Shown here: one piece after another, positions 1-64,000 of the stretch | How positions within the stretch are numbered: position 1 is the first letter of the stretch | Layout of the letters: each line of letters starts with the position of its first letter | Origin: Paracoccaceae bacterium | Lineage (GTDB): Bacteria > Pseudomonadota > Alphaproteobacteria > Rhodobacterales > Rhodobacteraceae | Length of the DNA stretch: 64,000 nt | Direction: 5' to 3' | NCBI GenBank assembly: GCA_018607905.1 | Contig: JABBAP010000072.1 | Span: 1-64,000, forward strand | Program-made: the position numbers and the translations under genes | The notes under the pieces: model-generated | Seen by the model: the letters and a program-made list of their open reading frames with translations, nothing else | The model's database searches: none | Told to the model about the DNA's origin: nothing

Positions 1-4
1 TCAT
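1..4 (-). CDS. 5' end of a leftward gene running off the window
   Basis: Only the start codon is in view: an ATG read leftward at 4..2. It is preceded by a good Shine-Dalgarno GAGGAG (complement of 11..16) at a spacing of six bases. It lies about 65 bases downstream of the stop of the deacetylase-like gene on the same strand, so it is probably the next gene of that operon. The product cannot be named. Confidence 0.45.
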
Positions 5-68
5 TTGGGTCTCCTCGTTGCATTTGAAATGATGTTTACGCCTGCCTGCAGCAGGTTACAAGTTGGTG

Positions 69-1175
69 TTATTCAAACCCGAAAGAGGCAGCCATTTCAC
101 CGATCAAAGTGGAGTGAAACGCCTGCATTCGTAGGTTGGGTTGGCGTGCGATCATGATTTCGCCTAGCGGATCGGGCGCGCTGGTTTCACTGCCTGCCAT
201 TTGTGCGATTACTGCGTGACCGCAGAAGGGGACGTAAACTTCGGAGTAGCCGCCTTCATGGACGAGGACGAGTTTTCCGTCGCAAATATCGGCGGCGGTT
301 TCCATCATCAGTTCGGTCATCATCGCGAATGTTTGCGGGGTGCACAGCATGTGGGCCAGTGGATCAAGGGCCGATGCGTCAAAGCCGCAGGCGACGATGA
401 TGATGTCTGGGGCGAAATCTGTGAGCGCGGGGATGACGATGCGTTCGAGTGTTTCGAGGTAGGCGGCGTGGCCACATCCAGGCGGCAATGGGACGTTGAT
501 ATTGTAGCCCTCGCCTGCGTCTGAGCCGCGATCGGACACATCGCCGGTGTCGATGGGGTAGTTGTGTTCTTGGTGGATTGAAATGGTCAGAACATCGTCG
601 CGGTCGTAGTAGATCGCCTCGGTTCCGTTGCCGTGATGCACATCCCAATCAAGGATCGCGACCCGTTCTGCACCGCCATTTGCGATGGCATCTTCGACGC
701 CAACTGCGATGTTATTCAGCAGGCAAAAGCCATTCGGGAAATCGGGAAGACAGTGATGACCGGGGGGGCGTGATAGGGCATAGGCATTGTCGTATTTACC
801 CGAAAGCACGTCTGCGATTGCGCTTGTCGCGAGGCCAGCGGAGAGCGCGGCGATTTCGTATCCGCCTTGTGCAAACGGTGTGCGCAGGCCAAGTTCGCCG
901 CCGCCGTTATCCGACATCTCTTTGAAATTATTGAGGTATTCTGGCGGGTGAACGCGGGCGAGGGTTTCAAAATCTGCGGGATCGGCAGAATTTACGTGAA
1001 CTTCGGACAACAAACCCGTGACGTCCATCAGGTTTTTGAGGCGCCGTTTTGTTTCTGGATTTTCAGGCAATCCGCCCATCGTTGGTTGGACGTTTCCACC
1101 AATTTGTAGGGTGAAAGCATAGTTGCCGCCGCCGTGCCAAAAACATTTTTCGTCCCAATAAAAACCTGTGCGCAT
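69..1175 (-). CDS. Histone deacetylase/acetylpolyamine amidohydrolase family protein
   Basis: The 368-residue protein has the zinc deacetylase fold signature of the arginase/HDAC superfamily: a PPGHH motif near residue 138, DWDVHHGNGT near 177 (zinc Asp and His), and a late GFDAS/D-P-L segment that carries the third metal Asp. Bacterial members of this class II-like family remove acyl groups from small amines or acetylated proteins; the true substrate cannot be told from sequence. The ATG follows a GAGGGCGGA ribosome binding site. Length is full for the family. A cytoplasmic location is expected because no signal peptide is visible. Confidence 0.9.
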   Translation of the reverse strand: MRTGFYWDEKCFWHGGGNYAFTLQIGGNVQPTMGGLPENPETKRRLKNLMDVTGLLSEVHVNSADPADFETLARVHPPEYLNNFKEMSDNGGGELGLRTPFAQGGYEIAALSAGLATSAIADVLSGKYDNAYALSRPPGHHCLPDFPNGFCLLNNIAVGVEDAIANGGAERVAILDWDVHHGNGTEAIYYDRDDVLTISIHQEHNYPIDTGDVSDRGSDAGEGYNINVPLPPGCGHAAYLETLERIVIPALTDFAPDIIIVACGFDASALDPLAHMLCTPQTFAMMTELMMETAADICDGKLVLVHEGGYSEVYVPFCGHAVIAQMAGSETSAPDPLGEIMIARQPNLRMQAFHSTLIGEMAASFGFE

Positions 1176-1255
1176 GTCCGCCCTCGAAGTTGAAGAATCG
1201 ACGGGTAGTTTGGCAGGGAGGGCAGGTTTGGCAATGGTTAATTGTTGGCGGTTAA

Positions 1256-1492
1256 CTAGGGTTTGTCAGCGAACCGATAGCTGCCTTCGGGCAAATCCAA
1301 CGCGGCTTGTAAATCGCGCAATTGTGCCATCGAGAGGTTGATAACATTGGTTTTTTCAGTGCGTGGATCGTATTGTTCCAACGTGATAACACTGGCAAAC
1401 GCGGAAATTGTGATGTCGTCTTGCAAAGGATGCGGGCCATCGTCAATCAGCGTGACAACGGTGGCGTCAAATTCGTGTTCAATGGTAAACAT
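1256..1492 (-). CDS. Small conserved hypothetical protein (78 aa)
   Basis: An acidic 78-residue ORF with an ATG start, no membrane segment and no recognised domain. It begins MFTIEHEFDATVVTLID and ends with a helix-rich stretch containing SMAQLRDLQAALDLPEG. It sits between the deacetylase-like gene on the same strand and the divergent IMPACT-family gene, whose start is only 26 bases away, so both probably share a short divergent promoter. Composition is ordinary and coding-like. I cannot assign a function. Confidence 0.6.
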   Translation of the reverse strand: MFTIEHEFDATVVTLIDDGPHPLQDDITISAFASVITLEQYDPRTEKTNVINLSMAQLRDLQAALDLPEGSYRFADKP

Positions 1493-1518
1493 GGGGTCAG
1501 CGTAACGAGGGGACGGGC

Positions 1519-1872
1519 ATGATACAAATTGAAAATGTGCTGACGGATCGCGGGTCGAAATACGCGGTGACGGGCGGCGTTGTTTCGGATCGAAAAGACG
1601 CTGATGCCTTTGTTAAGGCGCTGAAACGCAAGAAGAAATTTTCGAAAGCGACGCATAACACTTGGGCGGTTATTTTGGCCGGTGGAGAGCAGGTTAAAAG
1701 CGACGATGGGGAAAGTGGCGCGGGAATGGTGATCCTGCGGATGCTGGAACGCGACGGGATTGAGGGCGAAATCGTTGTTGTGACGCGGTGGTATGGCGGT
1801 GTGCATTTGGGGGGCGATCGGTTTCGCCATGTGCAGACCTGTGTTCGGGCGTATCTGGACGCTAGGCCCTAA
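1519..1872 (+). CDS. YigZ/IMPACT-family protein (UPF0029)
   Basis: A 117-residue single-domain member of the IMPACT N-terminal/UPF0029 family. The diagnostic segment is present: VTRWYGGVHLGGDRF near residues 88-102, matching the family pattern RWYGG-x-LG. It is shorter than E. coli YigZ (about 200 residues) because the C-terminal domain is missing, which is a known architecture. IMPACT proteins are linked to translational stress control in eukaryotes; the bacterial role is unclear. Its last 11 bases overlap the end of the convergent membrane-protein gene. Confidence 0.8.
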   Translation: MIQIENVLTDRGSKYAVTGGVVSDRKDADAFVKALKRKKKFSKATHNTWAVILAGGEQVKSDDGESGAGMVILRMLERDGIEGEIVVVTRWYGGVHLGGDRFRHVQTCVRAYLDARP

Positions 1873-2488
1873 GTTTTGCGATACCTTTTGCGACGCTCCA
1901 CCCGATCAGAATGAACACGAAATTCGCGACGGTGGAAAAACCGTAAAAGACCATCCGGGTGCCAAATTCCATGTTGTTCAGGAACGGATACGGCAGGCCC
2001 GCGGTGACGGTTCCGATGGGTTTGGCATTCAGTGGATGCAGCACCAACTCGGCCCACGCTGGGTAAGCGATGCCAAGGATGATTGCTGCGTAGAAGACTG
2101 GTTTTAAACGAGAAAACACGCCCAAAATCAGGAATGCGTCGATCCACATGAGGATGGGGCCAAGCACGTGGAGGTAATATTCTTTCCACCAAATGGTGCC
2201 TTCTACCGGCGATACTTTCAGCGGATCCATAAAATACAGCCGCCAATATTGGACGACAACGGCCATGTTCATCACCACCACAAAAGAGACGAAACTCTCC
2301 CATTTTTGTGTGGTTTTTCCTGTACTTAGCCGCAGCATTTGGCCCGCGACAATGAGGTTCGCCGTTAACGTCCAAATGGTAAGATATCGGAATTGCCAGC
2401 CGAACATGGCGGGGTCGATATCGCGGAATTGTTCCAATGAATAGAACACGGTAAGTAGAAAAATGATGATGCGGAACGACTTAATCAT
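1862..2488 (-). CDS. FAR-17a/AIG1-like (Pr6Pr-type) six-TM membrane protein
   Basis: About 208 residues with roughly six hydrophobic helices. The sequence resembles the androgen-induced gene 1/FAR-17a family, which in animals hydrolyses fatty acid esters of hydroxy fatty acids with a membrane Thr/His pair. Seen here: FRYLTIWT with a Thr near residue 37 matching AIG1 Thr43, YLHVLGP with a His near 107 close to the position of AIG1 His134, and a C-terminal YPFLNN...GTRMVFYG block like human AIG1 YPFLEH...GARIIFFG. I chose the ATG at 2488 over an upstream TTG at 2509. Hydrolase activity is inference from the family. Confidence 0.7.
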   Translation of the reverse strand: MIKSFRIIIFLLTVFYSLEQFRDIDPAMFGWQFRYLTIWTLTANLIVAGQMLRLSTGKTTQKWESFVSFVVVMNMAVVVQYWRLYFMDPLKVSPVEGTIWWKEYYLHVLGPILMWIDAFLILGVFSRLKPVFYAAIILGIAYPAWAELVLHPLNAKPIGTVTAGLPYPFLNNMEFGTRMVFYGFSTVANFVFILIGWSVAKGIAKLRA

Positions 2489-2586
2489 GCGACCACCGTA
2501 ACGGCGCAAAGAAATGCGCGCAACGGGGCGGATGCTCGGTTAACTTTTGGAGCGTACGCTGCCTTTTTGAGGCCCGAAAAAAGGCT

Positions 2587-2641
2587 GCAAAGCGTATGCA
2601 AACGGTATGCAAAGCGTATGGCACCTGTATGGCACTTTTAA
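2587..2641. repeat. Five-unit 11-bp tandem repeat
   Basis: Consecutive units start at 2587, 2598, 2609, 2620 and 2631. The first and third are identical (GCAAAGCGTAT), the second differs at two bases (GCAAACGGTAT), the fourth is GGCACCTGTAT and the fifth begins GGCACTTTT. The period of 11 bp is close to one DNA turn, so repeated sites would face the same side of the helix. The array lies about 100 bases upstream of the AIG1-like gene and just downstream of the L,D-transpeptidase gene. Confidence 0.75.
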
Positions 2642-2685
2642 CGTTAACTATTGACGCAACAGACGTTAAAATCTGGTAAATTCGA

Positions 2686-3240
2686 TCAGAGAACGCGGAC
2701 TTGTGTGCCCACGGGGGTGATCTCGAACAGCTCTTCGACCATGAAGTTGAACAGGCCGATACACCCAGAGGAGGACTTGCGCCCGATCTTGCGTGTGTCG
2801 TGCGTGCCGTGGATCAAATAGGCGGGCCAATCCAGATACATCGCGCGGGTGCCAAGCGGATTTCCGAACTCGCCCCCTGCCATTGTCACGGGCAAAGATG
2901 GGTCGCGTTCGCGCATGTTGGCGGTCGGGGTCCAGCTGGGATTGTTTTTCTTGCGCACGATTTTGGTCAGGCCGCGTCTTGTCAGCTCGTCTGTTTGGGG
3001 AACCGACGTGGGGTAGATGCGGTAATCGCCGTTTTCGGGGTTCCAGTAATGCAGCGCACGCCCAAAGGTATCGCAAAGGATCGTCACGCGATCGAGCGCG
3101 GTAAAATGGTCCTGCCAGTTTTGCGCCAGAAAACCAGATGCGTTGCGCTGAACCGAATTCAGTTCGGCGCGCAAAATGCTCGGCGTGGCCAAAGTGGCAG
3201 CCGTGGCGGCGATAAATCTGCGTCGTGTTGTCTTGGTCAT
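2686..3240 (-). CDS. L,D-transpeptidase (YkuD family), Tat-exported
   Basis: 184 residues. The N-terminus MTKTTRRRFIAATAATLATP is a twin-arginine type signal, pointing to the periplasm. The C-terminal half holds the YkuD catalytic block: HGTH at 144-147 and SSSGCIGL with the nucleophile Cys at 160. Such enzymes make 3-3 peptidoglycan cross-links or attach proteins to peptidoglycan. The ATG has a modest GCAGGTC site upstream. Length is typical for the small exported alphaproteobacterial forms. It is apparently a single-gene unit. Confidence 0.93.
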   Translation of the reverse strand: MTKTTRRRFIAATAATLATPSILRAELNSVQRNASGFLAQNWQDHFTALDRVTILCDTFGRALHYWNPENGDYRIYPTSVPQTDELTRRGLTKIVRKKNNPSWTPTANMRERDPSLPVTMAGGEFGNPLGTRAMYLDWPAYLIHGTHDTRKIGRKSSSGCIGLFNFMVEELFEITPVGTQVRVL

Positions 3241-3372
3241 GACCTGCGGTCCGATTGTTTGGTTGCGCTTAGCTAGCAGATAGGGACGGTTTGGGAAAGA
3301 TTTAAGGGGTCACATCGCCGTTATCGCCAAAATACCGCGAACCGACCAACGCGCAGGTCCAAAAAAGCGCGA

Positions 3373-3765
3373 TCAGTCGATTTGCTGGAGGCGGGTTTCG
3401 AGGTTTTCCAGTTTTTCGAGCGCGGCTGAAAGGGTTTCTTTCAACTGGGTGATTTCACCGAGCGCGTCGTTGATGCCTTCGGGACGATCGTGGGTTTGTT
3501 CAATGTGGTCGGTGCCGTTGCTGTTGCCTGTGATCAGCCACATGATCGAGATGTTGAGCAGACCCGCGAGCATTTGAATGCGGTTGGAACGGGGTTCGCG
3601 CTCGTCTGCTTCCCACGCCTCAATTGCGTCGAGTGGCACGCCGAGTTTTTCGCTCAAGGCGGCTTCGCTCAAGCCTTTGGCCTTGCGGGCCGCTTGAAGG
3701 CGGTTGCCGAGCGTTGTGGTTGAGGCTTCGAATGGGGTGGCTTGATCGTGCGATGTGTCAGGCAA
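3373..3765 (-). CDS. XRE-type helix-turn-helix regulator with coiled-coil tail
   Basis: An HTH_3 domain spans the middle (LGNRLQAARKAKGLSEAALS, then LGVPLDAIEAWEADEREPRSNR), followed by MWLITG and a C-terminal heptad-like helix (LKETLSAALEKLENLETRLQ) that probably dimerises. No ATG is available before the HTH. The ORF can run up to a TTG at 3834 through a proline-rich stretch, but the TTG at 3765 has a GGA at fair spacing and gives a normal 130-residue regulator, so I chose it. It lies beside the GNAT and Abi genes and could control that islet; this is inference. Confidence 0.7.
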   Translation of the reverse strand: MPDTSHDQATPFEASTTTLGNRLQAARKAKGLSEAALSEKLGVPLDAIEAWEADEREPRSNRIQMLAGLLNISIMWLITGNSNGTDHIEQTHDRPEGINDALGEITQLKETLSAALEKLENLETRLQQID

Positions 3766-3850
3766 AGGGGGTTCCAGTGGTGAGGACGGTTGAGGGTGAA
3801 GGGGGGGTGTAGAGGAAAGGGGAGGGGAGGGCAAATGTGGGGTTGGTGGT

Positions 3851-3873
3851 GTCGGGCTGAAGCCCGACCTACG
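3851..3873 (+). repeat. REP-like palindromic element, copy A (TC/GA variant)
   Basis: GTCGGGCTGAAGCCCGAC followed by CTACG. The eight-base arms pair perfectly around a GA loop. The same 23-bp element occurs at 10379, 26389 and 27278, always in this orientation. Here it sits between the GNAT gene and the XRE regulator gene, at one edge of the AT-richer islet. Confidence 0.8.
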
Positions 3874-3882
3874 AGTTGTGGT

Positions 3883-4401
3883 TCAGAAGATTTCTTTGGT
3901 GAATATTTTTCGTGTTGGGTCTTCACTTGCTGTCTCTTGTAATTCTTCGGTTACAGTAAACCCAGCATTTATGAACAGGTTTTCGGAGGCGTGATTTCCG
4001 CTCCAAACATCGGCAATGACTGCATCTAATCTCTGAGATTTTGCCTTGTCGGAAATGAAAGACAGAAGAGTATGCGCAATTCGGTTTCGTCGGAAAGGCG
4101 GTTCTACAGCTATATCAATGATGTAAGTGCAGCCATTGAAAGTATTGGTTCGCCCTGTTTTGAACATTACGAACCCAACGAATTCCGAGTTTGATTTGGC
4201 AACTAAGATCGTTTCAGAGAGTTTCCTTCTATTTCGCCAATCTAGTAGAAATTGATCTTCGATGGTTGCTTGAACGGACGGGAAACACTCTATCGGGAAA
4301 GCAGTCGGAACTAATTCATGGTGTTCCCAAAATGTGCTTTCAGAAAGGCGAATTATGGGTTCTCGGTCTTCCCAAACTGCTTGTTCTATTTTCAAGTGCA
4401 T
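3883..4401 (-). CDS. GNAT-family N-acetyltransferase
   Basis: 172 residues with an acetyl-CoA binding motif A: the beta-strand YIIDIAVEPPFRRNRIAHTLL around residues 92-112, followed by the DAVIADVWSGNHASENLFINAGF block typical of GNAT motif B. The substrate is unknown. ATG start at 4401. The gene is clearly AT-richer than its flanks and lies between two palindromic repeats, next to an Abi-type gene in the same orientation, so it may have arrived with it. A role as a modifier or antidote for the neighbouring HEPN protein is possible but not supported directly. Confidence 0.85.
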   Translation of the reverse strand: MHLKIEQAVWEDREPIIRLSESTFWEHHELVPTAFPIECFPSVQATIEDQFLLDWRNRRKLSETILVAKSNSEFVGFVMFKTGRTNTFNGCTYIIDIAVEPPFRRNRIAHTLLSFISDKAKSQRLDAVIADVWSGNHASENLFINAGFTVTEELQETASEDPTRKIFTKEIF

Positions 4402-4442
4402 GAAATTTATTATTAGATTTGGGTAGGTCGCGCAAGCGGCCC

Positions 4443-4530
4443 GCGCCTGACCTCCCCCATGGGAGGGCGCATTGGTGGGGTTGTGCTTGGTGCTAGGGGA
4501 GTGGAGTGCGCCCTCCCGAGGTCAGGCGCG
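4443..4530. repeat. Long composite inverted repeat
   Basis: Arm 1 (4443..4471) reads GCGCCTGACCTCCC, then CCAT, then GGGAGGGCGCA. Arm 2 (4507..4530) reads TGCGCCCTCCC, then GAGGTCAGGCGCG. Arm 2 is the reverse complement of arm 1 apart from a few bases in its centre, and the arms are separated by about 35 bases. Each arm also has internal dyad symmetry. It occupies the space between the Abi and GNAT genes. There is no T-tract, so a plain intrinsic terminator is unlikely; a BIME/MITE-like element or end of an inserted segment fits better. Confidence 0.75.
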
Positions 4531-4548
4531 TGCCTTGGTTGAGGTTTG

Positions 4549-5460
4549 CTATCGACGCTTCATGTAAGTCGCTGTAGCAAAATCTACAAATGCGATTGCA
4601 CAAGACGCGGCAAGTCGTGCATGTCGAGGTTCTAACCCATAGTGATTTCCATCACGTCCATGACCTGAACCGTACAACCCACGTAATTCGGCAATGCCCT
4701 TCGTAACTGAAGTTAAATTGCTCAAAGTGCGCTTGATGATTTCGGCGCCCTTTGCCTCGCTTGGTATTCCCTCAGGGACAAGTCCTAAAACTTTGCACAT
4801 CTTTTTAGATAGTGTTGGCAAATCGTCTTTTGGGGAAACTTCAATATTGAATTCATCAAGGATAGCTTTGCAGCAAGATTCAACTAAATCCTTCGATGTT
4901 CCAATCGCCAAGGCAGGGTCGGATTCTACTGAGTTTTGAATTCTATCTATCTCGGTTTGCATCCAGTTTGATTGAAGGATTTCAGCGGCAGATGTTGCAC
5001 GATTTATTTTACTTTGAAACTCCTCGGATTTTTTTGCAATATAGACAGCCCTTCCAGCTATTTTTTCCGCCTCGACGAGTTGAATGCCCGCCAATGAAAG
5101 CTGGTCATTGTAGTGTTCGACAAGTTCTAAAGCCTGTTCACGGTCAGGTCGGACAACAGGGTGGACAGTCTCGCATAAAAAACGCAAAAATTTTTCATCG
5201 TTGCATCTTAACAATCCAAATCGTTTGTCTGAGAATATCCAGTCGTCTTCCCAATCAAAATTGAAATCACGATGCATGTAGATGTCGTCGTTTGCCGTTG
5301 AATAACGAGTATCATATGAAGGGAGCGCTTCTAAATCATATAGGCGAGAGAGAAAATCTACATCTCCGAGTTCTCCACTGAAACAAACTCCAGCAAGACG
5401 AATCCCGTCAAATATGTTGTTTCGAATTTTACTTGAAATCAGTTGCCAATCCTCCCCCAC
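4549..5460 (-). CDS. Abortive-infection protein, AbiJ-type N-domain plus Abi_C (HEPN) domain
   Basis: About 303 residues. The N-terminal half ([40 protein letters not shown]) fits the AbiJ-like N-terminal domain 3 family. The C-terminal half ([10 protein letters not shown], then [14 protein letters not shown] and [16 protein letters not shown]) fits the Abi_C family, a HEPN-type domain; R260 and H267 give the R-x6-H ribonuclease signature. The predicted role is RNA cleavage or dormancy on phage infection. The upstream GTG (5460) lacks a Shine-Dalgarno; a CTG at 5442 has GGGGGAGG eight bases ahead and overlaps the rimO stop as CTGA, so it may be the real start. The gene is AT-richer than rimO. 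Confidence 0.8.
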
Positions 5461-6830
5461 AAATCATACTCACTCGCCTCATCAACTTCAACGCTAACCA
5501 AATCCCCAGCGTTCAACCCTTCAAACCCCTCATCAATGAACAGGTTGCCGTCGATCTCGGGCGCATCGCTCATCGTGCGACACGTCGCTCCGTCATCCTC
5601 AACACTGTCCACAATCACCTGCATGGTCGTGCCAACTTTGGCTTCCAGTTTCGCCTCAGAAATCGCTTGGGATTTTTCCATGAAGCGGTTCCAGCGGTCT
5701 TGTTTGACGTCGGCGTCCACGTGATCGGGCAGGGCGTTTGATCGCGCGCCGTCGACGTTTTCGTATTGGAAGCAGCCGACGCGGTCGAGTTGAGCTTCGT
5801 CGAGCCAATCGAGGAGGTGTTCGAACTCGGCCTCGGTTTCGCCGGGGTAGCCGACGATGAAGGTGGAGCGCAGGGTGATGTCTGGGCACTGGGCGCGCCA
5901 TGCGGCGATTTCATCCAGCGTTTTGGCGGAGGCTGCGGGGCGGGCCATGCGTTTGAGCACGTCTGGGTGGGAGTGTTGGAACGGGATGTCGAGGTAGGGC
6001 AGCAGGCCGTTTGACGGGTCTGCCATGATCGGAATCAGGTCGCGCACGAACGGGTAGGGGTAGACGTAGTGGAGGCGCACCCATGCGCCGAGTGTCCCAA
6101 GTTCGCGGGCGAGGTCGACGATGTGGGAGCGGACTTCGCCATCCTTCCACGGGTTCATGTCGTGGCGGCGGTCTAACCCGTAGGCGGAGGTGTCTTGGGA
6201 GATGACGAGGAGTTCTTTGACGCCTGCATCCACCAGCTTTTCTGCTTCGCGCAGGATCGCGTGGGCAGGGCGGGAGGCAAGGCGTCCGCGCATGTCTGGG
6301 ATGATGCAGAATTTGCACTTGTGGTTACAGCCCTCTGATATCTTGAGGTAGCTGTAGTGGCGCGGCGTGAGGGTGACGTTTTGGGCGGGCAGCAGATCGA
6401 CGAAGGGGTCGGGGCTGGGCGGAACGGCGGTGTGGACCGCGTCGAGCACCTGTTCGTATTGGTGCGGGCCGGTGACCGCGAGGATTTGGGGGTGATGTTC
6501 GCGGATGTAATCGGGTTCTGCGCCGAGGCAGCCCGTGACGATGACTTTGCCGTTGGCTTGGAGCGCTTCGCCGATGGCATCGAGTGATTCAGCCTTGGCG
6601 CTGTCGAGGAAGCCGCAGGTGTTGACGATCACCGCTTCTGCGCCCGCGTAATCGGGGGAAATGGCGTAGCCCTCGGCGCGCAGGCGGGTGAGGATGCGTT
6701 CAGAGTCCACCAGCGCCTTGGGGCAACCGAGGCTGACCATGCCGATTTTAGGTTGGTTGGGGCGCGCGTCGCCATTCAGAATGGCTTTGGGCGCGAGATC
6801 GGGGCGGAGGCTGGGTGGGTTCTGGCTCAT
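5439..6830 (-). CDS. rimO: Ribosomal protein S12 methylthiotransferase RimO
   Basis: 463 residues, full length. Order of domains: UPF0004/MTTase N-domain with three cluster Cys ([29 protein letters not shown]), radical SAM core with CNHKCKFC near residue 170, and a C-terminal TRAM domain. RimO adds a methylthio group to an Asp of ribosomal protein S12 using two 4Fe-4S clusters. The [12 protein letters not shown] and YLDIPFQH motifs separate RimO from MiaB. ATG start at 6830. Its last 22 bases overlap the longest reading of the Abi gene downstream. Confidence 0.97.
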
Positions 6831-6873
6831 GCCCGTCCTATAACGAGGCGTGCGGGTAGGGGGAAGAGGCGGG

Positions 6874-8097
6874 TTATTGAGAGGCCAAGTCTTTTTTGGC
6901 TTGGGCGTGGCCTTGCTTGGCGGCTGTTTTCAAATAGGCTTGCGCTTTGGCGCTGTCCGCATCGACGCCGTTTCCATCGCGGTACATTGTGTGCAGCAGG
7001 TAGCTGGAGTTGGATTGATCGCGTTTTGAGGCCTCTTGCAGGTAGGTAACCGCGCTGGAGGCGGAGCCGCCTACGATTTCGCCGTTGAACAAAATTGTGC
7101 CAACGTAATCAAGCGCGTAGGGGTAGAGTTTATTCGCGGATTTAAACAGCAGATCGAGCGCGGCCTTTTGTTCGCCGTCGGTTTTTGCCGATTTGTAATC
7201 CATTTTTCCAAGAGCATACATCGAGGGGTAATGTTCGTAGGACGCCCCTTCGAGAAAGGCGCGGCGGGCTTTCTGAGCGTCTTTGGCGGTGTAAAGCCCG
7301 TCTTGGTGCAGGGTTCCAAGGTGGTAAAATGCGGCTGGATATTCCAGTTCCCACGCGGCGAGGCGCATCAGTTTGAGCGCGGCGGGGTTTTCGGTTTTGT
7401 CATAGGCGCGGCCCAATTGGTAGACGATGCGGGGGATGTTTCCGTTCAGTTCACGCGCCGTTGCGCAGGCCTGAACGGCCCTGTCGTTTGGGATGTCTTT
7501 CCACGCCGTTGGCGCTGCGGTGCGATTTGCGTCCCATGCGTGGGCGGTTGATGCGTCGCAGCGCTGCAAGGCTTGTGCTGCATCAGATTTGGCCTGCGCG
7601 GCGGTGTGCTGACGGTCGTCCTCGGCGGCGATATCAAAGTTCACAAACCCAATTGCGCGGCTTAATGCGGCGCGCGATCCCGTCAGCGGAATGGCGTAAC
7701 GGCTTTTGTCGTTGATAAAGGTCAGCTTGCTGGCGGATTGCACCAATTCAAGGATGTCTTGGCCGACGGGGAAATTTACAGTGCTGAATTCTTGGCCGAG
7801 ACGGGGGTCAAATTTTATCAACTCTTTTTTCAGGGAATAAGTTCGCCCAGAGCCATCACTGTTGGTGAATTGTAGCTTGGGAACGCCAATTCTGGTGACG
7901 CCATCAAGGCCAAGGTTAATGTACCATGTTTGGTTCAAAGGATTGTAATAAATGGAGGCTGTTTCTTGGAAGGTGACAGCATGAACGCGGTTTCCGCTGA
8001 GCGTTTCGGAGTAGCGCCAGCTTTGTGCGTGGATCGGTGCAGTAAGTGCCAACAGTGAAATCAGGAGGAGCGCGATAAAGCGGGTGGTGATGTGCAT
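6874..8097 (-). CDS. Secreted SEL1/TPR-repeat protein
   Basis: 407 residues from the ATG at 8097, chosen over an upstream start because an AAAGGA site lies eight bases ahead and a clean signal peptide follows ([20 protein letters not shown], cleavage near HAQS). After a unique N-domain, the C-terminal half contains SEL1-like repeats ([67 protein letters not shown]). SEL1 proteins act as scaffolds in cell-envelope complexes. The partner is unknown. It stands alone between rimO and a divergent sulfotransferase. Confidence 0.85.
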
Positions 8098-8234
8098 AAT
8101 ACTGTCCTTTACTTTGGGTATTTTAGACAATGGCTTGGGTTTTGCAAATAAAACTGTGGGGTGTGTTTCGGGGTTGCACTTGATTTGTTCGGGCGTGTGT
8201 GGCTGACTTATTCGCGAGTTTAGGGAGCCAGTTT

Positions 8235-9152
8235 ATGCAGTATCCAACGCGCACGCGCCATTGCCAGAACCATCATCTTGATAGCACGCGGTGGGATCAT
8301 TTTCAGCCGCGCAGCGATGATATTTGCATTGCGACGTCGATGAAGGCGGGCACGACGTGGACGCAGGCGATTGTGGCGAATTTGCTGCATCCGAACGGGG
8401 AATTTCCCGCCCCTGTTTGGACGTTGAACCCGTGGATTGATTTTCGCGGTGTGCCGCTCGATCTGATTATGGACGGGTTGGAGGCGCAGGATCATCGGCG
8501 CTGTGTTAAAACCCATTTACCGATGGAGAGCCTACGGTTTTTACCAGAGTTGAAGTATATTTTTGTGAGCCGTGACGGGCGGGATGTGGCGATGTCTTTG
8601 TGGAACCACTGGTCGAAATATAGCGAGCTGGCGTATGCTGAGGCGAACGACACGCCGGGGTTGGTGGGGGATAAATTCCCAGAACCTTCGGGGGATTTCC
8701 ATGACTACGTGAAAGAGTTTTTCAGCCGTGGCTGGTTTGAGTGGGAGAGCGATGGTTATCCGTTTTGGTCGCATTTGCACAACGTGCAATCGTGGTGGGA
8801 GTGGCGCCATTTGCCGAATGTTTTGTTCCTGCATTACGGAGATATGAAGGCCGATACGGCGGGTGCGATTGGCAAGATTGCGGCGTTTCTGGATTTGGAT
8901 GTGGATGATGCGCGGATCGTCGATGTAGAGGCGCGTTGCACGATGAAGGCGATGCGCGCGGATGCGGATAATTACGTGCCCGATGGCGGATCAAGTTGGA
9001 AGGGCGGGGCGAAGACGTTCATCCACAAAGGCGTGAACGGGCGTTGGCGCGATGTGATGACGGAGGCGGAATTGGCGCTGTACGAAAAGGCCTGTGATCG
9101 GGTGCTGGATGATGATGCCCGCCGTTGGCTGGAAGAGGGTGGCGCGGTTTGA
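8235..9152 (+). CDS. PAPS-dependent sulfotransferase
   Basis: 305 residues from the ATG at 8235, which follows AGGGAG; an upstream GTG at 8199 is less likely. The 5'-phosphosulfate loop (ATSMKAGTTW near residue 33) and the 3'-phosphate site (VSRDGRDVAMSLWNHW near 112) are clear, and HKGVNGRW near 268 matches the family's late RKG-x2-G-x-W motif. Such cytosolic enzymes move sulfate from PAPS to alcohols, phenols or amines. The stop overlaps the start of the following P450 (TTGA), so the two are translationally coupled and probably act on the same compound. Confidence 0.93.
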   Translation: MQYPTRTRHCQNHHLDSTRWDHFQPRSDDICIATSMKAGTTWTQAIVANLLHPNGEFPAPVWTLNPWIDFRGVPLDLIMDGLEAQDHRRCVKTHLPMESLRFLPELKYIFVSRDGRDVAMSLWNHWSKYSELAYAEANDTPGLVGDKFPEPSGDFHDYVKEFFSRGWFEWESDGYPFWSHLHNVQSWWEWRHLPNVLFLHYGDMKADTAGAIGKIAAFLDLDVDDARIVDVEARCTMKAMRADADNYVPDGGSSWKGGAKTFIHKGVNGRWRDVMTEAELALYEKACDRVLDDDARRWLEEGGAV

Positions 9153-10366
9153 AGCTGGTTCACGGACATTTGCCGATTGATGCGCCTGCGGGCGTGCAGG
9201 GCTGGGACATTGATCCCTATTCCCCAGAAGTGCAGGCTGATCCCGTGCCCTATTACGCGCAGTTGCGCGAGCGGGGGCCGTTTTCGTATTTGACGCGGTA
9301 TTCGATGCTGGCCTGCGGGCGCTACGATGTGGTGCGCGAGGTGTTTTCGGATCACGAACGGTTTGTGTCGTCGCGCGGCGTTGGCGTGCAGGATTTTGCA
9401 CTAGAGGAACCCTGGCGACCCCATTCGATTATTTTGGAGGTGGACCCGCCCTATCACAACCGCACGCGGCGCGTTTTGATGCGGGCGTTGTCGCCAAAGG
9501 CTGTGGCGGATTTGCGCGCGTATTTTCTGGATGAAGCGCGCGATTTGGTTTCTGATTTGGTGGCGCAGGGGGAATTTGAGGCCGTGGAAGCCTTGGCGGA
9601 AACTTATCCGACGCGCGTGTTTCCAAAGGCGGTGGGGATGAAACTGTCGGATCGGCGCAAATTGGTGGATCACGGTTCAATGGTGTTTAACGCGCTGGGG
9701 CCAGACAACGCGCAGCGCCAAACCGCGATGGCGATGGGGCCAGAAATTATCCCCTGGGTGATGGAGCAGTGTAAGCGAGAGAACCTGACAGATGACGGCA
9801 TTGGGGCGGCGATTTATGCCAGTGCGGATGAGGAATTGGTGTCTGAGGCCGAGGCTGGAATGTTGGTGCGATCCCTGTTGTCGGCGGGGATTGATACCAC
9901 CGTGACGGGCATCGGCAACGCAGTTTGGACGTTGTCGCAGAACCCTGAACAATTTGCGGCGTTGCGGGCTGATCCATCGCTGGCAATGGGCGCGTTTGAT
10001 GAGACGATGCGCCTAACTTCGCCCGTGGCGGCGTTTTGTCGAACGGCCTGCGTGGATACTGAGGTGGCTGGGATAAAGATTGCCGAGGGGACGAAAATCC
10101 TGTGCGTTTTGGGCGCGGCGAATTTGGACAGCGCGAAGTTTGAAGAGGCGGAACGTTTTGATATCAAACGCAAAACTGCGGGTCATCTGGCGCTGGGCGT
10201 TGGGGTGCACATGTGCGTGGGGCAGAATATCGCGCGGGCCGAGGGGCAAGCGATTTTGACGGCAATTGCAGAGCAGGTTGGGGTGATTGAACCTGCGGGG
10301 GATGCGGTTTGGCGGCCCAATAATGCGATGCATGCGTTGGAGAGTTTGCCGGTTCGGTTTGGGTAG
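9149..10366 (+). CDS. Cytochrome P450
   Basis: 405 residues from a TTG at 9149 that shares bases with the sulfotransferase stop and follows AGAGGG at nine bases. Class I bacterial P450 features are visible: I-helix SAGIDTT, ETMR for the ExxR motif, and heme loop HLALGVGVHMCVGQNIARAE with Cys near 356. The heme loop begins LGVG instead of the usual FG-x-G, a conservative change. It needs ferredoxin and reductase partners, which are not in the window. Coupling to the sulfotransferase suggests hydroxylation followed by sulfation of a lipid-like or aromatic substrate; this is inference. Confidence 0.93.
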   Translation: MKLVHGHLPIDAPAGVQGWDIDPYSPEVQADPVPYYAQLRERGPFSYLTRYSMLACGRYDVVREVFSDHERFVSSRGVGVQDFALEEPWRPHSIILEVDPPYHNRTRRVLMRALSPKAVADLRAYFLDEARDLVSDLVAQGEFEAVEALAETYPTRVFPKAVGMKLSDRRKLVDHGSMVFNALGPDNAQRQTAMAMGPEIIPWVMEQCKRENLTDDGIGAAIYASADEELVSEAEAGMLVRSLLSAGIDTTVTGIGNAVWTLSQNPEQFAALRADPSLAMGAFDETMRLTSPVAAFCRTACVDTEVAGIKIAEGTKILCVLGAANLDSAKFEEAERFDIKRKTAGHLALGVGVHMCVGQNIARAEGQAILTAIAEQVGVIEPAGDAVWRPNNAMHALESLPVRFG

Positions 10367-10378
10367 TTTCTGATTGGT

Positions 10379-10401
10379 GGCGGGCTGAAGCCCGCCCTAC
10401 G
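10379..10401 (+). repeat. REP-like palindromic element, copy B (GC variant)
   Basis: GGCGGGCTGAAGCCCGCC followed by CTACG. It is the same element as at 3851 but with a G-C pair in place of the T-A pair at the second stem position. It lies between the convergent P450 and MaoC genes. Confidence 0.8.
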
Positions 10402-10465
10402 GTTTATTGGCTCTCGGGCATTGCTTCGCAAAACCCTGCCGCCGACGTTTGAAAGGCCAAACGTC

Positions 10466-10927
10466 CTAGTCAAAAACGGCCATACCGAGCCACTGACAGA
10501 TGAGGGCGGGGGTTTCTTTGCCTTCGATCTCGATTGTGAGTTCGTGTTCTTGCAGCAGTTGGGTGGCGGATTTTTGCAGGACGGAATTGAGTTTGAAGCG
10601 GCCTCGGATTCTGTCGCCCGACAGGACGGGGGACAAGAAGCGGACTTTGTTAAAGCCGTAGTTGATGCCCATGGTTTGGCCGTCGAATTTGGTGAAGGTT
10701 TCGATCGCGAATTTGGAGGCCATCGAGAGGGTTAGAAAACCGTGGGCGATGGTTCCGCCAAAGGGTGTTTCAGCGGCGGCGCGGACGGGATCGGTGTGAA
10801 TCCACTGTGGATCATCGGTGATTTCTGCGAACACGTCGATGCGGGCTTGATCAATTGTGACCCAGTCGGACAGGCCTGTTTGCGTCCCAATGCGGGCGGT
10901 TTGTGCGGCTGCGGCTTTTTCGATCAT
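10466..10927 (-). CDS. MaoC-family (R)-specific enoyl-CoA hydratase
   Basis: 153 residues with a hotdog fold and the hydratase-2 signature DPQWIHTDPVRA near residues 40-51 and PFGGTIAHGFLTLS near 56-69. The Asp and His of these motifs activate water in the family. It adds water across trans-2-enoyl-CoA to give (R)-3-hydroxyacyl-CoA, for beta-oxidation or polyhydroxyalkanoate supply. ATG at 10927 follows GGGAA. It is transcribed against the P450 and divergently from the alcohol dehydrogenase. Confidence 0.9.
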   Translation of the reverse strand: MIEKAAAAQTARIGTQTGLSDWVTIDQARIDVFAEITDDPQWIHTDPVRAAAETPFGGTIAHGFLTLSMASKFAIETFTKFDGQTMGINYGFNKVRFLSPVLSGDRIRGRFKLNSVLQKSATQLLQEHELTIEIEGKETPALICQWLGMAVFD

Positions 10928-11072
10928 CTGCGTGTTCCCTGATGTGTTTCATCGGGATTAGAGGCCAAGCGTTGCGCCGTGTCCATTGGGACGTGGCGTT
11001 TTTTCGGTTTGTGGCCTTGCGGTTAGCAATGCGAGCGGCAAGGATACGGGCAAGAGTGAGGGAGATCGTTTC

Positions 11073-12230
11073 ATGAAACCGTTTGTATTTAACACGGCTG
11101 CGAGCATTCAATTGGGCGCGGGCAAAATTGCTGAATTGGGTGAAATGGTGCGGGCACGGATGGGCAAACGGGTGATGCTGATTAGTGATCCCGGGCTGGT
11201 CGACCTTGGCATGGTGGGCGCTGCCGTTGAGATTTTGGAGAAGGCCGATCTGGAGGTCGTCGTTTACGCCGATGTGCAGGCCGATCCGCCCGAGGCGATC
11301 ATTCACGCAGCCGTTGAAATGGCGCGAAGTGCTAAAGTTGAGGGCATCATCGGGCTGGGCGGTGGATCATCGCTGGATGTGGCCAAGCTGGTGGCGGTTT
11401 TGGCGCTGGGCCAAGAAACGCTGACCGGCATGTACGGGGTTGGCAACGTGAAGGGGCCGCGCTTGCCGCTGATCCTTGTGCCGACAACATCTGGGACGGG
11501 GTCCGAGGTGACGATGGTGTCGATTGTGACGACGGGCAAATCGGAAAAGATGGGTGTGGTTTCGCCTGTTATTTTGCCTGATGTGGCGTTGCTCGATCCA
11601 GAACTGACCTATGGTTTGCCGCCCCATATTACGGCGGCGACGGGGATTGATGCGATGGTTCACGCGATTGAGGCCTATGCCAGTGCCAGTCCGAACAACA
11701 ATGCGATCTCGCGCAATTTGGCCTGCGAGGCGTTGCGCCTGATGGGCGGTGCGATTGAGCGCGCGGTGCATGATGGCGGTGACACGGGTGCGCGGGCAGA
11801 TATGCTGCTGGGTTCGATGATGGCGGGGCAAGCGTTTGCGAACTCCCCGGTGGCGGCGGTGCACGCGCTCGCCTATCCGATTGGCGGGCATTACAAGGTG
11901 CCGCACGGTTTATCAAACGCGCTCGTTTTGCCCCATGTGTTGCGGTTTAATGCGGTGACCGCGCCGAGGCCCTACGCCGAGCTGGCGCCGCATGTGTTTC
12001 CCGAAATGGCGGGCATGGGCACGCAAGAAGCGGCAAGTGCGTTTGCCGAGGGGATGCAGGAGCTATCCAAGCGGTGTGGATTGCAGCAAGGGTTGCGCGA
12101 GATGGGGATTGAGCGGGATGCATTGCCGATGTTGGCGCGGGACGCGATGAACCAGACACGGTTGTTGGTGAACAACCCACGAGAGGTGGATTTGGACGCG
12201 GCATTGGCGATTTATGAGGCAGCTTACTAA
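11073..12230 (+). CDS. Iron-containing alcohol dehydrogenase
   Basis: 385 residues from the ATG at 11073 with GAGGGAGA ahead; longer readings upstream lack support. The group III alcohol dehydrogenase pattern is present: GGGSSLDVAK (NAD binding) near residue 91, PTTSGTGSE near 135, the metal-binding stretch GIDAMVHAIEAY, and HALAYPIGGHYKVPHG with two further metal His. It oxidises an alcohol or reduces an aldehyde with NAD(P)H. The substrate is not predictable. It is divergent from the MaoC gene. Confidence 0.93.
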   Translation: MKPFVFNTAASIQLGAGKIAELGEMVRARMGKRVMLISDPGLVDLGMVGAAVEILEKADLEVVVYADVQADPPEAIIHAAVEMARSAKVEGIIGLGGGSSLDVAKLVAVLALGQETLTGMYGVGNVKGPRLPLILVPTTSGTGSEVTMVSIVTTGKSEKMGVVSPVILPDVALLDPELTYGLPPHITAATGIDAMVHAIEAYASASPNNNAISRNLACEALRLMGGAIERAVHDGGDTGARADMLLGSMMAGQAFANSPVAAVHALAYPIGGHYKVPHGLSNALVLPHVLRFNAVTAPRPYAELAPHVFPEMAGMGTQEAASAFAEGMQELSKRCGLQQGLREMGIERDALPMLARDAMNQTRLLVNNPREVDLDAALAIYEAAY

Positions 12231-12293
12231 GGCGGCAAAAGTGATCGTAGAAACGGAGTGGTGATGGATATGAAGCGCAATACTGAGCGTTCG

Positions 12294-12329
12294 AATTTTC
12301 ATTCTGCCCAAAGAAGCAGAAAGAAAATT
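12294..12329 (+). promoter_or_regulatory. 14-bp hairpin over the ribosome-binding region of the thioesterase gene
   Basis: AATTTTCATTCTGC (12294..12307) pairs with GCAGAAAGAAAATT (12316..12329) with one A-A mismatch and an eight-base loop CCAAAGAA. The hairpin ends two bases before the ATG at 12332, so any Shine-Dalgarno-like sequence (AGAAAG or the loop AAGAA) lies inside it. There is no T-run of the kind needed for termination. It could control translation. Confidence 0.55.
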
Positions 12330-12331
12330 TA

Positions 12332-12763
12332 ATGGCACGCATCCCCCCAAGTACACGCGATCAATTCCCGATGTTTCGCAGCGTGCCGACCCGTTGGCAC
12401 GACAATGATTTGTATGGCCACATGAATAACGGCATCCATTATCAACTGTTTGATACGGTGGTGAATGGTTGGATGATGGAGGTTGGGCTGCTGGAATTTA
12501 AGGCCGAACATGCGTTTATCGTGGCGGAAACGGGGTGTCGGTATCACGGCGATATTATGTATCCCGATGTGGTGCACGCAGGCATGCGGATTTCCAAACT
12601 GGGTGGCAGTTCGATCATCTGGGAAATTGGGCTGTTTCGAAATGACGCCGAGGTCGCGGCGGCGGATGGTAAATTTGTGCACGTGCATGTGATCCGCGAG
12701 GGCCACAGGCCGACCCCGATGAGCGATGCGACCCGCGCCGTGTTTGAGCCGCTGGTGCGTTAA
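12332..12763 (+). CDS. Acyl-CoA thioesterase, 4HBT hotdog family
   Basis: 143 residues with the YbgC/4-hydroxybenzoyl-CoA thioesterase motif TRWHDNDLYGHMNNGIHYQLFDT near residues 20-42; the Asp of HDND is the usual catalytic residue. It is of full family length and has no signal peptide. It hydrolyses acyl-CoA or aryl-CoA esters. It follows the alcohol dehydrogenase by about 100 bases, with a hairpin at its start, and fits with the MaoC hydratase and P450 as part of an acyl-CoA handling set. Its end touches the convergent DUF2189 gene. Confidence 0.9.
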   Translation: MARIPPSTRDQFPMFRSVPTRWHDNDLYGHMNNGIHYQLFDTVVNGWMMEVGLLEFKAEHAFIVAETGCRYHGDIMYPDVVHAGMRISKLGGSSIIWEIGLFRNDAEVAAADGKFVHVHVIREGHRPTPMSDATRAVFEPLVR

Positions 12764-13530
12764 GGCGTGGTTGTGACCCGCTTATAGAGGTGCCATGTTG
12801 CGTGCCCCAAAACTGGGAGCACGATAAAAAGCCCTAAAAACATGGGGATCATGGCAAGGATCGTGGCGATGCCGATGAATGCGCCCCATGTGAGATAGAT
12901 TAGTGGATTGGCGATCACCGCCCCGATGGATTTAACAAGCGCAGTCACGAAATCAACGTCGCGGTCCAAGATCATAGGCAATCCGAGAACGGAAATTGAG
13001 AAAATTACCGTGGCGAAAATTGTGCCGACCGCTGTGCCAAACGCAAGCATCATCAGGCCATTGGCGCTGAGGAAGACATCGGTGGAGGTGAGGATGTTGG
13101 TCATTGGTGCGAGGCCCAAAAAGAGGGCGAATATCATGTGGCCTAGGAAGAACCAGAACAGAAATGTCACGACGATGAGGACAGCGAGCCACGGCAGTTG
13201 GCCGTTTTTGTGGAGCCAAACGACGCTGGTGATTTTCCTGAAGTTTAGCGGCTCCCCAGTGGAGCGGCGGCGGCTGGTTTCGTACAGGCCGAGGGCTGCG
13301 AATGCGCCGATCAGGGGGAAGCCAAGAACTGCGAGGATAAGCCAGAACGTGTGGCCCGTCTGGAGAGTGATCCACGTCATGATCATGCCAACACCCGCGT
13401 AAAAGCTGGCGAAAAATAGCCCAAGCAGCGGGGTCGCGAGAAAATCGCGCCAGCCGAGCGCGAGGCTGGCTGTTAGATCGGAAAATGTGAGGGGCCGCAC
13501 GTTGGGTGCGCCAATTGGTCGGGATGTCAT
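12760..13530 (-). CDS. DUF2189-family integral membrane protein
   Basis: 256 residues from the ATG at 13530 (MTSRPIGAPNVRPL), which matches how the family usually begins; the ORF extends upstream but without a better start. About six hydrophobic helices follow, including LGLFFASFYAGVGMIMTWI, ILAVLGFPLIGAFAALGLYE and LGLFIVLPVLGHATWHLYKR. DUF2189 proteins are inner-membrane proteins of unknown role, sometimes near cytochrome oxidase genes, which is not the case here. The stop overlaps that of the thioesterase gene by four bases. Confidence 0.85.
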   Translation of the reverse strand: MTSRPIGAPNVRPLTFSDLTASLALGWRDFLATPLLGLFFASFYAGVGMIMTWITLQTGHTFWLILAVLGFPLIGAFAALGLYETSRRRSTGEPLNFRKITSVVWLHKNGQLPWLAVLIVVTFLFWFFLGHMIFALFLGLAPMTNILTSTDVFLSANGLMMLAFGTAVGTIFATVIFSISVLGLPMILDRDVDFVTALVKSIGAVIANPLIYLTWGAFIGIATILAMIPMFLGLFIVLPVLGHATWHLYKRVTTTP

Positions 13531-13632
13531 GGTGAAAATGTAATTGCCATTGGATCGTAATGTAAAGAGCGAGTAGGGTTCGCAAGATAGCAATCGGCGC
13601 GGATTTGCGCAGGTTCCGCATGAGGAATTGAA

Positions 13633-14226
13633 ATGAAAAAACTTACGTTCTGGTTCGAGTTTGCCTCAACCTATTCTTATTTATCGGCATTGCGGATTGC
13701 GCCATTGGCAAAGGCCGCTGGGGTTGAGGTGGTTTGGAAACCGTTCCTGCTCGGGCCGATATTTGCAGCGCAAGGGATGACGGATTCGCCGTTTAACATG
13801 TACCCCGTGAAGGGCAAATATATGTGGCGCGATATGGAGCGGGAATGCGTGAAATACGGGCTGCCTGTGGCAAAAGAACCAGCCGTGTTTCCAGGCAATG
13901 GCATGCTGGCGGCGCGGGTGGCGACGCTGGGTCTGGGGCAGGATTGGGGTGCTGATTTTGTGCGTGGAGTTTATTTGGCGCATTTTGTTGATGGGAAAAC
14001 GCTGTCGGATGCGGCGGCTGTTTCGGGTGTACTGGACGGGCTTGGGTTGGATGGTGCTGGCGTGATTTCGCAGGTAGATCAGGGTGTTAAGGATGCGTTG
14101 CGCGAAACAACAGAAACGGCGCAGGCGATGGGTGTTTTTGGTGCGCCGAGTTTTACCGCCGAGGATGGTGAAGTGTTTTGGGGCAATGATCGATTGGAGG
14201 ACGCGATGGCGTGGGCAATTCAATGA
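13633..14226 (+). CDS. 2-hydroxychromene-2-carboxylate isomerase-like (kappa GST/DsbA fold)
   Basis: 197 residues beginning MKKLTFWFEFASTYSYL, the glutathione-site pattern of HCCA isomerases (a Ser in place of the DsbA Cys pair), and ending with GVFGAPSFTAEDGEVFWGNDRL, the cis-Pro loop. In naphthalene catabolism this enzyme isomerises hydroxychromene-carboxylate; most relatives have no proven substrate. ATG follows GAGGAATTG. The stop overlaps the next start as ATGA, so the two genes are coupled. Confidence 0.9.
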   Translation: MKKLTFWFEFASTYSYLSALRIAPLAKAAGVEVVWKPFLLGPIFAAQGMTDSPFNMYPVKGKYMWRDMERECVKYGLPVAKEPAVFPGNGMLAARVATLGLGQDWGADFVRGVYLAHFVDGKTLSDAAAVSGVLDGLGLDGAGVISQVDQGVKDALRETTETAQAMGVFGAPSFTAEDGEVFWGNDRLEDAMAWAIQ

Positions 14227-14624
14227 GCGGTGAGTTGAGCCTTGATGCGTTGATGCGAACCTTGAAAGGGACGCTGATTGACGGGGTGTTTGTGTTTGTG
14301 ACGGCCGATGCTGTGCCTGCAGGATTAAAGCCGCGCATGGTATTTGAGGAGGCTGAGGGCACGACGATCATTTGCTTGCGCGATGAAGCGGTGGCGTTGG
14401 GGTTGGACTATGAGTTTGCGAGCCGCATGATTACGCTGGATGTGCATTCATCGTTGGAGGCCGTCGGATTTATGGCGGTGATTGCGACGGAGCTGGCCAA
14501 AGAAGGCATGGGCGTGAACCCTGTGGCGGGATTTTATCACGATCATATTTTTGTACCCGACGGGCGCGAAGGTGATGCGATGGTTGTGTTGGAGCGGTTG
14601 GCGGTGGAGGCGCGCCTGGCTTGA
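14223..14624 (+). CDS. ACT-domain protein (DUF2241/ACT_3)
   Basis: 133 residues from the ATG at 14223, overlapping the stop of the isomerase gene. The first half (SLDALMRTLKGTLIDGVFVFVT) and the second half (ITLDVHSSLEAVGFMAVIATELAKEGMGVNPVAGFYHDHIFVP) match the tandem ACT-like DUF2241 family. ACT domains bind small ligands, often amino acids; this family has no known enzyme partner. Translational coupling is clear but a joint function with the isomerase is not. Confidence 0.85.
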   Translation: MSGELSLDALMRTLKGTLIDGVFVFVTADAVPAGLKPRMVFEEAEGTTIICLRDEAVALGLDYEFASRMITLDVHSSLEAVGFMAVIATELAKEGMGVNPVAGFYHDHIFVPDGREGDAMVVLERLAVEARLA

Positions 14625-14656
14625 AGCGCGCGGGCCGATGAGCGGCTTTGGGATTT

Positions 14657-14679
14657 GGATATTTTAGGCCAGAAGAAGG
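14657..14679 (+). repeat. Dispersed GGATATTT...CCAGAAGAAG motif, copy 1
   Basis: GGATATTTTAGG followed by CCAGAAGAAGG. Near-identical copies lie at 37836 and 55400. It is intergenic here, just after the ACT-domain gene and before the end of the convergent oxidase gene. Function unknown. Confidence 0.65.
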
Positions 14680-14686
14680 ACGGATT

Positions 14687-15928
14687 TCAGCGCAAATACC
14701 GTTCTGGTGCATAGGGCTGCATGTCGATGTTGGGTGGCGTTCCATCAATCATTTGCGCGAGCAGGCGGCCTGTTTTGGGGCCAGCGGTGAGGCCGACGTG
14801 CTGGTGGCCAAAACCTGTGTAGATGCCTGAGGTGCCGATTTCGCCGATAAGGGGCACGCTGTCCGGTGTTGAGGGGCGAAAGCCGAGCCATTCTTTGGTG
14901 CTTGAGTATTTGAGGGTGGGGAAAGCCTGCGCAGCGTAGCGTTTTAGCAGTTTGATGGGCTGTTTTGACGGGCCAGCGTGGTGATCGCCCAGCTCGACCG
15001 TGCCTGCACAGCGCAGGCCCATGTCCATCGGGTTCACGCCGAATTTGCCAGCGGTCATCATCATCGGGTTGCGGGGCATTTGCGATGGATTTTCATAGAT
15101 GACGTGATAGCCGCGTTCGGTTTCTAGCGGGATTTTCAGGCCGAGTTTGCGCATCAAATCTTTGGACCAGATGCCAGCGGTGATGACGGCGTGGGTGCAT
15201 TCAAACGGGCCTTGTGTGGTTTGGATGCTGGTGATTTTGCCGTTGGTTTTAGTGAAATCTTGGACTTCGGCCTCAATAAATTGGCCGCCTTTGCTGACGA
15301 AATGGTATGTTAGTTCAGTGATGTATTGGGCGGGGTTGGTGATGTGACCTTGGCCCTCTAGCACGGCGAGGCATTGGGTGGAGGGGCCGAGGATCGGTTC
15401 AGCTTCGGACACTTGCGCGCCCGTTAGAACGGTTGGGATGAAGCCTGCGCGGGCTTTTTGATCCCAGCTGTAGGCGTCTTTTTTGAAATCTTTGAGGGTG
15501 TTGTAGGCGTAGGAGAATTTGGAGTTGCTGATCCAGTGTTCCAGCGGTGTGCCGCGCACCAACGATTTGTGTTGATCGACCGCGTCTGTGAGGATCGGGA
15601 TCAGGTTATCGACCATGCGCTGTGCATCAACCTCGTTCGCGTTGGACATAAATTTGGCGATCCACGGCAGCATTTTGGGCAGGTGGGTCCATTTCAGGAA
15701 CAGCGGGCTGTTGGGATTTAGCAGGTATTTCGGCGCGTCTTTCCACAGGCTGGGCGTGTTGACGGGGACCACGGCCCATTGCGCGATCAGGCCTGCGTTG
15801 CCGTAAGATGCGCCCATGCCAGGATTGCCGCGATCCATCAGGATCACGCGGTGGCCTGATCGTTGCAGCCAGATGGCGGTTGAAATGCCGACCATGCCTG
15901 CGCCGATGATTATTATTGGTTTGCTCAT
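14687..15928 (-). CDS. D-amino acid dehydrogenase-like FAD oxidoreductase (DAO family)
   Basis: 413 residues. The N-terminus MSKPIIIIGAGMVGISTAIW is a Rossmann GxGxxG FAD site, with MGASYGNAGLIA near residue 38 as in DadA, and a C-terminal GFRPSTPDSVPLIGEI plus GFGHQHVGLTAGPKTG block that closes the FAD site. Likely reaction: oxidation of a D-amino acid or N-substituted glycine to an imine with electrons passed to the respiratory chain. ATG at 15928 follows GGGACC. Length is typical. Substrate choice cannot be read from sequence. Confidence 0.92.
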   Translation of the reverse strand: MSKPIIIIGAGMVGISTAIWLQRSGHRVILMDRGNPGMGASYGNAGLIAQWAVVPVNTPSLWKDAPKYLLNPNSPLFLKWTHLPKMLPWIAKFMSNANEVDAQRMVDNLIPILTDAVDQHKSLVRGTPLEHWISNSKFSYAYNTLKDFKKDAYSWDQKARAGFIPTVLTGAQVSEAEPILGPSTQCLAVLEGQGHITNPAQYITELTYHFVSKGGQFIEAEVQDFTKTNGKITSIQTTQGPFECTHAVITAGIWSKDLMRKLGLKIPLETERGYHVIYENPSQMPRNPMMMTAGKFGVNPMDMGLRCAGTVELGDHHAGPSKQPIKLLKRYAAQAFPTLKYSSTKEWLGFRPSTPDSVPLIGEIGTSGIYTGFGHQHVGLTAGPKTGRLLAQMIDGTPPNIDMQPYAPERYLR

Positions 15929-15973
15929 GACGGTCCCTCGTTTATCGGGACTATATCGCGAAAATTGTCCGTG

Positions 15974-16804
15974 TCAGCCCGTTGGTTTTGCAAATCTGGG
16001 ATCGGCGGCGCAGGCGGCGGCGTCTGCATCGATCATGGCTTTGCGCTGCTCGATAAACGAATGGTAATGGGGGTGCGTAAAAATATAGAGCCGCCGTGCC
16101 ATCATGCAATCATAGGTCCAATCGGCGACGACATCTGCGTCGATGCCGTTTGCCACCGCTTCGACTGCCATGTGCTGGCCCGCGGCTTCGTTCAGGCCGC
16201 CCGTGCCAGAGGGGCGGTTTTTATAGGCGTCGGCGATGCCTGTTTTGACCCATGCGGGGCAGAGGATGGAAACGCCGATTTTTTCACGGGCGAGTTCTTG
16301 GGCGAGGGTTTCGGAATACCCGACAACCGCGAATTTTGAGGCGTTGTAGGGGCCCATGCCCTCGGCTGCGACGTGGCCAGCCATGGAGGCGGTGTTGATG
16401 AAATAGCCGCCCGCGCCCTGTTCGCGCATAATGGGGAGGAAGGTTTCAACGCCGTGAACGACGCCCATGAGGTTGATATCCATAACCCAGCGCCAGTCCG
16501 CCAGCGGGACGTTGCCGGGTTTTCCCGCAGTCGAGACGCCTGCGTTGTTGACGATGATGTGGGCGCTGCCAAAGGCGGCAATCGTGGCGTCGGCGGCAGA
16601 TTGAACGGAGGCAGGATCGGCCACGTCGCAGACTACGGTGGCGGTTTTACCTGTGACGGTTTTTTGCGCGGCCGCCAGCGTATCTGCGTTGATGTCGGCC
16701 ATCATCACGTTTGCGCCCGCAGCGGTGAAGCGTTTGGTGAGCGCTAGGCCAATGCCAGAGGCGGCACCCGTGATGAATGCGGTTTTGCCAGCGATGTCTT
16801 TCAT
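15974..16804 (-). CDS. Short-chain dehydrogenase/reductase (classical SDR)
   Basis: 276 residues from the ATG at 16804 (AAGGA ahead); the ORF can extend to 16921 but only through non-conserved sequence. NAD(P) motif TGAASGIG near residue 11, NNAG near 87, and the YNASK catalytic Tyr-Lys near 155 are intact. The later part (CPAWVKTGIADAYKNRP) resembles SDRs acting on larger alcohols. It is on the same strand as the DadA-like gene, 45 bases upstream, and divergent from the lactonase-like gene. Confidence 0.92.
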   Translation of the reverse strand: MKDIAGKTAFITGAASGIGLALTKRFTAAGANVMMADINADTLAAAQKTVTGKTATVVCDVADPASVQSAADATIAAFGSAHIIVNNAGVSTAGKPGNVPLADWRWVMDINLMGVVHGVETFLPIMREQGAGGYFINTASMAGHVAAEGMGPYNASKFAVVGYSETLAQELAREKIGVSILCPAWVKTGIADAYKNRPSGTGGLNEAAGQHMAVEAVANGIDADVVADWTYDCMMARRLYIFTHPHYHSFIEQRKAMIDADAAACAADPRFAKPTG

Positions 16805-16914
16805 GGGGGAAATCCTTTGGTTTGGGGCAGCATAGGACAAATTTGTGACGTGTGAGAAGCGTGCCGTTGCGTTCGCTGCCATGTGTGTGCCTAAGTGTGG
16901 GCGGAGGACTGCGA

Positions 16915-17844
16915 ATGACACAGATAGAAGTTTGCCCGATTGCGGGCGGTGGGCCAGAGGATATCTTGGTTTTGCCGAACGGCGACGTGATAACAGGCAC
17001 GATTGACGGACGCTTGCAAAAGATCCGCGCAGATTTCAGCGGTGGGGATACGGTTGCGCAGATGGATCAACGGGCGCTGGGCATGGATGTGCTGCCCGAC
17101 GGGCGGGTGGTGTTTTGCGATCCAACGGATGGCGTGTTTGCGGTGGATTTGGAAAGCGGTCAAGTCAGAGCGTTGGCGACGCAGTATAACGGTGTGGCGC
17201 TGGGGCTGTGTAACAATCCATCTGTTGCGGCGGATGGGACGGTGTATTTTTCGGTTTCATCCACGCGAAACAACGTTTTTGAAGCGATCAAGGATGTGGT
17301 TGAGGCCATTCCGACAGGGGCGCTGTACCGTGTTGGTGCTGATGGTGTGGTTGAAAAGCTGTTGGGGGATTTGCTGTTTGCCAATGGTGTGACCGTGGCC
17401 CCTGATCAGCAATCGGTTTTGGTGGCCGAAACGGGGCGGGCCAAGATCACGCGCGTTTGGATTGATGGGCCGAAATCGGGCACAGCAGAGGTGTTTGCGC
17501 AAGATATGGCAGGGACACCTGATAATTTGGCGCTGAGCGATGACGGATCGTTGTTGGTTGCTTGGGTGCAACCCTATGGGAAAAAGATGAAAGATATCAT
17601 GGCTTTGCCACAGTGGATGCGCTGGTTGATTGTGCGATTGCCGAAATTTGTGCAGCCCAAGCCAGATGATCGGTTCATGATGGCGCGGTATGGGTTTGAT
17701 GGGGTGTTGCTGGGGTCAATTGATCTGGAGGGTGCTGGATTTCATTTCGTGACCGGTGGCCGCCAAGTTGGCGATTGGGTTTACGTTGGAAGTGTAGAAG
17801 AAGACGCCATTGCACGGTTTCCTTACGCCGCGTTGGAGGGGTGA
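16915..17844 (+). CDS. SMP-30/strictosidine synthase-like beta-propeller protein
   Basis: 309 residues from the ATG at 16915, preceded by GGAGG. Repeated propeller blades are seen (GGGPEDILVLPNGDVITG, ALGMDVLPDGRVVFCD, FANGVTVAPDQQSVLVAETGR, GTPDNLALSDDGSLLVAW). The FANGV...ET and GTPDN blocks match the strictosidine-synthase-like/gluconolactonase group, which bind a metal and hydrolyse lactones or esters. No signal peptide. It is followed after two bases by the DinB-like gene and probably shares an operon with it and with the oligopeptidase. Confidence 0.85.
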   Translation: MTQIEVCPIAGGGPEDILVLPNGDVITGTIDGRLQKIRADFSGGDTVAQMDQRALGMDVLPDGRVVFCDPTDGVFAVDLESGQVRALATQYNGVALGLCNNPSVAADGTVYFSVSSTRNNVFEAIKDVVEAIPTGALYRVGADGVVEKLLGDLLFANGVTVAPDQQSVLVAETGRAKITRVWIDGPKSGTAEVFAQDMAGTPDNLALSDDGSLLVAWVQPYGKKMKDIMALPQWMRWLIVRLPKFVQPKPDDRFMMARYGFDGVLLGSIDLEGAGFHFVTGGRQVGDWVYVGSVEEDAIARFPYAALEG

Positions 17845-17846
17845 GC

Positions 17847-18647
17847 ATGCAACAAGCAACAGATTTTCGCGAAGAGAGCCGTGTTTTGGCGGCGGTGTTG
17901 GAGCCACTGGCAGAGGTGGATTTTTTTGCGGTGACGCAGTTCAAAGGCTGGAGCATTGATGATATGCTGGGGCATTTGCATATTTTCAATCATGCAGCGG
18001 CCTTGGCGTTGAAAGATGGCGATTTGTTCCACGCATTTTTCGCGGATATGAGCAAAATTATGCAGGGCGGCGGGTCGATGATTGATGCGCAGCGACCTTG
18101 GGTGGATGGGCTGAAGGGGCGGGCGTTGTTTGAGGCGTGGCGGGTGTTGTCTGAGGATGTGGCGGATGCGTTTAGCGTGGCCGATCCCAAGGCGCGTTTG
18201 GCGTGGGCAGGGCCGAGCATGTCGGCGCGATCCAGCATTACCGCGCGCCAGATGGAGACTTGGGCCCATGGGCATGAGGTTTTTGACTTGCTGGGCGTTT
18301 CGCGCGTTGAAACGGATCGGGTGAAAAACATTGTGGTGCTGGGGGTGAACACCTTTGGCTGGGCCTATCAGGTACGTGGGTTGGATGTGCCGCCGCAGAT
18401 GCCGTTTCTAGAACTGACTGCGCCAAGTGGCGATGTTTGGACGTTTGGGGCGGAAAGCGATGATCGTGTGGTCGGATCGGCTGTTGGGTTTGCACAAGCG
18501 GTGACGCAGACGCGCCATTGGACGGATACGGATTTGCGTGCGCTGGGCGATGGCGCACGGGATTGGATGGAAATTGCGCAGTGTTTTGCGGGGGGCGTTG
18601 CGCCTCCGCCTGCTGCGGGAACGCGTTTTAGGGGTGATACGGCATGA
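17847..18647 (+). CDS. TIGR03084-type/DinB-like putative metal-binding protein
   Basis: 266 residues from the ATG at 17847 with GGAGGGG ahead. FKGWSIDDMLGHLHIFNHAA near residues 32-51 matches the mycothiol-dependent isomerase/DinB helix that carries a metal His, and ARQMETWAHGHEVFDLLG near 130 carries further His, the normal metal set of the family. The TIGR03084 family is best known from actinobacteria and has no proven reaction. The stop overlaps the next start as ATGA, so it is coupled to the oligopeptidase gene. Confidence 0.75.
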   Translation: MQQATDFREESRVLAAVLEPLAEVDFFAVTQFKGWSIDDMLGHLHIFNHAAALALKDGDLFHAFFADMSKIMQGGGSMIDAQRPWVDGLKGRALFEAWRVLSEDVADAFSVADPKARLAWAGPSMSARSSITARQMETWAHGHEVFDLLGVSRVETDRVKNIVVLGVNTFGWAYQVRGLDVPPQMPFLELTAPSGDVWTFGAESDDRVVGSAVGFAQAVTQTRHWTDTDLRALGDGARDWMEIAQCFAGGVAPPPAAGTRFRGDTA

Positions 18648-20632
18648 GTGATCGGTTTTTAGAGCTGGAAACAGACGAGGATGCAATTGCATCGTTTCGC
18701 GGGGCGCAAAATGCCCGCACGAGCGCGGTTTTGTGCGATGCGCAGTTTGATGCGGATGTGGAGCTGGCGATTGCGGTGCTGGAAAACCCTGATGCGGTGA
18801 ACGGTGTGTCGCGGCGAGGGGATTGGGTTTACACGTTTTTAAAGACGGAAGATGCGCCGCGTGGACGGTGGTTGCGGGTGCCCGATGGCACGGCGATTTC
18901 GCGGGGTGCGGATTGGCAGGTTGTGTTTGACGTGGATGCGTTTTGCGAGGCGACAGATGTGAATTGGCACTGGCGCGGGGCGCGGACGGCTTGGTTTAAG
19001 TATGACCGCGTGATGCTGGTTCTGTCACACGAGGGATCGGATCAATCGCGGTATCTGGAGTTTGATCTGGAGAGTTGTTCGCTGGTTGAGGGCGGTTTTG
19101 ATCTGGAACCGTCGCGCAGTTCAGTGAGTTGGATTGATGCGGATACGTTGTTGGTATCGTCTGCGGTTGGGGACGATGGGACGGAGTCTAGTTGGCCCGG
19201 TGTGGCGCGAATTTGGTCGCGCGGGACGGCGTTTAGCGATGCTGAGGCGGTGTTTTCGGCGGATAAATCCGACCTTGCGTTGTGGTGTGGCGCAGAGCGG
19301 GATACGGATGGCACGGCACTTTTGTCGCTGACCAAGGCATCGACGATTGGCAAGGCCGTGACGACCGTGCGCCGCAGCGGGCAAGATGATGTTGTGTTGG
19401 CGGCCCCCGAGGATACGACCGCGGTGCATGATCATTCGCATTTTGCCTACATCGTGCAATCTGGGCCTGATGCGGGGTGTTTGATGCTGGGCGCGATTGG
19501 GGCGGTGGCAGATGTTTTGGTGCGCCCCAAGGACGGGCTGGTTGTGAGTGGTGCCAGCCTGATGTTTCAGGATGGGCTGCTGATCTGGAAACAATCTGTG
19601 CGGATGGCACAGGAGTTGTGGGTGCGTGATTTGGTGGCTGGTGTTTCAACGCGGGTGGCCCTGCCGAGCGTGGCTGATGCGTTTTACGTGTATCCGTTTG
19701 ATGCGAATTCTGATGCGGGGGACGGGACGCTGGTTTTATCGGCGCAAGGGTTTGCGCAGCCAAGCACGCAATATCTGTTTGATCTGAAAAATGGTGTGGA
19801 TGGCATTGACTGGCGCGAGGTTTACCGCGCGCCTGATCTGTTTGATGCGGATGGCGTCGAGGTGCAGTTGCATGAGGCCAAATCGGCGGATGGAACGATG
19901 GTGCCCTATCATTTGGTTTTGCCAAAGGGCGCGGTGATGGGCGCGGTTCCGACGCTGATTTACGGCTACGGCGGATATGGCGTTTCGCTGGCGCCGTATT
20001 ACAGTGGGATCACGGGCAAGCTGTGGCTGGAAAAGGGAGGCGCCTATGTGATGGCCTATATCCGTGGGGGTGCGGAGTTGGGGCCAGAGTGGCATTTGTC
20101 GGCCAAGGGCGCTGGGCGGGATCGTGCGTTTGAGGATTTTGCCGCGATTAGCGACGATTTGGTGGCGCGCGGTGTTTCCACGCCTGCAAAGATTGCCTGT
20201 CATGGGGGCAGCAACGGCGGATTGTTGTGCGGTGTGATGTTGACGCGGTATCCTGAAAAATTCGGTGCGATTTGGGCGTCTGTGGGGGTGTATGACATGC
20301 TGCGGTTTCACAAATTTCCTGCGGGGCGGGCGTGGATTGATGAATACGGTGATCCAGGTGTGGCCGAGGATGCGGCGTGGTTAAGGGCCTATTCGCCGCT
20401 GCATCAGGTGAACGATGGGCCGTATCCAGCCACGTTGATTGACACGTCGAGCCATGATGACCGCGTTGACCCCAGCCATTCGCGCCGTTTTGTGGCGGCG
20501 TTGAACGGCGCGGGGCAGCAGCCTTGGTACTATGAACACGAAGATGGTGGGCATGGTGGCGGTGGCGCAAGCCGTGCCAAGGCCAAAGAAGTGGCGCTGG
20601 GGCATCGGTTCTTGTGGCACGCCTTTGGATAA
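18644..20632 (+). CDS. Prolyl oligopeptidase family serine peptidase (S9A)
   Basis: 662 residues: a seven-bladed propeller (about residues 70-390) and a C-terminal alpha/beta hydrolase. Catalytic Ser is in CHGGSNGGLL, Asp in SSHDDRVDPSHSRRF and His in HEDGGHGGG; GYGGYGVSLAP is the usual oxyanion-side loop. The family cuts short peptides after Pro or related residues in the cytoplasm. No signal peptide is visible. Start ATGA overlaps the upstream gene and the end overlaps the MFS gene, giving one continuous unit from 16915 to 21800. Confidence 0.93.
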   Translation: MSDRFLELETDEDAIASFRGAQNARTSAVLCDAQFDADVELAIAVLENPDAVNGVSRRGDWVYTFLKTEDAPRGRWLRVPDGTAISRGADWQVVFDVDAFCEATDVNWHWRGARTAWFKYDRVMLVLSHEGSDQSRYLEFDLESCSLVEGGFDLEPSRSSVSWIDADTLLVSSAVGDDGTESSWPGVARIWSRGTAFSDAEAVFSADKSDLALWCGAERDTDGTALLSLTKASTIGKAVTTVRRSGQDDVVLAAPEDTTAVHDHSHFAYIVQSGPDAGCLMLGAIGAVADVLVRPKDGLVVSGASLMFQDGLLIWKQSVRMAQELWVRDLVAGVSTRVALPSVADAFYVYPFDANSDAGDGTLVLSAQGFAQPSTQYLFDLKNGVDGIDWREVYRAPDLFDADGVEVQLHEAKSADGTMVPYHLVLPKGAVMGAVPTLIYGYGGYGVSLAPYYSGITGKLWLEKGGAYVMAYIRGGAELGPEWHLSAKGAGRDRAFEDFAAISDDLVARGVSTPAKIACHGGSNGGLLCGVMLTRYPEKFGAIWASVGVYDMLRFHKFPAGRAWIDEYGDPGVAEDAAWLRAYSPLHQVNDGPYPATLIDTSSHDDRVDPSHSRRFVAALNGAGQQPWYYEHEDGGHGGGGASRAKAKEVALGHRFLWHAFG

Positions 20633-21800
20633 ACGGCTTTGGATCTTACTCGGCCTTGCGTTTGGGGCCTGTATTAGCAGTGGGTTTGGGCGGTTTGCCT
20701 ACGGGTTGATCCTGCCCTCGATGCAGGCGGATTTGGGGTGGAGTTATTCACAGGCGGGTTGGTTAAGCACGGTGAATGCGATTGGGTATTTGGCGGGGGC
20801 GGTGGCGACGGTTGTGCTGGTTGGGCGGGTCGCACAGGAGCGGCTTTATGCGTGGGGGATTGTGCTGACGGCGCTGACCTTGATCGCGAGCGGGCTGACG
20901 CGGGATTTTTGGTGGATGTCGGCTTGGCGGTTTGGCAGCGGGGCGTTTGCGGCCCCTGTTTTTATCGCGGTTGGGGCGTTGGCATCAAACCTGTACGGCG
21001 CGGATCAGAAAAAGAATGCGATGGCGATTGCGCTGGCGTTTGGCGGTGGCGGGCTCGGCATGGTGATGTCTGCGCTGGTGTTTCCGCATTTTTTCGCGGC
21101 GCAGGGCGCGGGCGCGTGGCCAATGGCGTGGCTGGCGCTGGGCGGAGCGAGCGTTTTGATGTTGCCGACGGGTTTGTGGGCGGCAAAACAACTGCAAACT
21201 CCTGTGCGGCAGGTTGATGATGCGCCGCCACAACGGTTTGGGCCGATGGGGTATTCGATGGTGGCGTATTTCAGCTTTGCGGTGGGGTATATTGTGTATC
21301 TGACGTTCCTGAGTGCGTTTTTGAAAACGCTGGGGGCGAGCCCGTGGACGGTGAGTTTGATCTGGTCGATTGTCGGGGTTGGCACGATCGCGTCGTCGTT
21401 TGTGTGGCGGGGCATGATCGGGCGGTATCGGACGGGGTTGCCGATGGCGGTGACGCTGTCTTTCGTGGCGGTTGGCTGCGTTTTGCCCGTGGTGTTTCCG
21501 ACGATGCTGGGGCTGTTAGTGTCGTCTGTGTTGTTTGGGCTGTCGGTGTTTATGCCGCCCACATCGGTGACGAGTTTCATCCGCCAAAACAATCCGCCTG
21601 ATACCTGGGGGCGTTTGATGGGGATTTATACGGTGATTTTTGCGGTAGGGCAGTGCATTGGGCCAATCGCGGCGGGGGCGATTGGCGATATGTTCGGGAA
21701 TATCGGCTATGGGCTGTTGGCGGCAGGCGCGATTTTGATGATTGGCGCGGTGTTTGCAGGGTTCCAACGGGCGCTGGGGGATGCGCCCGCTGGCAGGTGA
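20625..21800 (+). CDS. MFS transporter (YbfB/YjiJ type)
   Basis: About 391 residues with twelve predicted helices, beginning RLWILLGLAFGACISSGFGRFAYG and matching the MFS_4/YbfB group (FGRFAYGLILPSMQ). The TTG at 20625 is the last usable start before the first helix and overlaps the oligopeptidase stop; an ATG at 20553 is another choice. The substrate is unknown. As the last gene of the oligopeptidase unit it may import or export a compound handled there. It abuts the convergent DUF1127 gene with no gap. Confidence 0.87.
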   Translation: MDKRLWILLGLAFGACISSGFGRFAYGLILPSMQADLGWSYSQAGWLSTVNAIGYLAGAVATVVLVGRVAQERLYAWGIVLTALTLIASGLTRDFWWMSAWRFGSGAFAAPVFIAVGALASNLYGADQKKNAMAIALAFGGGGLGMVMSALVFPHFFAAQGAGAWPMAWLALGGASVLMLPTGLWAAKQLQTPVRQVDDAPPQRFGPMGYSMVAYFSFAVGYIVYLTFLSAFLKTLGASPWTVSLIWSIVGVGTIASSFVWRGMIGRYRTGLPMAVTLSFVAVGCVLPVVFPTMLGLLVSSVLFGLSVFMPPTSVTSFIRQNNPPDTWGRLMGIYTVIFAVGQCIGPIAAGAIGDMFGNIGYGLLAAGAILMIGAVFAGFQRALGDAPAGR

Positions 21801-22064
21801 TCAGCGCATAAGGCGCAGGGTTTCAATGTTTTCGGGGCGACCGATTTCGGTTTCGGCGTGCAGCACTGAAATGTCGCCTTCGCTAAAGCCGATGTCACGC
21901 AGAAGGTGCGGTGGCATGTGGCGCAGGTTTTGGCGCAGTTGTGCGGCTTCAAATACAGATTTGATTTTTGCGAATAGGCCCGTGATGCCTGCGGTTGCTT
22001 TGGTGCGGTTCGCGCCAAGTGCTGCGGATAAGGCGGGGGAGCGGTTTGTGTCGATGTAGGCCAT
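21801..22064 (-). CDS. DUF1127 (YjiS-like) small protein
   Basis: 87 residues from the ATG at 22064, preceded by AAGGAG. The C-terminal DUF1127 segment is clear: LRQNLRHMPPHLLRDIGFSEGDI near residues 44-66. Short DUF1127 proteins in alphaproteobacteria bind RNA or affect phosphate, carbon and motility control, but this longer form is untested. It is divergent from the LysR gene, with a 164-base gap that holds both promoters. Confidence 0.88.
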   Translation of the reverse strand: MAYIDTNRSPALSAALGANRTKATAGITGLFAKIKSVFEAAQLRQNLRHMPPHLLRDIGFSEGDISVLHAETEIGRPENIETLRLMR

Positions 22065-22228
22065 GATGCGTCTCCTTGGTTTGCATGATGTTTTGGTCTG
22101 TTGAACCCGTTTTGGCGTGAAACGGCCTGTTCCACAAACGTCTTTCCTTGACAGCTGGTGTGCAAAAAAGGCACGTGTTTTTAGGCGGGCCGTTTTATAT
22201 GACAAACGGCGCGGATCGGAGGCCCATC

Positions 22229-23116
22229 ATGCCCAGAAGTTTACCCCCTTTAAATGCGCTGCGTGCGTTTGAAACGGCTGCACGTTTGCAAAGCTTTACG
22301 CGGGCTGCGGAAGAATTGAACGTGTCCCATTCTGCCGTGAGCCGCCATGTGCGTGGCTTGGAAAAGCGGCTGGATGTGCAATTGTTCAAGATCGCACAGC
22401 GCGGCGTAACGCTGACAGAGTTGGGGCGATGGTATGCAGCGCAGATTACGCCGTTGATGGATCAGATCGCGATTGCGACGGAGCAGGTGACGGAAAAGCC
22501 GAAAGGCGTGATTACGCTGAGCGCGGAGCCGTCGTTGGCGCAAAAGTGGTTGGTGCCGCGATTGGGTGATTTTTATGAACAGTTTCCCGACGTGGAGATT
22601 GTGATCAGTTCGACCGCCGAGGTGATGGATGTGAACGCCCATGCCGTGGACATGGCGTTGCGGTATTGTCAGGACAGCACCGATGTGAGCGCGTTTGATC
22701 AGGTGAGCAATCGCCCGTTTCATCCCTATGCGGCGCCCGGTGTAGTTGCGTTTGACGGGGATCGCGTGGCGCCAGAGGTATTGGCAGAGCATTGGTTGAT
22801 CGGGGATTACATTCCAGAATTGTGGCCGTCTTGGTTTCGGCAAGCGGGGCTGCCGGAGGTGCCGAAGTTGAAATTGACCACGCCGATGCAGACGTTGCTG
22901 ACGATTGAATACGCGGTGGCGAAGCAGGGCGTTTTGCTGTTGTCGAGCGATCTGGTTGCATCCGAAGTGCGCGACGGGAAGCTGGTTTTGCTGTCGGATG
23001 TTGGCGTGCGCATGGGCGGGTATTATCTGGTCACAAACGAGATTGCCGCGCGACGCAAACCTGTTCGGGCCTTGCGCGAGTGGTTGTTAATGCAGAGCGA
23101 AGGGTTGCGGGATTGA
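22229..23116 (+). CDS. LysR-family transcriptional regulator (GcvA-like)
   Basis: 295 residues from the ATG at 22229, chosen for the GGAGG site six to eight bases upstream. The winged HTH is near the N-terminus (SLPPLNALRAFETAARLQSFTRAAEELNVSHSAVSRH, read in two parts), followed by a LysR substrate domain. The opening LPPLNALRAFE and the AVSRHVRGLEKRL recognition helix are typical of the GcvA group. Target genes are not evident; the divergent DUF1127 gene is the nearest candidate. A TTGACA lies at about 22149 as a possible -35 element. Confidence 0.92.
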   Translation: MPRSLPPLNALRAFETAARLQSFTRAAEELNVSHSAVSRHVRGLEKRLDVQLFKIAQRGVTLTELGRWYAAQITPLMDQIAIATEQVTEKPKGVITLSAEPSLAQKWLVPRLGDFYEQFPDVEIVISSTAEVMDVNAHAVDMALRYCQDSTDVSAFDQVSNRPFHPYAAPGVVAFDGDRVAPEVLAEHWLIGDYIPELWPSWFRQAGLPEVPKLKLTTPMQTLLTIEYAVAKQGVLLLSSDLVASEVRDGKLVLLSDVGVRMGGYYLVTNEIAARRKPVRALREWLLMQSEGLRD

Positions 23117-23178
23117 GGGGTGACTTGTCACACGGAACTGCTCGCATTAGCGTGACGTACCTATCAAAGGAGCGTCCG

Positions 23179-23559
23179 ATGCGAATTGTGTTTATGACTG
23201 TTGTTGCGGCGGCTTTGCTGAACCCTTTGGTTGGGCAAACAGGTTCTGATCAAGTTAAAAGCGTGCCTGTGATCTTGCGACCAGATACCGAGCATGGATC
23301 GTGCAGTATCGGATTTCGGGTGAATGATGGCGGCGCGCTGCTGCGATCTGGGCCAAGTCGCGCGCATCCGGTCATTGCGAAACTGAAAGCCGGGCATGTC
23401 GTTTCGGGGTGTGACGGAACGGATTTGTGGGAGGGGATCATTGATGGGCTCGATGAAACCTGCAGCGTTGGGATTATGATTACCAAAGAGCAGGCCTATG
23501 CTGGCCCCTGTGCAAGTGGTTGGGTTGAACAGACATTTTTGACGTCGATTTACGGGTAA
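23179..23559 (+). CDS. Exported SH3-like domain protein
   Basis: 126 residues with AAAGGAG ahead of the ATG. The first 20 residues form a signal peptide (MRIVFMTVVAAALLNPLVGQ). The rest looks like a bacterial SH3 fold: GGALLRSGPSRAHPVIAKLKAGHVVSGCD, a central W, and ASGWVEQTFLTS at the end, with four Cys that could form disulfides in the periplasm. SH3b modules bind peptidoglycan or peptides. It lies alone between the LysR gene and the ATP synthase operon. Confidence 0.8.
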   Translation: MRIVFMTVVAAALLNPLVGQTGSDQVKSVPVILRPDTEHGSCSIGFRVNDGGALLRSGPSRAHPVIAKLKAGHVVSGCDGTDLWEGIIDGLDETCSVGIMITKEQAYAGPCASGWVEQTFLTSIYG

Positions 23560-23708
23560 TTTGGGATTTGGGGTTCTATCTGTTCGCGACATTCAACCAA
23601 ATCGTTGAATGATTGGAATGGGCTGGAATCCTGATTGGTGTGGGGTTGTCAGCTTGTCGCAGTTTTAAATATTGAATTAAAACAGTATCTTAACTTGATC
23701 GTATCTCG

Positions 23709-23736
23709 TTGACTCTGTCCCATCCCCTGCTATTTT
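23709..23736 (+). promoter_or_regulatory. Candidate promoter of the F0 ATP synthase operon
   Basis: TTGACT at 23709..23714, a 16-base spacer, and TATTTT at 23731..23736. It precedes the atpI start by about 50 bases and is the best sigma70-like pair in the 228-base gap. Confidence 0.45.
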
Positions 23737-23787
23737 CCGCGCAACTGTTCAAAGCGGCGAAATGCGGCTGGAAAAGGAGGCCCAGAA

Positions 23788-24102
23788 ATGACTGACGGTC
23801 CTGACCCAGTACGGATGAAAGCGCTTGAGGAGAAGCTAGCGGCGAAGAAGAAGGCGATGGAGCCTGAGGTCGTCGAGGAGCATCACCTTAGTCAGGCGCA
23901 AGCTGGTTGGCGGATGGTTACGGAGCTGGTGGTTGGATTGCTGCTGGGTTTCGGGTTCGGATACGGATTGGATTTGTTTTTTGAAACGCTTCCGATCTTT
24001 CTGATCATATTTACGATGCTGGGGTTTGCTGGCGGGGTTCGCGCAATGATGCGGACTGCCAATGAGATCGCAGCGAAGCAGGCCGAAGAGGCCAAGAAAT
24101 AA
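23788..24102 (+). CDS. atpI: ATP synthase assembly protein AtpI/AtpZ
   Basis: 104 residues with two helices (MVTELVVGLLLGFGFGYGLDLFF and IFLIIFTMLGFAGGVRAMMRTA) after a charged N-terminus; the GLDLFF...P..L.....G..AG pattern fits AtpI/AtpZ. It helps assemble the c-ring and may carry magnesium. AAGGAGG lies just upstream. As first gene of the F0 operon it precedes atpB by 39 bases, the usual alphaproteobacterial order. Confidence 0.93.
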   Translation: MTDGPDPVRMKALEEKLAAKKKAMEPEVVEEHHLSQAQAGWRMVTELVVGLLLGFGFGYGLDLFFETLPIFLIIFTMLGFAGGVRAMMRTANEIAAKQAEEAKK

Positions 24103-24141
24103 TACGGAGCAGATGCTCCGCCCGAAAAGAGGACGTATATC

Positions 24142-24891
24142 GTGGCGACAGAAGAAGGTGGCACTCAGCTGAACATCCATCCAATGGATCAATTCATTAT
24201 CAAGCCGTTGTTTGGCGGTGGTGAAGTGGGCATGTTCACAATCACGAACGCAACGCTTTGGTTGGGTCTTGCTGTTTTGGCCGTGATTGCATTGATGGTT
24301 TTTGGCACACGGGGACGCGCAATCGTTCCGTCGCGTAGCCAGTCCATTGCCGAAGTCATTTACGGTTTCGTCTACAAGATGGTGGAAGACATCGCAGGCA
24401 AAGACGGCCTGAAGTATTTCCCGTACATCTTTACGCTGTTCATCTTTATCCTTGTTGCCAACGTGATTGGCCTGTTGCCAAAATCGTTCACCACAACATC
24501 CCACATCGCGGTTACGGCGACGATGGCGATGGCGGTGTTCTTGGCCGTGACGATCATCGGATTTGTTAAAAACGGCATGAGCTTTTTGGGTATCTTCTGG
24601 ATCAAAGCGGCCCCGTTGCCGTTGCGCCCAATCCTCGCGTTGATCGAGGTTATTTCATACTTCGTTCGCCCCGTTAGCCACTCCATTCGTTTGGCGGGCA
24701 ACATGATGGCGGGTCACGCGGTTATCAAAGTTTTCGCAGGGTTTGCAGTGGTGACACTGATTTCACCTGCTGCCATTGGCGCGATCGTTGCGATCTATGC
24801 GCTGGAATCACTCGTGGTCTGTATTCAGGCTTACGTGTTCGCAATTCTGACTTGTGTGTATCTGAAAGACGCACTGCATCCGCACCACTAA
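24142..24891 (+). CDS. atpB: ATP synthase F0 subunit a
   Basis: 249 residues starting at a GTG (24142) with AGAGGA ahead. About five or six helices; the channel Arg lies in [12 protein letters not shown] near residue 180, the hallmark of subunit a. It forms the proton half-channels against the c-ring in the inner membrane. The N-terminal [14 protein letters not shown] is typical of alphaproteobacteria. Confidence 0.97.
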
Positions 24892-24945
24892 GCGGGCTGG
24901 TCTGAGTAAATAATCTACGTCATATAAATCTTAAGGAGAAATAAA

Positions 24946-25188
24946 ATGGCTATCGAAGGCGATCTAGTACAAATGGGTGCTTATGTTGGTGCAGGCTTGG
25001 CTTGTACAGGTATGGGCGGAGCTGCTGTAGGTGTGGGCCACGTTGTTGGTAACTACCTGTCAGGCGCATTGCGCAACCCAGCTGCGGCCGCAGGCCAAAC
25101 AGCGACTATGTTCATCGGTATCGCGTTTGCTGAAGCTTTGGGGATCTTCTCGTTCCTCGTAGCTCTGCTTCTGATGTTTGCTGTTTAA
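24946..25188 (+). CDS. atpE: ATP synthase F0 subunit c
   Basis: 80 residues forming a helical hairpin. The polar loop is RNPAAAAGQ and the proton-carrying carboxylate is the Glu of [10 protein letters not shown] in helix 2. The spacing of Gly/Ala residues in helix 1 ([17 protein letters not shown]) is as expected. AAGGAGAAA precedes the ATG. Several copies per complex are needed, which fits the stem-loop immediately downstream. Confidence 0.97.
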
Positions 25189-25208
25189 GCTAAGTTAGAA
25201 TTGAGTAG

Positions 25209-25230
25209 GGGTGGGCCGTTTGGTCCATCC
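25209..25230 (+). terminator. Stem-loop between atpE and b' gene
   Basis: GGGTGGGCC pairs with GGTCCATCC around a GTTT loop (nine pairs, two G-U), followed by a moderately U-rich stretch. In other ATP synthase operons a hairpin here protects or partly ends the transcript so that subunit c is made in excess; that role is inferred. Confidence 0.5.
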
Positions 25231-25273
25231 TCTGGTTCTCTTAGATTGAACGGTTAGATGTCAGGGGGTTGCT

Positions 25274-25816
25274 ATGGCAACTGAACAAGTAGCAGGTACG
25301 TGCGTAGATTCGCACGGTGGCGCGATCGGCATGCCGCAGCTGTGTTTTGATTGGTATTCCAATCAAATCTTCTGGCTGGTTGTCACGCTGATTGTTATCT
25401 TTTTGGTCATGAGCCGCATTGCATTGCCGCGTATCGCAGCAGTTCTTGCGGAACGTCACGGCGCCATTCAAGGCGACCTTGATAAAGCCGAAGAGATGAA
25501 AGCCAAAGCGGTTGAAGCAGAAGACGCTTATAACAAAGCGTTGGTTGATGCGCGTGCGCAAGCACAAGCCATCGTGGCCGAAGCCCGTGCTGAAATCCAG
25601 CAAGATCTGGATGTGGCGATGGCCAAGGCTGATGCGGAGATTGCAGCGAAAGCCGCAGAATCTGCGGTAGCGATCAAAGAAATCCGCGACAATGCTGTTG
25701 CGGCTGTCAAAGAAGTTGCAAACGACACTGCGTCGGAAATCGTGAAAGCGGTTATGCCGGGTGCAGGGGATGCGAAAACCATCAAAGCGGCAGTTGCTGC
25801 GCGGTTGAAAGGGTGA
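25274..25816 (+). CDS. atpF': ATP synthase F0 subunit b'
   Basis: 180 residues: one N-terminal helix ([23 protein letters not shown]) and a long charged, alanine-rich coiled coil. The [26 protein letters not shown] boundary is typical of the b' form found in photosynthetic bacteria and alphaproteobacteria. Together with subunit b it makes the peripheral stalk to F1. Its stop overlaps the start region of atpF (GTGATGACGATG). Confidence 0.96.
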
Positions 25817-26382
25817 TGACGATGAAATTTCTAAGCACCTTAACAACAGCAGCAGTGATTGGCGCGACACCAGCCTTTGCGGCCGGTGGTGGCTTCAACT
25901 TTGGCAACACAGACTTTGTTGTTGCGATTGCGTTTGTAATCTTTATCGGGATCCTGATCTATCTGAAGGTTCCTGGCATGGTGGGCGGAATGCTCGACAA
26001 ACGTGCTGAGGGCATTCAATCCGATCTGGACGAAGCCCGTGCATTGCGTGAAGAAGCGCAGTCGATTTTGGCAACTTATGAGCGCAAGCAAAAAGAAGTG
26101 GCCGAGCAAGCAGAACAGATCGTGGCAAATGCCAAATCTGAAGCGCAAGCAGCAGCGGATCAAGCGAAAGAGGATATCAAAGCCTCGATTGCGCGTCGGT
26201 TGCAAGCAGCACAGGATCAAATCGTTTCGGCACAAGCTTCTGCAGTTAAAGAAGTTCGTGACACAGCCGTTTCGGTTGCGATTTCCGCCGCAAGTGATGT
26301 GATCGCAAGCGGTATGTCTGCAAAAGATGGCAGCAGCCTGATTGATGCAGCGATTGCTGAAGTTGGCGAGAAACTGCACTAA
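25816..26382 (+). CDS. atpF: ATP synthase F0 subunit b
   Basis: About 188 residues. A signal-like N-terminus (LSTLTTAAVIGATPAFAAGG) precedes the membrane helix DFVVAIAFVIFIGILIYLKV and a long coiled coil, as in other alphaproteobacterial b subunits. Three starts compete: GTG 25813, ATG 25816 and ATG 25822; AAAGGG upstream fits the last two. It is the final gene of the F0 operon. The F1 genes are not in the window, in keeping with split F0/F1 loci in this class. Confidence 0.96.
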   Translation: MTMKFLSTLTTAAVIGATPAFAAGGGFNFGNTDFVVAIAFVIFIGILIYLKVPGMVGGMLDKRAEGIQSDLDEARALREEAQSILATYERKQKEVAEQAEQIVANAKSEAQAAADQAKEDIKASIARRLQAAQDQIVSAQASAVKEVRDTAVSVAISAASDVIASGMSAKDGSSLIDAAIAEVGEKLH

Positions 26383-26388
26383 GGTATT

Positions 26389-26411
26389 GTCGGGCTGAAG
26401 CCCGACCTACG
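26389..26411 (+). repeat. REP-like palindromic element, copy C (TC/GA variant)
   Basis: Identical over 23 bases to copy A at 3851. It begins seven bases after the atpF stop and is followed 13 bases later by the operon terminator. Confidence 0.85.
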
Positions 26412-26423
26412 CATTGAATTGAT

Positions 26424-26455
26424 CCCGTAGCGTTTGCTGCGGGGTTTTTCTTTTG
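26424..26455 (+). terminator. Intrinsic terminator of the F0 operon
   Basis: CCCGTAGC, loop GTTT, GCTGCGGG, then GTTTTTCTTTT. The eight-pair stem has one G-U. The final 18 bases from GCTGCGGGG onward are identical to those of the terminator at 27312. Confidence 0.85.
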
Positions 26456-26456
26456 C

Positions 26457-26501
26457 TTGACGTGACACTTTTTGGTGTTATTTATAGTGACACCTTTTGG
26501 T
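26457..26501 (+). promoter_or_regulatory. Promoter with paired operator repeats for the ArsR-family gene
   Basis: TTGACG at 26457..26462 and TATTTA at 26479..26484 form a sigma70-like pair with a 16-base spacer. Two direct copies of GTGACAC(T/C)TTTTGGT lie at 26462..26476 and 26487..26501, one overlapping the spacer and one just past the -10. This placement fits self-repression by the downstream ArsR-type protein. Confidence 0.6.
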
Positions 26502-26516
26502 TACATGAGATTCGGT

Positions 26517-26852
26517 ATGATGCACCTTTCACCAACAACCACGGCGGCGTTCAAAGCGTTGGGTGATCCCACGCGCCAGCAAATTCTGACGCTGTTATCC
26601 AAGCGCGAAATGAGCATCGCCGAGGTTTCAGACCAGTTTGAAATGTCACGCACGGGTGTGAAGAAGCATCTCAACCTATTGGAAAAAGGGCGTCTTATCC
26701 GTGTGCGCGCTGAAGGGCGCGAACGGTACAACACGTTAAACAGAGAAGGATTTTCGCAAATGGAGGGCTGGTTGAAATTCTTTGACCCGTTCTGGGATAG
26801 TAAATTGGCCGCTTTGAAAGCCGCCGCAGAGAAGGATTTTAACGATGAGTGA
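26517..26852 (+). CDS. ArsR-family winged-helix regulator
   Basis: 111 residues from the ATG at 26517 (an ATG at 26505 is also possible). FKALGDPTRQQILTLLSKRE and EVSDQFEMSRTGVKKHLNLLEKGRLI (in parts) form the ArsR HTH with the GRERYNTL wing. No metal-binding Cys is present, so it is not a metal sensor of the CadC type. It overlaps the AHSA1 gene by eight bases; ArsR-AHSA1 pairs are a common two-gene unit, often autoregulated. Confidence 0.92.
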   Translation: MMHLSPTTTAAFKALGDPTRQQILTLLSKREMSIAEVSDQFEMSRTGVKKHLNLLEKGRLIRVRAEGRERYNTLNREGFSQMEGWLKFFDPFWDSKLAALKAAAEKDFNDE

Positions 26853-27264
26853 TACAGCAATTGAGAAGACAGTGTTTTTGGGTGTTCCAGTGGATACCGC
26901 ATGGGCATTTTTGACGAAGGCCGACAAATTGGAGCAATGGTTTTTCAAAACGGATGCGGATTTTGAAGTTGGTGCTGCCTATACGTTGTACAGCCGCGAG
27001 GAAGAGGGTGCGAAACGCTGCTGGGGTGAAGTGTTGGAGATGAGCGCGCCGAGCCGTTTGCGCCAATCGTTCACGATTGCGCCTTTAGGCGGTGTGATGA
27101 CAGAGCTGTTGTGGGAGTTGAACGCCGTTGAAGGCGGCACGCGGATCAAGCTGACGCACACAGGGCTGGAGGCAGCTGGCGAAGCGGCGTTCGGTCTGAT
27201 GTCGGCGTTGGATGACGGCTGGGACAAGCATTTCGCGCATATGCGGGAAGCTGTTGCTAGCTGA
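26845..27264 (+). CDS. SRPBCC/AHSA1-domain protein
   Basis: 139 residues with the START-like AHSA1 pattern: VFLGVPVDTAWAFLTKADKLEQWF at the N-terminus, a central GEVLEMSAPSRLRQSFT strand pair and a C-terminal GWDKHFAHM helix. These proteins bind hydrophobic ligands in a deep pocket; a few act as Hsp90 activators. Coupled to the ArsR gene (eight-base overlap). The ligand is unknown. Confidence 0.9.
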   Translation: MSDTAIEKTVFLGVPVDTAWAFLTKADKLEQWFFKTDADFEVGAAYTLYSREEEGAKRCWGEVLEMSAPSRLRQSFTIAPLGGVMTELLWELNAVEGGTRIKLTHTGLEAAGEAAFGLMSALDDGWDKHFAHMREAVAS

Positions 27265-27277
27265 TGAATTGAACGGT

Positions 27278-27300
27278 GGCGGGCTGAAGCCCGCCCTACG
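27278..27300 (+). repeat. REP-like palindromic element, copy D (GC variant)
   Basis: Same 23-base element as copy B at 10379. It begins 13 bases after the AHSA1 stop and is followed 11 bases later by a terminator, copying the layout after atpF. Confidence 0.85.
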
Positions 27301-27311
27301 GTTTTGATTGA

Positions 27312-27341
27312 CCCTGCGGTGTATGCTGCGGGGTTTTTCTT
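27312..27341 (+). terminator. Intrinsic terminator of the ArsR-AHSA1 unit
   Basis: CCCTGCGG, loop TGTATG, CTGCGGGG, then TTTTTCTTT. The stem has eight pairs including two G-U. Its 3' arm and T-tract are identical to the F0 operon terminator. Confidence 0.8.
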
Positions 27342-27372
27342 TGGATATTGTAATGTTTCTAGAGTCAGCAGC

Positions 27373-27810
27373 TCAATGCCGTTTCTTTGCGTTAAGCCAA
27401 TGCAAAACAAAGCGTGAAACGAAGAAGGCCGATATACAAAACACGATGCCGAATACCAAAAATGCTGCAGTCTCGGTGCCGCGACATCCATCAATCGTGT
27501 GCCCATAAAAACGGTTATCGTCGATTGTGCGATCTACGATCTCTAATAATAGAAAGTAGGCTATTAAGATTGTTGTTATCAAGTAGAGCCAGAATTGCCG
27601 CACAAAGAAACCAATCCCAAAGATCACAAGTATGGCGAGCGGAAGAGGACGTTTAAGTATTAGAAGCAGTTCTTCGAATGTACTTATTGGACCATCAGAG
27701 GGGACCCAAGTAGGATTCGATATTTGACACCATTCAGATTGTGCGAAAACAGGATCAGAATAAGTCAGAGCGATCAAAAAGAAAGAAGTTGATACGCCTA
27801 GATGCTTCAT
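27373..27810 (-). CDS. Hypothetical membrane protein
   Basis: 145 residues from the ATG at 27810, which overlaps the stop of hom (TGATG) with GAGG five bases ahead. A signal peptide (ends near FAQS) is followed by a short periplasmic part with two Cys and about three hydrophobic helices (LPLAILVIFGIGFFVR, FWLYLITTILIAYFLLLEIV, TAAFLVFGIVFCISAFFV). No family recognised. It is AT-richer than hom, yet coupled to it, which suggests a later arrival at the operon end. Confidence 0.65.
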   Translation of the reverse strand: MKHLGVSTSFFLIALTYSDPVFAQSEWCQISNPTWVPSDGPISTFEELLLILKRPLPLAILVIFGIGFFVRQFWLYLITTILIAYFLLLEIVDRTIDDNRFYGHTIDGCRGTETAAFLVFGIVFCISAFFVSRFVLHWLNAKKRH

Positions 27811-29096
27811 CAAACCTCGACGATTTTCAACGCAATAGGGTCGCTGGTTGTGTCCTTGTTGGTGGCTATTGCTTTCAGTGCTTTGTCCACGTTCGCGGGT
27901 TCTGTGGGGTGGGTTACGATCAGAACGGGTGCGCTGTCGCCTTCGTGATTTTGTTGGCGAAGGCGGTCGATGCTGATGCTTGCGTCGCCTAGCGCGCGCG
28001 CGATGTTGGCGAGCACGCCTGGGGCATCGCGCAGGGATGTGCGGATGTAATAGGCGGACGGTGTTGTGGATTGTGCGGCGGGTGCGCTGGTCAGTTGTGC
28101 GGCGGGGATGCCGAAGGTTGGGATGTTGATTCCGCGTGCGATATCCATGACGTCGCCCATGACGGCGGATGCGGTTGGGCCTTCGCCAGCACCTGCACCC
28201 CGAAGGACGATTTGGCCGACGTTGTCGCCCTCGATCACCACCATGTTTGTGCCACCTTCGAGTTGGCCGAGGGGAGAGTTGTAGGGGACGAGGCAGGGTT
28301 GCATCGTTTGTTCTAGTCCGTGGTCTGTCATTTGGGACAGGCCGAGGAGTTTGATGCGGTAGCCCATGTCTTTGGCCGCTGTGATGTCATCAATTGAGAT
28401 TTCACCGATGCCTTGCAGTTGGGCCGCACCAAAATCGACTTGGGTGCCGTAGGCGATGGATGACAGCAGCACGAGTTTGTGGGCCGCGTCGATGCCACCC
28501 ACATCAAGGTTCGGGTCTGCTTCTAGGAAGCCGAGTTTGTTGGCTTCTTCAAAGATTTGATCGTAGGGCAGGCCCGAGTGTTCCATGCGGGTGAGGATGT
28601 AGTTACAGGTGCCGTTCATCACGCCCATGATGCGGGTGATTTTGTTGCCTGCCAACCCTTCGGTGAGGGCTTTGATAACGGGGATGCCGCCTGCGACTGC
28701 GGCTTCAAAGCGCAAGGAAACCTTTGCGGTTTCAGCGGCACTGGCAAGGGCGTGACCGTGGTGCGCGAGCAGGGCTTTGTTCGCGGTGACGACGTGTTTG
28801 CCTGCGCCAAGCGCGGCCTCGACGGAGGCTTTGGCAGGGCCGTCTTCGCCACCCATTAATTCAACGTAAACATCCACATCGTCGCGTTTGGCGAGCGTAA
28901 CTGGATCGTCTTCCCATGCGTAATTCGACAGGTCCACGCCACGGTTTTTGGTGCGTGACTGGGCGCACACGGCGGTGACCTCAACCGAGACACCAGAGCG
29001 GGCGGACAAAAGCGCAGCGTTCTGTTGAACGATCTTGATGACACCAGCGCCAACAGTTCCAAGACCGGCAATGCCGAGGCGAAGGGATTTGGTCAT
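27810..29096 (-). CDS. hom: Homoserine dehydrogenase
   Basis: 428 residues. N-terminal NAD(P) site GLGTVGAGV, catalytic domain with ANKALLAHHG, MNGTCNYILT, GFLEADPNLDVGGIDAAHKL (in parts), and a C-terminal ACT domain beginning YYIRTSLRDAPGVLANIARAL that normally senses threonine. It reduces aspartate semialdehyde to homoserine for Thr and Met synthesis. ATG at 29096. An inverted repeat stands in its leader at 29121..29157. Confidence 0.97.
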   Translation of the reverse strand: MTKSLRLGIAGLGTVGAGVIKIVQQNAALLSARSGVSVEVTAVCAQSRTKNRGVDLSNYAWEDDPVTLAKRDDVDVYVELMGGEDGPAKASVEAALGAGKHVVTANKALLAHHGHALASAAETAKVSLRFEAAVAGGIPVIKALTEGLAGNKITRIMGVMNGTCNYILTRMEHSGLPYDQIFEEANKLGFLEADPNLDVGGIDAAHKLVLLSSIAYGTQVDFGAAQLQGIGEISIDDITAAKDMGYRIKLLGLSQMTDHGLEQTMQPCLVPYNSPLGQLEGGTNMVVIEGDNVGQIVLRGAGAGEGPTASAVMGDVMDIARGINIPTFGIPAAQLTSAPAAQSTTPSAYYIRTSLRDAPGVLANIARALGDASISIDRLRQQNHEGDSAPVLIVTHPTEPANVDKALKAIATNKDTTSDPIALKIVEV

Positions 29097-29120
29097 GGGA
29101 GTAGCCTTTTGGTGTCTGTT

Positions 29121-29157
29121 ACGTCGCGTTTTGTGTTAGCGGAACAGGCCGCGACGT
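29121..29157 (-). promoter_or_regulatory. Inverted repeat in the hom leader
   Basis: ACGTCGCG (29121..29128) and CGCGACGT (29150..29157) are perfect reverse complements 21 bases apart, between the lipoprotein gene and hom. No T-tract or leader peptide rich in Thr or Met codons was seen, so an attenuator is not shown. It may be a weak terminator for the upstream gene or a regulator site. Confidence 0.35.
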
Positions 29158-29173
29158 GCAACGTGAACTGGCG

Positions 29174-29440
29174 TTAATTTCCGACTTGGCGGCGCAGTCG
29201 ATCTGCGCGCGCACGCAAGGCCAAAGCACGCGCGGCAAGGCGATCTGCATCGGTTTGGTTTTCAGCGGCGTCCGATTGCACGGTTGCGCCCGCGGATTCT
29301 AATTCAGATGTCACCGCAAGCTCTGGCCAGTCTGGGCCTTTTGCTTCTGATCCCTCGGGGTATTCGTAATCGGGGTTGTTGTCCTGAATGGAACAGCCAG
29401 CAAGCGCAAGGAAGGTTGCAAAGGTGAGGATCGCGCGCAT
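29174..29440 (-). CDS. Small lipoprotein of unknown function
   Basis: 88 residues with a type II signal peptide (MRAILTFATFLALAGC, lipobox LAGC). Two residues after Cys are Ser-Ile, so outer-membrane sorting is possible. The mature part is acidic (DNNPDYEYPEGSEAKGPDWPEL) and ends in an Arg/Ala-rich helix (ADRLAARALALRARADRLRR). No recognised domain. It shares its strand with hom and is divergent from the TetR gene. Confidence 0.8.
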   Translation of the reverse strand: MRAILTFATFLALAGCSIQDNNPDYEYPEGSEAKGPDWPELAVTSELESAGATVQSDAAENQTDADRLAARALALRARADRLRRQVGN

Positions 29441-29506
29441 TTGAAGGCTCCGATGGGTTACAGGTTCCTTTTATGGGAATGGCGGGATCGAAGCAACGGG
29501 GTTGCA

Positions 29507-29526
29507 ATTAAACGAGCGTTCATTTC
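29507..29526. promoter_or_regulatory. Candidate TetR operator
   Basis: The core AACGAGCGTT (29511..29520) is an exact inverted repeat around AG, with partly symmetrical flanks (TTA on the left, CATT on the right). It lies 36 bases ahead of the TetR gene and 66 bases ahead of the divergent lipoprotein gene, a position suited to self-regulation. Confidence 0.5.
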
Positions 29527-29555
29527 TTTTGGGGCAGACGTGAAAAGGATGCCAG

Positions 29556-30137
29556 ATGGCGCGTAAATCAGGATCAAGTTCGGAAAAGACGCGACCTTTG
29601 GTGCGCAGCGCGGCATTAAGCCTGTTTGCGCGCTATGGATTTGCGGCGGTTTCGATGCGCCAGATTGCAGCCGAAGTTGGCGTGCAAGCGGGCGCGTTGT
29701 ATCGTTATACGCCCGACAAACAGAGCCTGCTGTTTGAGTTGATGCAAGTGCACATGGAGGAATTGCTGGCGGCGTGGGGTGAGGTTGATCCCAAGGGAGC
29801 GCCGTTGGATCGGTTGGATAGCTTTGTGCGATTTCACATTCATCATCACATGGATCGCGCGGAGGCGGTTTTCATTTCGTACATGGAATTGCGCAATCTA
29901 ACGCCTGCGAATTTCGCGGTGATCGAAGGTTTGCGTGCGCAGTACGAGCAGGTCTTGGAAGAAATTCTGAACGCATGCGGGGCGGCGGCTGGGGATCGCA
30001 AGCTGACGACTTTGGCAGTTTTGGCGATGCTGACGGGCGTGAATACATGGTACCGCGAGGGCGGTCGATTGGATCGAGACGCCATCGCGGACAGTTATGT
30101 GGGAATGGTGCGGGGCCTGATTAGCGCAGCTGCGTAA
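29556..30137 (+). CDS. TetR/AcrR-family regulator
   Basis: 193 residues. The N-terminal HTH reads LVRSAALSLFARYGFAAVSM then IAAEVGVQAGALYRYTPDK, a standard TetR recognition helix, followed by a TetR_C-type ligand domain. The general shape resembles regulators of fatty-acid or acyl-CoA genes, but no such gene is adjacent. A palindrome is found upstream. Its last 17 bases overlap the end of the convergent M16 gene. Confidence 0.92.
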   Translation: MARKSGSSSEKTRPLVRSAALSLFARYGFAAVSMRQIAAEVGVQAGALYRYTPDKQSLLFELMQVHMEELLAAWGEVDPKGAPLDRLDSFVRFHIHHHMDRAEAVFISYMELRNLTPANFAVIEGLRAQYEQVLEEILNACGAAAGDRKLTTLAVLAMLTGVNTWYREGGRLDRDAIADSYVGMVRGLISAAA

Positions 30138-31449
30138 GGCAATGACGCAGGGGTTTTGAGAGCGGTTGTTCGCAATATCCGTTCGCTTTCATGGCGTCGG
30201 GCGGGGGGACTGCACCACCGATCAAAATCACGAGGTAATCGCCAAAAGGCGGCAGGTGATCCGCTGCGTTTTTGCGCGCCTTTTTGAAATCAGCATTCAC
30301 GATTGCGCCAAACAGCGGGAATTGGATCCGCCCTGTCGCGCCGTTTGTGTATTCGCTCATGTATTGCGTGGCGCCCCAGCGGGGGTTGGTTGCGAATTGA
30401 TGTTCTAAGCCGTTGATGAGGCGGCGTTTGTTGTTGTTTAAGCCCTGATCCGTTGCTTCGCCGTCGCGCACGCGGGTGTAGATACCTTCCATTTCGGACA
30501 GGATTGTTGGCCATTCTTGCGATAGAACGGTGGCCGACATGCCCATCACGGCGCGGTTTTTGCCGATCTGTTCAAAATCGGAGGCAGGGCTGTAGGCGGC
30601 GCGGAGTTCTTGGCGGATGACGCGAAACATCTCGGAGCCTTGATTGACGCCCATGTAATCCATCAAAAGATTTGCACCGACCATATCTATTTCATCTGCG
30701 AAAGTTTCAGATTTGATCACATACATCAGCGTTTCAAGGCTGTCTGGGTCGGGTGCAAAGATCACGCCTTTTGGCAGATCAGTGGTGACAACGGTAGGAT
30801 AGGACACGTCATTTGGTTGAATTGGAAGCCCACGCAAGAGCGCGTTGACCGCCGAACGCGCAGATTCGTCTTTGGCGCGCAGGACAACGTGGCTCGGCAT
30901 GCCAAAACGGAAGGTGAGACCACTCACATCGGTGCCATCGTCCTCTTCTGGGAACAGCATGAAATCAAGCAGAACGCCCACCACATTGCCGGGACGACGG
31001 GTTTTTGTGGCCAGTAACGGGCGTTGTTGCACGGATTGACGGGCGTACCACGGGCGCGAAAATTCGCTGCTGGTGAGCAGATCGCCAAGGTGGGTGAGCC
31101 CGTCTTTGAAGGCGTCGTCAGGGGCGGTTATCGTCAGCATGATGTGTTGTGGAAGGGTGGTGATACCTAAGCCTATGCCGTTGATTTCACGGTAGGTTTC
31201 TGCCTCGAATGCCGACAGCGTGGGGGTTGATCCGCCGATAATTGTCGCAAGGCCGGCGTGGGATGCTTCGATCCGATTTTCTGCCAAACTGTTGAGCGGC
31301 CACATCAGGCTGAGCGCGGAGAGGCCATTTGCTAGGGGCCGCAACGTGGCAAATTGCGGTGAAGTTTTGCTGGCAATAAGTTCGTCCTGGGCAAACGCTG
31401 GTGTTGTGAAGCAAATAAGAACGGCGAGGATGGCGTGGAAGAATTTCAT
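30121..31449 (-). CDS. M16-family peptidase homologue lacking the zinc motif
   Basis: 442 residues with a signal peptide (MKFFHAILAVLICFTTPAFA). The fold is that of M16 (insulinase/PqqL group), but no HxxEH is present. The C-terminal half keeps RQELRAAYSPAS, the R-x-Y-type substrate motif of the non-catalytic partner. In two-chain M16 peptidases one subunit carries zinc and the other shapes the chamber, so this is the probable partner of the adjacent active gene, whose stop is two bases upstream. Periplasmic. Confidence 0.88.
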   Translation of the reverse strand: MKFFHAILAVLICFTTPAFAQDELIASKTSPQFATLRPLANGLSALSLMWPLNSLAENRIEASHAGLATIIGGSTPTLSAFEAETYREINGIGLGITTLPQHIMLTITAPDDAFKDGLTHLGDLLTSSEFSRPWYARQSVQQRPLLATKTRRPGNVVGVLLDFMLFPEEDDGTDVSGLTFRFGMPSHVVLRAKDESARSAVNALLRGLPIQPNDVSYPTVVTTDLPKGVIFAPDPDSLETLMYVIKSETFADEIDMVGANLLMDYMGVNQGSEMFRVIRQELRAAYSPASDFEQIGKNRAVMGMSATVLSQEWPTILSEMEGIYTRVRDGEATDQGLNNNKRRLINGLEHQFATNPRWGATQYMSEYTNGATGRIQFPLFGAIVNADFKKARKNAADHLPPFGDYLVILIGGAVPPPDAMKANGYCEQPLSKPLRHCLTQLR

Positions 31450-31450
31450 G

Positions 31451-32734
31451 TTATTCTTCCTTTTGTGCGAACAGGATCGACGTGGCCGATGGCGCGATCA
31501 ATGTGTTCATGAAAAGATGAACTTCGGCGTCTGTGGTGTCTTCGATCAGTTTGGCGTAGGTGCCCGGCGAAATCGGGGGCAGGCCGTCGGAGGCGACGTT
31601 TTCCAAAAAGCTGAGGAAATCTTGGGCCCCGCGTGCAGCCCCTTTGGCGTGGGCAGCGTTGCGCTGGCGTGCGGTTGCGATTTCTTCGGTGGTGATCGGT
31701 GTTTCAAGGAGCGTGTGAAGCGCGGTTTCAAAGCCAGCGAGCGCGGTTTCAAAATCAACTCCGGGCATTGGTTCGATAAACGTGGTCATTTCCGTATCGC
31801 CGTTTTTTGCCATGAAAAAATCTGTGCCGATGGATTGGAAATCAAAGCCATTGAACATGAGAGCTTCGCGGATACGTGATTGAAAGATCGTCACGCCGAT
31901 GAAAAACTCGCCTTGCAGATCAATTGATGTGTCGACCCAATCGAGGTCTACGAATTTGGTGTAAACGATGATGTCGTCTTGCAAACGATTAGAGGTGAGG
32001 CGTTCCAGTTTGCGCAGATTTGGATCGGGTTTTTCATTCAGCCACCATTTTTCAGGCGGGTCGGATTTTTCCGTGTCACCGAAGTATTCTTTCACCTTGG
32101 CGGCGGCGATTTTGGGATCAATTTTGCCAGACACAATCACCGATACGTTGGACGGCGCGTAGTGTTTTTTGTGAAAATCGAGCGCGGTTTGCAGGTTCAG
32201 CCTTGGTACGTCTTCGATCATGTTATTGGCGCGGCCCCGTTTGGAGCCGTACAGATTTTGCAGCGCAATGCGGCGCAACCAGCGGGTTGGATATTGGCGT
32301 TCGCGCAAAAAGGTCTCACGCTCCACGATTTTGATTTCGCTTTCCAGAAAATCCTGCGGCAGTTTTGGTTCGTACAAAACAGCGCGCGACAGTTTCATCA
32401 GCTGATCTAGATCACGCACAGGCCCAGAGTTGGTGTAGATCGTCGCGACCGAGCTGGTTTTGGCAAATAAATCACGGGCGCGGGGTTCACGCAGCACGTA
32501 AGTGTCGGCAGAAAACGCGGCGAGGTGTTCAAGGAAATGCGCGGTGCCAGAGACTTCGTCGTCATCATAACTGCCGGAAAGGACGATCAATTGCACATCC
32601 ACGCGGTTAAATTTATCGCGCGGCACCACATAAGCAGAATGCAACCCGCCGATATCGGTGAGGGGGATCACCTCTTGTGATTGGGCAGTGAAAGGAATGG
32701 CAAAAAGAAGGGCGGCAAAGATAGTTCGGATCAC
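31451..32734 (-). CDS. M16-family zinc metallopeptidase
   Basis: 427 residues from a GTG at 32734. Signal peptide ends near AQSQ. The inverted zinc motif HFLEH is at residues 66-70 in GTAHFLEHLAAFS, and the distal Glu is in VERETFLRE near 138-145. The protein is thus the active member of a periplasmic M16 pair with the following gene. It likely degrades short or misfolded peptides. No neighbour suggests a dedicated substrate such as a bacteriocin or PQQ precursor. Confidence 0.92.
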   Translation of the reverse strand: MIRTIFAALLFAIPFTAQSQEVIPLTDIGGLHSAYVVPRDKFNRVDVQLIVLSGSYDDDEVSGTAHFLEHLAAFSADTYVLREPRARDLFAKTSSVATIYTNSGPVRDLDQLMKLSRAVLYEPKLPQDFLESEIKIVERETFLRERQYPTRWLRRIALQNLYGSKRGRANNMIEDVPRLNLQTALDFHKKHYAPSNVSVIVSGKIDPKIAAAKVKEYFGDTEKSDPPEKWWLNEKPDPNLRKLERLTSNRLQDDIIVYTKFVDLDWVDTSIDLQGEFFIGVTIFQSRIREALMFNGFDFQSIGTDFFMAKNGDTEMTTFIEPMPGVDFETALAGFETALHTLLETPITTEEIATARQRNAAHAKGAARGAQDFLSFLENVASDGLPPISPGTYAKLIEDTTDAEVHLFMNTLIAPSATSILFAQKEE

Positions 32735-32834
32735 GCTATGGCCTGTTTAATGAGTTGGTCCGCAAAGCTGGGACAGATATTGATATGGAGTAGAACGGTT
32801 TTGCGTCAAAGATGCAATCACGAGGCGCGTGATA

Positions 32835-33740
32835 TCAATCTTGCGCGAGTGTTTGCGCGGTGACGTGGCAGGTGATTGTAACAGCATCGTTTTCTTTGGG
32901 GTTTTTGGTCGGCGACAGCGTACAGATCGCAGGCAAGGCCATTGCTTCGCGGCGCAGAAGAATGGGCGGCTGGCCGACAAGGCAAACATAGGTGCCGTTG
33001 GAGGACAGATCGCGCAGGTAGGCGTGGTCTTTGCGCATTTCGATCACAAGATGTTGGCGCGAAACCCACTGGCGCGGAATGGTAAGATCGCATTCTTCAC
33101 CGCGCCCAACAGAGATCGGAACGCCCCGTGTGCACACAACCGTTTTATCCAGAAAGCTGAGGTAAGCCGACAGGCGGCCCGACCCGATGCCGCCATGATC
33201 TGTCTTTGCGTGTGAAACTTGTGTTGTCATAGTTTGGTTGAACTCGGCAAAACGGTAAACGCGCTCGCTCTCGGATTTGCCACGGAGTTGGCGGTTGTCG
33301 AAAAAACGGACCAGCGATTGATCGCCTTCATCAAGGCATTGATACAGGGCTTGGCTGCACAGCGCCTCTTTGGGGTTGGCAAGATCGGCAAGGCGCGCGG
33401 CGACGTTTACGGGATCGCCAAAAATGTCGTCGCGGGTTCGAATGGCGGGGCCATAATCCACGCCAATGTGGACGTCGAGATCCCCGTCAGAGGTTTTAGA
33501 GAGCATATCTTGGACAGTCGAAAAGGCGTTTTGAGGGTTTTCGAACGTGCATAAAACATCGTCGCCGCGTGAATGGATAAACTCGCCACCATGTTCGGAA
33601 ATTACACCGCGCAACTGATCGAGGCAGGCTGCGATTTGCGTTCGCGCCTGCGTGTTGCCGACTTTTTCATAAAGCGCCGTGCTGCCAGAAATATCGGCGT
33701 AAACAATGGCAACGGTGACGTCGAATTGATGGTCTTGCAT
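32835..33740 (-). CDS. Class III nucleotide cyclase with C-terminal FHA domain (copy 1)
   Basis: 301 residues from the ATG at 33740 (AAAGGAC ahead). N-terminal cyclase domain: metal Asp in YADISGST and in HSRGDDVLCTF, transition-state Asn/Arg in FGDPVNVAARL. The base-recognition Lys expected in the V-K-x-x-GD position is His (IHSRGD), so the product nucleotide is uncertain. The C-terminal FHA domain (VGRGEECDLTI, SRQHLVIEMR, DLSSNGTYV) reads phospho-threonine. No membrane helix. A paralogue lies directly upstream on the same strand. Confidence 0.9.
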   Translation of the reverse strand: MQDHQFDVTVAIVYADISGSTALYEKVGNTQARTQIAACLDQLRGVISEHGGEFIHSRGDDVLCTFENPQNAFSTVQDMLSKTSDGDLDVHIGVDYGPAIRTRDDIFGDPVNVAARLADLANPKEALCSQALYQCLDEGDQSLVRFFDNRQLRGKSESERVYRFAEFNQTMTTQVSHAKTDHGGIGSGRLSAYLSFLDKTVVCTRGVPISVGRGEECDLTIPRQWVSRQHLVIEMRKDHAYLRDLSSNGTYVCLVGQPPILLRREAMALPAICTLSPTKNPKENDAVTITCHVTAQTLAQD

Positions 33741-33865
33741 TAAAAAGTCCTTTGCCCGCGAATTCGGTGCAGGTCTGTAATTTGGGCACGATAGGGGAGC
33801 AATTGGCGTAGGGCAAGTTGGTCGGGCGGGAGAAATACGTGAAAAACTCGGGAAAAGGGGTGTTG

Positions 33866-34765
33866 TTAAAGCGTGACTTCGCAGTCGATAGAAATCGCGC
33901 CCTCTGCATCTGGGTGGTTTGTCGGGGATAGGCTGCATTTTGGTGGCAATAGCATGGTTTCACGGCGCAGCAGCACGGGGGGTTGGCCTGCAACGCAAAC
34001 ATAGACCCCGTTTGAGGACACATCGCGCAAGTAAGCGTGATCTTTGCGCATTTCCAACACGGCGTGTTGGCGTGAAACCCAGCCAAATGGCAAAACCAGA
34101 TCGCAGGTTTCGGATCGCCCGATGGTGATTTCGCGGCCCGACGAACACACTACAGTTTCCCCATCAAAGGTGATTTTGGCTTGCGATGTGGGGGCGGGTG
34201 TTGTGGCCGCTGCGGATAATCCATCGCTTTTGCCAAAGAAAATTTGCGTTCCCATGTCGAGGTTTGGCACGGCGTAACGGTACACGTTTGCGGCGTCGCG
34301 TTTGCCTTTTAGATGACGGGTGTCAAAGAAGGTCAGCTCGGCTTGGCTCGAGGTATTTACTTTGGAGCGTAATAACTCGCTGCAAATGGCTTCGTTTGCA
34401 TTGGCGAGGCTGGAGAAACGGGCGGCGGCGTTGACGCAATCGCCAAAGATATCGTCGCGCACGCGGATCACATCGCCGAAATCGAGGCCGATGTGGACCA
34501 GCAATTCGCCGCCTTCGGTTTTGGCAAGCATGTCGCGGGTGGTTTTGAAGGCGTTCTGGCAATCTTTGAAGGTGCAGACAACATCGTCACCGCGCGAATG
34601 CACGAACTCGCCGTCATGTTCGGCTACTATGCTTTTTAGCAGCGCAAGACAGGCGCTGATTTGTTCGTGGGCTTTGGTGTTTCCGACCCGTTCATAAAGC
34701 GGCGTGCTGCCTGAAATATCAGCGAAAACGATGGCGACGGTTTCTTCCCGTTGCGTGTCAGTCAT
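33866..34765 (-). CDS. Class III nucleotide cyclase with C-terminal FHA domain (copy 2)
   Basis: 299 residues from the ATG at 34765 (AAGGA ahead). Same order as copy 1: FADISGSTPLYERVGNTKAH, HSRGDDVVCTF, FGDCVNAAARF, then an FHA domain (IGRSETCDLVL, SRQHAVLEMRKDHAYLRD, SSNGVYV). His again replaces the usual base-selecting Lys. The FHA halves of the two copies are more alike than the linkers, as after tandem duplication. Both may form heterodimers; a cognate Ser/Thr kinase is not in the window. Confidence 0.9.
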   Translation of the reverse strand: MTDTQREETVAIVFADISGSTPLYERVGNTKAHEQISACLALLKSIVAEHDGEFVHSRGDDVVCTFKDCQNAFKTTRDMLAKTEGGELLVHIGLDFGDVIRVRDDIFGDCVNAAARFSSLANANEAICSELLRSKVNTSSQAELTFFDTRHLKGKRDAANVYRYAVPNLDMGTQIFFGKSDGLSAAATTPAPTSQAKITFDGETVVCSSGREITIGRSETCDLVLPFGWVSRQHAVLEMRKDHAYLRDVSSNGVYVCVAGQPPVLLRRETMLLPPKCSLSPTNHPDAEGAISIDCEVTL

Positions 34766-34890
34766 AAAAATATCCTTGTTCGGGTGCACAATTTTCAAAG
34801 GGGTGTCCCCGTTAATGGCGCGACGATAGGTCAGAGCCAAGAGAAGGGCAAGTAAACCGTTGAAAGGCGTAACGGAATAACCGTGAAACG

Positions 34891-34920
34891 AAAAAAGCCG
34901 CCCCAGATGGAGCGGCTTTT
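34891..34920 (-). terminator. glyA: Intrinsic terminator of glyA
   Basis: Read leftward: AAAAGCCGC, a ten-base loop, GCGGC, then TTTTTT. It starts 21 bases after the glyA stop. The A-tract on the other side makes it able to work in both directions. Confidence 0.85.
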
Positions 34921-34941
34921 GATTGGGAATTTGAGAGGTGT

Positions 34942-36234
34942 TTACAGATCGTCGTAGATCGGGAAACGCGCACAAAGGTTTGCGACTTTGGCTTTGACGG
35001 CGGCTTCAACCGCACTGTTGTTGTCTGGGCCATTCGCCGCAAGCCCATCAACGACTTCGACGATCAAATCACCGATTTCGCGGAATTCTGCTTCACCGAA
35101 ACCACGTGTTGTACCCGCTGGTGTGCCAAGACGGATGCCTGAGGTCACAGTTGGTTTTTCAGGGTCAAACGGGATGCCGTTTTTGTTGGTCGTGATATGC
35201 GCACGACCAAGGGCCGCATCGGTGATGTTGCCCGTCACCCCTTTGGGGCGCAGATCGACCAGCATAACGTGGGTGTCCGTGCCGCCCGTGACGATATCAA
35301 GGCCGCCCTTCATCAGTTGATCTGCCAAGGCTTGCGCGTTCTTGATGACCTGCTGTTGGTAGGTTTTGAATTCTGGGCGCAGGGCTTCGCCAAAGGCAAC
35401 TGCTTTGCCTGCGATCACGTGCATCAACGGGCCGCCTTGGATACCGGGGAAAATGGCAGAGTTGAATTTCTTGGCCAAAGCCTCGTCATTTGTGAGGATC
35501 ATGCCACCGCGTGGGCCGCGCAGGGTTTTATGCGTGGTTGTGGTGGCGACATGGGCGTGTGGGAACGGGGAGGGGTGAACGCCAGCGGCCACGAGGCCCG
35601 CAAAGTGTGCCATGTCGACGTGCAGATATGCGCCAACGCTGTCTGCGATTTCGCGCATTCTGGCAAAGTCGATTTGACGTGGAATGGCGGAGCCACCTGC
35701 GATTAGCATTTTTGGTTTATGCTCGTTGGCGAGGTCTTGGACTTGGTCGTAATCTAGCAGGTTATCTTGTTTGCGCACGCCGTACTGGATGGCGTTAAAC
35801 CATTTGCCAGATTGGTTTGGTTTTGCGCCGTGGGTAAGGTGGCCACCTGCATCGAGCGACATGCCAAGGATGGTATCGCCAGGTTGAAGCAGCGCTTGCA
35901 TCACGCCTTGATTGGCTTGCGAGCCAGAGTTTGGTTGCACATTGGCAAAGTCACAGGCGAAAAGTTCGCAGGCGCGCGAAATCGCGAGGTTTTCAGCCAC
36001 GTCAACAAATTGGCAGCCGCCATAGTAACGACGCCCAGGGTAACCTTCGGCGTATTTGTTGGTCATCACGGAGCCTTGGGCCTGCATGACGGCTTTGGAC
36101 ACGATGTTTTCGGATGCGATCAGTTCGATCTCGTCGCGTTGGCGGCCAAGTTCGTTGGTGATGGAGCCAAAAAGCTCTGGGTCCCGAGAGGAGAGGTCTT
36201 CGGTGAAGAAGCCAGCATCGCGTACGTTTGTCAT
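34942..36234 (-). CDS. glyA: Serine hydroxymethyltransferase
   Basis: 430 residues, full length. It interconverts serine and glycine with tetrahydrofolate, supplying C1 units. PLP Lys is in [14 protein letters not shown], with IASENIVS near residue 39, [15 protein letters not shown] near 59 and [12 protein letters not shown] near 209 as expected. Cytoplasmic. It is a single-gene unit with its own terminator, divergent from nadK. Confidence 0.98.
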
Positions 36235-36251
36235 TTCGAAGATTCCTGTTG

Positions 36252-36279
36252 TTGGTGGGCCGTTTGGGCAGGGTATAAT
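36252..36279 (+). promoter_or_regulatory. Possible promoter toward nadK
   Basis: TTGGTG at 36252..36257, 16 bases, then a perfect TATAAT at 36274..36279. It points toward nadK, 240 bases away, and toward the small ORF at 36408. The -35 is weak. Confidence 0.35.
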
Positions 36280-36407
36280 CGGTGTTGTCGTGCCCAGAAT
36301 ACCCAGATGCGACGAATTTTATATCTTGGGGGACGCAATATGGGGAATCAGCGCGTTTGCAAAGGCGCAAATGGTCGCAAAACGGTGAAATTTCAGTGTG
36401 CCATTGT

Positions 36408-36527
36408 ATGCAGAAAATGATCGTTATCGGGTGTTTATGGGCCTTTCTGTGGGGTTTCGCTTGCGCTGCGCGGCTGGCAAGGGAATGGTGGTGCGTGAAA
36501 GATAAAGGCGCGCGAGATGCGATTTAA
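36408..36527 (+). CDS. Possible 39-residue membrane peptide ahead of nadK
   Basis: [17 protein letters not shown] followed by [15 protein letters not shown]: one hydrophobic helix and a basic/aromatic tail. The stop overlaps the nadK start by 11 bases, which would allow coupling. There is no convincing ribosome binding site, and the ORF could be chance. A second ATG at 36417 is in frame. Confidence 0.3.
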
Positions 36528-37281
36528 GAAGATCAGTTTTTTGGCAAGCAAGGCCGATATCGCACAAGAGGCGCGCGCCGCGTTGATTGGGCGTTACGGT
36601 GATGTGCCTCCCGTGCAGGCGGATTTGATTGTCGCACTTGGGGGCGATGGATTTATGCTGTCGACGTTGCATGCGACGCAAGGACTGCGTGCGCCTGTGT
36701 ACGGGATGAACCGAGGCACGGTCGGGTTTTTGATGAACGAATACGCGCCAGAGGGTTTGACGGATCGTTTGGCAGACGCCGAAGAAGCGGTGATCCATCC
36801 GCTGCGCATGAAGGCGCATTGTGTTGGCGGCGAAGAGGTTGAGGCGCTGGCGATCAACGAGGTTTCGCTGCTGCGCGAAGGGCCACAAGCCGCCAAGTTG
36901 CGGATTTTGGTGGATGGCAAGGAGCGCATGGCAGAGCTGGTGTGTGATGGGGCGTTGTTGGCGACGCCTGCTGGATCGACCGCCTATAACTATTCTGCGC
37001 ACGGGCCGATTTTGCCGATTGGCGCCGAGATTTTGGCATTGACGGCAGTGGCTGCATTTCGACCACGACGGTGGCGCGGGGCCTTATTGCCGATCAGCGC
37101 GAAGGTGCGCTTTGAGGTGTTGGAGCCAGAGAAACGCCCTGTTCAGGCTGTCGCGGATAGTTTTGAAGTGCGCACCGTGGAGTGGGTGGAAATTGCCAGT
37201 GCGCCCGAAGTGTCGCATCGGTTGCTGTTTGATCCTGAACACGGCCTAGAAGAGCGATTGATCCGTGAGCAGTTCGTCTGA
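36517..37281 (+). CDS. nadK: NAD kinase
   Basis: 254 residues, the short bacterial form. [11 protein letters not shown] near residue 43 is the ATP/NAD site, followed by [22 protein letters not shown] and [23 protein letters not shown] (in parts). It phosphorylates NAD to NADP in the cytoplasm. ATG with AAAGGCG upstream. Its end overlaps the GNAT gene start by 17 bases. Confidence 0.96.
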
Positions 37282-37774
37282 TTTTCAAATAAACGCAGGG
37301 CGCGGCGTTGTATTGCGCCGGTTGAATGGCGCGGATTTGGCGGCTTTTCAGGCTTATCGGCGCGATCCAGAGGTAGGTAAATACCAAGACTGGTCACGGA
37401 TGGATGACGCTGAAGCGTTGGGGTTTCTGAACCACATGGCAGAGGTTGATTTGTTTCAGCGCGGACGTTGGTCGCAGATCGGTATTGCGCTGAACGGTGG
37501 GTTGATCGGAGACATGGGTGTTTTGTTGGATGCAGATGCGCCTGAGGCAGAAGTTGGGGTGACATTAGCGGCTAGTGCGCAACGAAAGGGGTTGGGCGAA
37601 GTCGCGGTGCGGGCGTTGTTTTCGTATTTGTTTGACGATTTAGGGTTGGAGCGCATTATTGCGGGGGCTGATCTGGAGAATGCACGTTCCATCGCGCTGA
37701 TGGAACGGTTGGGGATGGAAAAGACCGGCGCGGCAAATGGCGATGTGGATTACGTGTTGCACCGTGCGAATTGA
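37265..37774 (+). CDS. GNAT-family N-acetyltransferase (RimJ/RimL type)
   Basis: 169 residues from a GTG at 37265 inside the 3' end of nadK. The pattern [23 protein letters not shown] at the N-terminus, [23 protein letters not shown] (acetyl-CoA loop) and [17 protein letters not shown] is typical of Acetyltransf_3 enzymes that acetylate protein N-termini or small molecules. Substrate unknown. Coupled to nadK by overlap. Confidence 0.9.
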
Positions 37775-37796
37775 GTGCTGCGCACGTTTCTTTTGA

Positions 37797-37819
37797 GGGT
37801 TGAGCCAAAGGCTCAATCC
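37797..37819 (+). terminator. Triloop hairpin after the GNAT gene
   Basis: GGGTTGAGCC, loop AAA, GGCTCAATCC: ten pairs including one G-U. It begins 23 bases after the GNAT stop. No T-run follows, so it may be a processing or Rho-related structure rather than a full intrinsic terminator. Confidence 0.45.
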
Positions 37820-37835
37820 CGTGTGCCGTTGGCAA

Positions 37836-37858
37836 GGATATTTAAGGGCCAGAAGAAG
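37836..37858 (+). repeat. Dispersed GGATATTT...CCAGAAGAAG motif, copy 2
   Basis: GGATATTTAAGGG then CCAGAAGAAG. It is intergenic between convergent genes and follows the triloop hairpin by 17 bases. See copies at 14657 and 55400. Confidence 0.65.
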
Positions 37859-37875
37859 TTGGGTAGCGGTCGTCG

Positions 37876-38040
37876 TTAGGGTAGGCTGAGTTTTGCCATG
37901 CGGTCGCAGTCGATTGTCCAGATTTAGCCTGTAACAAAAGCGGCTTGATTTGAGGCGAGCCATGTGACGAGGTTTGCGACCTCTGCGGGTGAACCTGTGC
38001 GCCACGGGGTGAACCGAGAGTTTGGATGAAGGCGGTGTTT
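37876..38040 (-). pseudogene. C-terminal remnant of a short-chain dehydrogenase
   Basis: Read leftward in one frame this gives RTGSPAEVANLVTWLASN, then QAAFVTG, a TAA stop, IWTIDCDRMAKLSLP and a second stop. This is the usual SDR end (R-x-G-x-P-x-EVA ... SD/NQAAFVTG-Q-x-W-x-IDGG), with Gln changed to a stop and GG changed to CD. Nothing upstream encodes the rest of an SDR: the Lin0512 gene ends at 38056. It is a decayed fragment, probably left by a deletion. Confidence 0.8.
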
Positions 38041-38055
38041 GGGTCGGGGTCGGTT

Positions 38056-38421
38056 TTAAGAGGACAGCTTATAGGCGGATTGGTCGATTGGATAATACGC
38101 TTCGATTGCGGCAATGGCGATGACGCTGGCGGTTGTGCCATCCGCCGAGGGGATGTTTTGGCCCCCTTGAACGGCACTGACTTGCGCGTTTCCACGGGGC
38201 AGTTCAGCGGCGATACGCGCGGTATCGAGTGCGCTTGGATCTTGGACGCCGATGGTGACTTTGACTGTCATCATTTTGTGATCAAGGCCGAGTTCAGAAA
38301 ACAGGGTGAGGGACGAGTGGCGGATGGCGTCGTTTACCGCGCGAATGGCGGCTTTGGTGTAATCAAGGCCGTAAAGATCGGTGCCAGTGCCGGTTTCTAG
38401 GATGATGCGCTGTTGTTTCAT
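38056..38421 (-). CDS. Lin0512-family protein (copy 2)
   Basis: 121 residues. ETGTGTDLYGLDYTKAAIRAVNDAIRHSSL (in parts) at the N-terminus is the family signature, and the protein ends in a VIAIAAIEAYYP strand. Function is unknown in all species. It is coupled to its paralogue (ATG overlaps the TGA of the upstream gene). The pair probably forms hetero-oligomers. Confidence 0.85.
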   Translation of the reverse strand: MKQQRIILETGTGTDLYGLDYTKAAIRAVNDAIRHSSLTLFSELGLDHKMMTVKVTIGVQDPSALDTARIAAELPRGNAQVSAVQGGQNIPSADGTTASVIAIAAIEAYYPIDQSAYKLSS

Positions 38422-38768
38422 TTTGCAGGCTCCATATCAAAGGACACAACAATGGCAGCGTTGGCGATCACAGTGTGATCCGTGGTGTCTGGCTTGGCGA
38501 TATCGAGGCCACCGTGGGAGGCGGTTATGGCGATTTGGCCGTAGGGGAACATGTCTTTCAGGGCGTCTGTGTCGACCTTGGCTGGGTTTTGGACGGCTAT
38601 GTCGACGTCAACAATCATCGATTCTTTGGGGAAGCCAAACGCGGGCGCAACGGTTAAGGAATTGCGCCAAAGCGCGTTTTGGATCGCGCGGCGTGCGGCG
38701 GCGGTGTAATCCATGCGACGCAGGGATGTTCCGTGGCCAATTTCGAGTGCGACGCGGGTTTTGGGCAT
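38418..38768 (-). CDS. Lin0512-family protein (copy 1)
   Basis: 116 residues with EIGHGTSLRRMDYTAAARRAIQNAL near the N-terminus, aligning with the paralogue downstream, and VIANAAIVVSFD near the end. The two share order of motifs but are clearly diverged, an old duplication. ATG at 38768 follows AAAGGAAATC. No function known for the family. Confidence 0.85.
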   Translation of the reverse strand: MPKTRVALEIGHGTSLRRMDYTAAARRAIQNALWRNSLTVAPAFGFPKESMIVDVDIAVQNPAKVDTDALKDMFPYGQIAITASHGGLDIAKPDTTDHTVIANAAIVVSFDMEPAK

Positions 38769-38898
38769 TTGATTTCCTTTGGTCGATGTTGCGCGGAGGT
38801 AACCTTAGCCAGTTTGGTTGTGCAAGGGCCGTTGGGCGAATTGTTTTCGCGGTTGGTTTGGGGTAGAGCTTGAGTCTTAGAATTTTTGCGGAGTTATC

Positions 38899-39987
38899 AT
38901 GGCGTTGAGTGCAAACGAACAGGTGCGGTATTGGGGCGTTGGGGCCGTGGTTCTGCTGTTGGCGATGTGGATGATGGGCAATGTTTTGTTGCCGTTCATC
39001 ACAGGCATGGCGATTGCCTATTTCCTGGACCCAGTGGCGGACAGATTGGAAGCGGCGGGGACGTCGCGCAGTGTGGCGACGACGATAATTACGCTGGCGG
39101 CTGTGGTTGTTATTTTGCTGATGCTGGTGGTTTTGGTGCCTTTGTTGGTGCGCCAAACTGCGGGTTTCGTATCGGCTCTTCCTGAATATGTTGCGCAATT
39201 TCAAACCTTTATCCGGGCTCGGTTTCCAGAAGCGTTTCAAGAAGGGTCCGCTGTTTTACAAGGTTTAAGTTCGTTAATCGAGTTTGTGCGATCCAAGGGG
39301 GGTGATTTGGCGAATGCGTTGCTCGCGTCTGCTTTTACCATCGTGGATGTTGCGATTTTCATGGTCGTGGCACCCGTGGTGGCGTTTTATATGCTGCTAG
39401 ATTGGGATCGAATGATTGCAACGATTGATGATTGGATTCCACGCGATCATTTGGAAACCGTGCGCGGATTGGCGCGCCAAGTGGACAATGTGTTGGCGGG
39501 TTTCGTGCGCGGGCAGTTGACGGTTTGCGGAATCTTAGGCGCATTTTATGCTGTGGCGCTGATGATTGTCGGGCTGCAATTTGGCGTGGTGATCGGGCTG
39601 ATTGCGGGTTTGTTGACGTTTATTCCCTATGTGGGGTCTGTGATCGGTGGCGTTTTGTCGATTGGGTTGGCGCTGTTTCAATTCTGGGATGATCCGATTT
39701 GGATTGTCGCGGTGTTGGTGATTTTTGTGATTGGGCAGATACTGGAAGGCAATTTCTTGACGCCAAAATTGGTTGGCCGATCCGTTGGATTGCACCCTGT
39801 TTGGTTGATGTTCGCGCTGTCCGCATTTGGCAGTTTCATGGGGTTCACGGGCATGCTGATTGCCGTGCCAGTGGCTGCGATGTTGGGCGTGTTTTTCAGA
39901 TTTGGCATTGGGCAATATCTGGGTGGGCGGCTTTATACGGGGCTGGTTGGCAAAGAAGATGACGTGAAAGACGGCACAGATGGCTGA
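38899..39987 (+). CDS. AI-2E/PerM-family membrane transporter
   Basis: 362 residues with about eight helices. The family signature is seen near the C-terminus (GLIAGLLTFIPYVGSVIGG, QILEGNFLTPKLVGRSVGLHP, PVWLMFALSAFGSFMGFTGMLIAVPVAA in parts). Members export autoinducer-2 or act as Na+/H+ antiporters; the substrate here is unknown. First gene of a four-gene unit with hdaA, ppk and ppx; it overlaps hdaA by eight bases. Confidence 0.92.
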   Translation: MALSANEQVRYWGVGAVVLLLAMWMMGNVLLPFITGMAIAYFLDPVADRLEAAGTSRSVATTIITLAAVVVILLMLVVLVPLLVRQTAGFVSALPEYVAQFQTFIRARFPEAFQEGSAVLQGLSSLIEFVRSKGGDLANALLASAFTIVDVAIFMVVAPVVAFYMLLDWDRMIATIDDWIPRDHLETVRGLARQVDNVLAGFVRGQLTVCGILGAFYAVALMIVGLQFGVVIGLIAGLLTFIPYVGSVIGGVLSIGLALFQFWDDPIWIVAVLVIFVIGQILEGNFLTPKLVGRSVGLHPVWLMFALSAFGSFMGFTGMLIAVPVAAMLGVFFRFGIGQYLGGRLYTGLVGKEDDVKDGTDG

Positions 39988-40651
39988 ACAACTGGTGTTC
40001 GATCTGCCTGTTGAAACGGCGTTTGGACGAGATGATTTCTTTACGTCGGCTGCAAATTCTGAGGCTGTGAGTGCAATCGAAAACTGGCGCGAATGGCCGC
40101 TTGGTAAGTTGGTTTTGGCGGGGCCTGCGGGCGCTGGAAAATCCCATTTGGCGCAAATTTGGACTGAAATATCTGGTGGTTCTGTCTTGGATGCAAGCGC
40201 GGATTGGAGCGTTGGCGGGGTTTCTGGCCCTGTCTGTGTTGAAAACCTGCACGCGATTGTCGGCAATAGAAGTGCGGAAGAAAAGCTGTTTCATTTGCAC
40301 AATGTACAGGGTGAAAATGGGCGGGCACTGTTGATGACAGGGCAAGGAGCGCCGAGCAGTTGGGCGTTTGCTCTGCCAGATTTAGCGAGCCGTGTGCAGG
40401 GTAGCCACCTCGTGCAATTGGGCGCGCCTGATGATACGTTGTTGGCAGCCGTGTTGTTGAAACAATGTGGCGACCGCCAGATGCAGGTTGAACCGGGGGT
40501 CGTGGAATTTATTCTGCGCCGTGCGGAGCGATCCTTTGTTGGAATGCGCGATTTGGTTGCGGTGCTGGATCGCGTTTCGCTGCAACGCAAAAAGCCGATA
40601 GGGCAAAGATTGGTGCGCGAGATATTGGCGCAGATGGAGGAATTGGAATGA
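39980..40651 (+). CDS. hdaA: DnaA-related regulatory ATPase HdaA
   Basis: 223 residues. It opens MAEQLVFDLP, a beta-clamp binding motif, then an AAA+ domain with Walker A GPAGAGKSHL near residue 49 and sensor 2-like RSFVGMRDL near 185. HdaA with the DNA clamp makes DnaA hydrolyse ATP after initiation, preventing re-initiation. The DNA-binding domain of DnaA is absent, as expected. Overlaps both neighbours, so co-translated with the permease and ppk. Confidence 0.93.
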   Translation: MAEQLVFDLPVETAFGRDDFFTSAANSEAVSAIENWREWPLGKLVLAGPAGAGKSHLAQIWTEISGGSVLDASADWSVGGVSGPVCVENLHAIVGNRSAEEKLFHLHNVQGENGRALLMTGQGAPSSWAFALPDLASRVQGSHLVQLGAPDDTLLAAVLLKQCGDRQMQVEPGVVEFILRRAERSFVGMRDLVAVLDRVSLQRKKPIGQRLVREILAQMEELE

Positions 40652-42855
40652 AAGACGGCGTTGTAACATCCCCTGCTGTGCAGCCAGATTTTCTGCACAA
40701 TCCGATCCCTGATGCGGTAGAATTTCCCGATCTCGACATCACCAGTTCGGAGCGGTTTTTCAATCGCGAAATCAGTTGGTTGAAATTTAACACCCGCGTG
40801 CTGGAAGAAGCGCAAAATCCGCGTTTGCCTGTGTTGGAACGGGTGAAAATGCTGGCGATTTCTGGTACAAATCTGGATGAATTTTACACCGTGCGCGTGG
40901 CGGGCCTGCGCGAAATGGTGCGCAATAACATTCGCCGTCCTGCGCTGGATGGTAAAGTGCCGCAACAACAATTGGATGCGATTGACCAAGATGCGCGCGC
41001 GTTGATGCAGACGCAGCAGGATGTTTGGGTTGATCTGCAATCTGAAATGAAGCGCGTTGGCATTGATATTCTGGCGCGTTCAGAACTATCGGCTGATGAT
41101 CGCGCCTATCTTAAACAGGTGTTTGTCGATCAGATTTTCCCGATCCTGACGCCGCTGGCGATTGACCCCGCGCATCCGTTTCCGTTCATTCCAAACACCG
41201 GTCTGACGCTGGCATTGGAGTTGAAACGCAAGACCGACAAGCGCGTGCTGAAATCGCTGTTGCCGATCCCGGCGCAGGTGCAACGGTTTGTGGCGCTGCC
41301 CGATGGGTTGGCTGGCACGCAGCGGCTGATCATGCTCGAGGAAGTGCTGCTGGAGTTTTTGGATCAGCTGTTCCCTGGCTATTCGATTGAGGGGCATTGT
41401 TCGTTTCGGTTGCTGCGCGACAGTGATCTGGAGTTGGAGGACGAAGCCGAGGATTTGGTGCGCGAATTTGAAACTGCGCTAAAGCGGCGGCGGCGCGGCG
41501 AGGTTATTCGCATGACGCTATCCAAGGATGCGCCAAATGGTTTGACGGATGTGATCCTCAGTTCGCTTGGTCTGACAAAAAGCGATGTAATCGAAGTGGA
41601 CGGATTGCTCGGCTTGTCCGATTTGGACGCCGTGATCCTGAAAAGCCGTGGTGATTTGCAATGGCAGACGTTTAAGCCGCGGATGCCAGAACGGGTGCAG
41701 GATTTTGAGGGCGATATTTTCGCGGCGATTGATCAAAAAGACATGTTGTTGCATCACCCTTACGAAACCTTTGACATTGTTGTGGAATTTTTGCGCCAAG
41801 CGGCGCGTGACCCGAATGTCGTGGCGATTAAACAAACGTTGTACCGCACATCAAACGAAAGCCCGATTGTAGAGGCGTTGTGTGAAGCGGCGGAAAACGG
41901 GAAGTCTGTGACGGCGTTGGTGGAGTTGAAAGCGCGCTTCGATGAGGCCGCGAATATTCGCCAATCGCGGCGGTTGGAGCGGGCCGGTGCGCATGTTGTT
42001 TACGGCTTCTTGGATCTAAAAACCCACGCCAAACTGTCGACGGTGGTGCGGCGCGAAGGCGAAAAGCTGAAAACCTATACCCATTTTGGCACGGGGAATT
42101 ACCATCCGATCACGGCGAAATTTTACACCGACCTGTCGTTCTTTACCTGCGACACTGAATTGGGCCACGATGCGACCAAGGTTTTTAACTACATTTCGGG
42201 GTATGTTCAGCCGCAGGGATTGAACAAACTGTCTGTGTCGCCGCTGTATTTGAAACGTGATTTACTGGCGATGATCCAAGCCGAGGCGGATGCTGTGGCT
42301 GCAGGAAACCCTGGGGTTATTTGGGCCAAAATGAACGCGCTGATTGACGGCGATGTGATTGACGCGCTGTATCGTGCATCCCAAGCGGGGGTGCAGATTG
42401 ATCTGGTTGTGCGCGGTATTTGTGGGCTGCGACCGGGGATTAAGGGATTGTCGGATAATATTCGTGTTAAATCCATCGTTGGGCGGTTTTTGGAACACTC
42501 GCGGATTGTGTGTTTTGGCAATGGCGCTGGTTTGCCGAGCAAGAAGGCGAAGGTGTTTATGTCATCGGCTGATTGGATGGGGCGCAATTTGAAACGCCGC
42601 GTGGAATCTCTGGTGCCGATCACCAATCGAACCGTGCATGCGCAAATCATGAGCCAAGTCATGGCAGCGAATATGGCGGATCAGGTGAATTCGTGGGTGC
42701 TGCAACCCGATGGGTCGTACGTGCGTGATTTGGGGACGGGTAAAGATGCGTGGTTTAATTGTCATAAATTCTTTATGGAAAACCCGTCGCTGTCTGGCCG
42801 TGGTTCGGTTGGGGCCAAAGATGTGCCCAAATTGATGCATAGTGACGAGGGCTGA
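40648..42855 (+). CDS. ppk: Polyphosphate kinase
   Basis: 735 residues, full length. The opening RFFNREISWLKFNTRVLEEA and the two phospholipase-D-like halves are present, with the phospho-accepting His in YGFLDLKTHAKLS and the second motif around NPVIWAKMNALIDGDVIDALY (in part). It makes polyphosphate from ATP at the membrane. Start overlaps hdaA (ATGA), end is near the start of ppx, so synthesis and breakdown enzymes are in one operon. Confidence 0.97.
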   Translation: MKDGVVTSPAVQPDFLHNPIPDAVEFPDLDITSSERFFNREISWLKFNTRVLEEAQNPRLPVLERVKMLAISGTNLDEFYTVRVAGLREMVRNNIRRPALDGKVPQQQLDAIDQDARALMQTQQDVWVDLQSEMKRVGIDILARSELSADDRAYLKQVFVDQIFPILTPLAIDPAHPFPFIPNTGLTLALELKRKTDKRVLKSLLPIPAQVQRFVALPDGLAGTQRLIMLEEVLLEFLDQLFPGYSIEGHCSFRLLRDSDLELEDEAEDLVREFETALKRRRRGEVIRMTLSKDAPNGLTDVILSSLGLTKSDVIEVDGLLGLSDLDAVILKSRGDLQWQTFKPRMPERVQDFEGDIFAAIDQKDMLLHHPYETFDIVVEFLRQAARDPNVVAIKQTLYRTSNESPIVEALCEAAENGKSVTALVELKARFDEAANIRQSRRLERAGAHVVYGFLDLKTHAKLSTVVRREGEKLKTYTHFGTGNYHPITAKFYTDLSFFTCDTELGHDATKVFNYISGYVQPQGLNKLSVSPLYLKRDLLAMIQAEADAVAAGNPGVIWAKMNALIDGDVIDALYRASQAGVQIDLVVRGICGLRPGIKGLSDNIRVKSIVGRFLEHSRIVCFGNGAGLPSKKAKVFMSSADWMGRNLKRRVESLVPITNRTVHAQIMSQVMAANMADQVNSWVLQPDGSYVRDLGTGKDAWFNCHKFFMENPSLSGRGSVGAKDVPKLMHSDEG

Positions 42856-42859
42856 CCGC

Positions 42860-44335
42860 GTGCAGATGACGACTAATTTTGCAGAGCTGAAACGGGTTGG
42901 CGTGATCGATGTTGGCTCAAACTCGGTTCGTTTGGTGGTGTTTGATGGCGCGGCCAGATCGCCTGCATATTTTTACAATGAAAAGGTGCTGTGTGGATTG
43001 GGGCGCGGCATTTCGGAAACGGGTGTTTTGCATCCAGAGGGACGCGCGCGCGCGATGCGTGCGATGGAACGATTCGCCGCCCTTGCAGCCAGTTTTGATG
43101 TTCAATCACTAAAGGCGGTTGCAACGGCAGCGGTGCGCGATGCCAGTGACGGGCCTGCGTTTTGTGCCGAGGTAAAGGCGAAAACTGGGATCGAGATCGA
43201 GGTTATTGCGGGGCGAGACGAAGCGCGTTTTGCGGCGCAAGGTGTTTTGCTGGGGCGCCCTGAAGCCACAGGTTTGGTGAGCGATATTGGCGGCGCGTCA
43301 ATGGAACTGGCGGCGTTGGCGAATGGCGAAGTTGGAGCGCGGGTGACATCGCCCTTGGCCCCATTGCGGTTGGCGGATGTGAAGGGTGATGTGGATGCGT
43401 ATATCCGCGATCATTTGTTGGAATTGCGCCAGAAAATGGATGGCGATTACAAAACGTTGTATTTGGTTGGGGGGTCGTACCGCGCGATTGCAAAGTTGGA
43501 TATGGGGCGGCGATCCTATCCGTTAGAAGTGCTGCATGAATACATTTTGACGGTAGAAAAGCTGAGCGAAACGCTGGACTGGATTGATGGTGCAAATGCT
43601 GAGGATTTATCGGCTGCATCAAGCACAAGTGCCACCCGTTTGGCGTTGGTTCCGATGGCAGCACGGGTGTTGCGCCAAGTGATTGCGGTGTTCGGGCCAG
43701 AGCGGATTTCGGTATCGAGTTATGGGCTGCGCGAAGGCATGTTGTATGAACAAATGCCCAAAGAGTTGCGCACACGTGATCCGTTAATCGAGGCGTGTCG
43801 CGTGATGGAGCGCACCTCTGCGCGGTTCGTTGGATTTGGCGAAGAATTGGCGAAATGGGTTTCACCGTTGTTGCCCAATGATGCGTCTGTGCAGCGGTTG
43901 GTTTTGGCGGCTGGGTTGTTGCACGATGTCAGTTGGCGATCAGACCCGAGTTCGCGCGCAGAGGAGTGTTTTGACAATGCGATGCGCGGCAACCTTGGGG
44001 CGATTGGGCACAAAGGGCGGGTTTTGTTGGCGATGGCACTGCTGCATCGGTATCGCAAAAGCGGGAAGATCGAAAAGTACAAAACGCTGAAGGCATTGTT
44101 GAATGACGATGAGCAAAAATCATCTTGGGTTATCGGGCAAGCTATGCGGTTGGGCGCGTCATTGGCGGGCGGAGATGCGCGTGTTCTTGCGGGCGCTGAG
44201 CTGGTTCAATCAACCGACGTGTTGGAGTTGCGTTTGCAGGCGGACATCGCGCGGTTTAGTGGTGAAATTGTTGAAACACGGCTCGCTGAATTGGCCCAAT
44301 CTATGGGGCGAGAGGCCAAGTTGACGGTTTTATAA
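42860..44335 (+). CDS. ppx: Exopolyphosphatase (Ppx/GppA family)
   Basis: About 491 residues. Actin-like ATPase fold motifs: GVIDVGSNSVRLVVFDG at the N-terminus, TAAVRDASDG, GRDEARFAAQGVLLG, VSDIGGASMELAAL (phosphate loop), and VSSYGLREGMLYEQ. The C-terminal part (LHDVSW) resembles the HD-like domain of Ppx. It removes phosphate from polyphosphate or pppGpp. Starts compete: GTG 42842, GTG 42860 (GAGGG at eight bases) and ATG 42866; I chose 42860. Confidence 0.94.
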   Translation: MQMTTNFAELKRVGVIDVGSNSVRLVVFDGAARSPAYFYNEKVLCGLGRGISETGVLHPEGRARAMRAMERFAALAASFDVQSLKAVATAAVRDASDGPAFCAEVKAKTGIEIEVIAGRDEARFAAQGVLLGRPEATGLVSDIGGASMELAALANGEVGARVTSPLAPLRLADVKGDVDAYIRDHLLELRQKMDGDYKTLYLVGGSYRAIAKLDMGRRSYPLEVLHEYILTVEKLSETLDWIDGANAEDLSAASSTSATRLALVPMAARVLRQVIAVFGPERISVSSYGLREGMLYEQMPKELRTRDPLIEACRVMERTSARFVGFGEELAKWVSPLLPNDASVQRLVLAAGLLHDVSWRSDPSSRAEECFDNAMRGNLGAIGHKGRVLLAMALLHRYRKSGKIEKYKTLKALLNDDEQKSSWVIGQAMRLGASLAGGDARVLAGAELVQSTDVLELRLQADIARFSGEIVETRLAELAQSMGREAKLTVL

Positions 44336-45031
44336 CCCGTCCGTGTGCAGGGCCGCCCAACGCGCGCGGAGTTCTTTTGATTTGCCTGAAAAATTGCCGC
44401 CCGGTTTGATTTTTGGATGATTTGCAAGACGATCAAGGCGAAAGTGCCTGAAATCATTGCGCAATTCACACCATGCGGGCATTACAATGACCTCTGAATA
44501 ATAGATGATGGAAATGGGGCAGACGGTGCGATCCGTTTCGACCCCGTCAGAATCGCGGTAAGTGATGCAAAGTTTCATTTCTTCGCGGATGGCTTTGCGG
44601 ATTTCAGACAGGTCGATGCCTGTGGGTTCCTCTGCGCCCCAAGTGGAAGAGAAAAGCGTTTGGGAAAGCGGTGTGGCTTCGGCGATTTTGGCGGCGGCGC
44701 GATTGGCTGCTTTCTGCAGGGATTTGTCCCCTGTTCGCGCGATCATCGACAACCCGACAGTGATGGCCTCGGCCTCTTCGACGTCGAAATTTAGCGGTGG
44801 CAGATCATAGCCTTTGCGCATGACGTAACCGATGCCAGCCGCGCCTTCTACGGGGACGCGCATGGATTGCAGCGTGGCGATATCGCGGTAAATCGTGCGC
44901 GGCGTGACCTCTAATTCCGTCGCGAGTTGTGCAGCCGTCATCGGTTGCGTCGCGCTGCGCAACGCTTGGATGATTTCGAACATGCGGGACGAGCGGGGCA
45001 ATTCGGTTTCCTTTTTTCTTGCCGATATCAT
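44330..45031 (-). CDS. YafY-type HTH/WYL transcriptional regulator
   Basis: 233 residues. RMFEIIQALRSATQPMTAAQLATELEVTPRTIYRDIATL (in parts) is the HTH_11 domain near residues 17-55, and the second half with CITYRDSDGVETDRTVCPISIIYYSEVIVMPAWCELR (in parts) is a WYL domain, although the WYL motif itself reads IYY. Such proteins sense a ligand and repress neighbours. Divergent from the EamA gene with a 24-base palindrome between. Its stop overlaps the end of ppx. Confidence 0.9.
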   Translation of the reverse strand: MISARKKETELPRSSRMFEIIQALRSATQPMTAAQLATELEVTPRTIYRDIATLQSMRVPVEGAAGIGYVMRKGYDLPPLNFDVEEAEAITVGLSMIARTGDKSLQKAANRAAAKIAEATPLSQTLFSSTWGAEEPTGIDLSEIRKAIREEMKLCITYRDSDGVETDRTVCPISIIYYSEVIVMPAWCELRNDFRHFRLDRLANHPKIKPGGNFSGKSKELRARWAALHTDGL

Positions 45032-45035
45032 AGGA

Positions 45036-45059
45036 CTACTGACAACCTGTTGTCAGTAG
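45036..45059. promoter_or_regulatory. Operator palindrome between YafY-type regulator and EamA exporter
   Basis: CTACTGACAAC, CT, GTTGTCAGTAG: two perfect 11-base arms. It begins five bases from the regulator start and ends 37 bases before the exporter start, so one bound protein could block both genes. The YafY/WYL protein is the obvious binder. Confidence 0.8.
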
Positions 45060-45096
45060 GGTTTTGGTAGAACTGCGATCAACAAAGGAGTGTTCG

Positions 45097-45939
45097 ATGG
45101 ACCGAAAATATTTGGTTGGCGTGGTTTTGGTGGCGGTTTCGGCGGTGATCTGGTCAAGCGCGGGGATTTTTACGCGCGGGGTCGCAGCAGATGCTTGGGC
45201 GGTGATTTTCTGGCGCGGTGTCGCGGCGGCAGGATTCACGTTGGCGTATTTGATGTTGCGCGGTGTGTTGGCCAAAGAAATCCGACAATTTACGGGGCCG
45301 TCGCTGTTGATCAGCGTGTTGGGGGCATCTGGTACGGCGGCGTTTATTCCTGCATTTAAGTTGTCATCAGTGGCAAATGTTGCCGTGATTTGGGCCGCGG
45401 CGCCATTTTTGGCGGCCGCATTGGCCTGGATATTCTTGCGTGAACGCCCTGCGACGCGCGTGGTTTTGGCCAGCGCCGCGACGTTTGGCGGTGTGCTTAT
45501 TTTGGCGTGGGGCAGTTTGCGCAGCGGTTCTGTGATCGGGGATTTGCTGGCGTTGTGGATGACGTTGATGATGTCTTCGGTTTTTGTGGTGTATCGACGC
45601 TGGCCCGAAACGCCTGCGGGATTTCCGACAGTGATGGCGTCGTTGTTTTTGCTGCCATTCGCTTATGCTTTTACGGATGTCGCGTCCATGCCAGCGAATG
45701 AAATCTGGATTTTGGTTGCGTTTGGGGCGGTGTTTTCAATGGCCTCCGTTCTGATGTTTGAAGGTGCGCGGCGCATTCCATCTGCCGAGGTGGCGCTGAT
45801 TGGCACGTTAGAAACACCCCTTGCGTTTGTGTTGGCATTTTTGATTTTGGGCGAAGTTCCACTGAATGCGACATTGATTGGCGGCGCGATCATATTTGTA
45901 TCTGTTGTTTGGGCGCAGGGGCGTGCGTTCAAAGAATAG
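45097..45939 (+). CDS. EamA/DMT-family exporter
   Basis: 280 residues from the ATG at 45097 with AAAGGAG ahead. Ten helices in two EamA repeats (starting VGVVLVAVSAVIWSSAGIF and LLALWMTLMMSSVFVVYRRW; each ends with an Ala/Gly-rich helix such as LIGTLETPLAFVLAFLILGE). Export of amino acids or metabolites is typical. Regulation by the divergent YafY-type protein through the palindrome at 45036 is likely. Confidence 0.92.
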   Translation: MDRKYLVGVVLVAVSAVIWSSAGIFTRGVAADAWAVIFWRGVAAAGFTLAYLMLRGVLAKEIRQFTGPSLLISVLGASGTAAFIPAFKLSSVANVAVIWAAAPFLAAALAWIFLRERPATRVVLASAATFGGVLILAWGSLRSGSVIGDLLALWMTLMMSSVFVVYRRWPETPAGFPTVMASLFLLPFAYAFTDVASMPANEIWILVAFGAVFSMASVLMFEGARRIPSAEVALIGTLETPLAFVLAFLILGEVPLNATLIGGAIIFVSVVWAQGRAFKE

Positions 45940-46004
45940 GACGTATTGCGCCTTGGGGGCGTTTGGCCTAGAGGTTTGAGCGATCAAGAATTGGAGCCAA
46001 CCCC

Positions 46005-47342
46005 ATGCGTATGTCCCGTTATTTCCTGCCAGTGTTGAAAGAAGACCCAAGCGAGGCATCCATCGTAAGCCACCGTTTCATGCTGCGTGCTGGCATGATC
46101 AAACAGGCGAGCGCTGGGATTTATTCTTGGCTGCCGATGGGGTTCAAGGTTCTGCGCAAGATTGAAAATATCGTGCACGAAGAACAGGCGAAAGCGGGCC
46201 ATATGCCGATGCTGATGCCGACCATTCAATCCGCAGATTTGTGGAAGGAATCTGGCCGCTATGATGATTACGGCGAGGAAATGCTGCGCATCAAAGACCG
46301 CCATGGCCGTGATATGTTGTTCACGCCCACGGCTGAAGAATTGATCACGGATATCGTGCGCAATAATGTGAATTCGTACAAAGATTTGCCGCTGACGATG
46401 TACCAAATTCAGTGGAAATTCCGCGATGAGCGCCGTCCTCGTTTTGGGGTGATGCGCGGGCGCGAGTTTTATATGAAAGACGGGTATAACTTTGATCTGA
46501 CCAAAGAGGACGCGTTGCATGCATATAACCGCCATCTGGTGTCGTATCTGCGGACGTATGAGCGGATGGGTTTGCAAGCTATTCCGATGCGCGCAGACAG
46601 TGGCCCGATTGGCGGGGATTACACGCACGAGTTTTTGGTGCTGGCCGAAACAGGCGAATCCGAAGTGTTTTATGACAGTTCAGTGACGGATTTGACCTTT
46701 GGTGATCGCGACATTGATTTTGACGATGTGGCACAGTGCCAATCCGTTATGGATGAGTTCACAACCAAATATGCCCGCACGGATGAAACCCATGATGAGG
46801 CATTGTTTAACGAGGTTCCAGAAGAGCGGCGCAAATCTGCGCGCGGTATCGAAGTTGGGCAAATCTTCTATTTCGGCACGAACTATTCGGACAAACTGAA
46901 TGCAACAGTGCAGGGGCCAGACGGTAAGCCAGTTGCGTTGCATATGGGCAGCCACGGCATTGGTGTGTCACGGTTGTTGGGTGCAATTATCGAAGCCAGC
47001 CACGACGATAAGGGCATCATTTGGCCCGAAGGCGTGACGCCGTATCATGTGGGTATTGTGAACCTGAAACAGGGCGACGAAGAGGCCGACGGCGCCTGCG
47101 AAGCCTTGTACAAAGAGTTCACGGCTGCTGGGTTAGAGCCGCTCTATGATGATCGCAAAGAACGGGCGGGCGGCAAGTTCGCAACAATGGATTTGATCGG
47201 ATTGCCTTGGCGCATTACAGTAGGCCCAAGAGGTTTGAAAAATGGTGTGGTCGAGCTTACCTCGCGCAAGACGGGGGAAAGTGTAGAGATGGCACCAGCA
47301 GAGGCAGTGGCCCGTGTGAAAGAAATTTACGCGAGCCTATAA
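46005..47342 (+). CDS. proS: Prolyl-tRNA synthetase (short alphaproteobacterial form)
   Basis: 445 residues. Class II motifs: [20 protein letters not shown] at the start, motif 2 [25 protein letters not shown] (in parts) near 140, and motif 3 [14 protein letters not shown] near 315. The editing insert of the bacterial type is absent, giving the short form found in alphaproteobacteria. Charges tRNA-Pro, a copy of which lies at 63778. GGAG precedes the ATG. Followed closely by DUF2937 and lolC. Confidence 0.97.
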
Positions 47343-47355
47343 AACAGGCGGTCCG

Positions 47356-47853
47356 ATGGGACGAATTATCAACTTTTGCGGTGGGGCGGTCATGCTGGTC
47401 GGTGCATCGCAGTTCCCCGAATTTTCGCAGCAATATGTGCAGCGTTTGGGTGGAGCCGTTGATGAATTGCGTCTTGTGGCAGCGGATTTTGACAAAAGTG
47501 CGCAGGGTGTTGAATTGACCCGCGAAGAGGCGTTGGCTTCGATGACGGGAAACGATTTTCAAAAGGCGCGGCGCAGAGATATGATCCGCAGTTTCAAACG
47601 ACTGTACCGTTTGGAAAGCGATCTGATCATGCTTGAAGGCGCGAATGCCTTTACGCGGTTGCGTCACGTTGTACGGTTTTCGGATACGGGTATTGTCGCC
47701 CGCGCTTGGGACGCGTATCGCCCAGCAATACCTGTTGATTTTGACGGGCTGATCTTTGCGATCGGTGGGTTTTTGGCAGGATTTGGTGTTTTTGGCGGTC
47801 TTGGCGCAGTGTTTGGCCGCAAAAAACGAAGAGTTAAGGAATTGAGCGCATGA
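47356..47853 (+). CDS. DUF2937-family membrane-anchored protein
   Basis: 165 residues. FPEFSQQYVQRLGGAVDEL near residue 20 is the diagnostic core, with a hydrophobic N-terminus and a C-terminal helix (GLIFAIGGFLAGFGVFGGLGAVF) before a basic tail. Function unknown. The start is 13 bases after proS and the stop overlaps lolC as ATGA, placing it in the proS-lolCD operon. Confidence 0.88.
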   Translation: MGRIINFCGGAVMLVGASQFPEFSQQYVQRLGGAVDELRLVAADFDKSAQGVELTREEALASMTGNDFQKARRRDMIRSFKRLYRLESDLIMLEGANAFTRLRHVVRFSDTGIVARAWDAYRPAIPVDFDGLIFAIGGFLAGFGVFGGLGAVFGRKKRRVKELSA

Positions 47854-49115
47854 GCACGACGGCCCCTTTTGCCCGTTTTGAATGGATGATTGCTTGGCGG
47901 TATTTACGGGCCAAACGCCGCGAAGGTGGCGTGTCTGTGATGACGTGGATTTCGCTGATCGGGATCACACTGGCGGTGGCGGCGTTGATCGTAACGCTGG
48001 CAGTGCGCACGGGATTTCGTGTGGAGTTTACCAACACGATTTTGGGCGCGAACCCGCATGCGACGGTTTATGTTTCGCCGCACCTTGATGACGAAGGGCG
48101 TACCGTAAACACGTTCACGAATTACGATGCGATTGCGAAATCTATACGCGATGTGCCGGGCGTGACCCGTGTTGCCCCGATTGTGAACAGCCAAGTGATG
48201 GCAACGCAAAATGGCAAGAATGCGGGTGTGCAGGTTATCGGGATTTCGCTGGATGATTTGCGCACGATCCCGTTGATCAAAGATCCTGAAACGCAAATTG
48301 GGAACATCGACAGCTTTAACAAAGGTGTGGCGATAGGGGTTGGCATTGCGCGTGATTTGAACATCGCGCTTGGGGATAAGATCACATTGATATCCCCTGA
48401 CGGGGTGAAATCGCCGTTTGGGGGAACCAGTCCGCGGGTTGGCTCGTATGATGTGGTCTATATTTTTGGGGTAGGGCGCTATGACATTGATAAAATTCGG
48501 GTTTATATGCCGCTGAGTGAGGCGCAAACCTATTTCAATCGCGACGGTGTTGTGGATGAGTTCGAAGTGCAGATTGGCGACCCTGATCAAATTGCAGAAT
48601 TTGTTGATCCGTTGTCGGCGTCTGTTGGGCCGAATTCATTGGTCTGGACGTGGAAAAATGCAAACGGCTCGTATTTGAAAGCATTAGAAGTAGAAGACCG
48701 CGTGATGTTTTTGATCCTGTCGATACTGGTCGGAATTTCCACGCTGAATATCGTGTCTGGTTTGATCATGTTGGTAAAAAACAAAGGCCGCGATGTGGGT
48801 ATTTTGCGCACAATGGGGTTGAGCCAAGGGTCGATCATGCGCGTCTTTTTCATTTGCGGCGCGTCCATTGGTGTGGTCGGAACGGTTGCTGGCGTTGTCA
48901 TTGGCTGTGTGTTTGTGCAATTCGCGCTGGAACCTATCGGTGCTGAGGTTTGGCAATCTTCGCGGTATTTGCTGTCGGATTTGCCCGCGAAATTGGAACT
49001 AGCGGATGTTTTGAAATCTGTGACGTTATCGTTGTTCCTGTCGTTTGTGGTGACGATTTTCCCTGCAAGACGCGCTGCACGGATGAACCCAGTTGAGGCG
49101 CTACGTTATGAATGA
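47850..49115 (+). CDS. lolC: Lipoprotein-releasing ABC transporter permease LolC/LolE
   Basis: 421 residues. One N-terminal helix after FEWMIAWRYLRAKRREG, a large periplasmic domain, and three C-terminal helices with MFLILSILVGISTLNIVSGLIML (in parts), the FtsX/MacB permease type. It ends [17 protein letters not shown] as is typical. With LolD it extracts outer-membrane lipoproteins from the inner membrane. Only one permease gene is present, which suggests a homodimer or LolF form. Confidence 0.95.
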   Translation: MSTTAPFARFEWMIAWRYLRAKRREGGVSVMTWISLIGITLAVAALIVTLAVRTGFRVEFTNTILGANPHATVYVSPHLDDEGRTVNTFTNYDAIAKSIRDVPGVTRVAPIVNSQVMATQNGKNAGVQVIGISLDDLRTIPLIKDPETQIGNIDSFNKGVAIGVGIARDLNIALGDKITLISPDGVKSPFGGTSPRVGSYDVVYIFGVGRYDIDKIRVYMPLSEAQTYFNRDGVVDEFEVQIGDPDQIAEFVDPLSASVGPNSLVWTWKNANGSYLKALEVEDRVMFLILSILVGISTLNIVSGLIMLVKNKGRDVGILRTMGLSQGSIMRVFFICGASIGVVGTVAGVVIGCVFVQFALEPIGAEVWQSSRYLLSDLPAKLELADVLKSVTLSLFLSFVVTIFPARRAARMNPVEALRYE

Positions 49116-49206
49116 TGTGTGGAGCCAAGATCAGATGCAAATCGGTGCCACTGCTGTTTGGGGCAAACAAGTTTACCCTTTAGGTGAGGCGTTGCGATAT
49201 GAATGA
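49108..49206 (+). CDS. 32-residue micro-ORF from a duplicated lolC/lolD junction
   Basis: ATG at 49108 to TGA at 49204..49206. The product starts MND, as LolD does, and ends LGEALRYE, as LolC does (VEALRYE). It overlaps the lolC stop and the lolD start by eight bases each, with the same ATGAATGATG string at both junctions. Bases 49091..49117 and 49182..49208 match at 23 of 27 positions. It may just carry ribosomes across the gap; a function for the peptide is not claimed. Confidence 0.45.
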
Positions 49207-49876
49207 TGCACTAAAACTTTCAGGGATCACCAAAGGGTATAACCTTGGAACGCCAACCGAGGTTCGCGTTTTGAATGGTGTGGATTTCACGCTGGCCGCT
49301 GGTGAAGTGGTGGCGATGGTTGCGCCCTCTGGTGCGGGGAAATCGACGTTGCTGCATATCGCAGGTTTGCTTGATACGCCGGATGTTGGCTCGGTAGAAA
49401 TTGATGGCGTTGCCGTTGGTGGCAGTGATCGCGCGCGCACAAAATTGCGCCGCCAAGATGTTGGTTTTGTGTATCAATTTCATCATCTGTTGCAGGAGTT
49501 TACCGCGCTGGAAAACGTGGTTTTACCGCAACTGGCGAATGGTATTTCGCAAAAGGATGCGGCGGCCCACGCAATGGATTTGATGGAAACCGTCGGTCTG
49601 ACAAATCGTGTGGGGCATCGCCCAGCGGAACTGTCTGGCGGTGAACAACAGCGGGTGGCGTTTTGTCGTGCGCTGGCCAATAAGCCGCGTGTTTTGTTGG
49701 CGGATGAACCTACAGGCAACCTTGATCCTGGTACGTCGGACACGGTGTTTGCAGCGTTGATGGCGCTGGTGCGCGGGTCGGGCATGTCGGCGTTGATTGC
49801 CACCCATAATCTCGAGCTGGCGGGGCGCATGGATCGCATGGTTCGTCTTGATGCAGGCGTTTTGTCCGCGGCTTGA
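49199..49876 (+). CDS. lolD: Lipoprotein-releasing ABC transporter ATPase LolD
   Basis: 225 residues from the ATG at 49199. Walker [10 protein letters not shown] (Ala in place of the first Gly), Q-loop [15 protein letters not shown], signature [15 protein letters not shown], Walker [13 protein letters not shown] and the switch His in ATHNLEL. It powers lipoprotein release with the LolC-type permease. The upstream 91-base stretch holds a duplicated gene junction. No further lol gene follows; an MFS gene comes next after a 91-base gap. Confidence 0.95.
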
Positions 49877-49967
49877 TCCGAGCACCGTGCTGCCCAAAAA
49901 ATTAGAACGTTGCGTTTTTACAGCCTTTGCACTCGCCATTCGCGAAATGAGGGCGTAGGGGTTCAGT

Positions 49968-51206
49968 ATGCAGACCAATATTGTAAAAGTTCTAGACGCC
50001 CATACGCTGCCCATTTGGCGGCGTCCTTGGGTATTGCTCGGTGTGATGGCATTTGTGATGCCATTGGCGTTCTCGACATGGCTGGCTTTGCTAAACAATT
50101 ATGCCGTGGAGATTATCAATTTTGATGGCAGTGATATCGGGTGGTTGCATTCGGTGCGCGAAATTCCGGGATTTCTGGCGGTCGGCGTGATTTACGTGTT
50201 GTGGTATGTACGCGAACAGGCGCTTGCGGTTGTGTCTTTGCTGTTGCTCGGCGTAACCGTTGCCGTCACCGCGTGGTTTCCTACTCTTGGTGGTTTGTTG
50301 ATGACCACATTGATCGGGTCTATCGGGTTTCATTACTATGAAACTGTAAAAATGTCGCTGGAATTACAATGGATTAAGAAGGAACGCGCGCCGCAGGTTT
50401 TGGGGTGGTATGTGGCTGTTGGCTCCGCCGCCAGCCTGATAGCTTACGGCGGCATAATGCTGGTTTGGAAGGTTCTGGGCTGGGATTACAACACGATTTA
50501 TTTGGCGGGCGGCGGCATCGCCGTAGCGCTTACGTTGTTCTGTTGGTTTGCCTATCCAACCTTCGAAGCACCGGTAAAACAACACACGCAGATGGTGTTT
50601 CGGGCGCGGTATTGGTTGTATTATTCACTCCAAGCAGCATCAGGCGCGCGCCGTCAGATTTTTATGGTATTTGCGGCGTTTATGATGGTCGAGCGGTTTG
50701 GGTTTGAAGTGCACGAAGTGACCGCGTTGTTTTTGATCAATTATGTGGCGAATATGATTTTCGCCCCGATGATGGGCGGCTTTGTAGCCCGTGTCGGTGA
50801 AAGAAATGCGCTGGCGTTTGAATACTTCGGATTGATCATCGTGTTCTGTGCCTACGGTGGGATTTACATGTTTGGATGGGGTGTTGTTGTGGCATCCTGT
50901 TTGTACGTGATTGACCATCTGTTCTTTGCTCTGGCGTTCGCGCAAAAAACGTATTTCCAGAAAATTGCAGACCCAGCGGATATTGCGCCAACTGCGGCGG
51001 TGGCCTTTACGATCAACCATATCGGGGCGGTCTTATTGCCTGCTGTGCTGGGGTATTTGTGGCTGATTTCACCCGCTGCGGTTTTTGTGTTTGCTGCGTC
51101 CGTTGCGTGTATTTCATTGGCCCTTGCGCTGATGATCCCGCGCCACCCCGTTGCGGGCAACGAGACTATTTTTGCCAAACGCTTGGCCCCACAGGCTGGC
51201 GAGTAA
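49968..51206 (+). CDS. MFS transporter
   Basis: 412 residues with about twelve helices. GSDIGWLHSVREIPGFLAVGV near residue 55 and AFEYFGLIIVFCAYGG in the second half indicate an MFS carrier, but I cannot place it in a subfamily. Start ATG at 49968 with a weak site. Its TAA is followed directly by the ATG of the MATE gene, so the two transporters are probably co-expressed. Confidence 0.88.
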   Translation: MQTNIVKVLDAHTLPIWRRPWVLLGVMAFVMPLAFSTWLALLNNYAVEIINFDGSDIGWLHSVREIPGFLAVGVIYVLWYVREQALAVVSLLLLGVTVAVTAWFPTLGGLLMTTLIGSIGFHYYETVKMSLELQWIKKERAPQVLGWYVAVGSAASLIAYGGIMLVWKVLGWDYNTIYLAGGGIAVALTLFCWFAYPTFEAPVKQHTQMVFRARYWLYYSLQAASGARRQIFMVFAAFMMVERFGFEVHEVTALFLINYVANMIFAPMMGGFVARVGERNALAFEYFGLIIVFCAYGGIYMFGWGVVVASCLYVIDHLFFALAFAQKTYFQKIADPADIAPTAAVAFTINHIGAVLLPAVLGYLWLISPAAVFVFAASVACISLALALMIPRHPVAGNETIFAKRLAPQAGE

Positions 51207-52544
51207 ATGGCAGTAATGGGTGACAAGGCGCGGTTCTTGACGGGATCGACGATGAACCACGTCGTGGTGATGACGCTGACGGGTTCGCTCGGTCTGGTGT
51301 TCATGTTTTTGGTGGATGTGACCACGCTGTTTTGGGTTAGCCGTTTGGGTGACGAAGCCTTGATGGCTGCGCTGGGATTCGCGTGGACCATTCAGTTTTT
51401 CACCATTTCCACAGGCATCGGATTGATGATCGCCAGCATGGCGTTGGTGTCGAAATCGATCGGGCAGGGCAAGCTGGAATTGGCGCGCCAACAAACAACG
51501 TCTGCCGCGCTGTATACCTTTGTGTTTCAGGTGTTTACCGCAGGCGTGGTGATCTATTTTCGCCGCGAGATTTTGGCCTTTGCGGGGGCCGAAGGGCGAA
51601 CCCTTGAGGATGCCGCGCGGTTCCTGACGATATCAGTTCCGAGCCTGCCATTTATGGCGCTGGGGATGGTTGGATCGGCGGTTTTGCGATCCATTGGCGA
51701 TGCGGTGCGATCCATGTCGGTGACGATGTCTGCGGGGCTGGTGGCGATGGTGATTGATCCGCTGTTTATCCTTGGATTCGGTTGGGGTTTCGAAGGGGCA
51801 GCGTGGGGCATTGTTGTGTCGCGCACGGTTTCCGCGATCCTTTCGATTTGGTTTGTGATGCGGGTGCACGATATGGTTGGGCCCGTGTCGCGTGAGGCAT
51901 TGCGCACCCTGTTCAAACCGTTTTTGGCCATCGCGATCCCCGCAGTGATGACCCAGCTTTCCACACCGTTTGGGAATTACTTGCTGACGAAAGTTATTAG
52001 TGCCTACGGCGACGGAGCAGTCGCGGGTTGGGCGGTTGTCAGCCGCATTGCAGTGCTGGCCTTTGGCGGGATATTTTCGTTGTCAGGGGCGATCGGTGGG
52101 ATAATCGGGCAGAACTTTGGCGCGGGCCAGATGGATCGCGTGAAGCAAACCTACAAAGATGCGCTGATTTTCTGTGCAATTTATACGGTGCTGTCTTGGG
52201 GCATACTGGCGCTTGTGCGCAATCCTGTGGCTGGGCTGTTTGGGCTGGATGGCCTGTCGCGTGAGGTGTTCCTTGCGTTCATGCTGATCGGGGCAGGCGG
52301 GTACATGTTTGCGGGCGCGTTGTTTGTATCAAACGCGGCGTTCAACAATTTGGGCAAGCCGATCTATTCCACGTTCTGCAATTGGTTCCGTGATGGGATC
52401 CTGATTTACCCGTGCTGCGTGATAATGGGCTGGTGGATGGCGGCACCCGGCGTTGTGTACGGGCAGGCGCTCGCGGCGATACTGGCAGGGTTGGCAGCGA
52501 TGATTTGGGGTTGGCGGTTTGTCAACAAATTGGCGGTGCGATAA
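51207..52544 (+). CDS. MATE-family efflux transporter
   Basis: 445 residues, twelve helices in two MatE repeats. LVDVTTLFWVSRLGDEALMAALGFAWTI (in parts) and the second-half GAIGGIIGQNFGAGQ are typical. It expels cationic drugs or metabolites using Na+ or H+. Start directly abuts the stop of the MFS gene. Ends before the convergent DUF4189 gene. Confidence 0.94.
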   Translation: MAVMGDKARFLTGSTMNHVVVMTLTGSLGLVFMFLVDVTTLFWVSRLGDEALMAALGFAWTIQFFTISTGIGLMIASMALVSKSIGQGKLELARQQTTSAALYTFVFQVFTAGVVIYFRREILAFAGAEGRTLEDAARFLTISVPSLPFMALGMVGSAVLRSIGDAVRSMSVTMSAGLVAMVIDPLFILGFGWGFEGAAWGIVVSRTVSAILSIWFVMRVHDMVGPVSREALRTLFKPFLAIAIPAVMTQLSTPFGNYLLTKVISAYGDGAVAGWAVVSRIAVLAFGGIFSLSGAIGGIIGQNFGAGQMDRVKQTYKDALIFCAIYTVLSWGILALVRNPVAGLFGLDGLSREVFLAFMLIGAGGYMFAGALFVSNAAFNNLGKPIYSTFCNWFRDGILIYPCCVIMGWWMAAPGVVYGQALAAILAGLAAMIWGWRFVNKLAVR

Positions 52545-52617
52545 CTTGTTTTAACCCAGAAAACCCCACAGCAATGTAAGTAAAGCCTATCTATGAGTTT
52601 TGCATTTTACAGCGGTT

Positions 52618-52986
52618 TCATTGGGAGCAAGCCCAGACACGGGTTTTACATTCTGGGCCATACTCGCGGCAATATTTCAGGGCGATATTTTCTGCCTCAT
52701 TGCGCGATTGGGCAACACCCCAACCCCAAGCCCCGTCACTGGCGACAGCCATTGATCCGCAGGCATTGAAAAATGTTTTGATTTCCGTGCAATCAAACTC
52801 GCAGCCTTCTTTGGCGGCTTCGCGGGCAAGGTGTTCGGTTGACATGCTGTGGGACCAACCGTACGCGCCACCAGGTCCAAATGCGACGGCCCCCCAACAT
52901 TGCTGCAATCCACAGTCTGTGGCCTGCGCGAATGATCCGGTCATTGCGGCCAAAGTAATTCCAAGTAACGCTGCTTTCGTTTTCAT
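52618..52986 (-). CDS. Exported DUF4189 protein
   Basis: 122 residues from the ATG at 52986. Signal peptide MKTKAALLGITLAAMTGSFA. The mature domain has the DUF4189 pattern of Cys and aromatic residues (WGAVAFGPGGAYGWSHSMS, AAKEGCEFDC, WGWGVAQSRNEAENIALKYC in parts). Six or more Cys suggest disulfide bonds in the periplasm. Function unknown. Divergent from ybaB. Confidence 0.88.
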   Translation of the reverse strand: MKTKAALLGITLAAMTGSFAQATDCGLQQCWGAVAFGPGGAYGWSHSMSTEHLAREAAKEGCEFDCTEIKTFFNACGSMAVASDGAWGWGVAQSRNEAENIALKYCREYGPECKTRVWACSQ

Positions 52987-53179
52987 AGTGAACCCCAATA
53001 TCAATACAATATTTGGCCAGTATTGCGCAGATTTTTAAAATTTCCAAATCGGTTTTTGGGGGACGAAGGCAAGAGGTGGAATTAGTGCCATTTTGGCGGC
53101 AGGTTAGGGTGCGCGATACCTTGTTTTGTGGCCCTGTGCGGGTTAGATGTTGGGTAACGAATTTCAAAGGAGAGCAGAA

Positions 53180-53524
53180 ATGTTGAAGGGTTTGGGCGGA
53201 CTTGGCGATATGGCCAAGATCATGAAACAGGCGCAGGAAATGCAAGGCAAAATGGCCGATGCGCAAGCAAAACTGGATGAGCTGACCACCACGGGCGAAG
53301 CGGGCGCGGGCATGGTTACAGTGACCGTAAGTGCCAAGGGCGACGTGAAGGGGATCGAGATTGATCCGTCCTTGTTTGTGCCATCTGATAAAGAAGTTGT
53401 GGAAGATTTGATCATTGCGGCGATCAAAGACGGGCAGGCCAAAGCCGCCGTTTTGCAGCAAGAAGAAATGGGCAAAGTCACCGAAGGGTTGAACCTGCCC
53501 GAGGGAATGAAGCTGCCGTTTTGA
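53180..53524 (+). CDS. ybaB: YbaB/EbfC nucleoid-associated protein
   Basis: 114 residues from the ATG at 53180 with AAAGGAG. The sequence [25 protein letters not shown] (in parts) and the middle [17 protein letters not shown] are standard. It binds DNA as a dimer. Usual order dnaX-ybaB-recR is kept for ybaB-recR, but dnaX is not next to it. Stop overlaps the recR TTG start (TTGA). Confidence 0.95.
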
Positions 53525-54120
53525 GCAGTAACAACCAAGAAATTGATGCGCTGATCACGTTGCTGGCAAAGCTGCCGGGGATGGGGCCGCGCTCTGCGCG
53601 CCGTGCGGTTTTGCATTTGATCAAAAAGCGGGCGTTGTTGCTGACGCCGCTGGCCGACGCGATGTTTGCGGTGGCGGCGAGTGCGCGCGAATGTGTGGTT
53701 TGCGGGAATATCGGAACGCGCGATCGTTGTGATGTGTGCGATGATCAACGACGCGGCAATGGGCAGATTTGTGTTGTCGGGGACGTTGCCGATTTATGGG
53801 CGATGGAGCGCACGGCGGTGTTTAAAGGGCGGTACCATGTTTTGGGCGGCTCGCTGTCCGCGCTCGATGGTGTGGGACCAGAGGAACTGCGGATTCCCTC
53901 GTTGATTTCACGGGTTCTGAGCGAAAAAATTACTGAGGTGATTTTAGCACTGAATGCCACGGTGGATGGACAAACAACGGCGCATTATATCGCGGATCAG
54001 TTGGAAGAAGCCGGCGTTGCGGTCACCTCATTGGCGCAAGGTGTGCCGATTGGTGGCGAGTTGGACTATCTGGATGACGGAACGATTTCGGCGGCGTTGA
54101 ATGCGCGAAAAGCGGTGTAA
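53521..54120 (+). CDS. recR: Recombination mediator RecR
   Basis: 199 residues from a TTG at 53521 that overlaps the ybaB stop. HhH motif [19 protein letters not shown] at the N-terminus, zinc finger C-x2-C...C-x2-C ([17 protein letters not shown]), and a Toprim domain ([25 protein letters not shown]). Works with RecO and RecF to load RecA at gaps. Full length. Confidence 0.97.
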
Positions 54121-54213
54121 TAGGTTGGCTTTGCTTTCTTAAGCAAAACGACCTGCCGTCCTATCTGGATAAGATAAGGTTCCACTGCGGGAAAGCCTTT
54201 GATTCAAAACGGC

Positions 54214-55365
54214 TTACAGGCTGACTTTTAGGCTGCTTAGGCCGTGAAAGTGGTAAGTGTTGGCGTATTTCGGCTGTTCGGCTAGTGCCATGTTCGGGCA
54301 GCGATCAAACAAGATTTTCAAAGCGATTTGCAGTTCTAGGCGAGCCAGCGGTGCGCCGATGCAAAAATGCATTCCCGCACCAAAGGACACGTGGGTGTTT
54401 TTCGCGCGGTTTGGATTGAAAACCTCAGGATTTTCAAAAACCTGCGCGTCGCGGTTGGCGCTGGCCAGAAGGCACGCGACGGTATCGCCGCGTTTGAACG
54501 TGTGGCCGAATGCTGTGCAATCCGATTTGGCGTGGCGCTCGAACAGGTGCAGGGGGGGATCAACGCGAAGGGTTTCCTCGATCCCTGCATCGGTTGGTTC
54601 GGTTTCCGTTTCGAGGAAAAGTTTGGTGGCATTGGCAAGCGCGTGAACCGTTGCTTCGTGCCCAGCGTTGAGGAGTAGGATGCAGGTTGAAGTGAGTTCT
54701 GGGCCTGTGAGCAGGTTGTCTGTGGCGGCGACGAGCGCGGAGATGAGATCCTCGCGCGGGTGTTTTCGGCGATCCGTTTGCAGGTCTGTCAGGTAGGCGG
54801 CGAACTCCGGGCTTGCGGTTGCGGCGGCGGTTTCATCTGCCCGAGTGCGATTGGCCTGATACATCGCGACCATTTTGTGCGACCAGTCCAGCAGCAGCGG
54901 CGCGTCTTGTTCGGGTGCGCCGATGAGGCGGGCAATGATGGTGACGGGGATTGGCGTGCAAAACGCGGGGAGCAGATCGGGGGCCGCGTCGAAATTGTCG
55001 ATAAGGGAATTGGAGAGGGACTCTATATCGGGCGCGAGGGATTTAATGCGGCGCGAAGTGAAGGCGCGCAGAACCGAAGTGCGTAGTTTTGTGTGTTTGG
55101 GTGCATCGAGTTCCAGCATCGAATGGGCTTCGATATCCATGAAAGGTTGGATGTGGGCAGGGATCGGTTTCGCGAATTCTGTCGGGATTTCGCGGCCCCA
55201 GTTTTTATCGCGCAGGAAGTGGTTCACGGCGGCGTGGCTGGTTGCGCAGACGCGGTTGTAATCGGCCCAGAAGATCAGGTCACCAGTGGCGCGGGCGCGT
55301 TCGTAAAACGGGTAAGGGTTTTGAACGAAGGACGGGTCTGTTGGGGATTGGGTGAGGGTTTTCAT
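54214..55365 (-). CDS. Cytochrome P450 (second)
   Basis: 383 residues. I-helix LLNAGHEATVH, ExxR as EETLR, and heme loop VSFGAGMHFCIGAPLARLE with Cys335. The canonical FGxGxHxCxG is exact here. The short length and ESLSNSLIDNFD region fit bacterial class I P450s. No ferredoxin gene is near. Substrate unknown; neighbours (RidA, TSUP) give no lead. ATG at 55365. Confidence 0.94.
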   Translation of the reverse strand: MKTLTQSPTDPSFVQNPYPFYERARATGDLIFWADYNRVCATSHAAVNHFLRDKNWGREIPTEFAKPIPAHIQPFMDIEAHSMLELDAPKHTKLRTSVLRAFTSRRIKSLAPDIESLSNSLIDNFDAAPDLLPAFCTPIPVTIIARLIGAPEQDAPLLLDWSHKMVAMYQANRTRADETAAATASPEFAAYLTDLQTDRRKHPREDLISALVAATDNLLTGPELTSTCILLLNAGHEATVHALANATKLFLETETEPTDAGIEETLRVDPPLHLFERHAKSDCTAFGHTFKRGDTVACLLASANRDAQVFENPEVFNPNRAKNTHVSFGAGMHFCIGAPLARLELQIALKILFDRCPNMALAEQPKYANTYHFHGLSSLKVSL

Positions 55366-55399
55366 GTGCGCATCTGGAACCAGTTGGACGTTCGGAATT

Positions 55400-55422
55400 G
55401 GATATTTTTAGCCAGAAGAAGG
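55400..55422 (+). repeat. Dispersed GGATATTT...CCAGAAGAAG motif, copy 3
   Basis: GGATATTTTTAG then CCAGAAGAAGG, the third copy after 14657 and 37836. It lies between the second P450 and the RidA gene, both leftward. A hairpin GGGCTG...CAGCCC follows at 55425..55450. Confidence 0.65.
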
Positions 55423-55456
55423 TGGGGGCTGCGCGTGTTAGGCACAGCCCGTTTGT

Positions 55457-55804
55457 TTATTTTGCAGCCGTAATCATGATTTCAACTTTGAAACCAGCTG
55501 TTGCGAGGTGCGCGGAGCCAGCGGCGCGGCCCGGTTCGTTGCCTTTGGACACCCAACCATCCCAAACGGCGTTCATTTCGGCAAAGTCGGACATATCATC
55601 GAGCCAGATTGTCGCCATGAGGATTTTGGATTTGTCTGAGCCTGCTTCGGCCAGCAGATCGTCGATCTGTTTGAGGATGCCTGTGGTTTGCGCGGTGACG
55701 CTTTCGCCCTCGGCGGCGACTTGACCAGCGAGGTAAATTGTGTCGCCGTGCACGACCATTTGGGACATGCGGCCATTGGAGTGGGAACGTGTGATGTTGG
55801 ACAT
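55457..55804 (-). CDS. RidA/YjgF-family protein
   Basis: 115 residues. MVVHGDTIYLAGQVAAEG near residue 16 and the C-terminal AGFKVEIMITA are the RidA core. The Arg that binds the substrate carboxylate in active deaminases is probably in PGRAAGSAHLA. It hydrolyses reactive enamines/imines from PLP enzymes, which fits with the Cys/Met PLP enzyme nearby. ATG with AAAGGAAAC ahead. Confidence 0.9.
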   Translation of the reverse strand: MSNITRSHSNGRMSQMVVHGDTIYLAGQVAAEGESVTAQTTGILKQIDDLLAEAGSDKSKILMATIWLDDMSDFAEMNAVWDGWVSKGNEPGRAAGSAHLATAGFKVEIMITAAK

Positions 55805-55870
55805 TTAGGAGTTTCCTTTTGGTGGTGATTTCGGGGGAGCATAGCCGCGATTTGATTGGCGCGCGAGGGG

Positions 55871-56638
55871 TTAAGTGAGGGCTTGGGCCAGTGTGGCGAG
55901 CGCGATAGCGGTGATCAAGATGAGGAAGACTGGACGCAGGTTTAGATGCGCAAAGCGTTTGAACAGATGCGTGCCTGTGATGACGCCGAGGATAAGTGCA
56001 GGGGCGGCAAGAAGCGCGTGTGCAAACACGGAAGCGGTGGCAAGGCCGAGGAAAATGTAGCTGGTGAGAGAGAGCAGAATGAGCGCACCTGCCAGCAAGA
56101 TGATGTTGGCGCGTGTGGTGGTGGCGGTGTCGTTTCGTGCAATCATGGCGACGGCGAAAATGGGGGAGGCGATGGCGGTGAGCCCTTGGGATGTGCCTGC
56201 AAGTGCGCCTGCCAGAAGCGTGGTGCGCGGGGTCATTAGATTGGCGAGGCGGGATTGTTTGATCAGCAAGATCACGGCGATCAGCACGATGAGGGAGAGT
56301 GCGATTTTCATCGGTTTTGGGTCGATGAGCGTGAGAAGGCCTGCGCCGAGGGGGACACACAGCAGAAACATGGCGAGCATGGGTAGGATCGTCGGGCGGT
56401 GTGCGGCGCGGATGGCGGCAGGCAGCAGGTAGAGGACAACGGGGATTTCAATGAGGACTTCGATCACTACTGCGGCGGCGGGGCCATAGAGGTAGGCGAG
56501 GGTTGGCACGGCGATGAGGGCCGAGCCAAAGCCTGTGAAGCCGCGAATGATGCCTGCGACAAAGATGATGAACCACAAGAACAACAGGGCGCCGTCAAAC
56601 GCGATGGGCGTGCCGAGCAGGGTAATCGTGTCAGGCAT
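55871..56638 (-). CDS. TauE/SafE (TSUP) family permease
   Basis: 255 residues with about eight helices and two TSUP repeats (GIIRGFTGFGSALIAVPTLAYLYG near residue 29 and GALAGTSQGLTAIASPIFAV near 144). Family members move sulfite, sulfoacetate or other organosulfonates. Its start overlaps the end of the Cys/Met PLP enzyme gene by eight bases, which supports a sulfur role for the pair, by inference. Confidence 0.92.
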   Translation of the reverse strand: MPDTITLLGTPIAFDGALLFLWFIIFVAGIIRGFTGFGSALIAVPTLAYLYGPAAAVVIEVLIEIPVVLYLLPAAIRAAHRPTILPMLAMFLLCVPLGAGLLTLIDPKPMKIALSLIVLIAVILLIKQSRLANLMTPRTTLLAGALAGTSQGLTAIASPIFAVAMIARNDTATTTRANIILLAGALILLSLTSYIFLGLATASVFAHALLAAPALILGVITGTHLFKRFAHLNLRPVFLILITAIALATLAQALT

Positions 56639-57788
56639 GACCCGATGTGGTGGCCAGCGCCTGTTCGAAGTCGGCGATCAGGTCGTCGATGTGTTCAATC
56701 CCGATGGACATGCGCAGCAGGTTTTCGGGAATACCGCTGTCAGGGCCAGCCACCGTGCGGCGATGTTCGATCAGGGATTCGACGCCGCCAAGGGATGTGG
56801 CGGGGATGAACAGGTTGGCTTTTTTGGCCATTTCGAGCGCGCGGCCCGCGTTGCCGTTGATGAGGATCGACATCATGCCGCCGAAACCGTTTTTCATTTG
56901 TTTGGCGGCAACGTCGTGGCCTGTGTGAGTTGGCATGCCGGGGTAGAGGACGGCTTCGACGTCTTTGTGGGCAGCAAAATGGGTGGCAAAGCGCATCGCG
57001 TTTCGGGAACACTGGGCGTAGCGGATGTGGAGTGTGCGTAGCGAACGGATGAGAAGCCATGCTTCGAATGCGGGAAGGATGGTGCCTTGGAAGCCGCGCA
57101 CATCGCGGATTTCTGTCCATAGGTTCAGGTCTGCGCGCGCAGAGAGAACGCCTGCGGTGAAATCGGAGTGGCCGCCCATGTATTTGGTGGCGGAATGGAA
57201 GGAAATGTCTGCGCCAAGGTCGAGCGGTTTTTGCGTGCAGGGCGGGGCAGCGGTGCTGTCGACCATCAGGACTGCGCCAGCGGCATGGGCCAGTTCGGCG
57301 GCGGCGGCGATGTCTGTGATGGACCAATCGCCGTTGGCGGGGGTTTCGATCCAGACGAGTTTGGTTTTGCCCGGTTGGATTTGTGCAGCCAGCGCGTCGA
57401 TGTCGCCTGCTGGGAAATGATCGAGTGCAATGACGCCGCGTGATGCTTGGCGTTGCAGCCACTGTGTGCCGATGTGGTACATCATGCCTTGGGCGACGAC
57501 GTGGGCTTGGGGTGGCAGAGATTCGACCACTGCGACGGATGCGGACATGCCTGAATTGAACAGCAGGCTCTCATCGCCGTCTTCTAGCGTGGCGATGATA
57601 TCTTCGGCGTGGGCGGTTGTGGGGCCAGAATAGCGGGCGTAAATGTAGCCATCGCGCAGCTCGTAGTTTTCATCGCGCGCGAAGGTCGATGTGGCCAACA
57701 TTGGCGGCACAACGGAGCCTGTTGCTTCGTCGATGTGACGAAGCGCTTGGGCGGCGAGGGTTTCTGGCGCGAGGGCGTTTTTCTTCAC
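56631..57788 (-). CDS. Cys/Met metabolism PLP-dependent enzyme (trans-sulfuration type)
   Basis: 385 residues. PLP Lys in FHSATKYMGGHSD near residue 205. The usual R-x-x-NPT phosphate-binding stretch reads RYSGPT here, a divergence from classic cystathionine synthases and lyases. SSLGGVES reads TSLGGVES near residue 340. It could be a cystathionine gamma-synthase, beta/gamma-lyase or methionine gamma-lyase; I cannot choose. Coupled to the TSUP permease, 3 bases after gpt. Confidence 0.9.
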   Translation of the reverse strand: MKKNALAPETLAAQALRHIDEATGSVVPPMLATSTFARDENYELRDGYIYARYSGPTTAHAEDIIATLEDGDESLLFNSGMSASVAVVESLPPQAHVVAQGMMYHIGTQWLQRQASRGVIALDHFPAGDIDALAAQIQPGKTKLVWIETPANGDWSITDIAAAAELAHAAGAVLMVDSTAAPPCTQKPLDLGADISFHSATKYMGGHSDFTAGVLSARADLNLWTEIRDVRGFQGTILPAFEAWLLIRSLRTLHIRYAQCSRNAMRFATHFAAHKDVEAVLYPGMPTHTGHDVAAKQMKNGFGGMMSILINGNAGRALEMAKKANLFIPATSLGGVESLIEHRRTVAGPDSGIPENLLRMSIGIEHIDDLIADFEQALATTSGHA

Positions 57789-57791
57789 GGG

Positions 57792-58310
57792 TTAGTTTCC
57801 GCGATACGGTTCGACGTATTGCAGGGCCATGTCCCAGGGGAAGAAAATCCATGTGTCTTGGGACACGCCTGTGATGAAGGTGTCCACTTGCGGTTCCCCT
57901 TCGGGTTTGGCGTAGACGGTGGCGAAATGGGCGTTGGGGTAAAGTTCGCGCACCAATTCCAGTGTTTTGCCAGAATCCACCAGATCGTCCACGATCAAGA
58001 TTCCCGTGCCATCGCCCATCATGTCGCTGTCTGGTGATTTGAGAACCTTTGCTTCGCGGCGTTGGTTCGCAGCCCCGCCGCCTGCGTGGTAGGACATGAC
58101 CGAAATCGTGTCGACTTTGCGGATATCAAGTTCGCGCGCGACGATCATTGCAGGGGCCATGCCGCCGCGTGTGATGGCCACGACTGCACGCCAATCGCCG
58201 TTGTCGGGGCCTTTGCCATCGAGCCGCCACGCAAGGGCGCGGCTGTCGCGATGAATTTGATCCCACGAGATGTGGAAGCCTTTTTCGTGGGGGAGACGGT
58301 TTTCAGACAT
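57792..58310 (-). CDS. gpt: Xanthine phosphoribosyltransferase
   Basis: 172 residues from the ATG at 58310 ([18 protein letters not shown]), which matches the usual start; an ATG at 58328 adds six residues. PRPP loop [19 protein letters not shown] is diagnostic. It salvages xanthine and guanine into nucleotides. It is divergent from edd, with the edd operator between. The stop is followed at once by the PLP enzyme gene. Confidence 0.94.
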
Positions 58311-58413
58311 GGCAGCAGAGACTCGCATTAAGAGATGTTGTTGGGCGTTGATACTATGGAGGGCGAGCCGTGGGAAGGGGGTTGAGTTTATACGTGGGTC
58401 GCGGTAGATAGCA

Positions 58414-58433
58414 TTACGTTAGCGATAACGTAA
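58414..58433. promoter_or_regulatory. 20-bp palindromic operator upstream of edd
   Basis: TTACGTTAGCGATAACGTAA: perfect eight-base arms around GCGA. The inner GTTA-N4-TAAC matches the operator pattern of GntR (LacI family) of E. coli, which controls gluconate genes. It ends 21 bases before the edd start. A LacI-type gene is not in the window. Confidence 0.75.
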
Positions 58434-58454
58434 CTATCAAGCGAGGACCGCCAG

Positions 58455-60260
58455 ATGACCCTGAACGCCACATTGAACGAAGTCACGATGCGTATTGTTG
58501 CGCGATCTGCAGAGGCGCGGGCCAAGTATTTGGCGCAAATGGCGGCGGCGCGATCCGAGGGGCCAAAGCGCGCGCATTTATCCTGTGGGAATCAAGCCCA
58601 TGCCTATGCCCCGATGGAGGGCGACAAGGATGCGCTGGCCGTTGGACGTGGGGCGAATGTGGGAATTATCACGGCGTACAATGATATGTTGTCTGCGCAT
58701 CAGCCGTTTGCGAGCTATCCTGATCACATCAAGGATGCCGTGCGATCTGTTGGGGCAACCGCGCAGGTGGCGGCGGGTGTTCCTGCCATGTGTGATGGGG
58801 TGACGCAGGGCCAAGACGGGATGGAGTTGTCGCTGTTTTCGCGCGATGCCATTGCGATGTCAGCGGCGATTGGGCTGTCGCACAATGTATTTGATGCAAC
58901 CGTGTATCTGGGTGTGTGCGATAAGATCGTGCCTGGACTGGTGATTGCAGCCGCACGGTTTGGGCATTTGCCCGCTGTGTTTTTGCCTGCGGGGCCGATG
59001 CCGTCTGGCATGGGGAACGATGAAAAAACGCAGGTTCGTAAGGATTTTGCCGAAGGGAAATGTGATCGCACGGCCCTGATGGCGGCGGAAATGGCGAGCT
59101 ATCATGGGGCGGGGACGTGTACGTTTTACGGCACGGCGAACACGAACCAGATGTTGATGGAGTTCATGGGGCTGCATTTACCAGGCAGCAGTTTTGTTGC
59201 GCCAAACACGCCGATGCGCGATGCGCTGACGACGGAAGGCGCGAAGATTGCGGCTGGTTTAAGCGATTTGGGCAGTGGTTACACGCCTGTGAGCGATATT
59301 TTGGACGAGAAAGCCTATGTGAACGGGATTGTCGGGCTGATGGCGACGGGGGGATCGACGAACCTGTTGATCCATCTGATCGCGATGGCGCGTGCCAGTG
59401 GGGTCGTGCTCGATTGGCAGGATTTTCAGGATATTGCGGATGTGGTGCCGTTGTTGACGCGGATTTATCCAAATGGGTTGGCGGATGTGAACCATTTCCA
59501 TGCAGCTGGTGGCCTTGGGCTGGTTATTCGCGAATTGCTGGGCGCTGGGTTGTTGCACGGCGATACGCAAACGGTGGTTGGGCGTGGGTTGGCGCGGTAC
59601 ACGCAGGAACCGAAGTTGCGCGATGGGGCGTTGGTTTGGGAAGACGGCGTGAGTGCGTCGTTGAACGACAAGATTATCGCCACGGTTGAAACGCCATTTC
59701 AAGAGACGGGCGGTTTGTCTGCGCTGACGGGGAATTTGGGGCATGGAGTGATGAAAACCTCGGCTGTGGTTCCAGAACGTCGTGTGATGCGCGCGCCGTG
59801 TCGGGTGTTTCATGATCAGGCGTCGGTTTTGGCCGCGTTTCGCGCCGGTGAATTTACCAGCGATGTGGTTGTGGTTGTGCGCTATCAGGGGCCAAAGGCG
59901 AACGGGATGCCAGAGTTGCACGGGTTAACGCCCTGTTTGACGGTTTTGCAGGATCGCGGGATCAAGGTTGCGTTGGTCAGTGACGGGCGCATGTCGGGTG
60001 CATCTGGTAAGGTGCCAGCTGCCATTCACGTAAGCCCAGAAGCATTGGACAACGGGCCGATTGCGTATTTGCGCGATGGTGATGTTGTGAGCGTGGACGC
60101 TGTGAATGGTATTTTACAGGCAGATGATCCAGCAATTTTTGAGCGGGACATTCAGCACCCAGATATGACGGGGGCTGTTGGAGTCGGGCGTGAACTGTTT
60201 GCGCTGTTTCGGGGTGCCACAGGGGCGGCGCGTGACGGTGCAAGTGTTTTTGAATTTTAA
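58455..60260 (+). CDS. edd: Phosphogluconate dehydratase
   Basis: 601 residues, IlvD/Edd family. The iron-sulfur Cys are expected in [33 protein letters not shown] and [14 protein letters not shown] (all present); [22 protein letters not shown] near 510 is the C-terminal signature. It turns 6-phosphogluconate into KDPG, first step of the Entner-Doudoroff route. GAGGA precedes the ATG; eda follows by 15 bases. Confidence 0.97.
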
Positions 60261-60275
60261 AGAGAGGGTGACAAG

Positions 60276-60914
60276 ATGATTACCGCAAAAGAAGCAAGTG
60301 TTCGCACGCTCGAGATTTGCAACATGGCGCCAGTGGTTCCTGTTCTGGTTGTACATGACGTAAGCACGGCGTTTGATCTGGGGACTGCACTAGTTGCGGG
60401 GGGATTACCCGCGCTGGAGGTCACATTGCGTACAGATGGCGCGCTTGAGGTGATTGCAGAGATGGCGAAGATAAAGGGCGGTGTTGTCGGGGCTGGGACG
60501 TTGTTAACGCCGCAAGATGTTCGAAATGCAAAGGCGGCAGGGGCGGTTTTCGGTGTTTCACCCGGCGCAACAGACGCGTTGATTGCTGCGTGTGAGGCGG
60601 AAGGCCTGCCCTTGTTGGCAGGTGCTGCCACCGCAACGGAGGCGATGGCGCTTTTGGAAAAGGGATACAGCGTTCAGAAGTTTTTCCCAGCCGAAGCATC
60701 TGGCGGGGCAAGATCGCTCGGTTCCTTGGCGTCACCTTTGCCCCAAATTACGTTTTGTCCGACGGGTGGGATTTCGCCAACGAACGCAAATGACTACCTT
60801 GCGTTGCCGAATGTGAAATGTGTTGGGGGGTCTTGGGTCGCGCCATCGGATGCGATCGCGGCGCGAGATTGGGACGCGGTTGAGGCCTTGGCCAAATCCG
60901 CGTCACAGCTTTGA
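60276..60914 (+). CDS. eda: KDPG aldolase
   Basis: 212 residues, (beta/alpha)8 barrel. Schiff-base Lys in VQKFFPAEASGG near residue 132, with VPVLVVHD and LEVTLRTDGALE at the start and FCPTGGISPTNAND near 155. It splits KDPG into pyruvate and glyceraldehyde-3-phosphate. In operon with edd under the 20-bp palindrome. Convergent with fabI, three bases apart. Confidence 0.97.
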   Translation: MITAKEASVRTLEICNMAPVVPVLVVHDVSTAFDLGTALVAGGLPALEVTLRTDGALEVIAEMAKIKGGVVGAGTLLTPQDVRNAKAAGAVFGVSPGATDALIAACEAEGLPLLAGAATATEAMALLEKGYSVQKFFPAEASGGARSLGSLASPLPQITFCPTGGISPTNANDYLALPNVKCVGGSWVAPSDAIAARDWDAVEALAKSASQL

Positions 60915-60917
60915 TCG

Positions 60918-61736
60918 TTATTTGCGCCCAGTCACCACATCAATGTCAGGGGCGTCTTCGGCCTTCATTCCGACAACGTGATAGCCAGCGTCCACGTGGT
61001 GGTTTTCACCTGTGACGCCTGATGACAGATCTGAACACAGGTACATGCCTGATTTGCCCACATCATCTGTTGTCACGTTGCGACGCAGAGGCGAGTTCAG
61101 CTCGTTCCATTTCAGGATATAGCGGAAATCACCGATGCCAGATGCGGCCAGTGTTTTGATCGGGCCAGCCGACAGCGCATTGACGCGGATATTCTTGGGG
61201 CCAAGATCCATCGCCAGATATTTAACGGATGCTTCAAGGCCTGCTTTTGCAATGCCCATGACATTATAATGTGGCATCACCATTTCTGCACCGTAGTAGG
61301 TGAGGGTCAGCAGTGCGCCGCCGTCTGGCATCATCTTTTCAGCGCGCTGGGCCACAGCAGTGAAGGAATAGACAGAAATATCCATCGTCATGCGGAAGTT
61401 ATCTTGGGATGTGTCGACATAGCGGCCGCGCAATTCGTTTTTGTCTGAAAAGCCAATGGCATGGACAACGAAATCCAGTTTGCCCCATTTTTCCTGAAGC
61501 GTTTCAAAAAGCGTGTCGATGGAGGCGTTGTTGGTCACATCACATTCAAGAACAAGTTCGGAACCAACGCTGTCAGCCAAGGGACGCACACGTTTCCCTA
61601 ATGCTTCGCCTTGATATGAAAATGCCAGCTCTGCGCCTTGTTCGTGGCAGGCTTTGGCGATCCCCCAAGCGATGGATTTATCATTTGCTACACCCATGAT
61701 GAGGCCACGTTTACCGTGCATTATTCCTGAATTCAT
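60918..61736 (-). CDS. fabI: Enoyl-ACP reductase FabI
   Basis: 272 residues. SDR-type NAD site GLIMGVANDKSIAWGIA (the usual GVAN-x-x-SIAWG), Tyr-x6-Lys in PHYNVMGIAKAGLEASVKYLA, and RVNALSAGPIKTLAASGI. It reduces enoyl-ACP in the last step of fatty-acid elongation; triclosan-sensitive type. ATG at 61736 with GGGAG eight bases ahead. Divergent from pdxH with a 235-base gap. Confidence 0.97.
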   Translation of the reverse strand: MNSGIMHGKRGLIMGVANDKSIAWGIAKACHEQGAELAFSYQGEALGKRVRPLADSVGSELVLECDVTNNASIDTLFETLQEKWGKLDFVVHAIGFSDKNELRGRYVDTSQDNFRMTMDISVYSFTAVAQRAEKMMPDGGALLTLTYYGAEMVMPHYNVMGIAKAGLEASVKYLAMDLGPKNIRVNALSAGPIKTLAASGIGDFRYILKWNELNSPLRRNVTTDDVGKSGMYLCSDLSSGVTGENHHVDAGYHVVGMKAEDAPDIDVVTGRK

Positions 61737-61971
61737 TACCCTGCTCCCTTAACCGTTTTACGGTCCCTCCCGTTTACGCGATGGGTCGAATGGCTGCAAG
61801 ACCGCGTCTGAAGAAGTGGTTTGTTCCGTTCATGATACAGTATTGGTAAATAAATTCGTTTTTTCGTCACTAAACCCATGGTTAAATTAAGGTTGCGCTT
61901 GATTTGGTACAAAAAATGATGTCGGGTAGGGTAAGCCGACCGGGAACGGCGTAAAATACAGAGAACTGCTG

Positions 61972-62592
61972 ATGCCGACAGAATTATCTTCGGACCGTGG
62001 CAGCGTTTTTGCGGGGGATAATCCTTTCGCGATCGCTAGGACTTGGCTTGAAGAAGCTAAGTTGGCCGAGGTCAATGACCCCAATGCCATAGCATTATCG
62101 ACCGTTGACGCGGGCGGAATGCCCAACGCTCGTATGGTGCTGTTAAAGGATATCGAAGACGCTGGATTCGTCTTTTTTACCAACTATACAAGCACCAAAG
62201 CGACTGAGATGTTGGCGACGGGAAAAGCTGCGTTTGTTATGCACTGGAAATCATTGCGCCGCCAAATACGGGTGCGGGGTGATATCGCTAAGGTGACCGA
62301 TGCGGAGTCTGACTTGTATTTCCTATCGCGGAGTGTTTTTAGCCGTGTTGGAGCATGGGCGAGCGATCAATCGTCACCTTTGGACAGCCGCGCGACATTG
62401 GAGCAACAGGCCAAGAAGATGACGCAAGATTTGGGTGAAAACCCGGGCCGCCCGCCACATTGGGGTGGTTTTCGGATTACACCCGTGGAAATAGAATTTT
62501 GGTGCGATGGGGCCGACCGTTTACATGATCGGTTTGTCTGGCATCGAGAGAGTGTTGAGTCTGACTGGGTGGTCACAAGGCTCAACCCATAG
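61972..62592 (+). CDS. pdxH: Pyridoxamine/pyridoxine 5'-phosphate oxidase
   Basis: 206 residues. The FMN-binding core [30 protein letters not shown] (in parts) and the late [30 protein letters not shown] (in parts) are typical. It makes pyridoxal phosphate, the cofactor of several enzymes in this window (SHMT, Cys/Met PLP enzyme). ATG preceded by a weak site; the gap upstream is shared with fabI. Confidence 0.97.
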
Positions 62593-62744
62593 TAGGTATT
62601 GATCGTGCACCAAGGGGTTCGGTGTGATCGAGAGTTGAGACAAGGGTAGTAGGGATAAAAACGAGGAAGCGTGTGGGCAAGTCTTTGCGCGCTTTAAAAT
62701 ATACGTTACGGGTGGGAACGATTGTGACGTTAGTGGAGCAAGAA

Positions 62745-63266
62745 ATGGTATCGAAAACAGGCAGCGTAAAGTGGTTTGACAGTACCAAAGGGTTCGGATT
62801 TGTCACAGATGACGAGGGCGGACGCGACATACTGTTGCACGCAAATGTTTTGCGTAACTACGGGCACAGCTCCGTTGTTGAAGGCGCACGGATTGAGGTT
62901 GAAGTCGCAGAGAGCACACGCGGGCTACAGGCTGTTGAAATCCTTGAATTGGATTTGCCGGAATCAGGCGAGGACGTCGTGCTGCGCGGTGTGCCAGAAT
63001 TGGGCATTGATCTATCGACACTAACATCTGACGAGCCGTTAACGCCATCACGGGTGAAATGGTTCGACAAAATCAAAGGCTTTGGGTTTGTGAACCTGTT
63101 CGGCAGTTCGGAAGATGTGTTTGTTAACATGGAAGTGTTGCGGGCGTATGGCATGGCCGAGTTGGCACAGGGCGAAGCGGTCTGTGTACGCACGGCCGAT
63201 GGCCCACGTGGCAGAATGGCCATAGAAATTCGGGCATGGGATTATGAAGGTGCTAAAAGCGATTAG
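62745..63266 (+). CDS. Two-domain cold-shock protein
   Basis: 173 residues from the ATG at 62745 with GGAG. Two CSD folds: the first GSVKWFDSTKGFGFVTDDEG near residue 6, the second SRVKWFDKIKGFGFVNL near 102. The RNP1-like KGFGF is intact in both, and the RNP2 strand reads DILLHANVL and DVFVNMEVL. Double CSD proteins are common in alphaproteobacteria and bind RNA or ssDNA. A leader of about 150 bases may give cold control. Overlaps the DUF192 gene by 23 bases. Confidence 0.95.
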   Translation: MVSKTGSVKWFDSTKGFGFVTDDEGGRDILLHANVLRNYGHSSVVEGARIEVEVAESTRGLQAVEILELDLPESGEDVVLRGVPELGIDLSTLTSDEPLTPSRVKWFDKIKGFGFVNLFGSSEDVFVNMEVLRAYGMAELAQGEAVCVRTADGPRGRMAIEIRAWDYEGAKSD

Positions 63267-63717
63267 TCTTGCAGTCGCGCTTGCGGTTTGCGGGCAGGGT
63301 GCAGCAGCAAAATGTTCAGAAAATGTAGTTGATTTGCGATGGGACGGCGGCAGTGCGCGGTTCAACGTAGAAATTGCAGATGATGATCAGGAACGGGGTC
63401 GTGGGCTTATGTTCCGCGAAACGCTGGGGCGCTACAGCGGGATGTTGTTCGTGTACGGCGCCCCCGCAACGGTTTCTTTCTGGATGAAAAATACGCTGAT
63501 CCCTTTGGATATGGTATTCCTTGATCAACACGGCGTGGTCCAACACATCCACGAAAACGCGGTCCCTGGCAGTTTAGAGAATATCCCCGGTGGTGATGGA
63601 ATATTGGCGGTACTAGAAGTAAACGGCGGGCTGTCGGCCAAGTTGGGGTTGGTTGTTGGGGCCGAGTTACGCCACCCAGCGTTTGGCGCATCCGCGCCTT
63701 CTTGGCCCTGCGATTAA
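63244..63717 (+). CDS. Exported DUF192 protein
   Basis: 157 residues. Signal peptide ([20 protein letters not shown]). The DUF192 core [37 protein letters not shown] and [15 protein letters not shown] is complete. Function unknown; family proteins are small periplasmic beta proteins. Start lies inside the 3' end of the cold-shock gene, so the two are probably co-transcribed, a common pairing in Rhodobacterales. Confidence 0.93.
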
Positions 63718-63777
63718 ATCAGCGCATTTTTGGGGTTTCCAAACCCGCAGGGGCGGCGTATATCGCCTGCACTGGTT

Positions 63778-63854
63778 CGGGGCGTGGCGCAGCCTGGTAG
63801 CGCACCTGTTTTGGGTACAGGGGGTCGGAAGTTCGAATCTTCTCGCCCCGACCA
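63778..63854 (+). tRNA. tRNA-Pro (UGG)
   Basis: 77 bases. Acceptor CGGGGCG pairs with CGCCCCG; D arm from GCGCAGCCTGGTAGCGC; anticodon stem CCTGT/ACAGG with loop TTTGGGT giving anticodon TGG; T arm with GTTCGAATC; discriminator A and encoded CCA. UGG reads Pro codons CCN. All four stems pair. Confidence 0.97.
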
Positions 63855-63872
63855 GTAAAATTCCCAACACTT

Positions 63873-63912
63873 CGACGGCTTCGCACGGATCACTTTGATC
63901 CGTGTCGTCGTT
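63873..63912 (+). terminator. Hairpin downstream of tRNA-Pro
   Basis: CACGGATCA, loop CTT, TGATCCGTG, with outer CGAC/GTCG pairing and a weak T-rich tail (TTGTTGTGG). It starts 18 bases after the tRNA and probably ends its transcript. Confidence 0.6.
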
Positions 63913-64000
63913 GTTGTGGTTTAGGTGCTGACTACCAACCTACTTCGTTTGAAGACGAATTGACCCAAATCCACCGCACAACCCCGATTGTTACAGAAAT

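Follow-up and report, generated by a model that had tools for sequence, protein, structure and literature searches.

The question raised by this locus is how a gene of the abortive-infection type came to begin inside the end of a housekeeping gene, and what it may draw from that position. The window, meaning the whole stretch of 64,000 nucleotides analysed here, belongs to genome G000, which bears an AbiJ-type gene overlapping the end of rimO. The ORF that the sequence-only reading had placed at 4549-5460 is real and its coordinates are right; it lies on the minus strand (Table 1). No intergenic region precedes the gene, which shares bases with rimO, the minus-strand junction sequence being TTGTGGGGGAGGATTGGCAACTGATTTC, and the GC content of its ORF is 0.43 versus 0.54 in the rimO tail. 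Also exact in the sequence is the arrangement described at the junction, a Shine-Dalgarno (SD) sequence in the final rimO codons, eight bases ahead of a CTG that overlaps the stop codon as CTGA. With GGGGGAGG placed at 8 nt in the upstream gene, the two genes have the start-stop anatomy expected of a translationally coupled pair, with CTG as the candidate start.

Table 1. Features of the rimO locus in window coordinates (domain coordinates were converted from residue positions; all duplex energies refer to an anti-SD sequence that we took as an assumption)
Feature	Position	Strand	Remarks
AbiJ-type gene	4549..5460	-	303 aa from GTG 5460, 297 aa from CTG 5442
rimO (ribosomal protein S12 methylthiotransferase), docking host	5439..6830	-	TIGR01125, 2.2e-160
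CTG candidate start	5440..5442	-	Overlaps rimO TGA (5439-5441) as CTGA; SD duplex -10.9 kcal/mol
GTG, first conventional start of the ORF, within rimO	5458..5460	-	SD duplex -7.6 kcal/mol, 12-nt gap
GGGGGAGG, Shine-Dalgarno-like, inside the rimO WGR codons	5451..5458	-	8-nt spacer to CTG
AbiJ_NTD3 domain (PF18860)	4957..5439	-	Residues 8-168; E 4.6e-48
Abi_C/HEPN-type domain (PF14355)	4576..4815	-	Residues 216-295; E 1.7e-21
R260 codon	4681..4683	-	Within Abi_C domain
H267 codon	4660..4662	-	Within Abi_C domain
Palindrome, starting 14 nt past the AbiJ stop	4438..4534	-	Fold -59.4 kcal/mol, z -4.5
GNAT acetyltransferase gene, on the far side of the palindrome	3883..4401	-	Pfam, 1.1e-14

The predicted protein was said to join an AbiJ-NTD3-like N-domain to an Abi_C/HEPN domain, and the profile search matched both, with 163.2 bits for AbiJ_NTD3 (Pfam cut-off 32.5) and 76.5 bits for Abi_C (cut-off 24); PADLOC also gave an AbiJ match (5.6e-11), and an NCBIfam profile search of the protein gave none. 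The Rx4-6H active-site motif is present as R260-x6-H267, and both residues, claimed to be kept, are indeed unchanged throughout an alignment of 15 sequences (the query and 14 homologs). According to the accessible part of Anantharaman 2013 (PMC3710099), AbiJ proteins consist of one of the domains AbiJ-NTD1 to 5 fused to an AbiJ-type HEPN domain; the paper predicts that HEPN domains bearing Rx4-6H act as RNases without a metal and that the NTDs have a sensing or restraining role. By its profile matches the gene is thus an AbiJ of a described subgroup, and its family membership is ordinary. An N-terminal extension of ~100 residues found in some relatives (L064, L002, L007 and L114-L116) is absent from this protein. 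An AlphaFold2 model (pLDDT 54.8, from an alignment of 4 rows) was left unused, and the best PDB sequence match had an E-value of 0.24.

Which codon starts this protein is about evenly balanced between CTG and GTG. The rare CTG start proposed earlier holds up as plausible, having the best SD and lying one residue ahead of the AbiJ_NTD3 match, which opens at profile position 2; its use is unproven, and GTG 5460, absent from that reading, is a conventional alternative in the ORF's frame, one codon past an in-frame stop. CTG was accordingly given up as a certain start, with GTG 5460 staying in play. The SD before CTG is also well spaced, and its duplex is stronger than the one before GTG; for the window's 34 ATG ORFs with a length of 250 aa or more, not every one of them a gene, the median is -5.9 and the 5% quantile -9.8. 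Short-form relatives (L106, L113, L119, and L109) have a Met 2-4 codons ahead of the first residue of the AbiJ_NTD3 match, and L065 has a TTG 6 codons ahead of it. The E. coli initiator tRNA favours GUG and UUG over CUG, as stated in the available portion of PMC11497404.

Comparison with close relatives indicates what the gene may have displaced. rimO was sought in 33 genomes of the genus, which yielded 26 loci with a rimO ortholog, 24 of them with a usable 3' end. In two of the relatives, G004 and G016, the rimO end carries no ORF that qualifies. The block shared by G000 and G016 runs to position 148 of G000 and is picked up again at 1064, 11 nt past the AbiJ stop, which ends at 1052; in G031 compared with G016, rimO-side homology ends at 153, the stop of a T5orf172 gene ends at 1023, and homology resumes at 1030 (6 nt). 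In both genomes the rimO-side homology ends in the last codons and resumes at G016 286-288, and ~137 nt of native sequence, including the first hairpin, is missing relative to G016. The limits of this missing stretch are blurred, since the first hairpin of G016 (196-244) is also matched by the G000 palindrome at its right end (1127-1175). Judged from these alignments, the AbiJ gene looks like an ORF-sized replacement compared with G016 and G004. The replacement in G000 and G031 amounts to one ORF plus a few nt, and no integrase, recombinase or transposase was found in the inserted unit.

The same slot is filled by other genes elsewhere. G003, whose rimO is 96% identical, has a homolog of PD-Lambda-5_A (1.7e-71; a single component was examined), with homology to G000 resuming 38 nt past the G003 stop; G031 has the T5orf172 protein (1.1e-10; weakly PDC-S57); and G349 has a protein matching FRG (1.3e-19) and PDC-S15 (3.1e-88). 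Three unrelated genes therefore start at one rimO tail in three close species (G000, G031, and G003), and with G349 the position carries, by profile matches, the varied accessory defence genes at one core position that characterize a defence hotspot. This turnover suggests that the slot contents are interchangeable genes that may borrow the expression of the housekeeping gene. The rimO residues after YDLWG vary between relatives within the genus. In L354 (G010), a 177-aa ORF without family (1562-2095) lies 42 nt past rimO, between rimO and the palindrome and beyond the counting window used below. In undocked loci (L086, L090, L091, and L095; L054-L058 and L088) rimO is followed by a native small gene or an opposite-strand gene, which we take to be a CDGSH-like small gene or a YigZ-like gene; the slot thus has native neighbours too. 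Further downstream in the window, the GNAT gene looks like a second acquired gene. Its interval holds a different small ORF in G016, G004, and G031, three genomes in which rimO is separated from the next shared gene by a small opposite-strand ORF, presumably CsbD.

The frequency of such arrangements was assessed by counting docked ORFs, defined as same-strand ORFs with a minimum length of 150 aa, a first ATG, GTG, or TTG between -60 and +25 from the host stop, and a GC content at least 0.08 below that of the last 300 nt of the host; the GC rule was fixed after a first look. Loci were drawn from the top of similarity lists, and host stops were located from the alignment end in all sets. For rimO, 11 of 113 usable loci (115 loci in all) were docked, 3 of 24 in the genus and 8 of 89 outside it, and for parE the count was 6 of 29 usable loci (30 loci). 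All controls were undocked (0/119 usable of 120), namely gyrA (0/30), guaA (0/30), recA (0/29 of 30 loci), and miaB (0/30), where one case just misses the GC rule (-0.079). Fisher tests against the pooled 0/119, a set comprising four genes only, some of which precede native genes that might themselves block docking, gave p values of 2.8e-4 for rimO, 9.3e-4 for rimO outside the genus, and 3.6e-5 for parE.

Two GNAT genes (L093 and L148) with docked architecture and a smaller GC difference bring the rimO cases to 13. These comprise AbiJ, PD-Lambda-5_A, FRG/PDC-S15, T5orf172, the two GNAT genes, one transglycosylase, and six ORFs without a convincing match, so that 3 of the 13 (the GNAT genes and the transglycosylase) are not defence-like; the six docked rimO ORFs, and six at parE, gave no convincing match in either Pfam or PADLOC. 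Twelve of the 13 lie in the -1 frame, compared with 4 of 12 other qualifying, mostly spurious-looking rimO ORFs (p 0.003). An NTG stands at exactly -4 in six of them, as CTG (the AbiJ-type gene), GTG, TTG, TTG, GTG, and TTG. The NTGA overlap was considered as a selected feature and rejected: any TGA stop gives NTGA, and the rimO stop is TGA in 52 of 113 loci, so that 6 of 13 is no excess. In one genome, G092, different low-GC ORFs are docked at rimO and at parE (L143 and L205).

The closest homolog found for the AbiJ-type protein, L065 from a metagenome-assembled Alphaproteobacterium (70% identity over residues 76-303 and 67% over 8-76), has a frame split by a frameshift and overlaps a parE stop as TTGA (host identified by TIGR01055, 7.7e-232). 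With L065 at parE and the present gene at rimO, both docking sites hold members of this gene family. The protein is otherwise thinly distributed: matches of any kind were found in 30 of 394 genomes of the family (G000 included), mostly to the C-terminal part only, and AbiJ_NTD3 in 8 of 385 genomes of the class (G000 included), 7 of them above the cut-off. Plasmid records gave 97 matches and phage records 5, all below 60% identity, and a scan of viral contigs confirmed no relative. A phage origin was rejected on the basis of the few and distant phage records and the negative viral-contig scan.

What makes the ends of rimO and parE receptive may lie partly in their ribosome-binding potential. 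The G-rich SD stretch at the junction largely coincides with conserved C-terminal codons of rimO (DLWG: TTG TGG GGN) and is present in gene-less relatives as well, and the parE tails inspected mostly read GAGGAGCTGGATGTTTGA or near it. SD strength was higher in rimO and parE tails than in pooled controls (p 0.002-0.007), and the SD-likeness of docked rimO tails exceeded that of undocked tails only marginally (p 0.056). An SD-like tail may therefore help docking. A built-in SD as the sole cause was rejected, since recA tails are as SD-like (median -7.2), yet undocked. Among the parE loci, L209 (and, by inspection, L189) can use a built-in ATG, and L205 and L208 can start at -4.

The palindrome beside the AbiJ-type gene is homologous to those downstream of rimO in G031, G003, G016, and G004, is found at rimO without an ORF in G004 and G016, and has in the genus a loop that resembles the loop of the nearest species. 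It had no Rfam match up to E 0.1, and it is possibly a terminator or a REP-like element. A pattern built on its right arm occurred at 1 place in G000, 2-3 places in the seven other genus genomes searched, 6 in G255, and 24 in G035, compared with 0-2 matches per genome for the reversed pattern, which in G000 equalled the pattern itself. One pattern site lay near rimO in seven of the eight genus genomes, the rimO palindrome of G003 being too degenerate for the pattern. A looser search, reaching 260 nt from the stop of the host or of the docked ORF, detected the palindrome in 7 of 113 rimO loci (4 docked), in one of 30 for parE, and in none of the 120 controls.

Regions around 36 palindromes (23 from G035, 4 from G255, and 9 from the genus) were examined with a stricter rule, an ORF of at least 150 aa with a GC content at least 0.10 below that of the locus. 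Eight low-GC ORFs were found, all of them within 250 nt of a palindrome (2.4 expected under uniform placement); one of the eight is the G035 rimO case already counted. In G035, an AbiJ_NTD4 gene (L362, 2566-3390; 9.4e-27) lies 13 nt past ureC in a urease cluster and adjoins a palindrome, and a low-GC ORF without a Pfam match (L363, C1:445560-450560, 1776-2357) overlaps the pheS stop by 4 nt within pheS-pheT and has a palindrome after it. In a palindrome region of G255, a low-GC ORF lies 9 nt past parE; a further palindrome-region ORF encodes a putAbiC protein (4.2e-23), and in L389 (G010) a DUF4268 gene (1422-2525) between pyrB and pyrC abuts pyrC and has the palindrome at its other end. Outside the list produced by the GC rule, a DUF3800 gene follows the palindrome at lepA in L393 (G014), and L394 (G021) has a very similar lepA end and palindrome without that gene. 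The idea that the palindrome marks docking exclusively was rejected: of the 23 palindrome regions from G035, only 5 hold a low-GC ORF and 18 hold none, and the G000 pattern is no commoner than its reversed control.

Taken together, we lean towards the view that this is a single-gene, abortive-infection-type defence ORF, barely more than the ORF itself, docked on the 3' end of rimO. As read from the locus and its relatives, it is probably promoterless, free of an integrase, and translationally coupled to rimO. The coupling appears anatomically plausible, because no 5' intergenic region exists and because other genes, nearly all in the same frame, take up this slot in relatives. The AbiJ-type gene would be transcribed from the rimO promoter by read-through, and ribosomes ending rimO at UGA could re-initiate at the overlapping CUG, aided by GGGGGAGG, or start at GTG 5460. 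The NTD3 would then sense a phage cue and free the HEPN domain, which, as a predicted metal-independent RNase acting through the active-site residues R260 and H267, would degrade RNA and arrest the infected cell. Gene transfer agents are common in Rhodobacterales, and the ORF may have moved by homologous recombination via conserved flanks, for example of gene-transfer-agent DNA, in which case an integrase would be unneeded.

It is also conceivable, if rather unlikely, that the junction is an ordinary operon overlap, in which a horizontally acquired AbiJ gene starting at GTG 5460 settled at a harmless end of a transcription unit, with no special coupling or slot. GTG is a conventional start, L065 has 6 residues ahead of a shared ISxK motif, much like the 7 found here when counted from GTG, the variable rimO tail tolerates change, and NTGA is not in excess among the docked cases; however, the SD of GTG is weaker and its gap long, and tolerance alone leaves the recurrence at rimO and parE, as opposed to none in four controls, unexplained unless the two ends differ from the controls in being unit ends. 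An independent promoter within the rimO coding sequence, serving for instance expression upon infection and making the overlap accidental, seems improbable: coding sequences can hold promoters, but the unrelated genes behind the rimO tail in relatives would need one shared internal promoter or one each. It is very improbable that the gene goes unexpressed, as either a relic in decay or an artefact of assembly. The frameshift in the nearest homolog and the possible CTG start would fit decay, whereas 303 uninterrupted codons, intact domains, unchanged active-site residues, and the same architecture with long open frames in G031 and G003 argue against it.

The docked defence ORF thus remains our preferred reading at this locus. 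Its extension to the whole family is tentative and open to considerable doubt: single promoterless immune ORFs might be swapped at the last codons of rimO, parE, pheS, ureC, and other genes, mostly in the -1 frame, with the host end providing the ribosome site and in many cases also the start codon, and with the palindromic repeat marking or mediating the exchange. If this were true, a new defence gene lacking both a promoter and a ribosome-binding site would become expressed through its placement at the end of a housekeeping gene, fed by every ribosome that completes the housekeeping protein. The non-ATG starts at -4 (CTG, GTG, and TTG) would then be scars of an incoming ATGA joined to the TGA of the host. 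It would also provide a search rule, by which an ORF of low GC content that overlaps the 3' terminus of rimO, parE, or pheS becomes a candidate defence gene in this bacterial family. Immunity would moreover be tied to housekeeping translation, and we may speculate that host shut-off by a phage could alter the amount of the HEPN protein.

Several known systems share parts of this picture. Integron gene cassettes pair one promoterless ORF with an imperfect palindrome next to it, a composition that is shared here. The cassette explanation was not favoured, as no attC-like core (RYYYAAC/GTTRRRY) was seen by eye at the boundaries, and as the palindrome is present at rimO without an ORF in G004 and G016. 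In the AbiJ family as described in the accessible part of PMC3710099, AbiJ_NTD3 likewise precedes Abi_C/HEPN, and R-x6-H falls within the Rx4-6H range; here, however, a G follows R260, a position that is typically polar in that description, and the gene starts within a housekeeping gene. Tn7-like transposons with defence cargo (PMC8649781, available portion) resemble the locus in being placed downstream of intact conserved genes, whereas the unit here is ~0.9 kb and no transposase turned up among the four proteins scanned at this locus.

The available texts on E. coli defence islands (PMC10121019) and P. aeruginosa core defence hotspots (PMC10250203) likewise describe defence-gene exchange at a slot flanked by core genes. 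Those hotspots are islands, many of which carry mobile genes such as an integrase or a recombinase (cDHS1 has a median size of 26 kb according to PMC10250203), whereas here one ORF shares bases with a core gene; rimO is absent from the text at hand of both papers and parE from that of PMC10121019. Among the matches listed from open-licence titles and abstract starts, no defence genes docked on rimO or parE were described, and no open-licence paper was found that combines rimO with hotspot, integration, or defense; the sole paper found for rimO and abortive infection (PMC11551772) deals, in its rimO passages, with expression after integron deletion. The AbiJ subgroup protein and the existence of defence hotspots between core genes are already known, but a one-ORF unit that shares the stop of a housekeeping gene and recurs at several gene ends looks like a new form of defence hotspot.
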